DNA from: Kiritimatiellia bacterium
GTDB lineage: Bacteria > Verrucomicrobiota > Kiritimatiellia > CAIQIC01 > Lenti-01
NCBI GenBank assembly: GCA_017540905.1
Contig: JAFYAC010000071.1
Span: 1-54,458 of the forward strand
Direction: 5' to 3'
Length of the DNA: 54,458 bases
The notes under the pieces are model-generated. The model was given only the letters and a program-made list of their open reading frames with translations. It did not search any database and was not told where the DNA came from. Below, in pieces: positions 1 to 54,458 of the stretch; the first letter of the stretch is position 1; the number at the start of each line of letters is the position of its first letter. Made by a program: the position numbers and the translations under genes.

Positions 1-726
1 CCGGCCCCGGCCCCGGTTCCGGCTCCGCAGGTCGTTCCGCAGGCCACTCCCGGCACCGTCCCGCAAGCCGCTTCACCCGTCCCATCCGAGCCTGACGCCC
101 AACCCCGCCCCGCGGCCCCGTCCGTTCCACAGGCAACGGCGCAGACCGTTCCTTCAGACCCCCAGGTGCCCGCCGCGCCCGCCGCCACGCCGGAAACACC
201 GCGCGTTCCCCCCGCCGTCCCGGCCAGCGCGCCTACCGCCAAACCCGCTCCCCGCACTCCAACCGCCCCCGTCACCCTCTCCTCCCCCGACACGTCCGAC
301 ACTCCCGACACCCTCCAGGCGCTCCCCGTAGCCCCGCCGCCCGAGGCACCCGCCATCCCCGTAGCGGCCATCCTCGAACCCTCCCTGGCCTCGGAAATCT
401 CGCGGGCCAACGCCAAGATGCTTTCCGCGGCGGTCGAAGAAATGGCCGCGGCCGTGCGCGCCACGCCCGCCCTCGCGCAGGGCGAAGGACTCCTCCACAT
501 CCAGCTCAAGGCCGACATCCTGGACGGCTCCCAAATCCAGCTGTCCCTATCCGGCGGCACCCTGTCCGTCCAGATCGACGCGGCGACGCCCGACGCCCAA
601 GTTCTGGTCGAGCGTTGCCGTCCCCAGCTGGAGGCGGCCCTGGCCGCCCGCGCCTCGGCCCCCGGCGGCACCTACCACACCGTCCACGTGACCGTGAAGA
701 AAGGCAAAGACGATGAAACCGTTTGA
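1..726 (+). CDS. sctP: Type III secretion SctP-like protein (needle-length regulator), 5' end outside window
   Basis: The frame is open from base 1 to the TGA at 724-726, so the start lies upstream of the window (a GTG at 166 is only an internal codon); 241 residues are visible. The first ~120 residues are Pro/Ala-rich low-complexity sequence. The last ~80 form a compact domain with the alternating pattern of FliK/YscP/HpaP C-termini (IQLKADILDGSQIQLSL, then GGTLSVQID). In the family, a long disordered N-terminus acts as a ruler and the C-terminal domain switches substrate specificity at SctU. The gene overlaps sctQ by 14 nt and precedes sctR and sctS, which supports the call. The family diverges fast, so the name rests on C-terminal pattern plus context. 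Confidence 0.6.
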   Translation, partial: PAPAPVPAPQVVPQATPGTVPQAASPVPSEPDAQPRPAAPSVPQATAQTVPSDPQVPAAPAATPETPRVPPAVPASAPTAKPAPRTPTAPVTLSSPDTSDTPDTLQALPVAPPPEAPAIPVAAILEPSLASEISRANAKMLSAAVEEMAAAVRATPALAQGEGLLHIQLKADILDGSQIQLSLSGGTLSVQIDAATPDAQVLVERCRPQLEAALAARASAPGGTYHTVHVTVKKGKDDETV

Positions 727-1651
727 AGTACTGGCCGCGCTCCCCGCCTGGGCCAACGCCACGCCGACCGCCCTGCTCGACTCCCCGGCCTGGGCCATGC
801 CGTGCCGCCTCGGCGACGCGCCCTGCACGCTGCGCCTCGACGCGCCCCTCCCGGCCGACACCCTGCGCATCGCCGTGCGCTTCGGCGACGACCCGCACAC
901 GCTCGCCCTCGCCGACACCCCGCGCCATCCCGAACTCCACGCGCTGTGGGCCGACCGCACCGGCGTCCCCGAGGCCATCCTGCTGGCCCTGGCCGAACGC
1001 GAATGCGGCCCCCTGTTCCAGTTGCTGGAGAACTCCATGCGCCGCCAGCTCCGCGTCGAAGGCCTGGCCCCCGACGCCGCCCCCGCGGCCCCCGCCCCCC
1101 TCTCCGCACGCCTCCTGGGCGAAGACGGCTCCGAGCTGCTCTCCTTCGCCCTCTCCCGCACACCCGCCGTCGTGGCCGCCTGGGGCCAGCTCCGCTTCAT
1201 ACAGGCCGCCCATCCCGCCGTCCGCGACGCCGTCCTCCCCGCCGAAACCGAATACGCCGCCTTCTCCCTTTCCCCCGCCGACCTCGCCTCCCTCGCGCCG
1301 GGCGACGCCCTGCTGCTGCCCGAACTCGACAACGCCGGCATCCCGGTCCGGGTCATCGACCGCCGCTTCGCCGTCGCCGCCACCGTCGAGCCGTGGACCG
1401 ACGCCAACCTTCTGCGCGTGCTGGCCGACATCCCGTCCTCCGACCCCGCCGCTTCCACCACCGTCGGCGACCTGCTCGACGCGGCCGCGCGCACCGAAGC
1501 GCCCCCCGCCCCGCCGCCGCCGCCGGAGGGCACCCCCCTGCGCCTGGTCCGCGGCGCCCGCTCCCTCGCCGGGGGCCGCCTCGAACGCCTGGGCAACGCC
1601 TGCGCCTTCATGGCCGAGAGCGTGACCCCGGAGACCCTTGCGATACCCTGA
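713..1651 (+). CDS. sctQ: Type III secretion C-ring protein SctQ (YscQ/HrcQ/FliN-like)
   Basis: 312 residues, start ATG 713 preceded by AAAGG at 7 nt and overlapping sctP. The C-terminal half contains an SpoA-like stretch (around residues 190-245: LASLAPGDALLLPEL, then GIPVRVIDRRFAVAATVEPW), the fold that forms the cytoplasmic sorting platform in SctQ and FliN/FliM. A Pro-rich linker (about residues 263-273) leads to a short tail rather than an obvious second SpoA domain. The position directly before sctR matches the widespread sctQ-R-S-T order. Overall similarity to model SctQ proteins looks low, as is usual for this subunit, so the name depends partly on synteny. Confidence 0.68.
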   Translation: MKPFEVLAALPAWANATPTALLDSPAWAMPCRLGDAPCTLRLDAPLPADTLRIAVRFGDDPHTLALADTPRHPELHALWADRTGVPEAILLALAERECGPLFQLLENSMRRQLRVEGLAPDAAPAAPAPLSARLLGEDGSELLSFALSRTPAVVAAWGQLRFIQAAHPAVRDAVLPAETEYAAFSLSPADLASLAPGDALLLPELDNAGIPVRVIDRRFAVAATVEPWTDANLLRVLADIPSSDPAASTTVGDLLDAAARTEAPPAPPPPPEGTPLRLVRGARSLAGGRLERLGNACAFMAESVTPETLAIP

Positions 1652-1691
1652 CCGACCCAGCCGCCACCCCACCGACCGGAGCCAGCCCGCC

Positions 1692-2351
1692 ATGTTCCAT
1701 ACCGACCCATTCTCGCTGATTGTCCTCTTCGTCGGGCTGTCCCTGCTGCCCTTCGTCGCGATGATCGCCACGAGCTACCTCAAGATCGTCGTCGTCATGT
1801 CCCTCATCCGCAACGCCCTGGGCATCCAGTCCATCCCCCCGAACATGGTCATCAACGCGCTGGCCATGATCCTGACCTTCTACATCATGGCGCCCGTCTG
1901 CAACGAGTCCTGGCAGATTGCCCAGACCGAGCTCGCCAACAAGCCCGCCGCCGTCTACGAAACCGACGCCCTGGCCCGGGCCGCCGAACCCTTCCGCGAA
2001 TTCCTGGTGCGCCAGACCTCCCCCCAGTCGCGCGTCTTCTTCGTGACCACGGCGGAGCGCCTGTGGGGCGACCGCGAAAACGACGAACCGGCCGTCGTCG
2101 ATCCCGACTCCTTCTACATCCTCCTGCCCGCCTTCTGCGTGTCCGAGCTGACCAAATCCTTCCAGATCGGCTTCCTCGTCTACCTGCCCTTCATCGCCAT
2201 CGACATCATCGTCTCCAACATCCTCCTGGCGATGGGCATGATGATGGTTTCGCCGGTCACCATCTCCCTTCCCTTCAAGCTCCTGCTGTTCGTGATGGTC
2301 AACGGCTGGACGCTCCTCATCCAAGGCCTCGTCCGGGGGTACGTGCAATGA
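1692..2351 (+). CDS. sctR: Type III secretion export apparatus protein SctR
   Basis: 219 residues. SctR/FliP is an inner-membrane subunit of the export gate that assembles with SctS and SctT. The start ATG 1692 gives the expected MFHTDPFSLIVLF N-terminus and has GGAG 10 nt upstream; the frame is open 18 codons further back without a better site. Family signatures are clear: first membrane helix with SYLKIVVVMSLIRNALG, then MVINALAMILTFYIMAP, a ~75-residue periplasmic segment, then FCVSELTKSFQIGFLVYLPF and the helix pair IIVSNILLAMGMMMVSP / ISLPFKLLLFVMVNGW. Length is normal for the family. It overlaps sctS by 4 nt (ATGA), indicating translational coupling. Confidence 0.95.
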   Translation: MFHTDPFSLIVLFVGLSLLPFVAMIATSYLKIVVVMSLIRNALGIQSIPPNMVINALAMILTFYIMAPVCNESWQIAQTELANKPAAVYETDALARAAEPFREFLVRQTSPQSRVFFVTTAERLWGDRENDEPAVVDPDSFYILLPAFCVSELTKSFQIGFLVYLPFIAIDIIVSNILLAMGMMMVSPVTISLPFKLLLFVMVNGWTLLIQGLVRGYVQ

Positions 2352-2614
2352 ACCAAGCCCAGATTCTCGAATACGCCCGCACCTGCCTGATCCTGGTCCT
2401 GCGCCTGTCCCTCCTGCCGATCCTCGTCGCGACGGTCATCGGCATCCTGGTCTCGCTCCTCCAGGCCCTGACGCAGATCCAGGAGCAGACCCTCGGCTTC
2501 GCCGTCAAGCTCATCGCCATCTCCGTCACCCTCCTGGCCTGCGCCTCCTGGATGGGCTCCCAGCTTCTCCTCTACACACAGGACATCTTCAACCACTTCG
2601 CCCTCCTCCGCTGA
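2348..2614 (+). CDS. sctS: Type III secretion export apparatus protein SctS
   Basis: 88 residues, the normal size for SctS/FliQ. Two hydrophobic helices (about residues 12-40 and 50-75) flank the conserved cytoplasmic loop LLQALTQIQEQTLGFAVKLI, whose TQIQEQTL motif is diagnostic. The start ATG 2348 overlaps the sctR stop as ATGA, which settles it against a longer open frame running back inside sctR. In the family, SctS packs around the SctR5-SctT export gate. No sctT or sctU follows: the next gene is a glycosyltransferase, so the remaining export-gate genes must lie elsewhere, possibly to the left of the window. Confidence 0.95.
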   Translation: MNQAQILEYARTCLILVLRLSLLPILVATVIGILVSLLQALTQIQEQTLGFAVKLIAISVTLLACASWMGSQLLLYTQDIFNHFALLR

Positions 2615-2715
2615 CCCGGTCCGGCGATGCGGAAGTGTTTCACGGAATCTCGGCATTGGGCTTCGGCCATGGACGCGGCGCGGGCCATGGCGGAGGCGGA
2701 AAGGACAAAACAACG

Positions 2716-4521
2716 ATGATGGAAGCGGACGCGATTTCCAAGCAGGCCCCCGTGGCGGAGGCCCCCCTCCAACCCGCCCTGCGCCGTTGCCTGGCGCTGG
2801 TGCTGGCGCTCTTCTGCCTGTGCGGCGTGTTCGACCACGCCTTCTGGGGTCCCAACGACTCCCGCGAGGGCGCGATGGTCTGGGAGATGGAGCAGGCCGA
2901 CCGCTGGGTCTCCCCCACGATCGACGGCGTCCCCTACCTCGAAAAGCCGCCCCTCCTCCACTGGACCGCCCGCATCCTGCGCACCGCCCTCCCCGCCCGC
3001 GGGGGCGAAGGCGGGCTCCGTCTCCCCGCCGCCCTCTTCGGCTTCGCCGCGTCCCTCTCCGCGGTGTGGTTCGGCCGCCGCCTCGGACGCGAGCGCGCCG
3101 GATGGATGGCGGCCTTCATGTGCGTGACCGCCGCGCAGTACATGGAGTACTCCCGCGTTGTCCTCACCGACACCTGCGTCGCCGCCTGCGTCGCCGCCTG
3201 CGTCGTCCTCTTCTGGAAGACCTGGACCCGCCCGGACCGCCGCGCCCTCCACTGGCTCCCCTTCCTCCTCGCCGCCGCCGCCACCTTCTACGCCAAGGGC
3301 TTCGTCGGACCCGCCCTCGTCTGGGCCGGATGCGGACTCTTCCTCCTCTGGAAGCGCCAGTGGAAGCTCGTCTTCGCCCTCCCCCTCGCCTACCTCATCC
3401 TCCAGGCGCTCTTCGTCCTCCCCTGGGCCTGGGCCCTCTGGCGCGACGGCGGCGAACCGCTCCTCCGCTCCGCCCTTTGGGACAACCAGTTCGGACGCTT
3501 CTTCGTCTTCGGCACCCCCGAAGACCACCCCGAGCTGCCCATCGACCCCTACTTCGTCCACAAGGAAGACATCTTCTTCTACCTCCGCATGCTCCCCGGC
3601 ATGTGGCTCCCCTGGACCCTGCTGGCCATCGGCGGCCTCGTCCACGCCTGCCGCCACCGCGGCGCCCCGTCGCTCGCGTGCGAGACGGGGACGTTCCTGC
3701 GCTTCGCCCTCGGCGGACAGCTCCTCCTCCTGCACCTCTCCAGCGCCAAGGTCGCCAACTACATGCTTCCCGCCTATCCCCTCTTCATGCTCTTCGCCGC
3801 CGTCTGGATCCACGACGTCCTCCCCGCCACCCGCCCCAAGTCCCCCGTACGCCTCGCCTGCGCCACCACCGCCTGGCTGTGCGCCGTCGCCGCGATGGGG
3901 CTCCCCCTTGCCGCCGCCGTCGGCCTCTTCTACCGCCACAAGGGCTTCGTCGCCCTTTCCGCGCTCGGCTGGCCGCGCGCCGCCTGGTGCCTCGCCCTCG
4001 CCGCCGCCCTCCTCGCCTACGCCGTCTGGGCCATCCGCCGCTTCATCCGCCTCTGGAAAACCGACGGCGGCCCCCTGCCCGCCATGCGCCTGCTCCCCGT
4101 CGCCTTCGCCGCCGCGCTGATCCTCGGCATCTCCGCCGGATTCCCCCCTTACGACGCCCACCGCTCCCCCGCCGCCTTCGGCGCGCGCCTCCGCCGCGAA
4201 CTCGACGCCGGCCGCCGCGTCTGGCTCGGCCCCATGGCCGAAAAGCACGTCGGCGCCTGCATCTACTACTCCGGCACCGTCCTCCCCGCCCTCGGCCTCG
4301 ACGCCGCCGCACGCGACACCCTCCTGCGCGCCTCCGCCGACGGCCCCGTCGCCATCGTCATGACCCGCGACATGTGGGAAAAGCAGGCCGCCCCCGCCGG
4401 ATGGTCCCCCGCCTTCGCCCCCGTCCCCGACCCTTCCCCCGCCCCCCTCAACTACGCCTCCGCCCGCTTCCGCCTCATCGCCCCCTCCATCGATCCCGCG
4501 ACCGCCCCCGCCGACCGCTGA
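2716..4521 (+). CDS. ArnT/PMT-like membrane glycosyltransferase (GT83-type)
   Basis: 601 residues with about ten predicted membrane helices. The first periplasmic loop carries the GT-C signature of the ArnT/dolichol-P-mannosyltransferase-like family: NDSREGAMVWEME, then WVSPTIDGVPYLEKPPL, in which the acidic residue and the KPPL element line the active site. Such enzymes move a sugar from a polyprenyl phosphate to lipid A, glycans or proteins on the periplasmic face. A second conserved loop (DNQFGRFF, about residues 255-262) and a C-terminal periplasmic domain follow. I chose ATG 2716 because AAAGG sits 11 nt upstream; the frame extends back to GTG 2635. Substrate is unknown. It follows sctS by 101 nt and probably ends the transcript, facing the convergent dnaJ-like gene. 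Confidence 0.8.
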   Translation: MMEADAISKQAPVAEAPLQPALRRCLALVLALFCLCGVFDHAFWGPNDSREGAMVWEMEQADRWVSPTIDGVPYLEKPPLLHWTARILRTALPARGGEGGLRLPAALFGFAASLSAVWFGRRLGRERAGWMAAFMCVTAAQYMEYSRVVLTDTCVAACVAACVVLFWKTWTRPDRRALHWLPFLLAAAATFYAKGFVGPALVWAGCGLFLLWKRQWKLVFALPLAYLILQALFVLPWAWALWRDGGEPLLRSALWDNQFGRFFVFGTPEDHPELPIDPYFVHKEDIFFYLRMLPGMWLPWTLLAIGGLVHACRHRGAPSLACETGTFLRFALGGQLLLLHLSSAKVANYMLPAYPLFMLFAAVWIHDVLPATRPKSPVRLACATTAWLCAVAAMGLPLAAAVGLFYRHKGFVALSALGWPRAAWCLALAAALLAYAVWAIRRFIRLWKTDGGPLPAMRLLPVAFAAALILGISAGFPPYDAHRSPAAFGARLRRELDAGRRVWLGPMAEKHVGACIYYSGTVLPALGLDAAARDTLLRASADGPVAIVMTRDMWEKQAAPAGWSPAFAPVPDPSPAPLNYASARFRLIAPSIDPATAPADR

Positions 4522-4559
4522 CGCGCGGCGACGGGTGCCCCCTCCCCCCCGCCGTCAAG

Positions 4560-5537
4560 TCAAGGCCGGTCCGGCGCCCGCCCCGCCTCCGCCAGCTGCC
4601 GGTACAGCTCCTTCTCCTTCTCCGAGGGGTGCGCCGGAACGACGACCCGCACTTCCGCGAAGATGTCCCCGCGCTTCCCCTGCCGGTCCGGCAGCCCCTT
4701 CCCGTTGAGCCGCAGGCGCGCCCCGTTCTGCGTCCCCGGCCGTATCGTCAGCACCGCCGGCCCATCCAGCGTCGGCACCCGCACCTTGGCCCCCAGCACC
4801 GCCTCCCAGGGCGCCAGCGGCACCGTGCAGTCCAGGTCGTGGCCGTTGACCTTGAACACCGGATGCGGCAGCACCTTCAGCGCCAAATACAAATTTCCCC
4901 CGCCCGGACCCTGCCCCGGCAACCGGATGCGCGTCCCGTCCACGGCCCCCAGCGGAATCTTCACGTTGAACGTCTTGCGCTCCACCCGGCCGTCCGCGCC
5001 GGGCACCCCAAGCGCCACCTTGCGCGGCGCCCGCGAATACAGCTCCTCCAGCGACACCGCCAGCTCCGCCTCCGCGTCCTGCCCGTGCGGCGTGAAGCCG
5101 CCCATCCCGCCCATGCCGCCCATGCCTCCCATGCCACCCATCCCGTGCATGCCGCCCATGCCCCCCATGCCGCCCATCCCCATCCCGCCGAACAGCTGCG
5201 AGAAGAAGTCGCTGAACCCGCCCGCGCCGCCGACGCCGCCGAAATCGAAATGGATGCCACCGCCCCGCCCCCGGAACGCCTCTTCCCAACCGGGCGGCGG
5301 CGTGAAATCCTGCCCCGCCTTCCAGTTCGCGCCCAGCGTGTCGTAGCGTTTGCGCTTCTCGGGGTCGGACAGCACCTCGTAGGCCTCATTGATTTCCTTG
5401 AACTTGGCCTCCGCCCCGGCCTCCTTGTTGACATCCGGATGGTACTTGCGCGCAAGCTTCCGGAACGCCTTCTTGATGGCGTCCGGCGTAGCGTCCCGCG
5501 GGATGCCCAGCGTTTCGTAGTAGTCGATGTATTTCAT
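4560..5537 (-). CDS. cbpA: CbpA/DnaJ-like co-chaperone with a Met-Gly repeat linker
   Basis: 325 residues. Residues 1-70 are a J-domain ([23 protein letters not shown] at about 33-35, then [17 protein letters not shown]) that stimulates DnaK ATPase. There is no CxxCxGxG zinc finger. The C-terminal two beta-barrel domains (about residues 155-310) bind clients, as in class B/CbpA proteins. The linker is unusual: residues ~116-147 are built from GGM triplets with single Ala/His changes, replacing the usual Gly/Phe region. The start ATG 5537 gives [11 protein letters not shown], normal for the family. The upstream repeat-protein gene on the same strand ends at 5614, 76 nt before this start; the convergent glycosyltransferase ends 38 nt away. 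Confidence 0.92.
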
Positions 5538-5613
5538 GGCGGACGGTTCCTTTCTCTCTCAACCGGCCCCATACCATACGGCGGTTTCCCCCCTTCCGCA
5601 AATCCCCCGGCCG

Positions 5614-6696
5614 TCAATCTTTCTTGAAGGACCGCCCGCCGCCCGGCTTCTTCCCGAACGGTTTTTTCCCGAACGGCTTCTTCCCAAACGGTTTCTTGCC
5701 AAACGGTTTCTTGCCAAAGGGTTTCTTTCCGAACGGCGGTTTCTTCCCAAACGGTTTCCTGCCGAACGGCTTTTTCCCGAACGACCTCTCCTCCCCGAAA
5801 TTCCCTCCACCCTCCGCCCCGTCCTCCGCCGGCCTGCGCCCGAACGGCTTGCCAAACGGCTTCTTCCCATAAGGCTTTCCGAACGGCTTCTTGCCAAAGG
5901 GTTTCTTCCCGAACGGCTTCCTTCCGAACGACCTCTCCCCGAAACTCCCCTCGCGCTCCCCATCCTCATCCCTCTCCCCGAACGCCCGCTTCCCGAACGG
6001 CTTCTTCCCGAAAAACTTCTTCTTCCCGCCGAACGGCTTCTTCCCGAAAGGCTTTTTGCCAAACCTTCTCCGCTCCCCACCGTCCCCAAACTCCCCCTCG
6101 TCCCCATCCTCCCCTCTCCCGTCCCCCCAGCCTATGTGTTTTGCTTCTTCGGCTTCCCCTGCCCCTGCCTCTTCCGCCTCCTTCCCCTCCACCCCATACG
6201 GCCGCCTCAACGCCCGCACCCCTTTCCCGAACCCCTTCCGCTCCGCCCTCTCCTCCCGCTCCTCCCGCATTTCCCCGCCGGCCTCAATGTCCCCGCCCAG
6301 CTCCACCGCATCCAGCAACTCCCGCCCCTCCTCCTGCGGCTCCTCCTCCCCGAACCCGCCAAAAAACTTCTTCTTGCCGAAAGGCTTCTTCCCGAACGGT
6401 TTCTTCCCAAACGGTTTCTTTCCAAAGGGTTTCTTCCCGAACGGCTTCTTCCCGAAAACCTTTTTGTGCCTGGGCATCTCCCCGAAGTCCCGCCCCTCCC
6501 CACGGCCCCCCTCCGACGCCTCCCCGCCTTCCCCGAACTCGCTCCGCGGGATGCGCCGGAACGATCGCTTCGCCGCCTTGCCGGCATCCGCGCCGCCGAA
6601 CCGCTTCCGCCGGTACGAGCCGAAGCCGTTGAAGTTCCCGTCGTCGGTCGCATCGCCGACCTTGCCATCGAAATTGGAATCGCGAGTCGTGTTCAT
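5614..6696 (-). CDS. Low-complexity PFGKK-repeat protein
   Basis: 360 residues, no recognised domain. After an 80-residue N-terminus rich in Gly, Asp and Arg, most of the protein consists of the pentapeptide PFGKK and variants ([18 protein letters not shown]) in three blocks. These are interrupted by an acidic block around residues 120-190 ([11 protein letters not shown] onwards) and shorter acidic spacers. The DNA behind it is a degenerate 15-bp tandem repeat. The protein is very basic outside the spacers and predicted disordered, a composition seen in RNA- or nucleic-acid-binding tails; binding is inference. Start ATG 6696 ([11 protein letters not shown]) is preferred over 6720. I do not recognise a characterised relative. 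It may be cotranscribed with the J-protein gene downstream. Confidence 0.7.
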
Positions 6697-6770
6697 GGCC
6701 CCGCACCCTGCGCTTCCCACGGCCGGAAATCAAGGCTTTTCGCCCGCCCGAAAAAATCCGACGAAAAAAC

Positions 6771-6799
6771 TTGCCACGCCCCTTTCTCTCGCGTATTGT
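6771..6799 (+). promoter_or_regulatory. Sigma70-type promoter of tRNA-Leu
   Basis: TTGCCA (6771-6776), 17-nt spacer, TATTGT (6794-6799). The predicted start is about 30 nt upstream of the mature tRNA-Leu 5' end. Good match to both hexamers. Confidence 0.65.
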
Positions 6800-6836
6800 C
6801 CTCCACCGTCAACCACGAGGTTAACGCTATCCCGGT

Positions 6837-6921
<85 letters not shown>

Positions 6922-7019
6922 TCTTTCCTGAACCGCGCCGCGCGCGCATTGCGCCCCGGTTCCATCTCTCCCCCCCGACGCACCCCACCGCTTCGCCCCG
7001 TCCCCGGCGTCTGGACAAC

Positions 7020-7052
7020 AAAAAACCGCGCGGAAACCGCACGGCCTTTTTT
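7020..7052. terminator. Bidirectional intrinsic terminator between convergent tRNA genes
   Basis: Stem CCGCGCGG (7026-7033) / CCGCACGG (7037-7044), loop AAA, with one G-T pair. A run of A on the left (7020-7025) and T on the right (7047-7052) lets it work in both directions, for tRNA-Leu (plus) and tRNA-Ala (minus). Confidence 0.8.
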
Positions 7053-7063
7053 CGTCCCGGATT

Positions 7064-7139
7064 TGGTGGAGGGTAGGAGGTTCGAACTCCCGACCTCCTG
7101 AATGCCATTCAGGCGCTCTACCAACTGAGCTAACCCCCC
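7064..7139 (-). tRNA. tRNA-Ala(GGC)
   Basis: 76 nt including encoded CCA. Acceptor GGGGGGT/ACCCTCC with one G-T pair, D-arm TAGCTCAGTTGGTAGAGC, anticodon stem CCTGA/TCAGG with loop ATGGCAT (anticodon GGC), T-arm GGGAG-TTCGAAC-CTCCT. Discriminator A. Confidence 0.96.
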
Positions 7140-7160
7140 AAATCCTCAGACGATGCCCGC

Positions 7161-7189
7161 GTTCTACCACGCCCCCCCCCGCTTGTCAA
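7161..7189 (-). promoter_or_regulatory. Promoter of tRNA-Ala
   Basis: On the minus strand TTGACA (7189-7184), 17-nt spacer, TAGAAC (7166-7161); the mature tRNA begins 22 nt beyond the -10. Perfect -35 and 4/6 -10. Confidence 0.65.
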
Positions 7190-7378
7190 CGCCCGATTTT
7201 GCCTTTTTGCATTTTTTCGCTTCTCCCGCCCCCCGCCCTCCCCCCCATCCCTCCCCCCTTCCGCGCCACCCCGAAATCCACTTTTGCAATTACGGAAAAT
7301 ACAGGGATTTCCTTCCATTTCCCTTGATGCCCCCCCCCTTCCAAACCCGGCGCCGCCCCGCCTTTCCGCAAACCACCC

Positions 7379-7407
7379 TTGACAATCAAGTGGCGTGATT
7401 TTACGGT
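7379..7407 (+). promoter_or_regulatory. Probable promoter of the efflux adaptor gene
   Basis: Perfect TTGACA (7379-7384), 17-nt spacer, TACGGT (7402-7407; T, A and the final T match). It leaves a ~68-nt leader before ATG 7482. Confidence 0.5.
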
Positions 7408-7481
7408 TCAACCCGTTTTGGACACGGGCATGGCGCGCCCCCTGACACGATTTAGAAAAGCAACCACGGGAAACAATCCAC

Positions 7482-8630
7482 ATGACGACCTACAAACGAT
7501 TTCTCATCCTGGCCGCGGCGCTGGCCGCCGCGGCATCCCTCTCCGCGACCGCCCAGGAGGGCCCGGCCCCCGAAGGCGGCTCGCCGGATGGCGCCCCTGC
7601 GGCGCCGCAGGGCCCGAAGCCGTCGATGTTCCTGGTGGGGGTGGCGAAGGCGGGGACGGTGGACCACAATCCGGTGCGGACGTTCAGCGGCCGGGTGCTC
7701 TCGCCGGAGACGGTGGCGGTCGTCGCGCAGGTGGCGGGGGAGGTCAAGAAGGTGAACTTCGAGGAAGGCGCGCACCTCAAGAAGGGCGCGGTGATGTACA
7801 AGATCGACCCCGTCAAGTACGAGGCCGCCGTCGCCTCGGCCAAGGCGCAGGTGGCGCAGGCCGCCGCGAGCGCGGACTACGCGCGCAAGTCGTTCGACCG
7901 CGCCCAGGCGCTGTTCGACAAGAAGGTCGCCTCCCCCGACGACCTCGACGCGGCCACCTCCGCCAAGGCGCAGGCCGAGGCCACCCTCGCGGCGGCGGAA
8001 GCGGCGCTGGTCACGGCGGAGGACAACCTGGCGCACTGCACGATCAAGGCGCCGGTGGACGGCAAGGTGGGGCTGAACGCGGCGGCGGCGGGCAACTACG
8101 TCTCGACGGCGTCGGGCGCGCTGGCGACGATCGTGCGCCAGGACCCGGTGCGGGTGGCGTTCGCGCCGGGCTCGCGCGACTACCTGGCGGTGTTCGGCGG
8201 CGAGAAGGGGCTCAAGGAGCTCTTCGCGGTGGGCGTGCGCCTGGCGGACGGGACGCTGCTGGAGGGCGGCGAGATCGAGTTCGCGGGCAACGAAGTGAAC
8301 GCCTCCACGGACACGATGCCCGTCTACGCGCGCTTCGCGAACCCCGACGGCCTGCTCGTCCCCGGCGCGACGGTGAAGGTCGAAGTGCAGGCGCGCGAAC
8401 CCCGCCGCTACGTCTCGCTCCCCGTCACGGCGGTGCAGCGCGACGGCGACCAGGCGTTCGTCTGGATGGTGGGCGAGAACAACCTCCCCGTCCGCCGCGA
8501 CATCGAAGCCGGCCCCGCGACGGCCACCTACCAGACCGTCCTCTCCGGCCTCGAAGCCGGCGAAGAAGTGATCGTCCGCGGCACCCACAAAGTCATGCCC
8601 GGCGTCCCCGTCGAGCCCGTGGAGCTGTAA
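7482..8630 (+). CDS. RND efflux periplasmic adaptor subunit (AcrA/MexA family)
   Basis: 382 residues. N-terminal signal peptide (FLILAAALAAAASLSATAQE; no lipobox Cys, so probably secreted rather than lipidated). Then the membrane-fusion-protein order: beta-barrel strand (about residues 65-80), lipoyl half (VVAQVAGEVKKVNFEEGAHLKKG), an Ala-rich alpha-hairpin (about residues 110-180), second lipoyl half (CTIKAPVDGKVGL), barrel, and membrane-proximal domain (VSLPVTAVQRDG, RGTHKVMPGVPV). It should bridge an inner-membrane RND pump and an outer-membrane channel; the likely partner is the fused pump/channel gene at 14170. A strong terminator at 8680 shows that the two are transcribed separately. 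Codon use shifts from G-ending to C-ending codons along the gene. Confidence 0.93.
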   Translation: MTTYKRFLILAAALAAAASLSATAQEGPAPEGGSPDGAPAAPQGPKPSMFLVGVAKAGTVDHNPVRTFSGRVLSPETVAVVAQVAGEVKKVNFEEGAHLKKGAVMYKIDPVKYEAAVASAKAQVAQAAASADYARKSFDRAQALFDKKVASPDDLDAATSAKAQAEATLAAAEAALVTAEDNLAHCTIKAPVDGKVGLNAAAAGNYVSTASGALATIVRQDPVRVAFAPGSRDYLAVFGGEKGLKELFAVGVRLADGTLLEGGEIEFAGNEVNASTDTMPVYARFANPDGLLVPGATVKVEVQAREPRRYVSLPVTAVQRDGDQAFVWMVGENNLPVRRDIEAGPATATYQTVLSGLEAGEEVIVRGTHKVMPGVPVEPVEL

Positions 8631-8679
8631 AAGGCAAAACTCTTGATGCCGCTCTCCTTGCAAGCCCCTCCCCGAAAAA

Positions 8680-8702
8680 AGGCCAGACGCCGTCTGGCCT
8701 TT
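8680..8702 (+). terminator. Intrinsic terminator after the adaptor gene
   Basis: Perfect 9-bp stem AGGCCAGAC/GTCTGGCCT with loop GCC, preceded by AAAAA and followed by TT. It lies 50 nt after the adaptor stop codon. Confidence 0.75.
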
Positions 8703-8774
8703 GGGCGACGGCGTTCCGATGCTACTCCGCGTGTTTGCCGCCCGTCGATTGGTCTTGGCGGAAGGAGGCGCGCC

Positions 8775-8879
8775 ATGAGGCCGGTCAGGGAACGTCGCCT
8801 GGGAGGTGCGGCTTTCAGCCGCGCCTTTGAGAACGGGATGCGACTGGAAGTCGCACCACCCGGGAGAGGCGCGCCATGA
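8775..8879 (+). CDS. 34-residue leader ORF overlapping the following membrane-protein gene
   Basis: ATG 8775 has an excellent Shine-Dalgarno sequence (AAGGAGG, 8762-8768, 6-nt spacing). The frame runs 34 codons (MRPVRERRLGGAAF...) and stops at TGA 8877-8879, inside the ATGA that starts the next gene. The peptide is basic and has no recognised domain. Two inverted repeats lie inside it (GCGGCTTTCAGCCGC and GCGACTGGAAGTCGC), so its translation could govern RNA folding and re-initiation. The second copy of the membrane-protein gene (12817) has a leader ORF of the same design, which is the main reason to believe it is translated. Peptide function is unknown. Confidence 0.5.
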   Translation: MRPVRERRLGGAAFSRAFENGMRLEVAPPGRGAP

Positions 8880-9553
8880 AAGCGGCTGGGAAGTGGATTT
8901 TGCGCGGACTGGCGGTTTTCTGCGCGGTCGTGTTTGCGGGATTGCTGCTGGACGGCTTCTGGAGCAGTCCGTTCTCCTTTTGCATCATCTGGCGGTGGGT
9001 GGCCCTGTGCTGCGCGCTGCCCTGCATCGCGGCCTGGTGGCTGATTCGGGAAGGGCGGCGGCTCCGCGACGGCAGGGACGGGGGCGGGACCGCTTTCGCG
9101 GTGGCCGGTGCGGCGCTGTTCCTCCTCGTGGCGGCGGGCGTGGGCCGCTTCCTGTACACCTCCGGACCGTGGTTCGACGGCATCGCCGCGCAAGGCACGA
9201 CGCCGGACGGCGACGAATGGGTCCTTTCGCAAGCCTGGATCGACTGGGACGATGCCTATGGCCTCCGCCTGTTCACCCGCAAGCCGGGCGGGATGTGGCA
9301 CTCCTGGTGGGGTGGCCCCTTCTGGAAAGCCCACCAATCCCCGGACCGTTACGAAGTCCGCCTGGATGGATCCCGCCACTGGCCGGAAATCCACTTTGCG
9401 CGCGGCGGCGAACGCATCTTCCAACACAACCGGCAGGACATGCACCCCGCCGACCTTTCGCCCGCCGACCTCCACGCCGCCCACCGCGCCGAAACGGGCC
9501 CGAACCGCTCCCTCCTCGCCTCATGGAAAGCACCGCAAGGGGGCGGACAATGA
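8876..9553 (+). CDS. Membrane protein of an undescribed family, copy 1
   Basis: 225 residues, no family recognised. Three hydrophobic helices (about residues 8-26, 32-55 and 73-92) are followed by a soluble C-terminal domain of ~130 residues rich in Trp and Asp, with motifs SGPWFDGI, TPDGDEWVLSQAWIDW, YGLRLFTRKPGG and WHSWWGGPF. All of these recur in the paralogue at 12817-13503 (GPWYNGI, APDGGEYILSQAWTDW, YDIRLFHRQPDG). The start ATG 8876 is preceded by GAGAGG and overlaps the leader ORF stop; the 3' end overlaps the next start (ATGA 9550-9553). The conserved DGxExxLSQAWxDW block suggests a binding or enzymatic site, but none is known. Confidence 0.8.
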   Translation: MKAAGKWILRGLAVFCAVVFAGLLLDGFWSSPFSFCIIWRWVALCCALPCIAAWWLIREGRRLRDGRDGGGTAFAVAGAALFLLVAAGVGRFLYTSGPWFDGIAAQGTTPDGDEWVLSQAWIDWDDAYGLRLFTRKPGGMWHSWWGGPFWKAHQSPDRYEVRLDGSRHWPEIHFARGGERIFQHNRQDMHPADLSPADLHAAHRAETGPNRSLLASWKAPQGGGQ

Positions 9554-10407
9554 GCATGCGCCTCCGGCGGCCCGCCCGCGGTCGGCGGGGAGTTTTCCAA
9601 CCATTGGAAAAAAACTTTCCAATCATTGGAAAAACCGGCGCGAATTTTCCAACCATTGGAAAAATATTTTCCAATCATTGGAAAAAACCGGAAAATTCTT
9701 TCCAATCATTGGAAAACCGCCGAAAAATTTTTCCAATCGTTGGAAAACTCGCCGCCCTCCTTCTCCTGCTGGCGGCGCCGTCGGCGCGCGCGGAAGACAC
9801 GGTCTGGATGCCCGACCCCGCCGCCGTGGTCCGCTATACGCGGACGGGCCCCTGGGACCGCACGGAGCGCGAAGTGCCGAAGGCCGAAGGAGACGGCATC
9901 ATCGAGCTGCTGCGCGGCTGGGAATCATTCGAGGACTGCCGCCCGAGTCCGCAGGAGGAAAGGGCCAAGTGGATTGTACGCCCGTGGTTGCCGGCACCCA
10001 ACCTTGTCCTCACCGCATTTTCGGAAAACGGGCTGATTGGGCACATCGAATTCCACAAGCGCACGGACTGCGCCACGGGCGGAACCCGCCTCGAAGTGGC
10101 CCTCCCCGGCGTCCGGAAGCACGTCCCCGGGGAAGCGGCGGACATGCTGCTTTCATTGTTCGACGCATGGGAAGAGGCCGATTGGAAGGCGTTCCGCAAC
10201 GCCGAGCCCTTCCCGCGCCGCTATGTCCTCGAATCGAACCGGCATGACGGCGGCACGCTTTCCGGCGTCGCCCGCCTGTTTTACGGCGACGGCAATCTCT
10301 GGCGCATCATCTGGGAGGCCAACAAAGCCGCCGTTCCCGACCCGGACCGCCCCAAACCCGGCACCTCCCTCGTGATTCCCGCCCTGGCGGAAGGGGCCGC
10401 GCCGTGA
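9550..10407 (+). CDS. Secreted LysM-domain protein with a palindrome array inside its signal-peptide region
   Basis: 285 residues from ATG 9550, which overlaps the previous stop (ATGA). Residues 1-13 are a basic stretch (MSMRLRRPARGRR). Residues ~15-66 are encoded by six TTTTCCAAT-type palindromes read straight through. Then comes a classic signal core and cleavage site (LAALLLLLAAPSARA, then ED). The mature protein has no recognised domain until residues ~232-278, a LysM-like module (GGTLSGVARLFYGDGNLW, then PGTSLVIP) that would bind peptidoglycan. A TTG at 9709, inside the fifth repeat, would give a shorter protein (MENRRKIFPIVGK plus the core) with a normal signal peptide and cannot be excluded. 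It forms a coupled unit with 8775-9553. Confidence 0.72.
   Translation: MSMRLRRPARGRRGVFQPLEKNFPIIGKTGANFPTIGKIFSNHWKKPENSFQSLENRRKIFPIVGKLAALLLLLAAPSARAEDTVWMPDPAAVVRYTRTGPWDRTEREVPKAEGDGIIELLRGWESFEDCRPSPQEERAKWIVRPWLPAPNLVLTAFSENGLIGHIEFHKRTDCATGGTRLEVALPGVRKHVPGEAADMLLSLFDAWEEADWKAFRNAEPFPRRYVLESNRHDGGTLSGVARLFYGDGNLWRIIWEANKAAVPDPDRPKPGTSLVIPALAEGAAP
9593..9747. repeat. Array of six TTTTCCAAT-ATTGGAAAA palindromes
   Basis: Units at 9593-9611, 9616-9634, 9645-9663, 9667-9685, 9698-9716 and 9729-9747. Consensus TTTTCCAATCATTGGAAAA; units 1 and 3 have CCATTGG and the last has CGTTGG. Spacers of 3-12 nt are unrelated. The array is read in frame in the LysM-protein gene. Further arrays lie at 35574, 42940 and 51941. 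Confidence 0.95.
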
Positions 10408-10522
10408 CGGCAGGGCGGCAAAGGCGGCGTTTTCCCGTCCGATTGCAATCGAAGGCATTCGACGGCACGTGGTTTTCCCCGGCGTTCCCCTCTGGAATCC
10501 CATCCGCCCGGACTTCCAACCC

Positions 10523-11080
10523 ATGAAAAAACTCTTCCACATCCTCTTCGACACCGCTTGGGGGCCCGCCGCCGCCTGGGTTGTCGCCGGGGCCCTGGCA
10601 GGGGTTGCCTCCAATGCTTGCGCCGTTCATCCGGGCGACCCACGATCCACCATGCTCCTTGTCCTCGTCTGCCTGCCGCTTCTTTTGGCCGCCCTTGTCG
10701 CCTTGGGCGCGTTTGTCCGCTCGCTTCTGCGCCGGCGCTTTCTCCACGCCCTGCTCCAGATTCTCTTGATTGTTGCCGCCCAGGCGGCAACCGGCGTGGC
10801 CGTTGTCCCGTTGCTCGCTCCGGCCAACCGTTCGACTCCCATCCACACCCCGGACGCTCCACCCTCTCCTGACTCCTCCCTCCCCCCTTCCGCCCCTCCC
10901 GTCTCCCAGACATCCGAGTCCGCGCAGCGGCATTCGAGGCATTCTTGTAGATTCCGGCCTCCCGCTTTCTTTCCGCAATTTGTCCGCCCGCAGGGCGCAC
11001 CGCATCTTGTCACTTGTCACTTGTCACTGTGCCGGAGCCGCCCCCTTCCCGGGGTTGACGGAACAGGTCAAATGAACTAG
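10523..11080 (+). CDS. Hypothetical small membrane protein
   Basis: 185 residues from ATG 10523 (MKKLFHILFDTAWG). Three hydrophobic stretches lie in the first ~100 residues (AAAWVVAGALAGVASNA, MLLVLVCLPLLLAALVALGAFV, LLQILLIVAAQAATGVAVV). The last ~85 residues are Ser/Pro-rich, then Arg/His-rich, and run through the TTGTCAC triple repeat at 11007-11028, so the true gene may be shorter or the 3' end may be degenerate. No clear Shine-Dalgarno. No family recognised. It lies 115 nt after the LysM gene and could belong to the same transcript. Confidence 0.4.
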   Translation: MKKLFHILFDTAWGPAAAWVVAGALAGVASNACAVHPGDPRSTMLLVLVCLPLLLAALVALGAFVRSLLRRRFLHALLQILLIVAAQAATGVAVVPLLAPANRSTPIHTPDAPPSPDSSLPPSAPPVSQTSESAQRHSRHSCRFRPPAFFPQFVRPQGAPHLVTCHLSLCRSRPLPGVDGTGQMN

Positions 11081-11083
11081 TCT
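11055..11083 (+). promoter_or_regulatory. Candidate promoter of the toxin-antitoxin pair
   Basis: TTGACG (11055-11060), 17-nt spacer, TAGTCT (11078-11083), placing transcription start just before the Shine-Dalgarno AAAGGA (11094-11099) of the antitoxin gene. Confidence 0.45.
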
Positions 11084-11107
11084 TCATGGCAGAAAGGAAC
11101 GCCCCCC

Positions 11108-11386
11108 ATGACGGAACCCGCACCTGCAATCGGATTGTTCGAAGCCAAGACGCATTTTTCGCGCATCGTCGACGACGTGGTCAACGGGCGCAGCGGCGCC
11201 GTGCCGGTGATGCGCCGCGGGAAACCGGCCGTGTACATCGTGGCGGACGCCTTCTACCGCCAGGCCACCGCCGGGGCCTCCCCGGGCATCCGCTACGGGC
11301 TGGCCAAGGGCAAATACCGGTTGGCGCGCGGCATCGACGCCGGCAACGCCGAAGTCCTCCGGCTCTTCCGCGGCGGTGAAGCGTGA
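11108..11386 (+). CDS. Phd/YefM-family antitoxin
   Basis: 92 residues. The N-terminus has the Phd/YefM dimerisation fold that binds operator DNA: IGLFEAKTHFSRIVDDVVNG, then VPVMRRGKPAVYIV, the usual strand pair. The C-terminal ~35 residues, rich in Arg and Gly, would be the flexible part that wraps and inhibits the toxin. ATG 11108 has AAAGGA 8-10 nt upstream. The gene overlaps the PIN toxin gene by 4 nt (GTGA), the standard antitoxin-first arrangement. Autoregulation through the promoter at 11055 is expected from the family, not shown here. Confidence 0.88.
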   Translation: MTEPAPAIGLFEAKTHFSRIVDDVVNGRSGAVPVMRRGKPAVYIVADAFYRQATAGASPGIRYGLAKGKYRLARGIDAGNAEVLRLFRGGEA

Positions 11387-11769
11387 AGTACCTGCTGGAC
11401 ACGCACCTGCTGCTCTGGGCCATCGTGGACGACCCCGCCTTCCCTCCGCGCGTCCGCAAGCTCCTGGCGGAAAGCGGCGCCGAGGCCTACTTCAGCGCCG
11501 CGTCCGTCTGGGAGGTGGCCATCAAGAACGGCCTGCCCCGCCGCTCGCTGGGGATACCGGCGGACGCCTTCCGGCGCGAATGCCTGGCGGCGGGCTTCCG
11601 CGAACTGCCCGTTGCGTCGCGCCACGCGGCGGCGGTCGAGTCGCTCCCGCACCGCCACGAGGACCCCTTCGACCGCATCCTCCTCGCCCAGGCCATCGAA
11701 GAAGACTGCACCTTCCTGACCCACGACACCCTCCTCCCCTCCTACGGCCCTCCCGTCCGCCGCGTGTGA
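11383..11769 (+). CDS. PIN-domain toxin (VapC-like ribonuclease)
   Basis: 128 residues from GTG 11383, overlapping the antitoxin stop. The PIN signature is complete: MKYLLDTHLLLWAI (first Asp), the acidic SVWEVAIKNGLP, then HEDPFDRILLAQAIEEDCTFLTHD (remaining acidic residues). This is the PhdYeFM-associated subtype that starts YLLDTH. The family cleaves structured RNA, often tRNA or rRNA, with Mg2+. All catalytic acids are present, so the toxin looks functional. Target unknown. The pair sits between two copies of the membrane-protein module, a typical accessory site. Confidence 0.9.
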   Translation: MKYLLDTHLLLWAIVDDPAFPPRVRKLLAESGAEAYFSAASVWEVAIKNGLPRRSLGIPADAFRRECLAAGFRELPVASRHAAAVESLPHRHEDPFDRILLAQAIEEDCTFLTHDTLLPSYGPPVRRV

Positions 11770-11796
11770 CCCGTCCGCCCGGAAAACCGCAGCACT

Positions 11797-12363
11797 TCAG
11801 TACCGCCCTCCATATTCCTTCCGCGCTTCGGCCGTCCATTTGGCGACGAAACCGCCCTTTGCATCCGTGTAGGCATCCCGGTCGTGCTCATGCCGCTTCC
11901 ACAGGCGGAGCTTCAGCGATTCATATTCCTTCGCGGCGTCGGGGTGCTCGTTCAGGTAATCGCGGAAGTACAGCTCGCCGTTGTCCCCGGCATGCCGCAG
12001 GTGGATATGGTACACCTTGTCCGCAAACCCGTTTGGGGTATATCCCTTGTTGAGCGAGATCCTGGCCGCCCCGGCGGACATGACGGCAAAGCCGTTCCGT
12101 TCCAATATCCGGGCCAGGTCCTCCAATCCGCAGCTTTCGGGCACTTCGACCAGCACATCGACAATGTTCTTTGCCCATATCCCTTTGATCGCCGTGCTCC
12201 CGATGTGGCTGATCCTGCGGATGGGGCGGCCTGCGAACAGTTTCTCCAGCAGGATTTCCATCTCCCTGTAGTCCTCCGCCCACTTGCCATCAGGCTCGAC
12301 AAGGACGATCGGAAACAGCTTCCACAAATCTTCCAACGACATCTCCGACAATTCTTTTCCCAT
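11797..12363 (-). CDS. GrpB/UPF0157-family nucleotidyltransferase-like protein
   Basis: 188 residues. It begins MGKELSEMSLEDLWKLFPIVLVE and contains RRISHIGSTAIKGIWAKNIVDVLVEV, the family form of the GS...DIDV nucleotidyltransferase motif, then NGFAVMSAG, NKGYTPNGFADKVYHIHLRH and FRDYLNEHPDAAKEYESLK, all typical of GrpB/UPF0157 proteins. The start ATG 12363 is chosen because GGGGAG lies 9 nt upstream; the frame extends back to 12408 without a ribosome site. Members are often found near acetyltransferase or CoaE functions, but their reaction is not established. It is convergent with the PIN toxin gene, 27 nt away. Confidence 0.85.
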   Translation of the reverse strand: MGKELSEMSLEDLWKLFPIVLVEPDGKWAEDYREMEILLEKLFAGRPIRRISHIGSTAIKGIWAKNIVDVLVEVPESCGLEDLARILERNGFAVMSAGAARISLNKGYTPNGFADKVYHIHLRHAGDNGELYFRDYLNEHPDAAKEYESLKLRLWKRHEHDRDAYTDAKGGFVAKWTAEARKEYGGRY

Positions 12364-12408
12364 GGCTGCCAACTCCCCAAGCGCCGATTTGCCGTCGGCC
12401 CTTTGCAT

Positions 12409-12775
12409 GCAAATTCCGTAGAGCCACCAGCGCTCTTCACCGCCTTCCGCTTATATCCCCGCCCCCCTTGCCCCGCAAGAAAAAGAAGGTGCCCCGAATG
12501 CCCTTTCCTTTGGGCGGATTGGAACGGGATTTTCCAAGCGCACCCCATCCACGGCCCGCCCGCGCAGCGGGCGCACCGCACTGAAAGGGTGAAAGGTTGA
12601 GGGAGTCCGTTGAAGGGCCATTCTTCGACTTTTCAACCTTTCGACTTTTCAACCTTTCACCCGCCGGGGCGGCCGCCGCGACGCGCGTTTCCCGTTGTCT
12701 CGCGCCGCTCCTTCTGCTAGACGTTCCCATGCAACCACACCTCCACGAACCAGAAGGGAACAAGGAGTGAGAACC
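12409..12775. other. Intergenic region with CTTTCAACC inverted repeat
   Basis: No credible gene. At 12586-12660 GGGTGAAAGGTTGAGGG is followed after ~24 nt by two copies of CGACTTTTCAACCTTTC and then CACCC. The arms pair into a long imperfect hairpin. Same repeat family as 13918-14060. Confidence 0.7.
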
Positions 12776-12820
12776 ATGGAGATGAAAAGCGGAAAAATGA
12801 AGCGGAAGGTGACGCCATGA
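12776..12820 (+). CDS. 14-residue leader ORF before membrane-protein copy 2
   Basis: ATG 12776 follows AAGGAGTGA (12762-12770). It encodes MEMKSGKMKRKVTP and stops at TGA 12818-12820, overlapping the next start as ATGA. The Shine-Dalgarno of the main gene (AAGGTGA, 12806-12812) lies inside it, so ribosomes finishing the leader would be delivered to the main start. Basic, like the 34-residue leader of copy 1, but with no sequence similarity to it. Confidence 0.45.
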   Translation: MEMKSGKMKRKVTP

Positions 12821-13503
12821 CGGCGGGACGGAAGTGGCTCTTGGGGGGATTGCTCGCGGTCGGCGCGGCGGCGGCGTTTTGCGGGCTTGCGTACTGGTTC
12901 TGGCGCGACGCGGTGTCGGTACTCGCCCTGGTTTGGGTGCTTTGGATCCTGCTCGGCATCCCCGTCGCCTTGTGCGGATGCCTCTACTGGGCCGGACGCC
13001 GGCGCATCGGCTCCGGACGCCGCGGCGGACGGGCGATGGTCGGCGCGGCCCTGGCGGGCGGCGTGCTGGCCACCGCATTTTTCGGCTATTACCTCTGGAT
13101 TGCCGGGCCGTGGTACAACGGCATCGTCCTGCGCGGGACGGCTCCGGACGGCGGCGAATACATCCTCTCCCAGGCGTGGACCGACTGGTTCGACGGCTAC
13201 GACATCCGCCTCTTCCACCGCCAGCCGGACGGACAATGGCTCTCGCGCTGGGGCGGCTACAATTGGGAGTCGTATTACCGCGGCTACGAAATCGAGTGGA
13301 GCGGCCGCGCCCCCGTGATCCGGCTGGCCGACGGCAGCGAGCGCGGCTTCAACCACCGTCCCGACCGCCAAACCACCCATCCCGCTTTCCTTTCGCCCGA
13401 CGACCTCCACGCCCTCCACCTCGCCGAAATGCGCACCGACCGCTCCATCCCCGGCATCTGGCACATCCTGAACAATGCGGATTCGGAAAGAGGCGCGCAA
13501 TGA
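12817..13503 (+). CDS. Membrane protein of an undescribed family, copy 2
   Basis: 228 residues, paralogue of the protein at 8876-9553. Three hydrophobic helices (about residues 6-24, 33-53 and 72-92) precede the soluble domain with IAGPWYNGI, APDGGEYILSQAWTDW, YDIRLFHRQPDGQWLSRWGG and a C-terminal HPAFLSPDDLHALHLAEMRTD that matches HPADLSPADLHAAHRAE in copy 1. No known family recognised. Same genetic plan as copy 1: leader ORF, ATGA start, and an ATGA start of another ORF at its 3' end (13500-13503). Here the downstream ORF is only 15 codons, as if the LysM-type partner had been lost. Confidence 0.8.
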   Translation: MTAGRKWLLGGLLAVGAAAAFCGLAYWFWRDAVSVLALVWVLWILLGIPVALCGCLYWAGRRRIGSGRRGGRAMVGAALAGGVLATAFFGYYLWIAGPWYNGIVLRGTAPDGGEYILSQAWTDWFDGYDIRLFHRQPDGQWLSRWGGYNWESYYRGYEIEWSGRAPVIRLADGSERGFNHRPDRQTTHPAFLSPDDLHALHLAEMRTDRSIPGIWHILNNADSERGAQ

Positions 13504-13547
13504 AAAAGGAACGGCCCCGAATGCGGATAGATAAGCTCCAGGAATAA
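13500..13547 (+). pseudogene. 15-codon ORF at the 3' junction, possible remnant of a partner gene
   Basis: ATGA overlap with the previous stop, preceded by AGAGGCGCGCA, nearly identical to the junction before copy 1 (AGAGGCGCGCC). It encodes MKKERPRMRIDKLQE and stops. By position it equals the start of the LysM-protein gene in copy 1, so it is read as a decayed start; a functional peptide cannot be excluded. Confidence 0.35.
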
Positions 13548-14169
13548 GGGGCCAGGCCCAAACTTCCGCACTCCAGCCGTCCCTTTGTTTTCTTTTGTCC
13601 TTTTGTGCAAAAGCGCTCTCCAAGCCCTCCGCGTCTCCGCGTGGGTTTTCCTTCCCGAATCCCTCCCGCTCCCTTGTCGGACTTGGCGGACTTTGAGTGG
13701 GACATTCTTCCGCCCTCCATCCGCCATGGCGCGGCAAGATGCCGCACCCCCGGAAGTGGCGCGGAAGCTTCCGGGCATGCATCGCGGGGATTTCGGCGGG
13801 GCGGCTTCCAGGTAGGGCGCTGGATGTGAGATTACGGAAAACATTGGGCTTTTCGCTTGTTTTCCGCTTTCCAGGCGCCCCGCGGGCGTCCCGCCCGCGC
13901 CCCGACTGCACACCCGCGAAGGGTTGAAAGGTTGAAGGGTTGAAAGGTTGAGGGAATGGTCCGTCCTTCATCTTTTCACCCTTTCCACCTTTCAACCTTT
14001 CACCTTTTCAACCTTTCAACCTTTCAACTTTTCAACCTTTCAACCTTTCAACCTTTCACCGGGCTTCGTGCTTTGCACATTCGCCCTTGCGGGGGGAGGG
14101 GGAAAATGGGTAGGATGGGGGGTCTCCGCGCAATGCGGGGGTAGTGTCTCCAAGGAAAGGATGTCATCC
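13548..14169. other. Long intergenic region upstream of the RND pump gene
   Basis: No credible gene. It contains a fragment of the AAGGGGCCAG-type repeat (13544-13559), a strong GCGGGCGTCCCGCCCGC hairpin (~13885-13905), one GAGATTACGGAAAACA motif (13830-13845, plus orientation) and the CTTTCAACC repeat block. I see no convincing -35/-10 pair for the pump gene. Confidence 0.7.
13918..14060. repeat. CTTTCAACC tandem repeat block with inverted arm
   Basis: The left arm has GGTTGAAAGGTTGAAGGG-type units (13921-13955). The right arm (13976-14060) has about ten CTTTCAACC/CTTTTCAACC units. The arms are complementary and could form a long hairpin about 110 nt before the pump start. A shorter block of the same family lies at 12586-12660. 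Confidence 0.9.
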
Positions 14170-17100
14170 ATGTTCAGCAAAATCTTCATCGACCGGCCGA
14201 GGCTCGCGTTCGTGTGTTCGATCGTGCTCATGCTCGCGGGGGCCATCTGCGTGACGAAGCTGCCCGTGGAGGAGTACCCCGACATCGCGCCGCCCCAGAT
14301 CTACGTGATGTGCAATTACCCCGGCGCCACCTCCCAGACCGTCCTCGACACGGTCGGCACCGCCATCGAGTCCGAAATCAACGGCGTCGACGGCCTGCTC
14401 TACTACTCCGCCAACGCCGAGGACAACGGCAATTTCTTCGCCCAGGTCTATTTCCAGCCCGGCACCGACACCGACATCGCCATGGTCAACGTCCAGAACG
14501 CCGTCAAGCGCGCCGAGCCCTCCCTCCCCGAGGAGGTCACCCGCCAGGGCGTGCGCGTGAACAAGCAGTCGAGCGACATCCTGGGCGTCTACGCGTTCAT
14601 GACCGACGGCTCGCACATGAGCTCGATGGAGCTGAACAACTACGTCTCGAAGAACATCGCCGACGCGCTCTCCCGCGTCGACGGCGTCGGCTCCGTCACC
14701 GCCATGGGCGACACGTACGCGATGCGCATCTGGCTCGACCCCGTCCGCATGGACGGCCTCGGGGTCACGGTCGCCGAGGTCAACGCCGCCGTCGCCTCGC
14801 AGAACCTGCAGGCGACGGCCGGCAGCGTCGGCGGCGAGCGCGCGAACCCGTACGTGCAGTACCGCATCAGCACGATGGGCCGCCTGCAGACGCCGGAGCA
14901 GTTCGAAAACATCGTGGTGCGCACGGACGCGGCGGGCAACGTGCTGCGCATCCGGGACATCGGCCGCGCGGAGCTGGGGGCGCAGATGACGTCGTTCATC
15001 GGCGAGTTCAACGGCCACGGCGCCGTCGCCATGCTCGTCTACCGCGACACCGGCGCCAACGCCGTCGGCACCAGCGCCCGCGTCAAGGCGGAGCTGGAGC
15101 GCTGGCGCGAGAGGCTGCCCGAGGGGGTGGACTTCCAGCTGACGTACGACCCGTCGCAGTCGGTCATCGTCTCGCTCAAGGAGACGGCGTTCACGCTGGT
15201 GCTGACGCTGTGCCTGGTGATCCTCATCACGTACCTCTTCTTGCAGGACTGGCGGGCGACGATCGTGCCGGCGGTGGCGATCCCGGTCTCGCTGCTGGGG
15301 GCGTTCCCGTTCGTGTACGCGCTGGGGTTCTCGCTGAACACGCTGACGCTCTTCGGCCTGGTGCTGGTGATCGGGTCGCTGGTGGACGACGCGATCGTCG
15401 TCGTCGAGAACTGCCAGTCCCTCATGCAGCGCGAAAAGCTCTCCGCCCGCGCCGCCGCCATCAAGTGCATGGAGCAGATCACCGGCGCCATCATCGCGAC
15501 GACCCTCGTCACCGTCGCCTGCTACGTCCCGCTCGCGTTCTACGGCGGCATGGTCGGTACCATCTACGTGCAGTTCGCCGTGACGATGTGCGTGTCGCTC
15601 TGCATCTCGACCTTCGTGGCCATGACCCTCTCGCCGGCCCTCTGCTCCCTCGTGCTGCGGCCGCCGCGCGAGAAGCCCGCGAAGATCTTCGCCCCCTTCA
15701 ACCTCCTCGTGGACGGCTCGCGCAAGTTCAGCAACCTGTTCGTCGGGTTCCTCGTGCGGCGGAGCGTGTTCGCGGTCGCGATCCTGGCGCTCTTCGTCGC
15801 GGGCATCTGGGGCGTGTCCAAGCTCGTCCCCGGCTCCTTCCTGCCCGAAGAAGACAAGGGCATCGTCTTCTGCGACATCGGCCTGCCCGAAGGCGCCTCC
15901 CTCGAGCGCACCATGGACTCCGTCCGCGCCTTCCGCGACAAGACCGCCATGGTCCCCGAAGTCGACCGCACCATGGCCATCGCCGGCTTCGGCATGATCA
16001 ACGGCGCCGGCGAATCCTCCGGCATGCTCATGGCCGGCCTCAAGCACTGGGACGACCGCGCCGGCAAGGGCCAGGACGCCGCCTCCCTCAAGAACAAACT
16101 CATGGGCCTGGGCATGACCCCCATCGGCTCCGACCCCGACTCCCTGGCGGCGCAGACCGACGCGCGCGTCATCTGCTTCACCCCGCCCGCCATCCAGGGG
16201 CTGGGCATGACCGGCGGCCTCTCCCTCTACCTCGCGAGCGACGGCTCCCTCAGCTCCTCCGAACTCGCCGCGGCCGCCGACAAACTCGCCGTCGACATCC
16301 AGCAGCTCACCGATTCCAAGGGCCGCAAGCTCGCCGCCTCCGCCAACAACTCCTTCGTCGCCAACACCCCCAAACTCTACCTCGACGTCGACCGCGAAAA
16401 AGCCATCTCCCTCGGCATCAACATCTCCCAGCTCTTCTTCACCCTCCAGTCCCAGCTCGCCAGCTACTACATCAACGACTTCAACATGATGGGCGAAGCC
16501 TTCTACGTCAAGATGCAGTCCGAGCAATCCTCCCGCACCAGCGAAGAATCCGTCCTCGCCCTCCAGATCCCCACCTCCTCCGGCGGCAGCGTCCCCCTCT
16601 CCACCATCGCCACCCTGCGGCACGAAAAGAGCTCCCGCGTCCTCCAGCGCTACAACAAGATGAACGCCGCCAAACTCACCGCCCAGTGCGCCCCCGGCGT
16701 CCCCACCAAGACCCTCATGGACGCCATCGAAACCATCCCCCTCCCCAAAGGCTGCTCCATCGAATGGACCGACATGTCCTTCCAGGAAAAACAGAACCAG
16801 GGCCAGATCGTCTCCCTCATGGCCCTCGCCCTTTTGTTCGCCTTCCTCTTCCTCGTCGCCCAGTACGAGAGCTGGTCCATCCCCGTCCCCGTCATGCTCA
16901 CCGTCGCCACCGCCACCTTCGGCGCCATGCTCGGCATCTGGGCGTGCAGCGGCAGCTGGGGCCTCGCCCACGGATTCGGCAGCGCCGGGTCCCTCTCCAT
17001 CTACGCCCAGCTCGGCCTCGTCATGCTCATCGGCCTCTCCGCCAAGAACGCCATCCTCATGGTCGAATTCTCCAAACAGGAACGCGAAGCCGGCCAGCCC

Positions 17101-18753
17101 ATCCCCGAAGCCGCCCGCAACGGCTTCAACATGCGCTACCGCGCCGTCCTCATGACCGCCTGGAGCTTCATCTTCGGCGTCATTCCCCTCGTCTTCGCCT
17201 CCGGCGCCGGTTGCAACAGCCGAATCGCCATCGGCGTCACCACCTGCACCGGGATGCTCATGGCCACCTTCGTCGGCATCCTCCTGACCCCCGGCCTGTA
17301 CGCCTTCTTCCAGACCCTCCGCGAAGGCGTCAAACACCTCATCCACATGAAAACCTCCGTCGAGATCGCCGCCGAACACCGCGCCGAAGAAGCCGCCCGC
17401 GCCAAAGCCCGCGCCGCCGCCAAGACCCTCGCCCTCCTGCTGATTGCCGGCATCACCGCCATCCTCGCCACCGGCTGCGGAACCATCCGCATGGCCCGCG
17501 ACGCCCAGGCCACCGACACCGAACGCACCCTCCGCTGGACCGAGACCCCCTTCGCCGAACAAACCCCCATCCCCGTCGAAGCCCTCGCCCAGTGGGCCCG
17601 CACCAACGTCCCCGCCGTCGTCCAGGCCCGCGAAGACGTCGTGCAGGCCCAGATCGCCCTCCGCTCCATCAAAGCCTCTTATATCCCTGTCATCGACGGA
17701 AGCATCGCTTATACCTATGCTTCCGCCAACATCGACCCCCACGACACCTCTTGGGACGGCGACGGCATCTGGGACGGCAAACTCACCCTCAACTGGCTCC
17801 TCTTCGACTTCGGCCGCACCCCGGCCGCCACCCGGCAAGCCGTCGCCCGCCTCGCCGCCGCCGACCAGGCCGCGCGCGCCGCCGAACAGACCGCCGCCTA
17901 CAACGTCCGCGCCGCCTGCTTCGAACTCCTGCGCAAGACCGAACTCCACGCCGTCGCCCAGGCCAACGCCGCCGCCTACAAAGACCACCTCGAACAGACC
18001 CAGCACCGCTACGACGTCGGCGCCGTCACCAGCTACGAAGTCTCCAAGGCCCGCGTCGATTCCGAGAACGCCCGCCTCGCCGAAATCGTCGCCGCACACG
18101 GCGTCCAGACCGCCCGCGCCGGCCTCGCCCTCGCCCTCGGCCTCGCCGAAAACCCCGACATCGACCTCCAGCCCCTCGAAACCGCCCCCGACACCCGCAC
18201 CCTCGACGACCTCTGGGCCATCGCCCAGACCAACGCCCCATCCCTCGCCGCCCTGCGCGCCGCCGCCGACGCCGCCAAAAACTACGTCGACTGGACCATC
18301 TGCGACCTCTACCCCAAACTCTCCCTCACCCTCACCTTCGACGCCCAAGGCGACAGCACCCCGCTTTTGTGGAACTACGCCGCCGTCCCCGCCGCCGCCC
18401 AGACCCTCTTCGCCGGCCGCGCCAAGACCCGCCAGATCGAGACCGCCGTCTCCCAACTCCGCGCCGCCCGCAGCAAACTCGCCGCCGCCGAACAGACTCT
18501 CTACAACACCCTCCTGAACGCCACCCTTTCCGCCCAAAGCGCCCAGGACGCCCTCGACGTCGCCCAAAGCGCCGCCGCCGCCGCCCAGGAAAACTTCGAC
18601 ATCGTCTCCAGCCGCTACGATGTCGGCAAAGCCTCCGTCCTCGAACGCACCGACGCCCAAGTCGCCCTCTCCCGCGCCCAAGCCGAAGTCGTCACCGCCC
18701 GCTACAACCTCCTCGACACCCGCATCCTCATCACCCGCCTCATCGGCGAGTGA
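14170..18753 (+). CDS. RND efflux pump fused to a TolC-family outer-membrane factor
   Basis: 1,527 residues in one uninterrupted frame. ATG 14170 (MFSKIFIDRPRLAF) has AAGGAAAGG ending 9 nt upstream; ATG 14161 would touch it. Residues 1-~1050 are a complete HAE1-type RND transporter: proton-relay Asp pair in GSLVDDAIVVVEN (~405-406), Lys in GLSAKNAILMVEF, Arg in YRAVLMTAWSFIFGVIPL, two large periplasmic loops. After a ~40-residue Ala/Arg-rich linker come a hydrophobic stretch and lipobox (LLLIAGITAILATGC, Cys ~1103), then ~420 residues of outer-membrane-factor repeats (YNVRAACFELLRKTELHAVA; FDIVSSRYDVGKASVLERTDA). These are normally separate proteins in different membranes, so processing at the internal lipobox, or internal initiation at ATG 17347, would be needed. 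The adaptor is probably 7482-8630. Confidence 0.9.
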   Translation: MFSKIFIDRPRLAFVCSIVLMLAGAICVTKLPVEEYPDIAPPQIYVMCNYPGATSQTVLDTVGTAIESEINGVDGLLYYSANAEDNGNFFAQVYFQPGTDTDIAMVNVQNAVKRAEPSLPEEVTRQGVRVNKQSSDILGVYAFMTDGSHMSSMELNNYVSKNIADALSRVDGVGSVTAMGDTYAMRIWLDPVRMDGLGVTVAEVNAAVASQNLQATAGSVGGERANPYVQYRISTMGRLQTPEQFENIVVRTDAAGNVLRIRDIGRAELGAQMTSFIGEFNGHGAVAMLVYRDTGANAVGTSARVKAELERWRERLPEGVDFQLTYDPSQSVIVSLKETAFTLVLTLCLVILITYLFLQDWRATIVPAVAIPVSLLGAFPFVYALGFSLNTLTLFGLVLVIGSLVDDAIVVVENCQSLMQREKLSARAAAIKCMEQITGAIIATTLVTVACYVPLAFYGGMVGTIYVQFAVTMCVSLCISTFVAMTLSPALCSLVLRPPREKPAKIFAPFNLLVDGSRKFSNLFVGFLVRRSVFAVAILALFVAGIWGVSKLVPGSFLPEEDKGIVFCDIGLPEGASLERTMDSVRAFRDKTAMVPEVDRTMAIAGFGMINGAGESSGMLMAGLKHWDDRAGKGQDAASLKNKLMGLGMTPIGSDPDSLAAQTDARVICFTPPAIQGLGMTGGLSLYLASDGSLSSSELAAAADKLAVDIQQLTDSKGRKLAASANNSFVANTPKLYLDVDREKAISLGINISQLFFTLQSQLASYYINDFNMMGEAFYVKMQSEQSSRTSEESVLALQIPTSSGGSVPLSTIATLRHEKSSRVLQRYNKMNAAKLTAQCAPGVPTKTLMDAIETIPLPKGCSIEWTDMSFQEKQNQGQIVSLMALALLFAFLFLVAQYESWSIPVPVMLTVATATFGAMLGIWACSGSWGLAHGFGSAGSLSIYAQLGLVMLIGLSAKNAILMVEFSKQEREAGQPIPEAARNGFNMRYRAVLMTAWSFIFGVIPLVFASGAGCNSRIAIGVTTCTGMLMATFVGILLTPGLYAFFQTLREGVKHLIHMKTSVEIAAEHRAEEAARAKARAAAKTLALLLIAGITAILATGCGTIRMARDAQATDTERTLRWTETPFAEQTPIPVEALAQWARTNVPAVVQAREDVVQAQIALRSIKASYIPVIDGSIAYTYASANIDPHDTSWDGDGIWDGKLTLNWLLFDFGRTPAATRQAVARLAAADQAARAAEQTAAYNVRAACFELLRKTELHAVAQANAAAYKDHLEQTQHRYDVGAVTSYEVSKARVDSENARLAEIVAAHGVQTARAGLALALGLAENPDIDLQPLETAPDTRTLDDLWAIAQTNAPSLAALRAAADAAKNYVDWTICDLYPKLSLTLTFDAQGDSTPLLWNYAAVPAAAQTLFAGRAKTRQIETAVSQLRAARSKLAAAEQTLYNTLLNATLSAQSAQDALDVAQSAAAAAQENFDIVSSRYDVGKASVLERTDAQVALSRAQAEVVTARYNLLDTRILITRLIGE

Positions 18754-19390
18754 CCGCCCCCCCAAGGCCGGCGCCAGGTACAGCGTAAAACCAAACCATT
18801 CGTATTTGCCGGGCTTTGGGTAGGGCGGGCAGTCCCCTGCCCGCCGTGCGAAAGGGTCGGGAAACAAGGGCAACCGGAACGCTTTTCCATGCTCTTGGCA
18901 GGCACACGGCGGCAAAGCGACTCGCCGCCCTGCCCAACGAACATGCAAAAGAATGGGGTTTGCGCCGTACCAGCTGCGCTTTCCCAGTCGCGCCCCAGTA
19001 CATCGCAAACCCCAACCCTTCATATTCCCGTTGGAGCCAGCAATGGGGGGACCGGCCACTGGGGGGACGCTCCACTGGGGGGGTGGGCCACTGGGGGGAC
19101 GGGCGCCCTCGCCCGTCCATTTGTGTTTGGAAAGCCAGGAAAAAGCGCCAGCCCCGAATGCCGGTCAGATAAGGACTATCCCTTGGGGAAGGGGCCTGCG
19201 GCGCCAAACACGGATGAAACGGAGACACGGAGCGATTTTGGATGGGGAGTTTGTTGGAGGAGCCTTCGCACGTGGAAAACGTCGGACAACCGCTTGACAG
19301 GAACGTTTTTTTGAGCGTGAAGCCCCTCCCTGCAAAATCTCCGTGTCTCTTTTCTCCGCGTGACATTCGGGTCTGGCCCCTTTTTCGCGA
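18754..19390. other. Intergenic repeat region downstream of the pump gene
   Basis: No credible gene. It holds a hairpin GGCGGGCA/TGCCCGCC (~18824-18844), two diverged direct repeats of ~42 nt (starting GCGCCAGGTACAGCG at ~18769 and GCGCCCCAGTACATCG at ~18992), four CCACTGGGGGG-type units (19047-19097), a hairpin GGACGGGCG/CGCCCGTCC (~19096-19118), an ACACGGAG-type element (19199-19362) and one of the two direct repeats at 19364-19387. Confidence 0.75.
19364..19387 (+). repeat. 24-nt direct repeat, left copy
   Basis: Identical to 26297-26320. It ends 3 nt before the stop of the 19391-20428 gene. On the minus strand it reads AAAAAGGGGCCAGACCCG; related fragments occur at 13544-13559 and ~19147-19196. 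Confidence 0.9.
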
Positions 19391-20428
19391 TTACCAAACG
19401 GTTCTGGGCACGGAATACGTGCTTTCCAACCCCCGTTCATTGTCCTGCAGGTTCATCCAGCCGAAAAAACGAATGCGGGTACTTGCAAGCCTCCCGGGCG
19501 CAAGCTTGAGCAACCGAATCAGACCATACCGGGCGGAAACGATGTTGCCTTCTTCATCCCGCTTCGCGCGGGTCCGGACCACCAGATATTTTTCTCCGTG
19601 CTCCAGCGCTTGTGCAAATTCATCATCCCGGGAAAGAAGCAACTTTTCTTCGTATCCGGTTTCCGGTGCAACCAAAAGCCATCCCCTTTCGCTCCAATAA
19701 TCCCTCTCCTCGCAGACATACCCATTGCCGCTTCCCGGATTGCCGAATTTCACTTCCAAGCCTTCGCACGCTTCACCGGAAGCGCCTGGTTTTCCCGGAA
19801 CCATTGAAAACCACACATCGGCCTGTTCCCCTTTTCCCCGGGGCGGCACCCAATCGCCTTTTTCAAAATCGAAGCCAAGTGACTCCATGTCATCAGGCCA
19901 TACCGAATCAACGTCAAAAGCCCGCATGGGATGCAGGTCCAAGACTTTTTTCATGACAACCCGGCAAGGCATTTCCCGGAGCATTCCGGTCTGGCCTGTC
20001 TCCGGCCAGAAGTTCTGCCCGTAGAGCTTGTCCTGCTCCCAAGACACCCCATCGGCAACATGCCCCTGCCGCTGGAACCAGACCCGCCCGCCCGTACGGT
20101 AGTATCCGTCCTTGGTGAACTGGAACCAGACCTCCCCGGTCGAAAATCCCCCCATTCGCAAATGCCCGTCTCCGTCGGTTTGCCCATGGTCGCTTTTGAC
20201 ATGGGCCAGCGAATCGCTTTTTATGAAAACAACAGAAGCGTCCGCGTCCGAAATGGGATTTCCATTTTCATCCACCACGTCGAATTCCACCACTGTTCTT
20301 CGGAGCCCCATCAAGCAGTCCTTGGACGGCAAGATCTCTTGGGCCAGCGCTGATTGCAACATGCATAGCACGCAAAAACAGTACAGCCACCATGTCGGTA
20401 CGCGTCGAATGAACTGTTGCCCCGCCAT
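19391..20428 (-). CDS. Secreted protein with N-terminal carboxypeptidase-regulatory-like domain
   Basis: 345 residues from ATG 20428; the frame reaches back to GTG 20467. Signal peptide: RR in the n-region, core WWLYCFCVLCMLQSA, cleavage after ALA. The next ~90 residues look like a carboxypeptidase-regulatory/Cna-B-type beta domain (VVEFDVVDENGNPISDADASV, then GQTDGDGHLRMGG and FTKDGYYRTGG). The rest is specific to this family, with LGFDFEKGDWVPPRGKG and YLVVRTRAKRDEEGNIVSARYGLI. Both blocks recur in the upstream neighbour (LGFDLELFDWCPPYG; YMVFRTRTKTNAIGEITSANYGMI), so the pair is a tandem duplication. No enzymatic motif is seen. Last gene of the minus-strand hydrolase operon. Confidence 0.78.
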   Translation of the reverse strand: MAGQQFIRRVPTWWLYCFCVLCMLQSALAQEILPSKDCLMGLRRTVVEFDVVDENGNPISDADASVVFIKSDSLAHVKSDHGQTDGDGHLRMGGFSTGEVWFQFTKDGYYRTGGRVWFQRQGHVADGVSWEQDKLYGQNFWPETGQTGMLREMPCRVVMKKVLDLHPMRAFDVDSVWPDDMESLGFDFEKGDWVPPRGKGEQADVWFSMVPGKPGASGEACEGLEVKFGNPGSGNGYVCEERDYWSERGWLLVAPETGYEEKLLLSRDDEFAQALEHGEKYLVVRTRAKRDEEGNIVSARYGLIRLLKLAPGRLASTRIRFFGWMNLQDNERGLESTYSVPRTVW

Positions 20429-20475
20429 TTTACCGCTTGCTCGAAATTTGCACCAACAATGAAGCACCTATATCT

Positions 20476-21405
20476 CTATTCCACACATTCCAAGTTTGTG
20501 TCGTTGGGTGTGGGATTGAAGCCAGCACGGATATTCCACTCGAGTCCGAATTTTCCTCGTTCAAAAATCATGCCATAATTCGCCGACGTTATTTCTCCGA
20601 TGGCATTCGTTTTCGTGCGTGTCCGAAATACCATGTATTGGTCTTTGGGCATGGGGTTTCGCCGATCCACATCTCCGCTTCTCCGATCATGGACGAATTC
20701 CATGCGTTGCTGGTAAACGGCATCTGGATCGGCATGGTAGCACCGTTTCAACTGGCTGAACTCCTCCACCGGCTCCAAATACAATCCATCCACGCAGTTG
20801 GTCATCGTCATGGTCAAATGGGCATAGGCCTGATCCCAATTCGTAGATGACCGCCAAAAATCATACTTCAACTGCAAATCATCGTGTTTGCCGAACCCAT
20901 AGGGTGGACACCAGTCGAAAAGTTCCAGATCAAACCCCAGCACCGTGTTTGTAGCCGGCCAAGGCATTTCCTCAAACCCACAACCATTCATGGTAAGTTG
21001 TACCGGATGCCTTATGGTTTTTAACACAACAGTGGTTTTGACCGGGCCGTTGGACCATCTGTGCGTTTTGACAGCTTCCTCATACGGTACATCTTGGGCA
21101 TCCACATGGAGTCGTGTCTGATAGTACCCATCTTTTTGGGCAAGAATCCATATGGACCCGGTCGTTCGGCAACTCGCATGGAAGCCTCCTTCGGAGTCTG
21201 TTTGCCCAGAACGGTCCATTCCCTCCGCAGGGCCTATCGCAAAACTGACCCGCAAATCCACCGATGGAACGGGACAGCCCAGCTCATCAACGACATGAAT
21301 GTCCAACTCTGCAGCTGCACCATCACGGTGCGGATCATATACTGGATTTTTGGCGGCACCAAGGCACAATACCGTCAGGCAAACTGCAATGATTGCTCTT
21401 TTCAC
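20476..21405 (-). CDS. Secreted protein, tandem paralogue with carboxypeptidase-regulatory-like domain
   Basis: 309 residues. Signal peptide MKRAIIAVCLTVLCLGAA. Residues ~30-110 form a beta domain of the carboxypeptidase-regulatory type (AELDIHVVDELGCPVPSVDL, GQTDSEGGFHAS, AQKDGYYQTRLHV). The remainder matches the downstream gene in several blocks (see 19391-20428) but is clearly diverged. The start overlaps the stop of the large hydrolase gene by 4 nt, so it is translationally coupled to it. The conserved pairing suggests that these proteins accompany the hydrolase at the cell surface, but their role is unknown. Confidence 0.78.
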   Translation of the reverse strand: MKRAIIAVCLTVLCLGAAKNPVYDPHRDGAAAELDIHVVDELGCPVPSVDLRVSFAIGPAEGMDRSGQTDSEGGFHASCRTTGSIWILAQKDGYYQTRLHVDAQDVPYEEAVKTHRWSNGPVKTTVVLKTIRHPVQLTMNGCGFEEMPWPATNTVLGFDLELFDWCPPYGFGKHDDLQLKYDFWRSSTNWDQAYAHLTMTMTNCVDGLYLEPVEEFSQLKRCYHADPDAVYQQRMEFVHDRRSGDVDRRNPMPKDQYMVFRTRTKTNAIGEITSANYGMIFERGKFGLEWNIRAGFNPTPNDTNLECVE

Positions 21406-24400
21406 AGTGTCAATCCTCCGATTCGGACGATGTTTTCAAACAACACATGAGTAAACAAATAGGCCACATTTTTGATGTCCGAATGCAACCATCTGTTTTG
21501 CAACTCGGGATCGCGGCCTTGGGTCGGCCAGTTGGTTCCTCTGTATCCATCCATGTCGGAACAAGAAAGCAAAATCTCGTCTTCATCAAACGCAGGGCCG
21601 CCCGTTGCCGGAGACAGGGAGGGAATCCCGAGGGCGAGGTGCATGTCGGTTTCAAGACGGGTGGCGGTCGCATTCGTGATGGATGCCGGAGTGGGGTCGA
21701 ACACGGTGTTGGTTGCGAAGACATGCGGGTCGGTCACGGCGTTCGCTTCGGCGGCCGACCAAGCATTGATTAGGGGAATGTTCCTCTTAAACCCCCATCC
21801 TGACCAGTCCGATGGCCCCAAGAACGCGACGAAGGACTTGCGCCCTTTCCAGATTTCCTGCTTGTGCCAAGAATAACGTTTACCTATATCGCCGGACGGC
21901 CCTAATCCATTGTACCAAGCTGGGTTGTGTGAGTCTTCATACAATTCGAGCACTTCGTCTTGCGAAGAGAAGAAATTTTTGCAGATGGACCTAATTCCGG
22001 AGAAACGTCCTCGCCAAGTCAAGGAGTGACGAGCATCACCCTGCGGGAACAACTCGTGCCAGCGGGCCGTCCAGCAGACGTTCGTGTAGTCCACCCAGTC
22101 ATTGTGAACCAGATGGTTATTGGTTGAAGTATCAAACAATGAAGGAACAAACGCTTCCGACGGAATCGCGGAATTGAACATCATGAGCTTGTCGGCATGT
22201 CCTCCGTAGTCTTGGATGGCCGCAGCGGCGACAACCGTTCCGAGCGAGTGGGCAAGGATGACATTCCTCCCCTGCCCAGACAGCACGGGACCAAGCCACG
22301 ATGCAACTCTGAATGCATTCGAGGCGTTCTCGTGATAATTCACCGGCCAGCCTTTGTCACCTTCCCAACGGACAGGCCAAAAGGCCATTCTGCCTCCGCT
22401 CTGTATCAACCGCTTGTACATTTCTGCAGCCCAAGCATCTTCCTCCACCGGATTGACATTCACGCCATGGATGAACAGCACGTTTGGCAGGAACGGGTCC
22501 AACGAAACGTTCGGCGGATCGCTTGCGCGGAAGTCAATCCATTGATACATGGAGGTGACACTCTGCAGTTCCAACGGCATTTCGGTGGCGAAGACCGGCT
22601 CTCCGTTGAGCAACACCTCGAAAACCAGGGGCGACAAACTCGGGGAGCGTCCCTCCAGCATCAAGACGCCGTTGCCGCTGCGGATTTGACTGGCGAACTG
22701 GGGGACAAGGTCCACGCCATCCCTCACAATCTGGAATGTCGGGGCGGTCTGGGGATACATGTCGAACCAAGGACCGTATGCTGGAATTTGATTGGTAAGG
22801 AAATCACAAGCCGAGGCCGTCGACAAGCCCGTGTAGACCGCATTGAGCGCGCTGGCGGACTGACGCAGCCGACACGAGGTGGTGCCCTGGATGTTCGCGA
22901 GCACCTCCGAGGCGTCCACCCACACCGGGAAGAAATCCAGCAGGTCGCACGCGCCATCCACGACCAGGTTGGTACCATTGGCGCTGCCTTGGCCGGGGAT
23001 GTCGCTGTTGTCACTTGAAACGGGGCCGTTGTCGTTGTCGTCGTTGACCCAGAAGCGCAGCGGCTCTCCGCGCCAGGCCCGGCCCCGGTCTTCATCGTCG
23101 ATTTGCCGGTTCCGGTCCAAGTCCGGGACGATGGTCGCGGTGAAGTTGGTGATGGTGTATTCGCCGCCGAGCGTGTTGGTGTATTCGGGATGTTTCCCGG
23201 CATCCTTCACCACCAGCACCGAGTTCCCGGACAGACGGGCGCTCGTGTACCACTCGGACCAAGTCGCCCCTTCGAATGTGGCGATTTGTTCGGCTCCCTT
23301 CCACCGCAGCGTGAAGGGTTCCCTGTAGTATCCCTCTGTCACCTTCACGAGCACCCCCTGTCCAGCGTGCGCGCCGATGAAGCGGACGCGGACCTCCCCT
23401 CCCAAACCGATGTCGTTGGTAATCCCCCCGTTTTGCCATCCGGGCCGCGACGCCTCGTAGAGGACCACGTACGGTCTGGCGCCGAAGTCCCCGCTGTCCA
23501 GCGGATTGCTGTTCTGCTGCATCTCGTCCCAGTCGGTGATGCCGTCGCCGTCGGAGTCGGCGCCGCCGAGCAGGTTGTCCAGCCCGACCATCCACTCCCA
23601 GATGTCGGAAATGCCATTCGCGTTTTCGTCCGCATTCGTTGGATTGAGACCGTTGGCCAGTTCCCAGACGTCGCTGCCCGGCCAGTCGGCCGGACTGTTG
23701 GTGGGCGGCATCCAGGGCCAGATGTCTCCGTCCGACGCCCAGGTGGTGGGGTCTGTATGGTAAGTCACGCATTCGGCGTAGTCTCCCTGCCCGTCGCCGT
23801 CGCTGTCCGGGTTGACGGGGTTCGTCGGTTCCCCGTTCGGGCTCAGGCTCCCGTTCCACTCCTCGGCGTCCGAGAGACCGTCGCCATCGGTATCAATGAC
23901 CCCTGAAGCGTAGTTGTGACCGGGGCGGAGCCACTGCCAATGCCAGTCGTCGTGCAAATCCGTGTCCAGTCCGGGGTAGCACCGCTCCTGGACCCTGCCC
24001 GCGTAGTTCCATACGCTTGTCACGCTCAACCAGCCGGTCACATCCAGATTGCTGGTATTGAACGTTCCCTGCCCGATGAACACCACATCCGCAACCGCCC
24101 CGTTCGTCGCACCGCCCCAGCGCAACCGCACGCCGGTCGTCGGGAGCGGCGATTCAGCGGAGGGAATGTCCAATGCGGCATGGATGTCCGCGTTGGCAAC
24201 GTTGCTTTCCCCTACCAAAAGGTACCGGGACGGTTCCATCTGTGTCCCTGCTGCGAATTCCACGGTGTTCGACCACACTCCGTCCCGTCCCACTTCCAAC
24301 CGGAAGCCGGCCAGACTGACATTCCGTGTGCTCGCCGAAAACAACTCCACCCATTGTTTGCCGGGTTCATTGGTGGTGCCCATGTAATTCACGCCCTGTA

Positions 24401-25493
24401 TCACCACATGGGGAACATCCGTGGCCAAGGCCGGATTGAACCCGACAGCCACCTCCATGCCATCGCCCCAGCCGTCCCCGTCCGAGTCGGCCCGAGCCGG
24501 ATTCGTATGCCATGCAAGTACCTCTGCCCCGTCGTTCAGCCCGTCCCCGTCCGAGTCGGCCACCGCCGAATCCGTGTGGTACACGAACGACTCCTCTCCG
24601 TCGTTCAGTCCGTCCCCGTCCGTGTCCTCCGCCACGGCCGCCGCGTAGAAACGGAGCCGGGACAGCTCCTCGGAGAACCCGGAATCCTCGAACTCCGCCA
24701 CCCCGTTGCTGATGGCCACCGTGCCTCGCTGCTCCCAGTCGCTCTCCATCCCGTTGAACGGCAAGCCGACCGAAGTCCAGACGGTGTTCGTGTCGGTGAT
24801 GACCTGGTTCTCGTCGTTCGTCCACGTTGCCACCACAACTGACGAAGTGCAGGCCACCGCGTAGGCGAACACGTCCACGTTCGTGTCGATTTCGTACGCC
24901 AGCCTCAGGCGGAACGTGCCGTTCGTCGTCCACTCGTGCGCCGTGAACCGCAACCCGTTCGTCGGTGTTGTCCGCATCGGGGGCGCGGGCGTCGTGCCAG
25001 CGGTGTCCCTCAGGGCCGCCACCGCATCCCGCACCCCCTCGTAGGCCGCCCAGTCCTCCTCCGCCACCAGCCCTCCAGTCAGTACCACGTCCACCGATTC
25101 CGGGCGCGCGAAGTCCGTCCAGCCGCGCCACAGCACCGCCCCGTCGCCGTCCTTCACGACCGTCAACCCGTCCTCCTGCGACACCTCGACCGGGACCACC
25201 CACGCCCCGTACTCCCGGTCGGCCGCCGCCGCGTTCCAGTTTTCGCCGAACTCCTCCCAGGCCGCAGGCCACGTCCCCACGTCCTGCACCAGCGGAATGT
25301 CCGGCGGCGTGATGCGCCGGTACATGTTCCGCAGGATTTCCGCCCGGTCCGCCAAGTCCTCCTCCCCCAGCACCACGGCGTTGTCCGGCTCCTCCGCCGG
25401 TGACTCGGCCTCCCCCGTTCCCGTTGCCAGCGCGGCCGCGCCGGCCAGTACCGCGGCAACTCCAAGGCAAACCGCCCAAACGTGTTTCTTCAT
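21402..25493 (-). CDS. Large secreted multidomain alpha/beta-hydrolase with DxDGDG repeats and lamin-tail-like domain
   Basis: 1,363 residues from ATG 25493 (MKKHVWAVCLGVAAVLAGAA signal peptide; AAAGG just upstream; the frame extends 16 codons further). Residues ~30-285 are a module shared with the protein at 27516-29663. DxDGDG calcium-type repeats follow at about 288, 310, 335, 532, 561, 622 and 645. Residues ~360-490 resemble a lamin-tail domain (QWVELFSASTRNVSLAGFRL). The C-terminal ~370 residues are an alpha/beta-hydrolase: NVLFIHGVNVNP (oxyanion region, ~1003), nucleophile elbow AHSLGTVVAA (Ser ~1080), and a late HSDIKNVAY that could supply the catalytic His. This suggests a calcium-stabilised extracellular lipase/esterase; the substrate is unknown. 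It overlaps the next gene by 4 nt. Confidence 0.85.
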   Translation of the reverse strand: MKKHVWAVCLGVAAVLAGAAALATGTGEAESPAEEPDNAVVLGEEDLADRAEILRNMYRRITPPDIPLVQDVGTWPAAWEEFGENWNAAAADREYGAWVVPVEVSQEDGLTVVKDGDGAVLWRGWTDFARPESVDVVLTGGLVAEEDWAAYEGVRDAVAALRDTAGTTPAPPMRTTPTNGLRFTAHEWTTNGTFRLRLAYEIDTNVDVFAYAVACTSSVVVATWTNDENQVITDTNTVWTSVGLPFNGMESDWEQRGTVAISNGVAEFEDSGFSEELSRLRFYAAAVAEDTDGDGLNDGEESFVYHTDSAVADSDGDGLNDGAEVLAWHTNPARADSDGDGWGDGMEVAVGFNPALATDVPHVVIQGVNYMGTTNEPGKQWVELFSASTRNVSLAGFRLEVGRDGVWSNTVEFAAGTQMEPSRYLLVGESNVANADIHAALDIPSAESPLPTTGVRLRWGGATNGAVADVVFIGQGTFNTSNLDVTGWLSVTSVWNYAGRVQERCYPGLDTDLHDDWHWQWLRPGHNYASGVIDTDGDGLSDAEEWNGSLSPNGEPTNPVNPDSDGDGQGDYAECVTYHTDPTTWASDGDIWPWMPPTNSPADWPGSDVWELANGLNPTNADENANGISDIWEWMVGLDNLLGGADSDGDGITDWDEMQQNSNPLDSGDFGARPYVVLYEASRPGWQNGGITNDIGLGGEVRVRFIGAHAGQGVLVKVTEGYYREPFTLRWKGAEQIATFEGATWSEWYTSARLSGNSVLVVKDAGKHPEYTNTLGGEYTITNFTATIVPDLDRNRQIDDEDRGRAWRGEPLRFWVNDDNDNGPVSSDNSDIPGQGSANGTNLVVDGACDLLDFFPVWVDASEVLANIQGTTSCRLRQSASALNAVYTGLSTASACDFLTNQIPAYGPWFDMYPQTAPTFQIVRDGVDLVPQFASQIRSGNGVLMLEGRSPSLSPLVFEVLLNGEPVFATEMPLELQSVTSMYQWIDFRASDPPNVSLDPFLPNVLFIHGVNVNPVEEDAWAAEMYKRLIQSGGRMAFWPVRWEGDKGWPVNYHENASNAFRVASWLGPVLSGQGRNVILAHSLGTVVAAAAIQDYGGHADKLMMFNSAIPSEAFVPSLFDTSTNNHLVHNDWVDYTNVCWTARWHELFPQGDARHSLTWRGRFSGIRSICKNFFSSQDEVLELYEDSHNPAWYNGLGPSGDIGKRYSWHKQEIWKGRKSFVAFLGPSDWSGWGFKRNIPLINAWSAAEANAVTDPHVFATNTVFDPTPASITNATATRLETDMHLALGIPSLSPATGGPAFDEDEILLSCSDMDGYRGTNWPTQGRDPELQNRWLHSDIKNVAYLFTHVLFENIVRIGGLTL

Positions 25494-25560
25494 CTGCGCC
25501 TTTCCGGGCGGAACGCCAAGCTCCGCCTTTGCTCCCACCATCCCAAGCCCGCCCCCGGCC

Positions 25561-25566
25561 TGTCAA
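25561..25566 (-). promoter_or_regulatory. Conserved TTGACA element upstream of the hydrolase gene
   Basis: TTGACA on the minus strand, 68 nt before ATG 25493. The sequence from here to the start codon is nearly identical to that before the paralogous gene (TTGACA at 29736-29731), so the duplicated unit includes the promoter region. The -10 is poor (GATGGT at 18-nt spacing). Confidence 0.4.
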
Positions 25567-25606
25567 CCACAAACTGCCAGAACTTGAAGCAAATCGCCAT
25601 CTGGCT

Positions 25607-26068
25607 TCATTGGAAATAGCCATCTTCTTCCAGCGCCTGGATTGCATAATCACATGGCAACGCCTTGTTCGTAATTGTCCCCACCTTGAGCAAATCGGCC
25701 GCGTATTCGCTTGCCGGGTAGTTGGGCATCAGCTCCAATGCACTCTGGGCGTCATCCATGACCACGGGGCGGACTGCGGAAAAAGACACGGACTCGATCT
25801 GCGGAGCGACACGCAGGATTTCCGCCGCCGTGTTGGTCGCTGCCGAAAGCTGGAGATACTCGCTTTCATACTCGAACTTGAGTAGCAGTCCCGGTAAATC
25901 ATTCGTGTCCGCAGCCAGCCTCTCCTGGGCGATAGCCAGCACGCCGGCATAGTTCCCGGCCCGCCACATGCCCTCCACCTGCGAAGCGAAGCCTTGTCCT
26001 CTGGCAGTTCCCAAGACACGAAAGCACAGCAGGCAGCCAATCATTCCAATCTTGATTGTCGTGTTCAT
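25607..26068 (-). CDS. Hypothetical secreted protein, possible TPR-like
   Basis: 153 residues with a weak signal peptide (MNTTIKIGMIGCLLCFRVLGTARGQ). ATG 26068 has an excellent ribosome site (GAGGAG, 6 nt upstream). Residues ~28-70 read like one or two helix-turn-helix TPR units (MWRAGNYAGVLAIAQERLAADTNDLPGLLLKFEYES). The rest has no recognised motif. It lies 113 nt upstream of the hydrolase start on the same strand and 10 nt after the end of a gene remnant. Function unknown. Confidence 0.65.
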   Translation of the reverse strand: MNTTIKIGMIGCLLCFRVLGTARGQGFASQVEGMWRAGNYAGVLAIAQERLAADTNDLPGLLLKFEYESEYLQLSAATNTAAEILRVAPQIESVSFSAVRPVVMDDAQSALELMPNYPASEYAADLLKVGTITNKALPCDYAIQALEEDGYFQ

Positions 26069-26077
26069 TGTTCTCCT

Positions 26078-26299
26078 CTATGGATTCTCCATATACAAAA
26101 AACCCGGTGATGTAAATTCCGTGTCGGGATTGCGCCAAAGCGACGGTGCGATGAAATTGTCGACGGGAGCGGAATTCGGCCAAAGGCGGCGATTTTTGGC
26201 GTCTGATTCATCCCAGATGTCCTTGAGCATGTTACGGACGGTCGCAGTATAATCAGCCCCACTGGCAACCGCCTGCCCCGCTTGCCAGCTTTTCGGCAT
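26078..26299 (-). pseudogene. 3' remnant of a gene cut at a dispersed repeat
   Basis: A 73-codon frame whose last ~55 residues look like real protein (RNMLKDIWDESDAKNR..., ending FTSPGFLYMENP). It has no ribosome site, and its first codons are the dispersed CATTCGGGTCTGGCCCC repeat itself. It looks like the C-terminal end of a longer gene whose 5' part was lost at the repeat. Its stop lies 9 nt before the start of the 26068 gene, as expected for an old operon junction. Confidence 0.5.
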
Positions 26300-26320
26300 T
26301 CGGGTCTGGCCCCTTTTTCG
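26297..26320 (+). repeat. 24-nt direct repeat, right copy
   Basis: Starts CATTCGGGTCTGGCCCC and continues into TTTTTCG. Identical over 24 nt and in the same orientation as 19364-19387. The two copies bracket the hydrolase operon (6.9 kb). Confidence 0.9.
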
Positions 26321-26361
26321 TTTCCCAAGCCGATCACTTGCCCCGTAGCGTCATGGCCCGG

Positions 26362-27003
26362 TCATGGGGCCGGGGCTTCTTCTGCATCTTTTTCGGCCAT
26401 TCTGCTTTCGATGGCGGCAATGGCCTTGCCGAATTCTTCCTGCACCCGGGGATGTCGGTCGCGCGTCAGGGCCTCTTCCAATGCCGCCTTGGCCTGCAAC
26501 CCGCCGCGTTTTCCCATGCACCACGCTCCAATGACCCGCACGCGCAATACTGGATGGGACAACATCGGAATCAGTGCATCCATATCGTCTTCGTCTCCCA
26601 TGTCGGTCACCGCTTCGGCAATGTCGGTCATCAACCACTCTTCCGGCCCGACGGCCGTTGGCAAACGTGCCGCCAGCACCTCTTTCAGTTCCGCGACAAC
26701 CTTCCGCTTGTCCCCACGCGAGGCCCTCAAGAGACCCAATGCCCGACAGGCCATCCTCGGGTCTTCGCACTCCCGAACGATGGCCAACAGACCTTCATGG
26801 CCGGCCTCTCCTTTTTCGATCAAGCGTTGTCTGGCCCTTTCAATCTCCTCGTCCTCAAAGTCGACGGCATCCGGAAGCATTTTCCATTCCGGGTAATCCT
26901 TGTATGTTTTTTGGGCTGGAAATTCTGCCGACACAGACAGTATTCCAACAAACATCAAGAAAAACATGGCATGGCTGATTTTGAGTTGATGTTTAGTGTG
27001 CAT
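26362..27003 (-). CDS. Secreted HEAT-repeat-like protein
   Basis: 213 residues from ATG 27003 (GGAG 9 nt upstream; ATG 27015 is also in frame). Signal peptide AMFFLMFVGILSVSA. The body is helical with HEAT-type units: GLLAIVRECEDPRMACRALGLLRAS, then LIPMLSHPVLRVRVIGAWCMGKRGG, then ALEEALTRDRHPRVQEEFGKAI. Such repeats mediate protein-protein contacts. The start overlaps the end of the metallopeptidase ORF by ~11 nt, so it is translated from the same message. No catalytic motif. Confidence 0.75.
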   Translation of the reverse strand: MHTKHQLKISHAMFFLMFVGILSVSAEFPAQKTYKDYPEWKMLPDAVDFEDEEIERARQRLIEKGEAGHEGLLAIVRECEDPRMACRALGLLRASRGDKRKVVAELKEVLAARLPTAVGPEEWLMTDIAEAVTDMGDEDDMDALIPMLSHPVLRVRVIGAWCMGKRGGLQAKAALEEALTRDRHPRVQEEFGKAIAAIESRMAEKDAEEAPAP

Positions 27004-27574
27004 GCGAGTCTCCATGGATCCTATTTTCTTCTTGGTTCACAATGCGCCTTGAGCCCTTCACTCCGTTCATGCTGATGCTCGGATTCATCAACCTCCAGAC
27101 TTCTTGCGTGTGTTGGTTGTTTCCAAGCAGGTGCACCAATTCGTGAGCAATCACGCATCCATCCCGCTCCGGTCCTTGCGACAAAGTGGAGCTCATGAAG
27201 ACGTTGTTCAGATAGGCAGCCTCGCTTGACGGGTAATACCAAAACTGGGCGACGGCGGTCCCATCTGGAGGTTCCCCATCCCCAATGATAAGTCTGTTGA
27301 CATAAATCAGGTGGATATCTGTCATGTTGCTGTATGTCCCGACACCGACAATCGCGAACTTGGCTTCAACTGAAAGATGATGCGAGTTGGTGGATTCTCG
27401 AACCAGAAGTCCGTTCATCAAATCTACCCCATCGGGCTGATTGCAGATTTCAGGATCAGCCCATGTGAGATTGACACCGACTTGAGCAAATCTCTTGCTG
27501 GCGACAAACATCCGATCATTGACTTCGGCAACCGTCATCACCGGTTTCCAGCCATTCGTTGTTTCCTCGCGCAT
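26993..27574 (-). CDS. Zinc metallopeptidase domain (HExxHxxGxxH), probably the frameshifted 3' part of the upstream gene
   Basis: 193 residues. CVIAHELVHLLGNNQHTQEVWRLMNP contains the full metzincin zinc motif HELVHLLGNNQH followed by a Met about 10 residues later that may form the Met-turn. The N-terminal part (TVAEVNDRMFVASKRFAQVGVNLTWADPE) is the usual strand-helix of that fold. The frame opens at 27586 with no signal peptide or good ribosome site. It overlaps the end of the 27516-29663 frame by 59 nt. Joining the two at 27584-27597 would give a continuous KTVNVI-PVIM strand. Read separately, the peptidase would lack export. Family known: secreted or outer-membrane zincins; substrate unknown. 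Confidence 0.72.
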   Translation of the reverse strand: MREETTNGWKPVMTVAEVNDRMFVASKRFAQVGVNLTWADPEICNQPDGVDLMNGLLVRESTNSHHLSVEAKFAIVGVGTYSNMTDIHLIYVNRLIIGDGEPPDGTAVAQFWYYPSSEAAYLNNVFMSSTLSQGPERDGCVIAHELVHLLGNNQHTQEVWRLMNPSISMNGVKGSRRIVNQEENRIHGDSHAH

Positions 27575-29663
27575 GATGACCGGTATTAATTACATTGACC
27601 GTTTTTTCCGCCCGCACCTCAATCTCCTTTACAGCACAAACGTCCCCCATCCATGGATACCGCACGTAGACCCTTCCTCCCAATCCTATCCTGTGGGTGC
27701 GGTCATTTCCGGCATCGTCGCCAGGAACCAGACTGTTGCTGAAGTCATCGTCGATGTCGTCGGCAACCAGCAACTGGTTCGTGGAAACGAAGGTTCCGGA
27801 GTTGGCGGGTTCTTCATGCAACTGAATTCCTGTCGGATCGTCGTTCGGTGTAGGATAATCGGAAATAGTTCCCAGAGCTATTTCAACGATACCTTCTCCG
27901 ATCTTGCTCTTGTCTGTCACCCGCACCTTGAACCGGTCCGGGTCCAGGTCGATGAAGTTGTCCTTCACGGTCACGTTTGTCCCGACCGCCGTAAACGCAT
28001 TTTCCCACTTCCCGACCTTCAACTCGGACGCCACCGAACCCCCTCCCGCTAGGAACTCGATCTGCACCACGTTCACGGCCTGCGAGACCGCGTATACATC
28101 GCCAACCGATGCCGTCACGGTTGCAAGACCGGGGGCCAGTGCGGTGAATACGCCGTCCTCGTCGATTTCGCCCACGGGGGTCATTCCCTCATACGACACG
28201 CTCCACGTGTACGGCCCGCCGCCGGCCCCAGCAACCTCGAACTGGGCCGAGTCGCCCACGCACACGCATTCTGGCCCGGTCAACGCCATCGGAACACCCC
28301 AGACCCACTCCACAACAAATGGGTTTGATTGCGAGCTGCCAAGCCGTACTTCGTTCGAGCCAGCGTGGTCAGCTGCGGGCCAGTCCAAGAGTTTCAATTC
28401 AAATTGGGCCGACTGTGGACTCAACATATAGTTCGTGATGCTCAACCCTGAAAAAGACTGGGGACCACGGTCGGCATTGACCTCGTGGCCGTCTACCATG
28501 ATGGCATCATCCACATAGCCGCTGACACCGACATCCCGCAATACGCTGTCGGATGCCGGGGGTTGGCCATAAACGACATCGCTCCAATTAGTCTGCTTTG
28601 GGGCGTTTAGCCCGCAATCATCAAGGACTTCGTGGTAATATCGCGTATTCGCCGTCACCACCTCGAACCACACGTTCGACGTGGCAGGCATCGTGTCCAT
28701 CCCGTCCGGTACCCCGTCGCCGTCCGAGTCCTGGTTGCCGGGGTCCGTGTGCGAGACGAAGTCCTCCCAGCCGTCGTTCAGCCCGTCCCCGTCCGTGTCC
28801 TCCGCCACGGCCGCCGCGTAGAAACGGAGCCGGGACAGCTCCTCGGAGAACCCGGAATCCTCGAACTCCGCCACCCCGTTGCTGATGGCCACCGTCCCGC
28901 GCAGCTCCCAATCGCTCTCCATCCCGTTGAATGGCAGCCCGACCGCGGTCCAGACGGTGTTCGTGTCCGTGACGACCTGGTTCTCGTCGTTCGTCCACGT
29001 CGCCACCACCAGCGACGAGGTACAGGCCACCGCGTAGGCGAACACGTCCACGTTCGTGTCGATCTCGTACGCCAGCCCCAGGCGGAACGTGCCGTTCGTC
29101 GTCCATTCGTGGGTGGTGAACCGCAGGCCGTTCGTATGGTTGCTCCTCACTGGGGGCGCGGGCGTCCCTCCCGCGGTTCCCAAACGCACCACGGCATCCC
29201 GGATGCCTTCGTAGGCTGGCCACTCCTCCTCCGCCACCAGGCCGCCCGTCAGCACCACGTCCGCCGATTTCGGGCGGGCGAAGTCCGTCCACCCACGCCA
29301 CAGCACCGTCCCGTCGCCGTCCTTCACGACCGTCAATCCGGCCTCCTGCGACACCTCGACCGGAACCACCCACGCCCCGTACTCCCGGTCTGCCACCGCC
29401 GTATCCCAGTTTGCACCGAACTCCTCCCACGCCGCCGGCCACGTTCCCACGTCCTGCACCAGCGGAATGTCCGGCGGCGTGATGCGCCGGTACATGTTCC
29501 GCAGGATTTCCGCCCGGTCAGCCAAGTCCTCCTCCCCCAGCACCACGGCGTCGTCCGGCTCCTCCGCAGGGGACCCGGCCTCCCCCGTTCCCGTTGCCAG
29601 CGCGGCCGCGCCGGCCAGAACCGCGGCAACTCCAAGGCAAACCGCCCAAACGTGTCTCTCCAT
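27516..29663 (-). CDS. Large secreted protein with shared N-terminal module, DxDGDG repeats and Ig-like domain (5' part of a frameshifted gene)
   Basis: 715 residues from ATG 29663 (MERHVWAVCLGVAAVLAGAAA signal peptide, AAAGG just upstream). Residues ~1-300 are nearly identical to the N-terminus of the hydrolase protein at 21402-25493, including the RLRFYAAAVAEDTDGDG junction. Two DxDGDG units follow, then a new region (~340-480), a bacterial Ig-like (BIG2-type) domain (~490-560: FTALAPGLATVTASVGD) and another beta domain. The last ~12 codons (GHHARGNNEWLE...) look out of frame, and the metallopeptidase continues in the -1 register. Export and calcium binding are inferred from the modules. 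Confidence 0.75.
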   Translation of the reverse strand: MERHVWAVCLGVAAVLAGAAALATGTGEAGSPAEEPDDAVVLGEEDLADRAEILRNMYRRITPPDIPLVQDVGTWPAAWEEFGANWDTAVADREYGAWVVPVEVSQEAGLTVVKDGDGTVLWRGWTDFARPKSADVVLTGGLVAEEEWPAYEGIRDAVVRLGTAGGTPAPPVRSNHTNGLRFTTHEWTTNGTFRLGLAYEIDTNVDVFAYAVACTSSLVVATWTNDENQVVTDTNTVWTAVGLPFNGMESDWELRGTVAISNGVAEFEDSGFSEELSRLRFYAAAVAEDTDGDGLNDGWEDFVSHTDPGNQDSDGDGVPDGMDTMPATSNVWFEVVTANTRYYHEVLDDCGLNAPKQTNWSDVVYGQPPASDSVLRDVGVSGYVDDAIMVDGHEVNADRGPQSFSGLSITNYMLSPQSAQFELKLLDWPAADHAGSNEVRLGSSQSNPFVVEWVWGVPMALTGPECVCVGDSAQFEVAGAGGGPYTWSVSYEGMTPVGEIDEDGVFTALAPGLATVTASVGDVYAVSQAVNVVQIEFLAGGGSVASELKVGKWENAFTAVGTNVTVKDNFIDLDPDRFKVRVTDKSKIGEGIVEIALGTISDYPTPNDDPTGIQLHEEPANSGTFVSTNQLLVADDIDDDFSNSLVPGDDAGNDRTHRIGLGGRVYVRYPWMGDVCAVKEIEVRAEKTVNVINTGHHARGNNEWLETGDDGCRSQ

Positions 29664-29706
29664 CTGCGCCTTTCCCGGCGGAACGCCATGCCCCGCCTTT
29701 GCTCCC

Positions 29707-29736
29707 ACCATCCCAAGCCCGCCCCCGGCTTGTCAA
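29707..29736 (-). promoter_or_regulatory. Candidate promoter of the 29663 gene
   Basis: TTGACA (29736-29731) overlaps the stop codon of the ogt gene, with GATGGT 18 nt downstream. The same block precedes the hydrolase gene at 25566. Confidence 0.4.
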
Positions 29737-30257
29737 CGCATTTCCCTCTCCAACTCCAGCAACGCCCTCTTGTTGTGCAGCCCCCCTCCGTATCCCGTGA
29801 GCGCACCGCCCGCCCCCACGACGCGGTGGCACGGAATCACGATGCAGATCGGATTCCATCCCGCCGCCCTGCCGACCGCCTGCGCGGACATCCCCGCCAC
29901 GCCCCGCCGCCGCGCAATCGCCGCGGCAATCTCCCCGTAGGTGGCCGTCGCCCCGAAGGGGATCCGGCGCATCTCCTCCGACACCTCCCGCCGGAACGCC
30001 GTCGCCCCGACCAACTTCAACGCCGGCACCCACTCCGGCGGCCGCCCCGCGAAATACCCATCCAGCCACCGGCAAGCCTCCCCGAACACCGGCATCCACC
30101 GCTCCTCCCCCGCCACTTCCCTCGTCCCCGCGAACCACACCCCCGTCAGCGCCTCGCCGTCCGACCCCAACCACAAATCATCGAACGGCTCGGGCGTCCG
30201 ATACCTCCACACCCACCCACTCCCACCCACTCCATCTTGCACGCGGCCATTGTCCAT
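29733..30257 (-). CDS. ogt: Methylated-DNA--protein-cysteine methyltransferase (Ogt/MGMT)
   Basis: 174 residues. The enzyme transfers the methyl group from O6-methylguanine to its own cysteine. The active-site motif is intact: GWNPICIVIPCHRVVGAGG (Cys ~143), with the Arg-finger helix AQAVGRAAGWNP before it and the Tyr in TATYGEIAAAIARR. The C-terminus GYGGGLHNKRALLELE is canonical. The N-terminal domain (~65 residues) is short, as in many bacterial Ogt. ATG 30257 is chosen (GGTGA 5 nt upstream); the frame runs far upstream through repeat DNA. A GCAATTACGGGAAACA motif lies ~155 nt upstream in the same orientation. Confidence 0.93.
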   Translation of the reverse strand: MDNGRVQDGVGGSGWVWRYRTPEPFDDLWLGSDGEALTGVWFAGTREVAGEERWMPVFGEACRWLDGYFAGRPPEWVPALKLVGATAFRREVSEEMRRIPFGATATYGEIAAAIARRRGVAGMSAQAVGRAAGWNPICIVIPCHRVVGAGGALTGYGGGLHNKRALLELEREMR

Positions 30258-30560
30258 GCCCTTCACCATGCCCCCTTTTCCCGAAAAACACAACCCCGCT
30301 TTCCTGCGCCATCTCCGCCGCGGGCCGGACAGGCGGGAGAGGCTTTCCGGCAGGCGGAGCCGAAAGATGTTCATGGGAACGGCATGGGGCAAAACCGTGA
30401 AATACCACTGTGTTTCCCGTAATTGCAAATATGGGATCGGAGGGGAATCCGACAGGACGAAATGGGGGGTGGAGGGGAGTGCCGGGGGCGGGGACCGGGG
30501 GACGCGGGCAGCCGGAGAACGCGCACTTGCGGGCCGCGACGGCGCGGCGGCGGGCGCGCC

Positions 30561-30589
30561 TTGACAAATGGCGGCGGGTATTTTTGAAT
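30561..30589 (+). promoter_or_regulatory. Promoter of the ModA-like gene
   Basis: Perfect TTGACA (30561-30566), 17-nt spacer, TTGAAT (30584-30589). Start codon 24 nt after the -10. Confidence 0.6.
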
Positions 30590-30612
30590 AGGGGCGTGCG
30601 AGGAAAATGACC

Positions 30613-31074
30613 ATGAATATCCGCTCCGTCTTGTGCCTGGGTGTTGTGTTGTTCGCGTTGGCCGGCGCCGCCGCCGCGAAGGAGCCGTCGCTTTGCGTGG
30701 CGGCGGATTCGTCGTTCGGGGATGCCCTGGAGGAGATTTCCTCGCAGTTCACCGGCACCACGGGCTGCCGCGTGGAGGTGCTCCGCGGGGAATCCGCCGC
30801 GCTGGCGGACCAGTTGCTGGCCGGCGGGCGGGCGGACGTGTATTTCCCGTCCGACGCGGAATCGATCGACCGGCTGCGCGAGAAGGGCATCGTGGACGTC
30901 GCGCTGGCGCGGAACATCGTGGTGGTGGAGCGGGACGGCCAGGATCCGGCCTACCTGCGCGCGGTGGTCCTGGCCGGCGCGGAAAACCGCCTGCAGGCGA
31001 TGGCGTTCCTGGACTTCCTGGTTTCCGAGCCGGCGCGCGGGGTCTTCTCCGCCCACGGCTTCGCGCTGCCCTGA
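30613..31074 (+). CDS. Short ModA-like periplasmic binding protein
   Basis: 153 residues from ATG 30613 (GAGG 9 nt upstream; ATG 30607 is too close). Signal peptide [18 protein letters not shown]. Then the molybdate-binding-protein pattern: [72 protein letters not shown], and the closing helices [24 protein letters not shown]. ModA is normally ~250 residues; here ~90 residues between RNIVVVE and the final helices (most of lobe 2) are absent, yet the frame is clean. No modB/modC is adjacent. It may be a minimal or decayed binding protein; ligand binding is doubtful. Confidence 0.7.
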
Positions 31075-31100
31075 GCGGCGCGCGCCCCCCTTCCCTGGCC

Positions 31101-31673
31101 ATGGACCGACCCGACACCGACATCGCGCCCCTCGTGCGCCGCTGGCTGGAAGCCGCGGGCGAGGACCCCGACCGCGAAGGGCTTGCGGAGACCCCGCGGC
31201 GCGTCGCCGGCGCGTGGCGCGACATGACGTCCGGCTACGGCGAGGATCCCGAAGCCCTTCTCCGCGAGGCGGTGTTCACGGTCGACGCCAACCACATGAT
31301 CCTCGTGCGCGACATCGAGTTCTATTCGCTCTGCGAGCACCACCTGCTGCCCTTCTTCGGGGTCTGCCACATCGGCTACATCCCGCGCGGCAAGGTGGTC
31401 GGCATCAGCAAGCTGGCGCGCCTGACGGACGTGTTCGCCCGCCGCCTGCAAATCCAGGAGCGGCTGACGAACCAGATTGCGCGGACCGTCATGGACGTGC
31501 TCCATCCGGAGGGCGTGGGGGTGATTATCGAGGCGAGCCACCTGTGCATGATGATGCGCGGGGTGGAGAAGCAGAATTCGCGGACGGTGACGTCGGCGAT
31601 GCTGGGGAGCTTCCACGCGTCGGCGGCGACGCGCAACGAGTTCCTGCACCTGGCGGGGGCCGCCCGGCCCTGA
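31101..31673 (+). CDS. folE: GTP cyclohydrolase I
   Basis: 190 residues. FolE converts GTP to 7,8-dihydroneopterin triphosphate, the first step to folate. Zinc ligands are present: [13 protein letters not shown] (Cys ~78, His ~81) and [25 protein letters not shown] (Cys ~149). [28 protein letters not shown] and the N-terminal [19 protein letters not shown] are canonical. Length is normal. ATG 31101 lies 26 nt after the modA-like stop with no clear ribosome site, so it may rely on read-through from the same promoter. It converges on lptG. Confidence 0.97.
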
Positions 31674-31713
31674 GAGAGGCCGGTCCGGCGGGCGGCGGTT
31701 GCGGGCGGGGGCC

Positions 31714-32808
31714 TCAGCGGCAGCGCCGGAGCATGGCCAGCCCGAGGACGAGGAAGCACAGGGCGGGCAGCCATCCGGCGAGCGCCGGTGAGATGAACTG
31801 CCGCTTGCCCCAGGTCAGGAACACGCCCATCATGACGTAGTAGCCGAAGAAGATGAGCAGGGCGGACAGGATGCCCACGCCCATGCCGCGCCGCCCGGTC
31901 TGCATGCCGAAGGGGATGCCCACCAGGATGACGATGATGCACAGCCAAGGGGCCGCGAGGCGGTAGTTCCAGTCGACCCAAAGGCTCGCGCGGGTGCTTT
32001 CGGAGATGTCGGGGTGGCCGAGGATGAAGGCCCGGATGTCGGCGGCCGAGCTTTCGTTGTTCTCGATGTCCTTGGTTTCGTTGAGGAAGTCGGCGGGGGT
32101 CTCGGTGAGCATGGTCATGTCCATGTCCGCGCGCTTTTCGGCGGCGCCGATGGGGTCGTTGAGGGCGGTGTAGCGGTGGATGTCGGGGCGCTCGAACCAC
32201 CAGTGGCCGTTGATCCAGAGGGCGCGTTCGGCGTCGATGCGGTACTCGTCGGACCCGTCGGGCCGCTGCTGGGTCAGGCTGACCCCGCGCATTTCGTAGG
32301 CGTTTTCGGGGCGGATGTCGAACGTGTTGATGCGCCAGACCCGCCGCGCCACGGTGTTCTTGTAGGCGACCGGCACGAGGCAGGCCTTTTCGCCGTCGTC
32401 CTGGACCTCCCGGAAGAAGCGCGTCCAGCGCGCCGCCCAAGGGTTGAAGCGCTCGTTGACGGCCAGCAGCGCCAGGGAGCAGGCCAGGCCCAGCGCGAGG
32501 TAGGGCCGCGACAGCTGCCACAGGCTCAGGCCGCTCGCGCGCATCGCGGTGATTTCCGAATTCTTGCCGAGCTTCCAGAGCGCGTACAGCAGGGCCAGCA
32601 GCAGCGAGATCGGCAGCATGAACGGCAGGTACGTCGGGACGAACGCGGCGTAGTAGAGGAGCACGGACGGGATCGGCGTGCCGGCGTCCATGAAGTTCAC
32701 GAAGTTGTCGAACAGGTCCACCAGCACGGCGATGGCGGTGAACCCGAACAGGATGTACAGCCAGGGACGGACCAGGTTGGCCAGCAGATAGCGCGAAATC
32801 AGCTTCAT
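31714..32808 (-). CDS. lptG: LPS export permease, LptF/LptG family
   Basis: 364 residues. It has the YjgP/YjgQ topology: three N-terminal helices (MKLISRYLLANLVRPWLYILFGFTAI...; LPFMLPISLLLALLYALWKLGKNSEITAMRASG), a ~170-residue periplasmic beta-jellyroll domain, and three C-terminal helices (LAAPWLCIIVILVGIPFG onwards). The coupling segment with EITAMRASGLSLWQL, which contacts the LptB ATPase, is characteristic. The partner permease and LptB are not in the window; LptF or LptG cannot be told apart with certainty. It follows the zinc-ribbon gene by 49 nt on the same strand. Confidence 0.88.
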   Translation of the reverse strand: MKLISRYLLANLVRPWLYILFGFTAIAVLVDLFDNFVNFMDAGTPIPSVLLYYAAFVPTYLPFMLPISLLLALLYALWKLGKNSEITAMRASGLSLWQLSRPYLALGLACSLALLAVNERFNPWAARWTRFFREVQDDGEKACLVPVAYKNTVARRVWRINTFDIRPENAYEMRGVSLTQQRPDGSDEYRIDAERALWINGHWWFERPDIHRYTALNDPIGAAEKRADMDMTMLTETPADFLNETKDIENNESSAADIRAFILGHPDISESTRASLWVDWNYRLAAPWLCIIVILVGIPFGMQTGRRGMGVGILSALLIFFGYYVMMGVFLTWGKRQFISPALAGWLPALCFLVLGLAMLRRCR

Positions 32809-32857
32809 GGGACCGTCGCGGGCCGCGCCCCGGACCGGGGTGCGGGCCCCAGCGGAA

Positions 32858-33121
32858 TCACTGGGCGTATTTCTTGAGCTTCAGGTTTTCGGTGTCGTAC
32901 TGCGTCGGGTCGAGCCAGACGAAGCCGGTCTGGCCGCACTTCTCGCACATCTTGCGGGCTTCGGGGTCGTTTTCGCAGCGCGGGCACAGGTATTTTTCCA
33001 GACGGCCCGTGTGCTGTCCGATCGGGCGCTTCCCCAGGATGCCGCCCCGCTCCAGCAGGACGATGGTGCCGATGATCAGGATGGCGAGGCCGATGAAGCC
33101 AAGTGTCTTTTTTGTGTTCAT
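32858..33121 (-). CDS. Small membrane-anchored zinc-ribbon protein
   Basis: 87 residues. One N-terminal membrane helix (TLGFIGLAILIIGTIVLL) and a soluble tail with four cysteines in CPRCENDPEARKMCEKCGQTG, spaced as a zinc ribbon of the CxxC...CxxCG type. No family with known function recognised. It sits directly upstream of the LptF/G gene, so it may be cotranscribed with it, but a link to LPS export is only positional. ATG 33121. Confidence 0.7.
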   Translation of the reverse strand: MNTKKTLGFIGLAILIIGTIVLLERGGILGKRPIGQHTGRLEKYLCPRCENDPEARKMCEKCGQTGFVWLDPTQYDTENLKLKKYAQ

Positions 33122-33444
33122 GAAAGGGTTTCCTCGATATGCCGTCCATCCTTATGGATTTGCCTGCGGAAGTCAATGCGATTGATTCGGCGGGGCGGCG
33201 GGCGCGGGGCCGCGCCCCGCCCGTCCGCGGCGGGTCACGGCCCCGGCGGGACCTCGCGGGGAAGTCGGCCGGCGGACCTGAAAACCATGTCGCGAGATTA
33301 TTGAAAACACATCGATTTCCCATTGTTTCAATGCATGTCCCACCTCATGAAACCAGCAGGCGTTTTTGGGGGCGGCCGAGCGGCCGGGCGGTGAATCGGC
33401 TTGAAAAAGGGAGGGGGGAAGGGTATGGGTATCCGGCCTTTGCG
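33122..33444. other. Intergenic region, divergent from the zinc-ribbon and parC genes
   Basis: No gene seen. It has a GC hairpin GCGGGGC/GCCCCGC around 33198-33220, followed by an AT-richer stretch 33290-33350 (TTGAAAACACATCG...) that is the likely promoter zone for parC. No hexamer pair is good enough to call. Confidence 0.6.
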
Positions 33445-35571
33445 ATGAAACCGGACGAACAACAACTCTCCTTGTTTGGCGACACGCCGCAGCGGGTTCC
33501 CGCGGCGGCGGCGGACTCCCGCGCGCCGCTGGCGGCGCCGGTCGCCGCGCCCAAGCCGCCGCCACCCCCCGCGCCGCCCTCCGATGGCGGCGGCGGGTCC
33601 GGTTCCTCCGACGGCCCCGGCGGCGACACGCCCCTGAAGCGGCTGATGGACGACAACTTCCTCCAGTACGCCTCCTACGTCATCCGCGACCGCGCCATCC
33701 CGGACATCGACGACGGCCTCAAGCCCGTGCAGCGCCGCATCCTCCACACCCTCAACGAGATGGACGACGGCCGCTTCATCAAGGTCGCCAACGTCGTCGG
33801 CCAGACCATGAAGTACCATCCCCACGGCGACGCCTCCATCGGCGACGCCCTGGTCGTGCTGGTCAACCGCGGCTACCTCATCGAAGGCCAGGGCAACTTC
33901 GGCAACATCCACACCGGCGACCGCGCCGCCGCCCCCCGCTACATCGAGTGCCGCCTGACCGACCTGGCGGCCACGCAGCTGTTCAACAAGGACCTGACCG
34001 AATTCGTCCCCTCCTACGACGGCCGCAACAAGGAGCCGGTGGTGCTGCCCTCCAAGCTGCCGCTGCTGCTGATGCTGGGGGCGGACGGCATCGCGGTGGG
34101 GCTCTCGACGTGCATCCTGCCGCACAACTTCACCGAGCTGCTGCAGGCGCAGATCGCGATATTGCAGAAGAAGCCGTTCACGCTGCTGCCGGACTTCCAG
34201 CAAGGCGGGCTGATGGACATCCGCGACTACGACGAAGGCCGCGGCCGCATCCGCCTGCGGGCGGTGGTGGACCAGAAGGACGAATCGACGCTGGTCGTCC
34301 GCGAACTCCCCTACGGCGTGACCACCGAGAGCCTGATCGACTCCATCGAAGACGCGGCCAAGAAAGGCAAGATCAAGATCCGCGGCATCCGCGACTACAC
34401 CTCCGGCCACGTCGAAATCGAGATCGCCCTGCCCAACGACGCCAACATCGCCAAGACCCTCCAGGGGCTGTACGCCTTCACCAAATGCGAAGTCGCCCTC
34501 GCCCTGCATCCCGTCGTCATCCGCGACCGGCGCCCCGTCGAGATGTCCGTCCACGACATCCTCCGGCACAACACCCGCCGCCTCGTCGAACTCCTGCGCA
34601 AGGAACTCCAGATCGAGCGGCACAAGATCGACGAAGCCCTGCAGGCGGCGTCCCTCGTCCGCCTCTTCATCGTCCACCGCATCTACAAGCGCATCGAAGA
34701 ATGCCCCACCGCGGCGGCCGTCCGCCAGGCCGTCCTCGACGGACTCGCCCCCTTCCGCGACCAACTCCGCCGCGACATCACCGCGGCCGACCTCGACATG
34801 CTGCTGGCCATCCCCATCCGGCGCATCTCCCTCTACGACATCAACAAATCCCGCAAGGAAGAAGACAACCTCCTCGCCGACTTCGCCGAAGTCGAAAAAA
34901 ACCTCTCCGACGTCACCGCCTACACCGTCAAATACCTCCGCAACCTCCTCCGCGACTACGCCGGCATGTACCCCCGGCGGACCCGCGTCCAGGCCTTCGA
35001 CACCATCGAGATGCGCGAACTGACCGCCACGCGCCTCGAAATCTACCACGACCCCGAAAAAGGCTACATCGGCCACAAGGACGTCGCGGGCGAGACCCCG
35101 GCCCTCGTCTGCTCCTCCCTCGACAAACTCGTCATCGTGTGGGACGACGGCCGCTACAAAGTCGTCCCGCCGCCCGAAAAACTTTTCGTCGACAAGAACG
35201 TCATCCACCTGGGCATCTACGACCGCGACCGCGTCTACACCATGGTCTACGTCGCCGACCCCATCGCGCACCTGAAACGCTTCCGGCTGGGCGGCGTCAT
35301 CCAGAACAAGGAATACAGCTGCACCCCCGAAGGCGCCTCCAAGATCCTCTTCTTCGCCGACGACGACCCGCCGGTCCTCTACGTCAAATACGCCCCGCGC
35401 AAAGGCCAGCAGATCCACCAGCAGGAATTCCAGACCGCGAAGGCCGCCATCCGCACCCCCAAGACCCGCGGCCTGCAAATGACGACCAAACGCATCACCC
35501 TCGTCACCCCCCAACGCCCCCGCAACTGGGACTCCAAACCCGCCCCCCGCGGCGCCTTCCTCCCCGGCTGA
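33445..35571 (+). CDS. parC: DNA topoisomerase IV/gyrase-type subunit A (ParC-like)
   Basis: 708 residues. It is the breakage-reunion subunit of a type IIA topoisomerase. After a Pro/Gly-rich N-terminal extension (~70 residues), the core begins PLKRLMDDNFLQYASYVIRDRAIPDIDDGLKPVQRRIL. The catalytic Tyr is in GDRAAAPRYIECRL (~166), and the quinolone-region helix is KYHPHGDASIGDALV. The C-terminal third (LEIYHDPEKGYIGHKDV, KLVIVWDDGRYKVVPPPEKLFVDKNVIHLGI) resembles the ParC-type subunit of Bacteroidota rather than GyrA, with no GyrA box. parE is not in the window. ATG 33445 is the first reasonable start; the frame is open to 33139. A palindrome array begins 2 nt after the stop. Confidence 0.9.
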   Translation: MKPDEQQLSLFGDTPQRVPAAAADSRAPLAAPVAAPKPPPPPAPPSDGGGGSGSSDGPGGDTPLKRLMDDNFLQYASYVIRDRAIPDIDDGLKPVQRRILHTLNEMDDGRFIKVANVVGQTMKYHPHGDASIGDALVVLVNRGYLIEGQGNFGNIHTGDRAAAPRYIECRLTDLAATQLFNKDLTEFVPSYDGRNKEPVVLPSKLPLLLMLGADGIAVGLSTCILPHNFTELLQAQIAILQKKPFTLLPDFQQGGLMDIRDYDEGRGRIRLRAVVDQKDESTLVVRELPYGVTTESLIDSIEDAAKKGKIKIRGIRDYTSGHVEIEIALPNDANIAKTLQGLYAFTKCEVALALHPVVIRDRRPVEMSVHDILRHNTRRLVELLRKELQIERHKIDEALQAASLVRLFIVHRIYKRIEECPTAAAVRQAVLDGLAPFRDQLRRDITAADLDMLLAIPIRRISLYDINKSRKEEDNLLADFAEVEKNLSDVTAYTVKYLRNLLRDYAGMYPRRTRVQAFDTIEMRELTATRLEIYHDPEKGYIGHKDVAGETPALVCSSLDKLVIVWDDGRYKVVPPPEKLFVDKNVIHLGIYDRDRVYTMVYVADPIAHLKRFRLGGVIQNKEYSCTPEGASKILFFADDDPPVLYVKYAPRKGQQIHQQEFQTAKAAIRTPKTRGLQMTTKRITLVTPQRPRNWDSKPAPRGAFLPG

Positions 35572-35573
35572 AA

Positions 35574-35675
35574 TTTTCCAATGATTGGAAAATATTTTTC
35601 CAATGGTTGGAAAATTTTGCCTTATTTTTCCAATGATTGGAAAAATTTTTTGGCCGTTTTCCAATGATTGGAAAA
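35574..35675. repeat. Array of four TTTTCCAAT-ATTGGAAAA palindromes
   Basis: Units at 35574-35592, 35596-35614, 35626-35644 and 35657-35675; centres GA, GG, GA and GA. Directly 3' of parC. Confidence 0.95.
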
Positions 35676-35765
35676 AATTTTGTTCTTCGTGGTTTTCAGG
35701 TTCTTCGGGAATTATAGTGGACGGGGAGGATGGCCGAGAGCGTGAAGAGATATTTGGAGCATGGA

Positions 35766-36078
35766 GAGTGCGCGAGCATTTGCCCCCCTCCGAGAGGGGG
35801 GTGCCGCCCGGAGAAAGATGGCTTGTGGATTGCGAGTGTGGAGCGGATGGAAAGGGCGGCGGGGGGAGTACTGCGGGTGGCCGTGGATGCAGGCTTTCGC
35901 ATGTTCCATCTGCGGAGGAATTGATTCTTTTGTTGCGGTGTGAAGTCGTGATTGCCGCGACGGCCGACCGCGGTACTCCCCCCGTCGCCCTTTCCATTCT
36001 CCCGGCAAACACTCTTCACGGACATTTCGCCCGCTGGGCGGCATCCCCCTCCCGGAGGGGGGCGTGCGCTTGCGCACG
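35766..36078. repeat. Large imperfect inverted repeat (~110-nt arms)
   Basis: The left arm contains CCCCCCTCCGAGAGGGGGGT, GCCGCCC, then ATGGAAAGGGCGGCGGGGGG. The right arm, read on the minus strand, contains CCCCCCTCCGGGAGGGGGAT, GCCGCCC, then ATGGAAAGGGCGACGGGGGG. About 90 nt separate them. The arms differ at many positions, so this is an old insertion or two inverted copies of one element. Confidence 0.8.
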
Positions 36079-36137
36079 GTCCGGAATCTTGGCATTTCCG
36101 TCCCAGCGGTCTTCCCGTCCAGCGCTTCCACTGGCGC

Positions 36138-36248
36138 GGTTTAAGGTTTTCTGTAGCTTCTCGGAAGTTTCCCTCCCTCAAGGTCGCGCGGAAGCGCGAC
36201 CCTCCCGTTGCGCTCTCCACGGGGAGGGACGCGCTTCCGCGCGTCCGC
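36138..36248 (+). repeat. Dispersed double-hairpin repeat, copy 1
   Basis: Contains the hairpins GGTCGCGCGGAAGCGCGACC and GGACGCGCTTCCGCGCGTCC, separated by CTCCCGTTGCGCTCTCCACG. Nearly identical, inverted, at 51787-51897; partial copy at 49123-49160. Confidence 0.9.
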
Positions 36249-36580
36249 GAAAGAAAAGACGGAACGGGAACTCCTTTTCGGCAACCTGCCCATCTGCCCA
36301 CGACTGGGGCGCGCGGCCGCGCGCTCCTCCCGCAGGCATTCGCGATATCAAGGATAATACAGGCATTTCGCCCGATTTTCCCGCACGCCGCCCACCATGG
36401 AAATTCCGTCCGCCGCCCCGCATGCAGACGCCATCGCGCCCGTTCGGCGCCCCTCCGCCGCGTCGCTACGGGAGCGGCGCCATGCGGCAAATCGGATTTA
36501 CAAGCGGGGCGGGGGATGGCAGGATGCAAGCGAGGTACGAGAATGGATACACAACGGACGCAACCGGCACGAAAAAAACG

Positions 36581-36609
36581 TTGACGGCGCGGGCCGGGTG
36601 TGAGATATA
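36581..36609 (+). promoter_or_regulatory. recA promoter
   Basis: TTGACG (36581-36586) with GATATA/TATATC-like -10 sequence at 36604-36611 (17-19 nt spacing). The SOS-like palindrome follows immediately. Confidence 0.5.
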
Positions 36610-36611
36610 TC

Positions 36612-36625
36612 TGAACCACGGTTCA
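36612..36625. promoter_or_regulatory. Putative LexA operator (SOS box) of recA
   Basis: Perfect 14-nt palindrome apart from its centre: TGAACCACGGTTCA, i.e. GAAC-N4-GTTC, the form bound by Gram-positive-type LexA. It overlaps the expected transcription start, 26 nt before ATG 36652. Confidence 0.6.
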
Positions 36626-36651
36626 CAAAGGTACCAACAAGGAGACATTCC

Positions 36652-37746
36652 ATGGCCAGCAAGACAACCCCGCCCCCCGCCGCAGCGAGCAAGAAAGACG
36701 CCGCGAAAGGGCTCCCCCCCACCCTCGCCAGCGTCCTCGCGCAAATCCAGAAGGAGTTCGGCGAAGGCTCCATCATGCGCCTCGGCTCCGACGGCGAAGT
36801 CCAGAAGATCGACCACATTCCCACCGGGTCCCTCACCCTCGACATCGCGCTCGGCATCGGCGGCGTCCCCCGCGGCCGCATCATCGAGATCTTCGGCCCC
36901 GAATCCTCCGGCAAGACCACCCTCGTCCTGCACGTCATCGCCGAGGCGCAGAAGCGCGGCGGCCTGTGCGCGTTCATCGACACCGAGCACGCCCTCGACC
37001 CCGTGTACGCCAAGAAGATCGGCGTCGACGTCGACAACCTCCTCGTCTCCCAGCCCAACAGCGGCGAGGAAGCGCTGACCATCGCCGACAAGCTCATCCA
37101 GTCCAACTCGCTGGACGTCATCGTGGTGGACTCCGTGGCCGCGCTCGCGCCGAAGGCCGAGCTCGAAGGCGAAATCGGCGACTCCCACGTCGGCCTGCAG
37201 GCCCGCCTGATGAGCCAGGCGATGCGTAAGATCACCGGCGTCCTCGACAAGTCCAAGACCTGCTGCATCTTCACCAACCAGATCCGCGAGAAGATCGGCG
37301 TGATGTTCGGCAATCCCGAGACGACCCCCGGCGGCCGCGCCCTCAAGTTCTACGCTTCCGTGCGCCTCGACATCCGGCGCGTCTCGACCCTCAAGGGCGG
37401 CGACGGCAAGGTCATCGGCAGCCGCACCCGCGTAAAAGTCGTCAAGAACAAGGTCGCCCCGCCCTTCACCGAGGCGGAGTTCGACATCCTCTACGCCGAA
37501 GGCATCTCCAAGAGCGGCGCCCTGCTCGACGCGGCGCTGGAGGACGGCCTGATCGACAAGCGCGGCTCCTGGCTCTCCTACCAGGGCGAGCAGCTCGGCG
37601 CCGGCCGCGAAGCCGCCCGCGAGAACCTCAACAAGGACCCCGCGCTCTTCGCCAAGATCGCCTCCGCCGTCTACGCCAAGCACGGCATGGAGATGCCGGC
37701 GGACGCGGTGCCCGCGGCCCCCGCCGCGCCGGCCGACGCCGAATAG
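36652..37746 (+). CDS. recA: Recombinase RecA
   Basis: 364 residues. RecA forms the strand-exchange filament and triggers LexA cleavage. Walker [10 protein letters not shown] (~83-91), the Walker B-type hydrophobic strand [14 protein letters not shown]1/L2 loop regions ([55 protein letters not shown]) are all canonical. A short Pro/Ala/Lys-rich N-terminal extension (~20 residues) and an Ala/Pro tail are present. ATG 36652 has AAGGAGA 6-7 nt upstream. Regulated, by inference, through the GAAC-N4-GTTC operator. The site-2 protease gene follows after 6 nt, so it may be induced with recA. Confidence 0.98.
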
Positions 37747-37752
37747 CGCGCG

Positions 37753-38460
37753 ATGCGCGCGTGGTCCATCGGGCGGATTGCGGGCATTCCGGTCCGCCTG
37801 CATGGCTCGCTCCTGCTCTTCCTGCCCCTGCTCGCCTGGTCGTTCGTGCCGCTGGGCACGGGGTGGGTCGGCGTTTCGTGGGGATGCGTGTACGCCGTCG
37901 CCCTCTTCGCCTGCATCGTCCTCCACGAACTCGGGCACTCGCTCGTCGCCCGCCGCCAGGGCTCGGTCATCGTCGACATCCTGCTCCTCCCCATCGGCGG
38001 CATGGCGCGGATCGTCGGAATGTCGCCCCGTCCGCGCGACGAATTCGCCGTCGCCGCCGCGGGCCCCGCGGTATCCCTGGTTCTCGGCGGAGCGGGTTGG
38101 CTTGCCGCCCCGTACCTGTTCGGCTTCAACCCGTGGCTCGGCATCGTCGCGGATTCCCTCGGCCGGATGAACCTCTGGCTGGGCCTGTTCAACCTCATTC
38201 CGGCCTACCCGATGGACGGCGGCCGCGTCTTCCGCGCCCTCCTCTCGCCGCGGCTGGGCCCGGTCCGCGCCACGCGCATCGCCGCGAACGTCGCGCGGGT
38301 CGTCGCGGTCCTCTTCGCCGTCCGCGCCGTATGGCCATGGTTCCATGGCGGCCAGGTCCGCATCTTCCTCCTGCTCATCGCCCTCTTCGTCTGGCAGTCC
38401 GCCGCCGCCGAACTCCGCCGTACCGGAGCCGCCGCATCCCCGCCGCCGCCCTTTCCCTGA
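37753..38460 (+). CDS. Site-2 protease family (M50) membrane metallopeptidase
   Basis: 235 residues with about six membrane segments. The zinc motif HELGH (58-62) lies in a helix (CIVLHELGHSLVARRQG) and the third ligand motif in NLIPAYPMDGGRVFRALL (~153). The order and size match the SpoIVFB-like branch without PDZ. LPIGGMARI and the opening GRIAGIPVRLHGSLLLF are also typical of that branch. Such proteases cleave regulators within the membrane; no substrate is evident nearby. The start lies 6 nt after recA, suggesting cotranscription. Confidence 0.9.
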   Translation: MRAWSIGRIAGIPVRLHGSLLLFLPLLAWSFVPLGTGWVGVSWGCVYAVALFACIVLHELGHSLVARRQGSVIVDILLLPIGGMARIVGMSPRPRDEFAVAAAGPAVSLVLGGAGWLAAPYLFGFNPWLGIVADSLGRMNLWLGLFNLIPAYPMDGGRVFRALLSPRLGPVRATRIAANVARVVAVLFAVRAVWPWFHGGQVRIFLLLIALFVWQSAAAELRRTGAAASPPPPFP

Positions 38461-38506
38461 CGCGCGCGCTTGCCTTTTGGCCCGGGGGAGGGCATATAGT
38501 GGAAGC

Positions 38507-39805
38507 ATGAAATCATTTTTCGGGCAACTCAAGGCGGCATGGGAACGTCGGGCTTTCCTGCGGTGGGCCGTCGGCTTGGTTGCGGGGTGGTTCGTGCTGT
38601 GCGAGTCGTCGTCGGGAGTGACCGACGCCATCGGCGGCCTGGCGGGGCTCTGGGCTTTGTGGCATTGGCGGAAGACGTGGGCGTGCTGGCGGAATCCGGT
38701 GGGGTTGTGCTTCGGGCTGGGGGTGTTGTGGGCCGTGGCGTCGGCATGCTGGTCGATGGATCCGCAGGGGGCGTGGCGCGACGTCGCGAAATCGGTGACG
38801 CTGGCGCTGGGGGTATTCGGCCTGCCGGCGGCGCTGGGCGGACGGGGGCGGTCCCGGACGGTGCTGGCCTGCTCGGCGGGGCTGCTGACGGTTCGGCTGG
38901 CGGCCGACCTGGTTCGGCTGGCGGCGGAGCTGGGGGTGGGGAAGGCGTTGCTGGCCGGGGCGCGCTACAAGCACCCGTACCTCTTCACCCACCCGAACGT
39001 TTCGTGCATGATGGCGGGCTTCTCGGCGCTGGCGCTGGCGGCGCTGGCGGTGGGCGGCGTGCGGGGGCGCTGGCGGCGCGCGGCGCTGGCGGCGGGGCTG
39101 GCGGTGGATTTGGGTTACCTCGTGGTGATGGGCTCGCGCGGGCCGCAGATCGTGTTCGCGGCGGCCGTGCTGGCGTATCCGCTGCTGGTGCTGCCGGGCT
39201 GGAAGGCGCGGCTGGCGGCGGCGCTGGCGGTCGCGGCGGCGGGCGCGGGGCTGTGGCTGGGGGCGGTGCGGATCAATCCGCGGCTGGGGGACGCGACGAT
39301 GGACGGCTTCAACGGCCGGGACACCGTGTGGCGGTACGTGGTGAAGCTGTACCCGGAGCACCCGGTGCGGGGCTTTGGCTACGGCAAGCACTCTTTCGAC
39401 AAGGTGGCCTACCACGACCACTCGCGCAGGCCGCTGCCGTACCGGCCCACGTACTATCCGCACGCCCACAGCTACTGGCTGATGCTGGCGTTCCAGGGCG
39501 GCGGCGTGGCCGTGGTTCTGTGGGGGGGCGGCTGGCTGGCGTTGCTGGGCGGGCTGGCGCGCGCGCTGCGCCGGGCCGGTAAGGGGGCGGCCGGGGCCCC
39601 GTGGCGGCGGCAACTGGCGGCCCGCTCGGTGCCAGCCTTCTTCCTGGCCGCCGTGGGGATGGTTCTCCTGTACGGCACGGGCGACTATCCCGACAACCTG
39701 GTGCGCGAGGTCCAGTTTGCGCTGCCCGCCCTCGCCCTGGCCTGGGCCTGGCCGCCGCGCGGAGACGTGGAGGACGGAGGCTCCCGCCCGGAGGGCGCGC
39801 CGTGA
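38507..39805 (+). CDS. O-antigen ligase/polymerase-like membrane protein (Wzy_C-type)
   Basis: 432 residues, about ten membrane helices. It has the O-antigen ligase pattern: a large periplasmic loop containing the conserved Arg and His regions (DGFNGRDTVWRYVVKLYPEHPVRGFGYGKHSF, then YPHAHSYWLMLAFQGG). WaaL-type enzymes join O-polysaccharide to lipid A-core; related proteins polymerise or ligate glycans to proteins. ATG 38507 gives MKSFFGQLKAAW. The gene uses G-ending codons heavily (GCG, CTG, GGG), unlike the C-ending usage of its neighbours. It overlaps the GT2 gene by 4 nt (GTGA). Confidence 0.8.
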   Translation: MKSFFGQLKAAWERRAFLRWAVGLVAGWFVLCESSSGVTDAIGGLAGLWALWHWRKTWACWRNPVGLCFGLGVLWAVASACWSMDPQGAWRDVAKSVTLALGVFGLPAALGGRGRSRTVLACSAGLLTVRLAADLVRLAAELGVGKALLAGARYKHPYLFTHPNVSCMMAGFSALALAALAVGGVRGRWRRAALAAGLAVDLGYLVVMGSRGPQIVFAAAVLAYPLLVLPGWKARLAAALAVAAAGAGLWLGAVRINPRLGDATMDGFNGRDTVWRYVVKLYPEHPVRGFGYGKHSFDKVAYHDHSRRPLPYRPTYYPHAHSYWLMLAFQGGGVAVVLWGGGWLALLGGLARALRRAGKGAAGAPWRRQLAARSVPAFFLAAVGMVLLYGTGDYPDNLVREVQFALPALALAWAWPPRGDVEDGGSRPEGAP

Positions 39806-40623
39806 AAATCACCGTCGTCACCACCCTCTACAACCGACCCGCCCACCTGCGCCTGATGCTGGCGGCCCTCGCCGGGCAGACGCGCCGTCCCGACGAAGTG
39901 GTGGTGGCCGACGACGGGTCCGACGACGCCACCGCCGACGCCCTCCGCGCCCTGGCCGCCGCCTCGCCGATCCCCTGCACCGTCGTGCGGCAGGAAAAGG
40001 ACGGCTACCGCCTTGCCGCCGCCCGCAACCTCGCCATACGCGCCGCCACCGGCGACTACCTGGTTTTCGCCGACTGCGACATCGCGCTCCTGCCCGACGC
40101 CGTCGCCGCCCATGCCGCCCTGGCCGCGCCCGGACGCATCCTCTGCGGCAACCGCGCCCTGCTCGGCGAGGAAGCCACCGCCCGCCTCTTCGCCGCCGAC
40201 CCCGCCCCATCCCCCGCCGACTGGGAAGCGGCCTGGCGCGACGCCGACGCCACCGAACTGCGCACCGCGCAGGCCCTGTTCCTGCGGAACGCCGCCCTTC
40301 GCCGCTGGCACCTCGCACGGCCGCACAAGCCCAAGGTCATCGGGTGCCACTTCTCGCTCTTCCTCGACGACGTGCGGCGGGTCAACGGCTTCGACGAGAA
40401 CTTCGTCGGCTGGGGCTACGAGGACGACGACTTCGCCCGGCGCCTCTACAAGGCCGGTGTCCGTCCCGCCAGCGCCATCCTCGCGGCCCGCGCCCTCCAC
40501 CTGTGGCATCCCTCCCTGGCCCCGCAGCGGCTCCAGCGCCACCGCGACCGCCCCAACCGCGCCTACTTCCGCCGCTGGCGCGTCCCCGCCTTCTGCGCCA
40601 ACGGCCTCGTGAAACGACCGTGA
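39802..40623 (+). CDS. Glycosyltransferase family 2
   Basis: 273 residues from GTG 39802, overlapping the ligase stop. GT-A fold: MKITVVTTLYNRPAHLRLML, then VVVADDGSDDAT, LAAARNLAIRAATGDYLVFADCDI (DxD-type metal site). A C-terminal galactosyltransferase-like motif VNGFDENFVGWGYEDDDFARRLYKAG is typical of chondroitin-synthase-type GT2 enzymes. Together with the ligase it suggests a small surface-glycan operon. Donor and acceptor are unknown. It overlaps rlmL by 4 nt. Confidence 0.88.
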   Translation: MKITVVTTLYNRPAHLRLMLAALAGQTRRPDEVVVADDGSDDATADALRALAAASPIPCTVVRQEKDGYRLAAARNLAIRAATGDYLVFADCDIALLPDAVAAHAALAAPGRILCGNRALLGEEATARLFAADPAPSPADWEAAWRDADATELRTAQALFLRNAALRRWHLARPHKPKVIGCHFSLFLDDVRRVNGFDENFVGWGYEDDDFARRLYKAGVRPASAILAARALHLWHPSLAPQRLQRHRDRPNRAYFRRWRVPAFCANGLVKRP

Positions 40624-41813
40624 ACTGGACCGAACCCACCACCCTCACCGTCACCTGCGGACGCGGCTGCACCGGCGCCCTACGCCGCGAACTCGCCGCC
40701 CTCGGGCATCCCGAAGCCCGAGACTTCACCCCCACCGCCCTCGGCATCGAAGGTGACCTGCGCGAAGCCCTCAAGCTCAACCTCTGGCTCCGCACCGCCA
40801 ACCGCGTCCTCTTCGAGGTCGCCGCCTTCCGTGCCCGCACCCCCGACGAACTCTACGCCGCCGCAACTGGCCTGCCCTGGGAAGAGTGGATCGCCCCCGG
40901 GTCCCCCTTCCACCTCCACGGCGACGCCGAAGCCCCCGGACTCCGCGACCCGCGCTTCGCCCTCCTCCGCTGCAAGGACGCCATCGCCGACCGCTTCGTC
41001 CGCAAAACCGGCGCCCGCCCCGACTCCCAGTCTAACCCCGAAGGCGCCGCCTGCATCGCTCTGCACTGGCGCGACGGCGTGGCGCGGATGCATCTCGACA
41101 CCAGCGGCGTCCCCCTCTCCCGGCGCGGCTACCGCCTCCGCCCGTGGATCGCCCCCCTCCGCGAAAACCTCGCCGCGGCCATCCTCCTCGAATCCGGGTG
41201 GGACCCCGCCGAAGAAGCCTTCGCCGGCCCCATGTGCGGCAGCGGGACCCTCGCCATCGAGGCCGCGTGGTTCGCCTTGCGCCGCGCACCCGGACTCCAC
41301 CGCGAGCATTACGCCTTCCAGCATCTCCGCGACTGGCCCGCCGCCGACTGGCGCGGACTCCTCGAAGCCGCGCGCCGCCGCTGCCTCCCCATGCCGGCGG
41401 TTCCCATCCACGCCAGCGACCTCGATCCGCGCGCCGTCGAAATCGCGCGCGACAACGCCGACCGTGCCGGCGTCGCCCGCTGGATCCGCTTCGCCGCCGC
41501 CGACTTCCGCCGCGCGCCCCTTCCCGCCGCCCCCGCGTTCATCGCCATGAACCCCGAGTACGGCGAGCGCATGGGCCTCGAAGAAAAGCTCGCCCCCCTC
41601 TACGCCGCCATCGGCGACGATCTCAAGCGCCGCTGCGCCGGAATGCGCGCGGCCATCTTCACGGGCAACCCGGACCTGGCCAAACGCATCGGCCTGCGCC
41701 CATCCCGCCGCATCCCGATGTGGAACGGCCCCATCGAGTGCCGCCTCCTCCTCTACGACCTCTACGCCGGCACCCGCGATCCCCGCCTTCTCCGCAAGCA
41801 CGCCGCCCCCTGA
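40620..41813 (+). CDS. rlmL: 23S rRNA (guanine-N2)-methyltransferase, RlmL-type with THUMP domain
   Basis: 397 residues from GTG 40620 (GTGA overlap). The N-terminal ~150 residues are a THUMP RNA-binding domain (LTVTCGRGCTGALRRELAALG...; ALHWRDGVARMHLDTSGVPLSRRGYR). Then comes a Rossmann methyltransferase: LRENLAAAILLESGWDPAEEAFAGPMCGSGTLAIEAAW (SAM site) and IHASDLDPRAVEIARDNADRAG. The catalytic motif, normally NPPY in this family, reads MNPEYGERMG (~310). The C-terminal RlmK half found in enterobacterial RlmKL is absent. It methylates G2445-equivalent rRNA by family inference. Confidence 0.88.
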   Translation: MNWTEPTTLTVTCGRGCTGALRRELAALGHPEARDFTPTALGIEGDLREALKLNLWLRTANRVLFEVAAFRARTPDELYAAATGLPWEEWIAPGSPFHLHGDAEAPGLRDPRFALLRCKDAIADRFVRKTGARPDSQSNPEGAACIALHWRDGVARMHLDTSGVPLSRRGYRLRPWIAPLRENLAAAILLESGWDPAEEAFAGPMCGSGTLAIEAAWFALRRAPGLHREHYAFQHLRDWPAADWRGLLEAARRRCLPMPAVPIHASDLDPRAVEIARDNADRAGVARWIRFAAADFRRAPLPAAPAFIAMNPEYGERMGLEEKLAPLYAAIGDDLKRRCAGMRAAIFTGNPDLAKRIGLRPSRRIPMWNGPIECRLLLYDLYAGTRDPRLLRKHAAP

Positions 41814-41892
41814 CCCCGCCCCCCCCTTCCCTCCTCCTCCGCCCCCTCTTCCCCATTCAACGAGATTACAGAAAAATATAGGAGTTCCCCCC

Positions 41893-42756
41893 ATGCCATC
41901 CCTCCTCCGATTCCGCAAAATGCACGGCGCCGGCAACGACTTCATCGTCATCCGCGACGACGCCGAAACCTTCCCCGACCGCGACGCCCCCGCCATCGCC
42001 CGCCTTTGCGCGCCGCATACCGGCATCGCGTGCGACGGACTGATTCTTGTGCGCCCGCCGCACGACCCCGACGCCGCGGACTTCCGCATGGACTTCGTCA
42101 ACCCCGACGGCTCCCCCGCCGGCATGTGCGGCAACGGCGCCCGCTGCGCCGCCCGCTTCGCCTTTGAAGAAGGCATCGCCCCGGCCTCCATGCGCATCGA
42201 AACCGCCGCCGGACTCCACCTTGCCGACATCCTCCCCGACACCCAAGTCCGCATCACCTTCCCCTCCACCGTCAACCCCGTTCCCAAAACCCTCGCCCTG
42301 CCCGTCCCCCACGCCCTAGGGCTTCTAGATTCTCTAGACCATCTAGATTCCTTGGAAATCCGCTCCCTGAACACCGGCGTCCCCCACGCCGTCGTCCCCG
42401 TCCCCCTTGAGCTCCTCCCGCGCCTCGACCTCCCCCGCCTAGGCTCCTGGATCCGCCACCATCCCGCATTCGCCCCGGCCGGCACAAACGTCGATTTCAT
42501 CGCCCCCCCCGCCGCCCCGACCTCCCCCATCCCCATCCGCACCTACGAACGCGGCGTCGAAGCCGAGACCTTGGCCTGCGGCACGGGCATCACCGCCTCC
42601 GCCCTGGTGGCGATCCACCTCGGCTGGACGACCTCCCCCGCCACCCTCCGAACCCCATCCGGCGACCTCCTCCGCGTCACCCTCTCCCCCCTCACCCTCA
42701 CCGGCCCCACCGCCACCCTCTACACCGCCACCCTCGCCCCCGGCTTCTTCCCCTGA
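41893..42756 (+). CDS. dapF: Diaminopimelate epimerase
   Basis: 287 residues. DapF interconverts LL- and meso-diaminopimelate for lysine and peptidoglycan. Both catalytic cysteines are present: GMCGNGARC (Cys ~79) and ETLACGTGITAS (Cys ~229). The N-terminus FRKMHGAGNDFIVIRDD is diagnostic, as is SLNTGVPHAVV. ATG 41893 has AGGAG 8 nt upstream. A segment at ~138-152 (LGLLDSLDHLDSLE) is encoded by repeated CTAGA pentamers, as if a small repeat had inserted in frame. A GAGATTACAGAAAAATA motif overlaps the ribosome-site region (41862-41878). Confidence 0.97.
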   Translation: MPSLLRFRKMHGAGNDFIVIRDDAETFPDRDAPAIARLCAPHTGIACDGLILVRPPHDPDAADFRMDFVNPDGSPAGMCGNGARCAARFAFEEGIAPASMRIETAAGLHLADILPDTQVRITFPSTVNPVPKTLALPVPHALGLLDSLDHLDSLEIRSLNTGVPHAVVPVPLELLPRLDLPRLGSWIRHHPAFAPAGTNVDFIAPPAAPTSPIPIRTYERGVEAETLACGTGITASALVAIHLGWTTSPATLRTPSGDLLRVTLSPLTLTGPTATLYTATLAPGFFP

Positions 42757-42939
42757 TTCCCCACCCGCCCCTCCCTCGCGCCCCTTCTTCCCCCATTCTT
42801 GCAATCACTGGAAATATTGATATTTCATCCCATTTTCCCCACATCTATCCCCCATGACCACCCTCCTCCCACGTGGCGCTTCCCGGTGCGCCACGCCCCC
42901 TCTCCGGGACACAAGTTTTCCCCTGCCGTCCCCATTGGA

Positions 42940-42984
42940 AAAGTTTCCAACCATTGGAAACTTTTTTTCCAATCTTTGGAAAAT
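42940..42984. repeat. TTTTCCAA-TTGGAAAA palindromes (two units plus a half unit)
   Basis: Half unit ATTGGAAAA at 42934-42942, then a full unit centred at 42953 (GTTTCCAACCATTGGAAAC) and one ending at 42983 (TTTTCCAATCTTTGGAAAA). About 75 nt before the next gene. Confidence 0.85.
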
Positions 42985-43005
42985 GGCGCGGTGTTCGTTT
43001 TCCTC

Positions 43006-43034
43006 TTGACTGAACATCCATACACATGCAAGAT
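43006..43034 (+). promoter_or_regulatory. Candidate promoter of the 43060 gene
   Basis: TTGACT (43006-43011), 17-nt spacer, CAAGAT (43029-43034). Downstream AAAGGA (43044-43049) serves ATG 43060. Confidence 0.45.
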
Positions 43035-43059
43035 GCCACCCTCAAAGGAAACACCGCCC

Positions 43060-43539
43060 ATGCTGCCCAAAGACACCGATCTTCCCCAGCCACTGCCCGA
43101 CGTGATGGATGTCGCCGGACTCCATTGCCACGTGTACGAGACCTCCGCACTGGAAGCCTGGTTCGCCATGCAGGGGCTTCGGCAAGTGATTTGCGCCGAC
43201 GAGCCGCCTGCCCAACGCGGACGTATCGTCCACGTCGTCACCCAGCCCCCGAGCCCGAAGGAGATTGATTTCATCCTCAGCCAGCAGGTCTGGGGCAACT
43301 TCCCTTCCCTCGATCAATTTCTTGCCGTGCATGGCATCTTCGGAGTCACCGATTTCGAGGTGGCGGCAAACACCGACCTCCCTGGCTGGGACGGCGAAAG
43401 CATCCCCGTCATCCTTTCGAATCCGCGCTGGTACCGCGACGGCCGACTGGTTCCCGCCCATCCCGCCGTCGTCGCCCCCCCGGCGTCGGCCCGCAACCGC
43501 CCACGCCTGCCTGGTTCCGGCCGCCACCGTCGCCGCTGA
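43060..43539 (+). CDS. Hypothetical protein
   Basis: 159 residues from ATG 43060, with AAAGGA 10 nt upstream. No family recognised. Residues ~8-125 look like a folded mixed alpha/beta domain (GLHCHVYETSALEAWFAMQGLRQ, RGRIVHVVTQPPSPKEIDFIL, QVWGNFPSLDQFLAVHGIFG, VTDFEVAANTDLPGWDG). The tail is Pro/Ala then Arg-rich, perhaps disordered. No signal peptide or membrane helix. Adjacent genes give no functional hint; the downstream gene is convergent. Confidence 0.55.
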   Translation: MLPKDTDLPQPLPDVMDVAGLHCHVYETSALEAWFAMQGLRQVICADEPPAQRGRIVHVVTQPPSPKEIDFILSQQVWGNFPSLDQFLAVHGIFGVTDFEVAANTDLPGWDGESIPVILSNPRWYRDGRLVPAHPAVVAPPASARNRPRLPGSGRHRRR

Positions 43540-43566
43540 GCAGGCAAGTTTCTTTCAACGTCCCCC

Positions 43567-45243
43567 TTACCGAGAGAGGAGCCCGTCAAGCTCGTTTTGG
43601 AAGGCTTCCACGGTGGAGGTGGGTGCGCCAGGATCATAGCGGACATTGCCGCCGTGCAGGGCCGCCAGGCGCTTGAGGAAGAGGGGCAGGTAGCACCCCG
43701 GCGTCGCCAGCCGCGCCGGCATGTAGCCGAAGGGCGGCGCAAGAAGCGTTTCCGCCAGCTTGGCCAGGGTGTCGGACGGGCGCAGCACGCGCGGCGGGGG
43801 ATTGTCGGTTTCGGGCAAGTTCGGCGGGGCGGGGAACCCGGCCGTCTCGTCGGCGGCCAGCGGGATCCGGTAGGCCTGGCGCCGCGAGCCGGGCTCGCCA
43901 ACCGGCGCGATGGCCTCTGCAAACGACACGACGCGGTCCTTCACGGGCAGGGCCCGCAACCGCGCCAACAAGGCGGGCGGCAAATCGAGCGGGAAGCACA
44001 ACTCGGCGGGACGCGGTTCGCGTTTCAGGCGCCATCCGTTTCCGTCCGGGGAGCGCGTCCATACGGGCACGGATCCGGCACTGGGATTTTCTGGGAGCTT
44101 GTCCATGGCCTTGGGGTCGGAGTAGAGGGCCACGGCGGCTCCGAGCAGTTCCACGAGATCGGCCAGTTCGCGCCCCCCGACGGGATGCGGCAGGAAACCG
44201 GGCGCGAAGCATTCGAGCGACGGCAGATGCCCGCGCGCGAACTTGAGACCGCCCGCCTTGATGGCCGCCGCCTCGCCGGGCAGCAGTTCGGAGGACTTGA
44301 GGAAGGCCAGCTGCCATTGCCAGAACACCAGGCCCGTCAACGGGTTGTCCCCGCACCCCGAAAAATCGTGGACGGCGCGGAAGGTGGCAAAATCCGGGTA
44401 GAATGCCAGCGCATGGTATTCGCCGAGCATTCCCATGGGCGAGAGGACCCGCTCCCGTCCGTCCGCGAGCTTGAGGACGGCGACGCATTCCTCTTCCAAG
44501 CGCTCCCACGGGGCGAGCTTCCAGATGCGCAGGGCCAAGGCGTGCGCGAGGCCGAGGCGGGCGGGATCGACGGGCGTGTCGTCGAGTTCGATCTCCTCGG
44601 CGGGCGCGGACGGCGGGTTTTCGGCCGGATTGCGCCAGGGAAAACCACGAGTGTGCAGGAGTCCCTGTCTGGCGATGGGATTTTCCCGGAACATGTTTTC
44701 CACCGCATCACGCAGTCCAGGAGGCAGCGAGTCCATGTCCTCCTCGAGATTTCCGGAGAACAAGAACGGATCGTCCCCATCGTCGTCATCCTCCTCCTCC
44801 CCGAAATCCTCGCGCAGGTATTGGTTGATTTCAGCGAGGGCGGCCTTGTGCGGCCCGGACTTCGGCCCGGAGACTTCCAGGCATTCGGGGCCTTCGCCCT
44901 CGTCGGTGCGCAGGAACTCCACCTCGGCGCGGAGGGGTTTGCCCGCGTCATCCTCCCACGAGCAGGCAAGCACATCCTTTTCCTTGGACAGGTGCGCCGA
45001 AATGGGGTCTCTCGACGACATGCCCCGATCCGGTCCGGCATCCCCGTCGGGAAACAACCCGCACCGCTTGGCGCCGTCGGGAGAGGAGAACGTCCAACTT
45101 TCTTCATCGTCCCGGAAATCGAAGACATCGAGGAGGGCCTGGTGCAGGTCGCACAGGTTCAGGCCGTCGGCGGGCAGCGCGAGGACGCAAGAGGTGGTGG
45201 TACGGTGCCGGGTATGCCGGCAAAGGAGGATGATTCTTTTCAT
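43567..45243 (-). CDS. Hypothetical protein with pRiA4b ORF-3-like N-terminus
   Basis: 558 residues from ATG 45243 (MKRIILLC; ATG 45252 also possible; the frame extends into repeat DNA upstream). The first ~60 residues (TTTSCVLALPADGLNLCDLHQALLDVFDFRDDEESWTFSS) fit the pRiA4b ORF-3-like domain, in which a strand pair is followed by a DLHxxLxxxFxWxDxH helix. An acidic low-complexity stretch (EEEDDDDGDDPF) lies at ~150-162. The rest is a large region of unknown fold with many Leu/Pro segments. No catalytic motif recognised. Likely cytoplasmic. Convergent with the 43060 gene, 27 nt apart. Confidence 0.65.
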   Translation of the reverse strand: MKRIILLCRHTRHRTTTSCVLALPADGLNLCDLHQALLDVFDFRDDEESWTFSSPDGAKRCGLFPDGDAGPDRGMSSRDPISAHLSKEKDVLACSWEDDAGKPLRAEVEFLRTDEGEGPECLEVSGPKSGPHKAALAEINQYLREDFGEEEDDDDGDDPFLFSGNLEEDMDSLPPGLRDAVENMFRENPIARQGLLHTRGFPWRNPAENPPSAPAEEIELDDTPVDPARLGLAHALALRIWKLAPWERLEEECVAVLKLADGRERVLSPMGMLGEYHALAFYPDFATFRAVHDFSGCGDNPLTGLVFWQWQLAFLKSSELLPGEAAAIKAGGLKFARGHLPSLECFAPGFLPHPVGGRELADLVELLGAAVALYSDPKAMDKLPENPSAGSVPVWTRSPDGNGWRLKREPRPAELCFPLDLPPALLARLRALPVKDRVVSFAEAIAPVGEPGSRRQAYRIPLAADETAGFPAPPNLPETDNPPPRVLRPSDTLAKLAETLLAPPFGYMPARLATPGCYLPLFLKRLAALHGGNVRYDPGAPTSTVEAFQNELDGLLSR

Positions 45244-45541
45244 GCGCCCCATCCTATGGACGCACGCCCCCCATTGCAAACCGATATCGGCGCAAAGGGG
45301 AGGGATTCGCCTCCCGCCAGTGCTCCGGTCCTTGCCTGCGGCGGCAAACACGGAGCGAGCGGAGGAAGGAGACACGGAGAAGTATTTGGAGGGAGTGTTT
45401 TTGGAGGGGCGTTCGCGTCCCGGAAACACACAGCAAACTCTTGTCCGGGGAAAATGGGAAGGTGCGAAGCCTCCTACCGGAAAACTCCGTGCCTCCGACC
45501 TCCGCGCGCTCCGTGTTTGCGCCGCAGGCCCCGAACAATCC
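45244..45541. other. Intergenic region carrying an ACACGGAG-type inverted repeat element
   Basis: No gene. An element at 45341-45526 begins GCGGCAAACACGGAG and ends with the inverse CTCCGTGTTTGCGCCGC, with inner GGAGACACGGAG and CTCCGTGCCTCC. A diverged relative lies at 19199-19362. Confidence 0.7.
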
Positions 45542-47491
45542 TCACCCCACCGGCATTCGCCCCTGCCCGCGCTTGAGCCAGACGGAGAGGATGGCGATGT
45601 CGGCGGGGGTGACGCCGGAGACGCGGGAGGCCTGGCCGAGGTCGCGGGGGCGGATCGCGGAGAGCTTTTCGCGGGACTCGTAGCGGAGGGCGGCGATGGA
45701 ATGGTAGTCGAAATCAGCTGGAATTTGTTGCTCTGCAATGCGTTGTGACTTTTCTACGTTGCGCAGTTCCCGCTCGATGTAGCCCGCGTACTTCGTCCCG
45801 AACTCCACCTGCTCCCGGACCATCCGCGGCAGGTCGCCGCGGCGGTCGGGCATCGTGTCGTATCCGATTTCCGGGCGGCGCAGCCACTGCGCGAGGGTCG
45901 CCCCGTCGGGGGCGCGTTCCCGGTCCAGCCGGGCGAGCTCGTCGCGGATCTGCCCCTCCCGCTCCCGGATGGTCCGCAACCGGGCGGCGGGGACGATCCC
46001 CACCCTCTCCGCGGCACCGGCCAGGCGGAACACCGCGTTGTCCTGCCGGAGGAGCAGGCGGTGCTCCGCGCGGGAGGTGAACATCCGGTAGGGCTCCGTG
46101 ACCCCTTTCGTGACCAGGTCGTCGATCATCACCCCGATGTACGCCTCGTGCCGGGCGAAGACCAGCTCCCCCCTGCCGAGGACGGCCAGCGCCGCGTTGA
46201 TGCCGGCCATCACGCCCTGGGCGGCCGCCTCCTCGTAGCCGGTGGTGCCGTTGACCTGTCCGGCGAAATACAGTCCCTCCACCCGCTTCGTCTCCAGCGT
46301 CGGCTTGAGCTGCGTCGGGTCGAAGTAGTCGTACTCGATGGCGTACCCGGGGGCGAGGAACTCCGCGCGCTCCAAGCCGCGGATCGACCGGATCATCCGC
46401 AGCTGGACCTCCAGGGGAAGACTGTTCGACGTCCCGTTCGGGTACACCTCCGGGACCGACCGCCCCTCCGGCTCCACGAAGACATGGTGGTCCGTGTGGG
46501 AGGAGAACTTCACCACCTTGTCCTCGATGGAGGGGCAGTAGCGCGCGCCCGGGGCATCGATCAGCCCGCCGTAGAGCGCCGAATCCGCGAGGTGGGAAGA
46601 GATGATGCCGACCGTCCCCGCGTTCGTGTGCGTCAGGTGGCAAGGGATGGGGTCGCTCCCCGGAACCCACGGGAACAGCGCGGAACCCGATGTTCCACGT
46701 GGAACCATCGACTCGCCGGCGCGTTCCGCGGCCTCATCGCCGCCGGATGGGTTCCTCCCCGGTTGTTCCACGTGGAACAATCCCTCCCGGCCCTCCCAGG
46801 AAAAGAACGGCACGGGATCGGTCTCGCCCGGCTCCACGGCCATGGCCGCGTAGTCGATGAAATCCTTGTGCAGGCGCGGCGGGGTGCCGGTCTTGAGACG
46901 TTCCACGTGGAACCCCAGGTCCCGCAGCTTGTCGCTCAGCTCCAGCGCCGCGGGCTCACCCAGCCGCCCGGCGTCCACGGCGTGCTTGCCGACGAAGATT
47001 GTTCCGTTGAGGAACGTCCCCGCCGTCAGGACCACGCACCGCGCCTCCAGCCGCCCCGACTGGGTGCCCAGGACGCCCGCCGCGCGTCCGTTTTCCACGA
47101 GGATTTCCCGCACGGTGTCCTCCACGACCGCCAGGTGCTCCTGCCGCCGCAGCACCTCCGCCATGCGCGCGGAATACGCCGGCTTGTCGCACTGCGCCCG
47201 GTTGGCCTGCACGGCGGGCCCCTTGCGGCGGTTCAGCACCCGGAACTGGATGCCCGTGCAGTCGGTGTTCCGCGCCATCTCCCCGCCCAGGGCGTCCAGC
47301 TCGAACACCATGTGGGACTTCGCGATGCCGCCGATGGAGGGGTTGCACGACATCTTGGCGGCGTTTTCCGCCTTCATGGTCACCAGCGCCGTATCCACGC
47401 CCATCCGCGCCGCCGCCAGCGCCGCCTCGCAGCCCGCATGGCCGGCCCCGATGACGATCAGCTGGAAGGTCTTCTTTTCTGGGGTATTCAT
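45542..47491 (-). CDS. mnmG: tRNA uridine-5-carboxymethylaminomethyl modification enzyme MnmG, with inserted segment
   Basis: 649 residues. MnmG with MnmE installs the cmnm5 group on wobble uridine using FAD, NADH and methylene-THF. FAD motif [20 protein letters not shown] at the N-terminus; [38 protein letters not shown] and [18 protein letters not shown] are canonical. ATG 47491 has AAGGAAG upstream. Between VPFFSW and IPCHLTHTN (residues ~228-282) it has about 35 more residues than E. coli MnmG. That insert encodes HVEQ and VPRGTS through two TTCCACGTGGAA palindromes, and a third sits at HVERLKTG. The gene follows mnmE by 67 nt on the same strand. Confidence 0.97.
46691..46706. promoter_or_regulatory. 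parS-like site 1
   Basis: TGTTCCACGTGGAACC, inside mnmG. Matches the ParB-binding consensus TGTTNCACGTGNAACA at all but the last base; the form in Pseudomonas is the same. Confidence 0.75.
46764..46779. promoter_or_regulatory. parS-like site 2
   Basis: TGTTCCACGTGGAACA, a perfect 16-bp palindrome matching the parS consensus, inside the inserted segment of mnmG. Confidence 0.8.
46899..46914. promoter_or_regulatory. parS-like site 3
   Basis: CGTTCCACGTGGAACC, core TTCCACGTGGAA intact, inside mnmG at the codons for FHVER. Confidence 0.7.
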
Positions 47492-47558
47492 CTGTTTCTT
47501 CCTTTGCAAAGAAGTGGTTGCTTCGTCCGTCCGGGGAGGGACAAGGGGGCGCCCGCGC

Positions 47559-48989
47559 TCATTTCCCCACGCAGAACCGCGAGAACACCGCGTCCAGCGT
47601 ATCCTCGTCCCACTGCCGCCCCAGGATGGCGGCCATCCGCACGGCCGCCTCCCGGAGTCCCATGGCGGCCGGCAACCAGTCTTCCTCCCGTCCGGTTTCC
47701 AGCCGTCCCTCCGCCTTGCGGAGCTCCTCCAACGCCTCGCGCAGGGCCTTTCCGTGGCGCGCCGATACCGCGACCTCGCCGGACTCGGCGGACGCCCCGG
47801 CGGCTCTCTGGATGGGGAAGGGGGCCCCGTCATCCGGTTCCAGCCCCGCCTTCCGCAGGATCATCCCGACCACGGGCTCGCGCGCTTCCGGGTCCACCAG
47901 CGACACGGCATGGAAAACGTGTCCGCCGACGCGGAACCCGGCCGAGCCGTCGCCCAGGTCCGCCTTGTTGGCCAGGCAGAGGGTCGTGGCGGGATCGCGT
48001 CCCGAAAGGAATGCGACCTCCTCCTCCGACAGCGGCTTCGAGGCGTCCACCAGGCAGACCAGCAGGTCGGCCGCCTCGACCGCTTCGCGGGCCCGCCGGA
48101 TGCCTTCCCGTTCCACGGGGTCCGGGGCCTCCCGCAACCCGGCGGTATCTTGGAACCGGATGGGGTACCCATGGAGGCTCGTCTCGGCCTCTATGATGTC
48201 CCTGGTCGTTCCGGGATAAGGAGATACAATTGCTTTGCCTTCCCCGCAGAGCAAGTTCAACAACGTGGATTTCCCGGTGTTCGGCGCTCCCGCGATGGTA
48301 ATCCGGAGTCCGTCCCGGAGAATGCGCCCCTCGTGCCACGTTGCTAGTAGCGCTTCGAGCCTATCCATGGTCCCGCGGAGCCGCCCCAGCAGTTCGGCGG
48401 GCACTTCCTGCGGCAACTCGTCATCGGGGAAATCCAGCATGGCCTCGGTGTCGGCAGAAAGGCAGACCAGGTCGTCGTACAGTCCGCGGATGCGGCGGCC
48501 CAGGGCATCGCCGAGCTGGGCGGCGGCCAGCCGCGCGGCGCGTTCGCTCCGGGCGTGGATGAGGTCGCCGACGGCCTCAGCCTGGGTCAAATCCATTTTT
48601 CCGTTCAAGAACGAACGTTTCGTGAATTCCCCCGGCTCGGCCATGCGGGCCCCGCCTTCGAGGGCGGCCTGCAGGATGGCCTGCACGGTGCGGGGCGATC
48701 CGTGGCACTGGATTTCGACGGAATCTTCGCCGGTGTAGGAGCGTGGCGCGCGAAAGACGAGCAGGAGGCCCTCGTCGAGGACGGTCCCGCCGGGGCCGGA
48801 GAGGACGTGTCCGAACCGGAACGAGCTCTCCGGCGTGAGGGAGGGCGGGGGACCGCCACGGGGCCGGAACAGGCGGTCCGCCAGGGGCAGCGCCTCCGGG
48901 CCGGAGATGCGGATGACCGCGATGCCCCCTTCGCCGGGCGGTGTCGCCGGCGCCACGATTGTGTCTTCGCGTACGGGGGGAGTTGTCAT
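47559..48989 (-). CDS. mnmE: tRNA modification GTPase MnmE (TrmE)
   Basis: 476 residues. N-terminal folate-binding domain ([65 protein letters not shown]), a helical domain, and an inserted G domain ([12 protein letters not shown] at ~233, then GTTRD, DTAGLRE, NKADLG). The C-terminus ends FCVGK, the family form of FCIGK with the catalytic Cys. ATG 48989 gives [14 protein letters not shown]; the frame is open further upstream through non-coding DNA. It forms an operon with mnmG. In many bacteria mnmE-mnmG lies near oriC and parAB, which fits the parS-like sites. Confidence 0.97.
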
Positions 48990-49356
48990 GCTCCCGTGAT
49001 ACACCCCGGGGCGCGTTTCCGCAATCCCTTCAATGGGGCGTTGACGGGGAATCCCGGCGGGGCTGTCCGGGAAATGGCAGAGCCGCTGGGCTGCGGGCCG
49101 TCCGGAATGGGTGGCCTTTTCATGGCGGACGCGCAGAAGCGCGTCCCTCCCCATGGAGAGAAGCGGTGGGAGGAAGCGGGAGGGAGGTAGCGGAATGAAT
49201 GGGCTGCGGGAAATGGTGGTGATGGAGGGAATATATGGTTGAAAGCCCGGATTGGCGGTGTGTTTCCTGTAATTGCAAAATTGGATGGGGAAGCGGTTTT
49301 TTGCGGCGGGGTGGGGCAGAGGGGGAGGGGGCAAGAGGACGGAGGGGAAGGGGCGA
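48990..49356. other. Intergenic region between the GT9 gene and mnmE
   Basis: No gene. It holds a partial copy of the double-hairpin repeat (49123-49160, GCGGACGCGCAGAAGCGCGT) and a minus-strand GCAATTACAGGAAACA motif (49277-49262) pointing at mnmE. Confidence 0.7.
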
Positions 49357-50301
49357 TCAGGGGAGGGAAGGGAGGGCGGCGAGGACTTGGGAGAGGGAGA
49401 GGTCGGAGAGGTCGCCGGAGGGGGGGCGGAGGAGGGTCGGGGGGATGCGGCCGCGGGGGGACCAGGTGGCGGGGTCGGTGGGGCCGAAGAGGGCCACGAC
49501 CGGGATGCCGACGGCCGCGGCGAGGTGGGTGATGCCGCTGTCGTTGCCGATGTGGAGGGAGCAGGTGGCGAGCGCGGGGGCGAGGTCGGTCAGGGGAAGG
49601 GAATCCAGGCGGGGGACGTCGGGGAGGGCGGCGTCTAGGGCGGGGCGGAGGGGGGCGTCGGCTTCGCCCAGGACGAGGACCACTTCGCGGCCGCGGGAAC
49701 GGAGGGTTTTGACGAGGTCGATGTAGCGGTCGAGGGGCCAGTTCTTTTTGGTGGAGCCGCTGCCGGGGTGGATGGTGATGGGATGGCCTTTGATGCCGAG
49801 GGAATGGAGGCGGGAGGAGGAGGATGCGAGGAGGGCGGGGGGGAAGTCTAGGGCGGGGGCGAGGCCGGTTTCGTAGAGGGCGAGGGCCATCAGGGGCTCG
49901 AGGAGGAAGTCGACGGCGTGGCCGCGCTTGATGATGGGGGAGCCGGAAAGGACTTGTTTGGCCCCGGCCATGTGGAGGTTGCTGCGGATCTGGCCTTCGG
50001 GGTCGTGGAGGTAGTTGAGGATGAGGTCGAAGGATTGGATGGCCGCTTCCTGCCCGGGGGCGAAGTCGGGGACGGGGACGAAGAAGCGGACCATTTCGGC
50101 GCGGTCGAGGGAGACCACTTTTTGCGCGAGGCCCGCGGCGACGGCGAGGTCGGCGATGTGGGGGTAGCCCCAGATTTCGATTTCGGCGTCGGGCCAGCGG
50201 GCGAGGAGGGTCTGCAATACGGGGAGGGTGACGATGAAGTCGCCGATGGCGCCGCCGCGGAGGATCAGGATGCGGGGTGGGTGGACGGCGGGGGCGGCCA
50301 T
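49357..50301 (-). CDS. Glycosyltransferase family 9 (heptosyltransferase-like)
   Basis: 314 residues. GT-B fold of the ADP-heptose:LPS heptosyltransferase family: ILILRGGAIGDFIVTLPVLQTLLARWPDAEIEIWG at the N-terminus, ITIHPGSGSTKKNWPLDRYIDLV in the second Rossmann domain, and GNDSGITHLAAAVGIPVVALFGPTDPATW near the C-terminus, which binds the nucleotide-sugar. It probably adds a sugar to the LPS inner core or a related glycan. It is the last gene of a minus-strand run from 54458; only 4 nt separate it from the upstream membrane-protein gene. Confidence 0.88.
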   Translation of the reverse strand: MAAPAVHPPRILILRGGAIGDFIVTLPVLQTLLARWPDAEIEIWGYPHIADLAVAAGLAQKVVSLDRAEMVRFFVPVPDFAPGQEAAIQSFDLILNYLHDPEGQIRSNLHMAGAKQVLSGSPIIKRGHAVDFLLEPLMALALYETGLAPALDFPPALLASSSSRLHSLGIKGHPITIHPGSGSTKKNWPLDRYIDLVKTLRSRGREVVLVLGEADAPLRPALDAALPDVPRLDSLPLTDLAPALATCSLHIGNDSGITHLAAAVGIPVVALFGPTDPATWSPRGRIPPTLLRPPSGDLSDLSLSQVLAALPSLP

Positions 50302-50305
50302 GGGG

Positions 50306-50851
50306 TCACCAGCGGATGACGGCGCCGGTCGCGAGGGCGAGGCCGAGGGCGATCCAGAGGGCGGACCAGAGGCGCCAGCGGAGCGAGGTCTTGGTCAGGC
50401 GTTCGTGGGTTTTGCGGAAGGTCCAGGGCCAGAGGACCCAGACGGCGCCGACGATGACGAGGATGTAGGCGAGGACGGCGGCGGCGATGGGCCAGGCGCC
50501 GCCGGTCCAGCGGACGGCGTCGAGGATGGGGTCGCCCAGCAGGAGGAGGAGTCCGCCGAGGGCGCGGACGGCGAGGAGTTCGTCGAGGCCCCAGACGATG
50601 GCGGCGAAGGTGGCGACGCCGGCGAGGGGGAGGTAGGGTTTGAGGATGTCGAAGCGCCCGAGGGAGGCGCCGCGCATGATGAGGACGACCCAGGCGAGGT
50701 CGAGGGCGGTGAGGATCCACGCGGCGGCGCGGCTCCGCGGGAAGGCGGCCAGGGCGCGCCGGGCGGCGGCGGGGGCGAGGAGCATGGGAAGGCCGAGCGC
50801 GATGGCGACGGCGGCGGAGATGGCGAGGAGGATGGGGAGGGTCGGGGTCAT
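50306..50851 (-). CDS. Hypothetical integral membrane protein
   Basis: 181 residues, five or six hydrophobic helices (MTPTLPILLAISAAVAIALGLPML, AWILTALDLAWVVLIM, LPLAGVATFAAIVWGLDELLAVRALGGLLLLLG, WPIAAAVLAYILVIVGAVWVLW, LWSALWIALGLALATGAV). Charged loops are short. No family recognised. Packed within 4 nt of its neighbours on both sides, so it is surely in the same operon as the heptosyltransferase-like gene; a role at the envelope is inference. Confidence 0.7.
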   Translation of the reverse strand: MTPTLPILLAISAAVAIALGLPMLLAPAAARRALAAFPRSRAAAWILTALDLAWVVLIMRGASLGRFDILKPYLPLAGVATFAAIVWGLDELLAVRALGGLLLLLGDPILDAVRWTGGAWPIAAAVLAYILVIVGAVWVLWPWTFRKTHERLTKTSLRWRLWSALWIALGLALATGAVIRW

Positions 50852-50854
50852 GGG

Positions 50855-51778
50855 TCAGAACGGGGCGGGTTCGGGGGCGCCGAGGGTGGTGGGATAGTTG
50901 TGGGAGGGGGGGAGGTTGGGGGCGGTGAGTTTGCCGGGGGCGGTGGGGTCGGGCTCGAAGCGCATGCCGCCGGTGACGGTGACCGCGCCTTCGGGGCTGC
51001 GGACGAGGCGGATGGTGCCGGCGGCGGCGATGTAGATTTCGATGCCGCGGGGTTCGCCGTTGCGCGTGAACATGGCGTGGGAGAAGCGGTCGGGCTGGGT
51101 CTGGTGCAGGACGTGGAAGACGCCCGCGGAGTCGAGTTCGATGGCGGGCTTGAAGAAGCGGATGAGGCCGCCCAGGTCCACCGCGCACAGGCAGTAGCCG
51201 CTGGAGGGGTCGTCGAGCCGGAAGAAGAGGTGGTCGATGCGGTCGCGGTTGATGGTGCGCAGGCTGGCCTTGCGCGCGGTGCCGGCGGAGGGGATGCCGT
51301 AGGTGCGGGCAAGGATTTCGAGTCCGGGCTGGACTTCGAGGGAGAGGCGGCGGCCGGAGAAGCGCATTCCGCCGAACGCGACTTCGGGCTGGAGCATGTA
51401 GGATTGGCCGCGGACGACGCGGTAGGCTTGGAGGATGTCCACGGTGACGGTGCGGGATTCGCCGTCGGGGACCAGGAGGGGCTCCTGGAGGAGGGGCTTG
51501 CCGCTCGCGCGGACGTAGGAGGAGGGGTCGTCTTCGACGGTGAAGAGGAGCCGGGCGTTGCCGGTGCCGGGCGCGAAGTCGAGGGGGACGCCGGTGTAGT
51601 TGGCGATGGTGACGTCGGCGCGGATGGGCTCCATCAGGAGGGTGCGGTTGTGGGCGAGGGTCCAGTCGAGCTCGATTTGGGCGAGGGCGGGGAGGGGGGA
51701 GAGGAAGAAGAGGAGGGATAGGACGACTAGAGCGGATTCAAAAATAGTGTGGCCGCAAGCCGTTGTCCCACCAGCCAT
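50855..51778 (-). CDS. Hypothetical secreted protein
   Basis: 307 residues from ATG 51778. Signal peptide ALVVLSLLFFLSPLPALAQ. The mature part is mostly beta: IELDWTLAHNRTLLMEPIRADVTIANYTGVPLDF looks like an immunoglobulin-type or DUF-style beta sandwich, followed by an extended region (SYVRASGKPLLQEPLLVPDGESRTVTVDILQ) and a C-terminal domain with FEPDPTAPGKLTAPNLPPS. No enzymatic motif. The dispersed double-hairpin repeat begins a few bases upstream of the start codon, so the native leader has been replaced or pushed away; there is no good ribosome site. Same operon direction as 50306-50851. Confidence 0.65.
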   Translation of the reverse strand: MAGGTTACGHTIFESALVVLSLLFFLSPLPALAQIELDWTLAHNRTLLMEPIRADVTIANYTGVPLDFAPGTGNARLLFTVEDDPSSYVRASGKPLLQEPLLVPDGESRTVTVDILQAYRVVRGQSYMLQPEVAFGGMRFSGRRLSLEVQPGLEILARTYGIPSAGTARKASLRTINRDRIDHLFFRLDDPSSGYCLCAVDLGGLIRFFKPAIELDSAGVFHVLHQTQPDRFSHAMFTRNGEPRGIEIYIAAAGTIRLVRSPEGAVTVTGGMRFEPDPTAPGKLTAPNLPPSHNYPTTLGAPEPAPF

Positions 51779-51786
51779 TTCCCACT

Positions 51787-51897
51787 GCGGACGCGCAGAA
51801 GCGCGTCCCTCCCCGTGGAGAGCGCAACGGGAGGGTCGCGCTTCCGCGCGACCTTGTGGTGGGAAAACGTCTGGGAAGCTACAGAAAAACTTAAACC
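51787..51897 (-). repeat. Dispersed double-hairpin repeat, copy 2 (inverted relative to copy 1)
   Basis: On the minus strand it reads, in order, CTGTAGCTTC, GGTCGCGCGGAAGCGCGACC, CTCCCGTTGCGCTCTCCACG and GGACGCGCTTCTGCGCGTCC, matching 36138-36248 almost base for base over ~110 nt. Confidence 0.9.
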
Positions 51898-51940
51898 GAT
51901 CCAAGACGGGGAGGACGGGGAAGACGGGACGGGAAAAAAG

Positions 51941-52003
51941 TTTTCCAATGGTTGGAAAAAAAGTTTCCAATGGTTGGAAAATTTTTTTCCAATGGTTGGA
52001 AAA
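51941..52003. repeat. Array of three TTTTCCAAT-ATTGGAAAA palindromes
   Basis: Units at about 51941-51959, 51963-51981 and 51985-52003; all have the centre TGGTTGG (TTTTCCAATGGTTGGAAAA), with GTTTCC in unit 2. Confidence 0.95.
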
Positions 52004-52040
52004 CTTTTGGGCTTGAAGATTGGCCATGGCGGGGCGGGGG

Positions 52041-52781
52041 TCAGCGGCCGACGGCGAGGCGGGAGGCGGCGCGTTCGGGGAGGCCGGCTTCGCGGATCTT
52101 GGCCTGGGCGCCCGCGATGTCGTATTCGACGCGGCGGAGTTCGACGACGTTCGCCGCCATGTCGTAGATGGCGTAGGCGGCGCGCGGGTCGCCGTCGCGC
52201 GGCTGGCCGACGGAGCCGACGTTGATGAAGTATTTGCGGCCGGCCACGATCTGCAGGCGGTTGTAGAGGCCGCCGCGGACGATGCCCGCCTTCTCGAACG
52301 CCAAGGGGACGTGGGTGTGGCCGAAGAAGCAGACGGAGCACATCTGGTAGGCGAAGTTGGCCTCGGCTTCGAGTTTGTCGAAGACGTAGCCCCACATCTC
52401 GGGGTTGTCCAGGGTGCCGTGGACCATCATGAAGGTCTCGACGCCGCGGGAGTAGCGGAGGGAGCGGAGCCATTCGCGTTCGGCGTCGTCGAGCTGGCCG
52501 CGGGTCCATTTGACGACGTCGGCGGCGAGGGGATGGAAGCCGGTGAGGGGGTCGTCGTAGGCGCAGTAGTGGTCGTGGTTGCCGCGGACGACGGCGTCGC
52601 CCGCCAGCTCGCGGACCTTCGCCAGGCACCACTTGGGGTCGGCGTTGTAGCCGACGACGTCGCCGACGCACGCGTAGCGCTCGACGCCCTGGGATTCGGC
52701 GTCGGCCAGGACGGCTTCGAGCGCTTCGCGGTTGGCGTGGACGTCGCCCAGGATCGCGTACTTGAGGCCACGCATCATCAT
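52041..52781 (-). CDS. Metallophosphoesterase (calcineurin-like)
   Basis: 246 residues. All metal-binding motifs are present in order: AILGDVHANREAL (GDxH), CVGDVVGYNADP (GDxxG), VVRGNHDHY (GNHD), MMVHGTLDNP (H), FFGHTHVPLAF (GHxH). This is the YfcE/ApaH-like single-domain type that often acts on phosphodiesters or nucleotides; the substrate is unknown. A conserved FINVGSVGQPRDGDPRAAYAIYD after the GHTH motif is typical of the PrpE/MJ0936-like branch. The start overlaps the stop of the upstream gene by 4 nt. Confidence 0.92.
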   Translation of the reverse strand: MMMRGLKYAILGDVHANREALEAVLADAESQGVERYACVGDVVGYNADPKWCLAKVRELAGDAVVRGNHDHYCAYDDPLTGFHPLAADVVKWTRGQLDDAEREWLRSLRYSRGVETFMMVHGTLDNPEMWGYVFDKLEAEANFAYQMCSVCFFGHTHVPLAFEKAGIVRGGLYNRLQIVAGRKYFINVGSVGQPRDGDPRAAYAIYDMAANVVELRRVEYDIAGAQAKIREAGLPERAASRLAVGR

Positions 52782-54458
52782 GGTGCAGGGGCCTCGGGGG
52801 CGGACTCGGCGGGGGACTCGGCGGGGGCTTCGGCCGGGGCGGGGGCTTCGGCGGCGGATTGCGAGGCGATCTTGCCGGAGAGGTCGTCCACGGCGGATTT
52901 CGCGGCGTCGATGGCCGCCGCCTGGTCGGCGATGGCCCCGGCGAGCTTGGCGATGGCGGCCTGTGCGTCAGCCTTGCATTCCATGCGGGCGGCGAGGTCG
53001 CCGATCTCGGCCTGGGCCTGGGCGACGGCCTCGGAGGTCTTGCCCACGGCTTCGATGAGTTCGGCGATGGAGGCCTTGGAGCCGTCGAGGGCGGCCATGG
53101 CTTCGACGTCGCGCGGCGGCGGGGGCTCGGCGGGGGCGGCGGGGGCGGCGGGTTTTTCGGCGGCGGGCCCGGCCTTTGGCTTTTCGGCCTGGGCGCGGGG
53201 GAGTCCGAGGGTGCCGTTGTAGAAGGCGATGACGCCGCCGTTGGCAACGAGGTTGTCGAGGTGCCGCAGGAGGTCCTGGACTTCCTTGGACTCGGCGTTC
53301 GCGCCAGGCCGGAGTCCGTCGAGGAGGGACTGGCGGGTGGCGGCGGGGTTGGCTTCGAGGAACTTCACGATTCCCTTGACGATGTCGGGCGCGGTCGCCA
53401 GGTCGACGGGGGTCGGGGCGATGGCGGTGACGTAGGTCTCGCGGGCGTTGATCTTGAAGAGGTGCATCTTCATGTGCCGGAACGCCGGGCGCAGGGCGAG
53501 GGAGAGGGTGAAGGGGAAGCGGGTTTCGCGCTGCCACGCCATCGAGACTTCGCGGCGGAGCGACGGATCGTCGAAGCGGCGGGAGACGGCGCCCGGCAGC
53601 ATGCAGCGGGCGGACTCGCGGAGCATGCCGTTCACGCGGTTGCGCATCCAGTCCTGGGCCTCAGCCTTCGTCATCGCGGGGCCCTTCGGGGGCTCGGGGG
53701 CGGGGGCGGCCGTGGCTTCGCCTTCGGCGGGTTTGGGCTTGGGGAGGTACTCGGCCTTGAGGCGGTAGACGGTCTTCTTGCGCATGGAGTCCTTCCACTG
53801 CTCGACGAGGGCTTCGTCGCGGACGGTCTCGATGTGCGAGAGGTACTCGGACTTGGGCATGTGGGAGAAGCGGGTGGACCAGAGTTCCTGGAGGCGCTCG
53901 TTGTAGCTGTGGTCGTTGGGCGGGCCGAGGAGTTCGCCGCTGAGCTGGCAGCGGGCGACGCAGGTGTAGGTGCCGGAGGGCGGCTCGACTTCGATTTCCT
54001 CGATGTCGAAGAACTTGCCGATGTGCTCGTTGAGCACGTGCGCTTCCGCGTTGGCGCGGGACAGGAACACCCGGTGGCAGTCCAGGCATTGCGCGAAGAG
54101 TTTGCGCGGCTCGCCTTCCTGCTTCGGGGGCGGGAGTTCGAGCTTCACGAGATAGCGGTCGTCGCCGCCGAGGAAGAGGTTCGCGATGTGGATCAGCGGG
54201 AACGCGCGGCGGCTTGCCTGGATGTCGCGCGCCACCAGCGCCAGGCGCTCGCGGTCGGGCAGGAACGAGACGTTCACGTCCAGGCGCGGCAACGGCTCGC
54301 GCGGGGGACCGCGGCGGTCGCCGCGGCGGTCGCCTTCGCGGCGCGGGCCCCTGTCGCCGTCGCGGCGGGGCGGTCGTTCGCCTTCGGGCCGGTCCTTGCG
54401 GAAGCCGCCGGGGCCGCCGGCGGGAGCGCCGTCGCGCCGCGGGCCGCGGTCGCGGAAG
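52778..54458 (-). CDS. Hypothetical protein with C2H2-type zinc finger and disordered ends; 5' end outside window
   Basis: About 559 residues visible; the frame is open to the window edge, and TTG 54292 is only an internal codon. The visible N-terminus (~55 residues) is Arg/Gly/Asp repeats (RRGDRRGDRRGPPRE), an RNA-binding-like low-complexity tail. Around residue 110 lies CLDCHRVFLSRANAEAHVLNEH, a C2H2-like zinc finger, and further on CVARCQLSG. The middle (~130-400 residues) is conserved-looking mixed sequence without a known motif. The C-terminal ~160 residues are Ala/Glu/Pro-rich with a coiled coil (DVEAMAALDGSKASIAELIEAVG...). No family recognised; nucleic-acid binding is a guess. It is coupled by a 4-nt overlap to the phosphoesterase. 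Confidence 0.65.
   Translation of the reverse strand, partial: FRDRGPRRDGAPAGGPGGFRKDRPEGERPPRRDGDRGPRREGDRRGDRRGPPREPLPRLDVNVSFLPDRERLALVARDIQASRRAFPLIHIANLFLGGDDRYLVKLELPPPKQEGEPRKLFAQCLDCHRVFLSRANAEAHVLNEHIGKFFDIEEIEVEPPSGTYTCVARCQLSGELLGPPNDHSYNERLQELWSTRFSHMPKSEYLSHIETVRDEALVEQWKDSMRKKTVYRLKAEYLPKPKPAEGEATAAPAPEPPKGPAMTKAEAQDWMRNRVNGMLRESARCMLPGAVSRRFDDPSLRREVSMAWQRETRFPFTLSLALRPAFRHMKMHLFKINARETYVTAIAPTPVDLATAPDIVKGIVKFLEANPAATRQSLLDGLRPGANAESKEVQDLLRHLDNLVANGGVIAFYNGTLGLPRAQAEKPKAGPAAEKPAAPAAPAEPPPPRDVEAMAALDGSKASIAELIEAVGKTSEAVAQAQAEIGDLAARMECKADAQAAIAKLAGAIADQAAAIDAAKSAVDDLSGKIASQSAAEAPAPAEAPAESPAESAPEAPAP

Follow-up and report, generated by a model that had tools for sequence, protein, structure and literature searches.

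Two palindromes in the coding sequence of mnmG are very probably working parS sites, a ParB-binding centromere carried inside the reading frame of the gene, and the residues of the loop that they encode would be dictated by the DNA. This reading draws on the position of the sites, their conservation, a constraint acting at the DNA level and their co-occurrence with ParB. The window, which is the whole stretch of 54,458 nucleotides analysed, corresponds to the entire contig C102 of MAG G000 (3.5 Mb in 178 contigs, 84% complete). The host gene, mnmG (gidA; 45542..47491, minus strand), encodes a protein of 649 aa matching Pfam GIDA (1.6e-144) and SAM_GIDA_C (8.9e-22). Upstream on the same strand lies mnmE (47559..48989; TrmE_N, MnmE_helical and MMR_HSR1 domains), and an ORF of 723 aa carrying DUF7309 (43567-45738) is found directly past the 3' end of mnmG, also on this strand.

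The core TTCCACGTGGAA occurs exactly three times in the window (at 46693, 46766 and 46901), versus 0 occurrences in 100 shuffles. The corresponding 16-mers were scored against the parS consensus TGTTNCACGTGNAACA. Site A (46764..46779) is a perfect 16-bp palindrome and encodes FHVEQ; site B (46691..46706) has one mismatch to the consensus and encodes VPRGT in another reading frame; the third copy (46899..46914) has two mismatches and encodes FHVER, upstream of the MnmG insert and immediately before LKTGTPPR. An earlier note, made from the letters of the window, had reported three cores there and none elsewhere in it, two 16-bp parS matches among them, and the peptides FHVER, FHVEQ and VPRGTS; pattern counts and translation bore out each of these points. 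Sites A and B are also present in G001 and G002. Across the entire MAG, they are the only matches with at most one mismatch. At up to three mismatches, 42 matches were counted against 45 for a reversed control pattern, indicating that the mnmG sites alone stand out in this genome. The whole MAG contains four TTCCACGTGGAA cores, three of them in the mnmG of the window. The fourth (G000:C157:17884-17895) has flanks unlike parS, with 3 mismatches, and overlaps a 297-aa ORF in L004 (1431-2324).

The third copy was rejected as a conserved site. Both of its mismatches are at the outermost positions, so the 14-bp palindrome GTTCCACGTGGAAC is intact, and its core is common to G000 and G002. The same-genus genome G001 has CATGTG instead and retains FHVER with a broken palindrome, which goes against the third copy, and the FHVER place differs in the listed kin outside the genus. 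An independent one-mismatch copy was found at this place in G146, which is outside the genus. The third copy could be a weak site of recent origin, or else a by-product.

A protein search identified mnmG in 53 of 57 genomes, that of the window included. Among the 56 relatives, 46 had exact sites, 75 in total, of which 71 were inside mnmG and four within 0.7 kb of it (just past the stop codon in G030, upstream in G036, G045 and G051); the reversed control pattern gave 0 matches in all 56. Copies scattered over the genome, which would have spoken against a centromere, were therefore not found, all 75 exact sites being in or next to this one gene. The ten relatives without an exact site comprised four in which the MAG had no mnmG match (G009, G010, G012 and G025) and six with inexact copies in mnmG. 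The in-gene sites of the relatives were located in the loop between a PFFSW-like strand and PCxLTHT.

Analysis of a wider sample of the phylum detected an exact site in 79 of 144 genomes, with at least one site in mnmG in 73 of the 79. This number includes sites in the gap between the two matched stretches of mnmG; most were confirmed by translation, and 12 were placed by coordinates only (G081, G089, G092, G107, G116, G119, G123, G134, G165, G062, G090 and G101). The exceptions were G073, with exact sites directly upstream of mnmG and a two-mismatch copy in the loop; four genomes of family f34 (G060, G112, G144 and G172), with sites and mnmG on different contigs; and G171, in which no mnmG match was found. 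Ten f34 genomes had a site within mnmG but shifted to KKMFHVEH near residue 548; in the five whose old loop was read, it had FRMEQ or a similar sequence. The mnmG parS feature is thus phylum-wide and not special to the genome of the window. Two further arrangements were observed: G171 has five exact parS in 0.8 kb (G171:C84:2722-3520), and family f12 (G036, G051, G089, G092, G107 and G119) has a second exact parS upstream of mnmG besides the loop site.

Alignment of the window MnmG with the E. coli chain showed 44 residues between aligned blocks in the former versus 5 in the latter. The insert therefore has about 39 extra residues, near the 35 or so estimated in the earlier note, and as claimed there it contains two of the three sites. 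The same loop is short in proteobacterial MnmG. An AlphaFold model of the window protein (mean pLDDT 86.9) had pLDDT below 50 at residues 240-274 (46670..46774, minus strand), a predicted disordered insert within the loop from PFFSW to PCHLTHT. As this loop is predicted to be disordered and tolerant, its residues could be dictated by the DNA.

Loop length was compared with site number in 189 distinct loops from the named loci and the phylum sample, a set from which family f34 is mostly absent as its anchors differ. The median length was 79 aa with no site (n=94), 96 aa with one (n=43) and 112 aa with two (n=49); loops with three sites had 130 aa (n=2) and the one with four had 176 aa (Spearman 0.89, relatedness uncorrected). 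The sites could be real parS in a long loop that arose by neutral expansion of MnmG, independently of them, and that only offered them room. We regard this as unlikely, though it has some evidence on its side. Five site-free loops exceeded 90 residues: a Chloroflexi MnmG (L068) has a loop of 96 residues, that of G043 (L139) reaches 133 residues with degenerate copies only, and three verrucomicrobial loops (L043, L319 and L320) remain at 95. Against a neutral expansion stand the stepwise rise in length with site number and the lengths seen in a clade lacking ParB, where 20 of 20 loops read had 81-86 residues and no site.

Absence of parB from the MAG had been named in the earlier note as evidence against parS. 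One strong ParB_N match (1.1e-34) was found on another contig, accompanied by HTH_ParB (1.1e-32) and by alignment to Spo0J chains at 2e-51 or better. The corresponding gene (L092, 8490-10256, on G000:C92) is listed as an ORF whose start precedes the ParB domain by about 300 codons, and the four ORFs scanned beside it included no recognisable parA. In the available part of PMC7383237, ParB residues R173 and G201 are named for parS preference. Read against that source, the alignment places Arg and Gly at these positions here (GKAR and GHAK), and Lys at position R204. The distance from parB to mnmG is 411 kb in G038 and 184 kb in G019, and the two genes are on different contigs in G000, G007, G047, G049 and G053.

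ParB_N was detected in 15 of 15 genomes of the class. In 42 genomes chosen from the phylum, HTH_ParB scored above 115 bits in every one of the 16 that carry a site, exact in 12 and with one mismatch in 4. The 26 lacking an exact site all scored below 73 bits, and none of them had a strong match. The four one-mismatch genomes were G066, G078, G084 and G160, the site of G160 being outside mnmG. Weak HTH_ParB matches among the 26 were those of G156 (72 bits), G177, G072 and G067. A one-mismatch scan covering 11 of these 26 genomes returned lone matches outside mnmG in G072, G094 and G152, near the control level. On a MnmG tree of 120 taxa, with f34 left out, the genomes lacking ParB formed one clade plus the pair G085/G103, a small-genome family, so that the link between site and ParB rests on about two independent losses. 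The pair (0.9-Mb genomes) has kept a loop of 95 residues with FHVKQ or FHVRQ and a decayed palindrome, which is what relaxed selection on the DNA predicts. Two genomes, G043 and G160, have ParB and no intact loop site. A different ligand, for example a protein regulating the mnmE-mnmG operon, or a methylase or factor that targets CACGTG, would account for sites confined to one operon. It is nonetheless very improbable: the exact 16-mer is identical to the parS consensus, its presence tracks a Spo0J-type ParB, and in f34 the site has moved out of the loop into the C-terminal region of mnmG or, in four sampled genomes, is on another contig than this gene.

The 16-bp palindrome was read in all three frames, as FHVE followed by Q or H, as VPRGT and as CSTWN. 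Starting from these peptides in 60 sequences, after removal of two that duplicated named records, and with each gene's own codon use as the expectation, the exact core was found in 69 of 72 copies of FHVE (2.9 expected), 16 of 16 copies of VPRGT (0.005 expected) and 6 of 6 copies of CSTWN (0.12 expected); the sequences are related and the copies are not independent events, but across this set the synonymous positions in the rest of the gene are scrambled. Only three FHVE copies used other codons, one of which (TTTCACGTGGAA) still fits the consensus. Among 98 four-residue words common to at least 35 of 54 kin, the share of a single spelling was 94% for FHVE and 32% for the runner-up; this control counts one FHVE per protein, the first, and in the genus of the window that is the one in FHVER. 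Frame use over 151 sites in the 189 distinct loops was 124 for the F frame, 18 for V and 9 for C, and use of the V and C frames required at least five changes on the MnmG tree. As for the edges of the sites, across 130 of them identity was at least 86% per base inside the 16 bp and at most 56% at every flanking base; because the sites had been chosen at up to one mismatch, this profile is free of bias only in the flanks and at the two inner positions left free. A protein sequence kept while its palindromes are lost, named in the earlier note as evidence against parS, was therefore not what the loop sites displayed, and was seen at the third copy in G001. Codon and frame tests led us to reject conservation of the peptide FHVE, with the palindrome as a by-product of codon bias, as a scarcely credible cause: FHVE is the usual reading and TTC, CAC and GTG are favoured by codon bias in many of these genes, but the exact copies far exceed expectation, other genes read the same 16 bp as VPRGT and CSTWN, no other shared word approaches one spelling, and the peptide stays near-identical over a decaying palindrome in the two small genomes lacking ParB.

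Proximity of parS to oriC, which the earlier note mentions as known in many phyla, was seen in some contigs and not in others. GC skew changes sign locally in the window (48100..49000; cumulative minimum at 48425, in mnmE), and the contig extends no more than about 6 kb further. The cumulative minimum is 0.1 kb from mnmG in G007, with dnaA 6 kb away, and 2 kb from it in G047, with dnaA 30 kb away. No skew minimum near mnmG was found in G053, G048 or the same-genus G002 (contig C60), and in G019 the minimum lies by dnaA, 111 kb from mnmG (skew taken over the first 220 kb of this contig); sampled skew gave no support for an origin in G038. The distance from dnaA to mnmG is 67 kb in G038 and 110 kb in G019, and the two genes are on different contigs in G049, G053 and G000. 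Two DnaA C-terminal matches of identical score in the MAG (G000:C42:3688 and G000:C75:10203) are probably one gene assembled twice. DnaA boxes (TTATCCACA, up to one mismatch) numbered 3 in the window versus 2.2 expected, a count so near expectation that the box search located no oriC. The genes mnmG, rsmG, parA and parB were plausibly once neighbours at the origin, the centromere having stayed in mnmG after parAB left.

By analogy with what is known of ParABS, a ParB whose gene lies elsewhere in the genome would bind the loop sites and load as a CTP clamp, and ParB at the sites would offer a handle for ParA and a loader for SMC near the origin. Each parS would take up about six residues of the protein as well as a spacer, and the loop would have been lengthened by lineages for two, three or four sites, each in whichever frame was open. 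The proposal of the earlier note that a coding insert hosts parS inside mnmG gains support from the clustering of sites in this gene, the presence of ParB and the exact FHVE copies. We consider it likely that the main centromere has long resided in the mnmG frame across much of the phylum, that the disordered loop has been kept, lengthened and re-framed solely for parS, and that the centromere can move within the gene, as in f34, where it has exchanged the loop for the C-terminal part, or leave it. If so, this protein segment is a centromere's shadow in translation, and occupancy by ParB might in addition couple mnmG expression to segregation. This would clearly exemplify a DNA element that sets a protein segment's sequence, reading frame and length throughout a phylum, with a centromere set apart from parAB. 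The position of the centromere in uncultured bacteria would be indicated by sequence alone, and the natural losses, in the ParB-lacking clade and the small-genome family, let the consequences for the protein be read.

A literature search, with the catalogue of parS sites reportedly compiled by Livny and colleagues outside its scope, returned no report of parS in the mnmG of this phylum and none of a coding loop that lengthens and changes frame along with parS. The candidate centromere resembles the chromosomal parS of ParABS systems of the Spo0J/ParB type in its 16-bp consensus, its few copies and the Spo0J-like ParB of the genome; it differs in that the sites are concentrated in one reading frame and parB is not adjacent to them. 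Intragenic parS as such is already known. In Pseudomonas aeruginosa, parS are likewise found inside open reading frames, and PMC4368675 refers to the mutation of intragenic parS with the protein unchanged; the available part of that paper mentions no expansion of a host protein to carry the sites. For repABC, selection has been proposed to keep extra parS even inside coding sequences (PMC9040568, available part), and some lie within following ORFs; these differ in belonging to plasmid or chromid replicons, downstream of repC, and in lacking one host gene shared across a phylum. Twelve gut strains including Akkermansia muciniphila have ParABS homologues and one to ten parS, which were used to place ori (PMC10197239), with no host gene of parS named in the available part of that source; no mention of parB, parS or mnmG was found in that of PMC12283558. 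An in-gene site with at most one mismatch was present in 13 of 71 named loci from outside the group, 12 from Burkholderiales (offset 1400-1406 in mnmG) and one from Desulfuromonadales (1562), indicating that parS near or in mnmG is not confined to the phylum. The Burkholderiales sites differ from those described here in being at another place in the gene, encoding VSRET in the 2 of 12 translated, with no loop expansion seen and, in most, further sites just upstream of mnmG. It is the expandable loop that sets this phylum apart from other cases of parS in mnmG.
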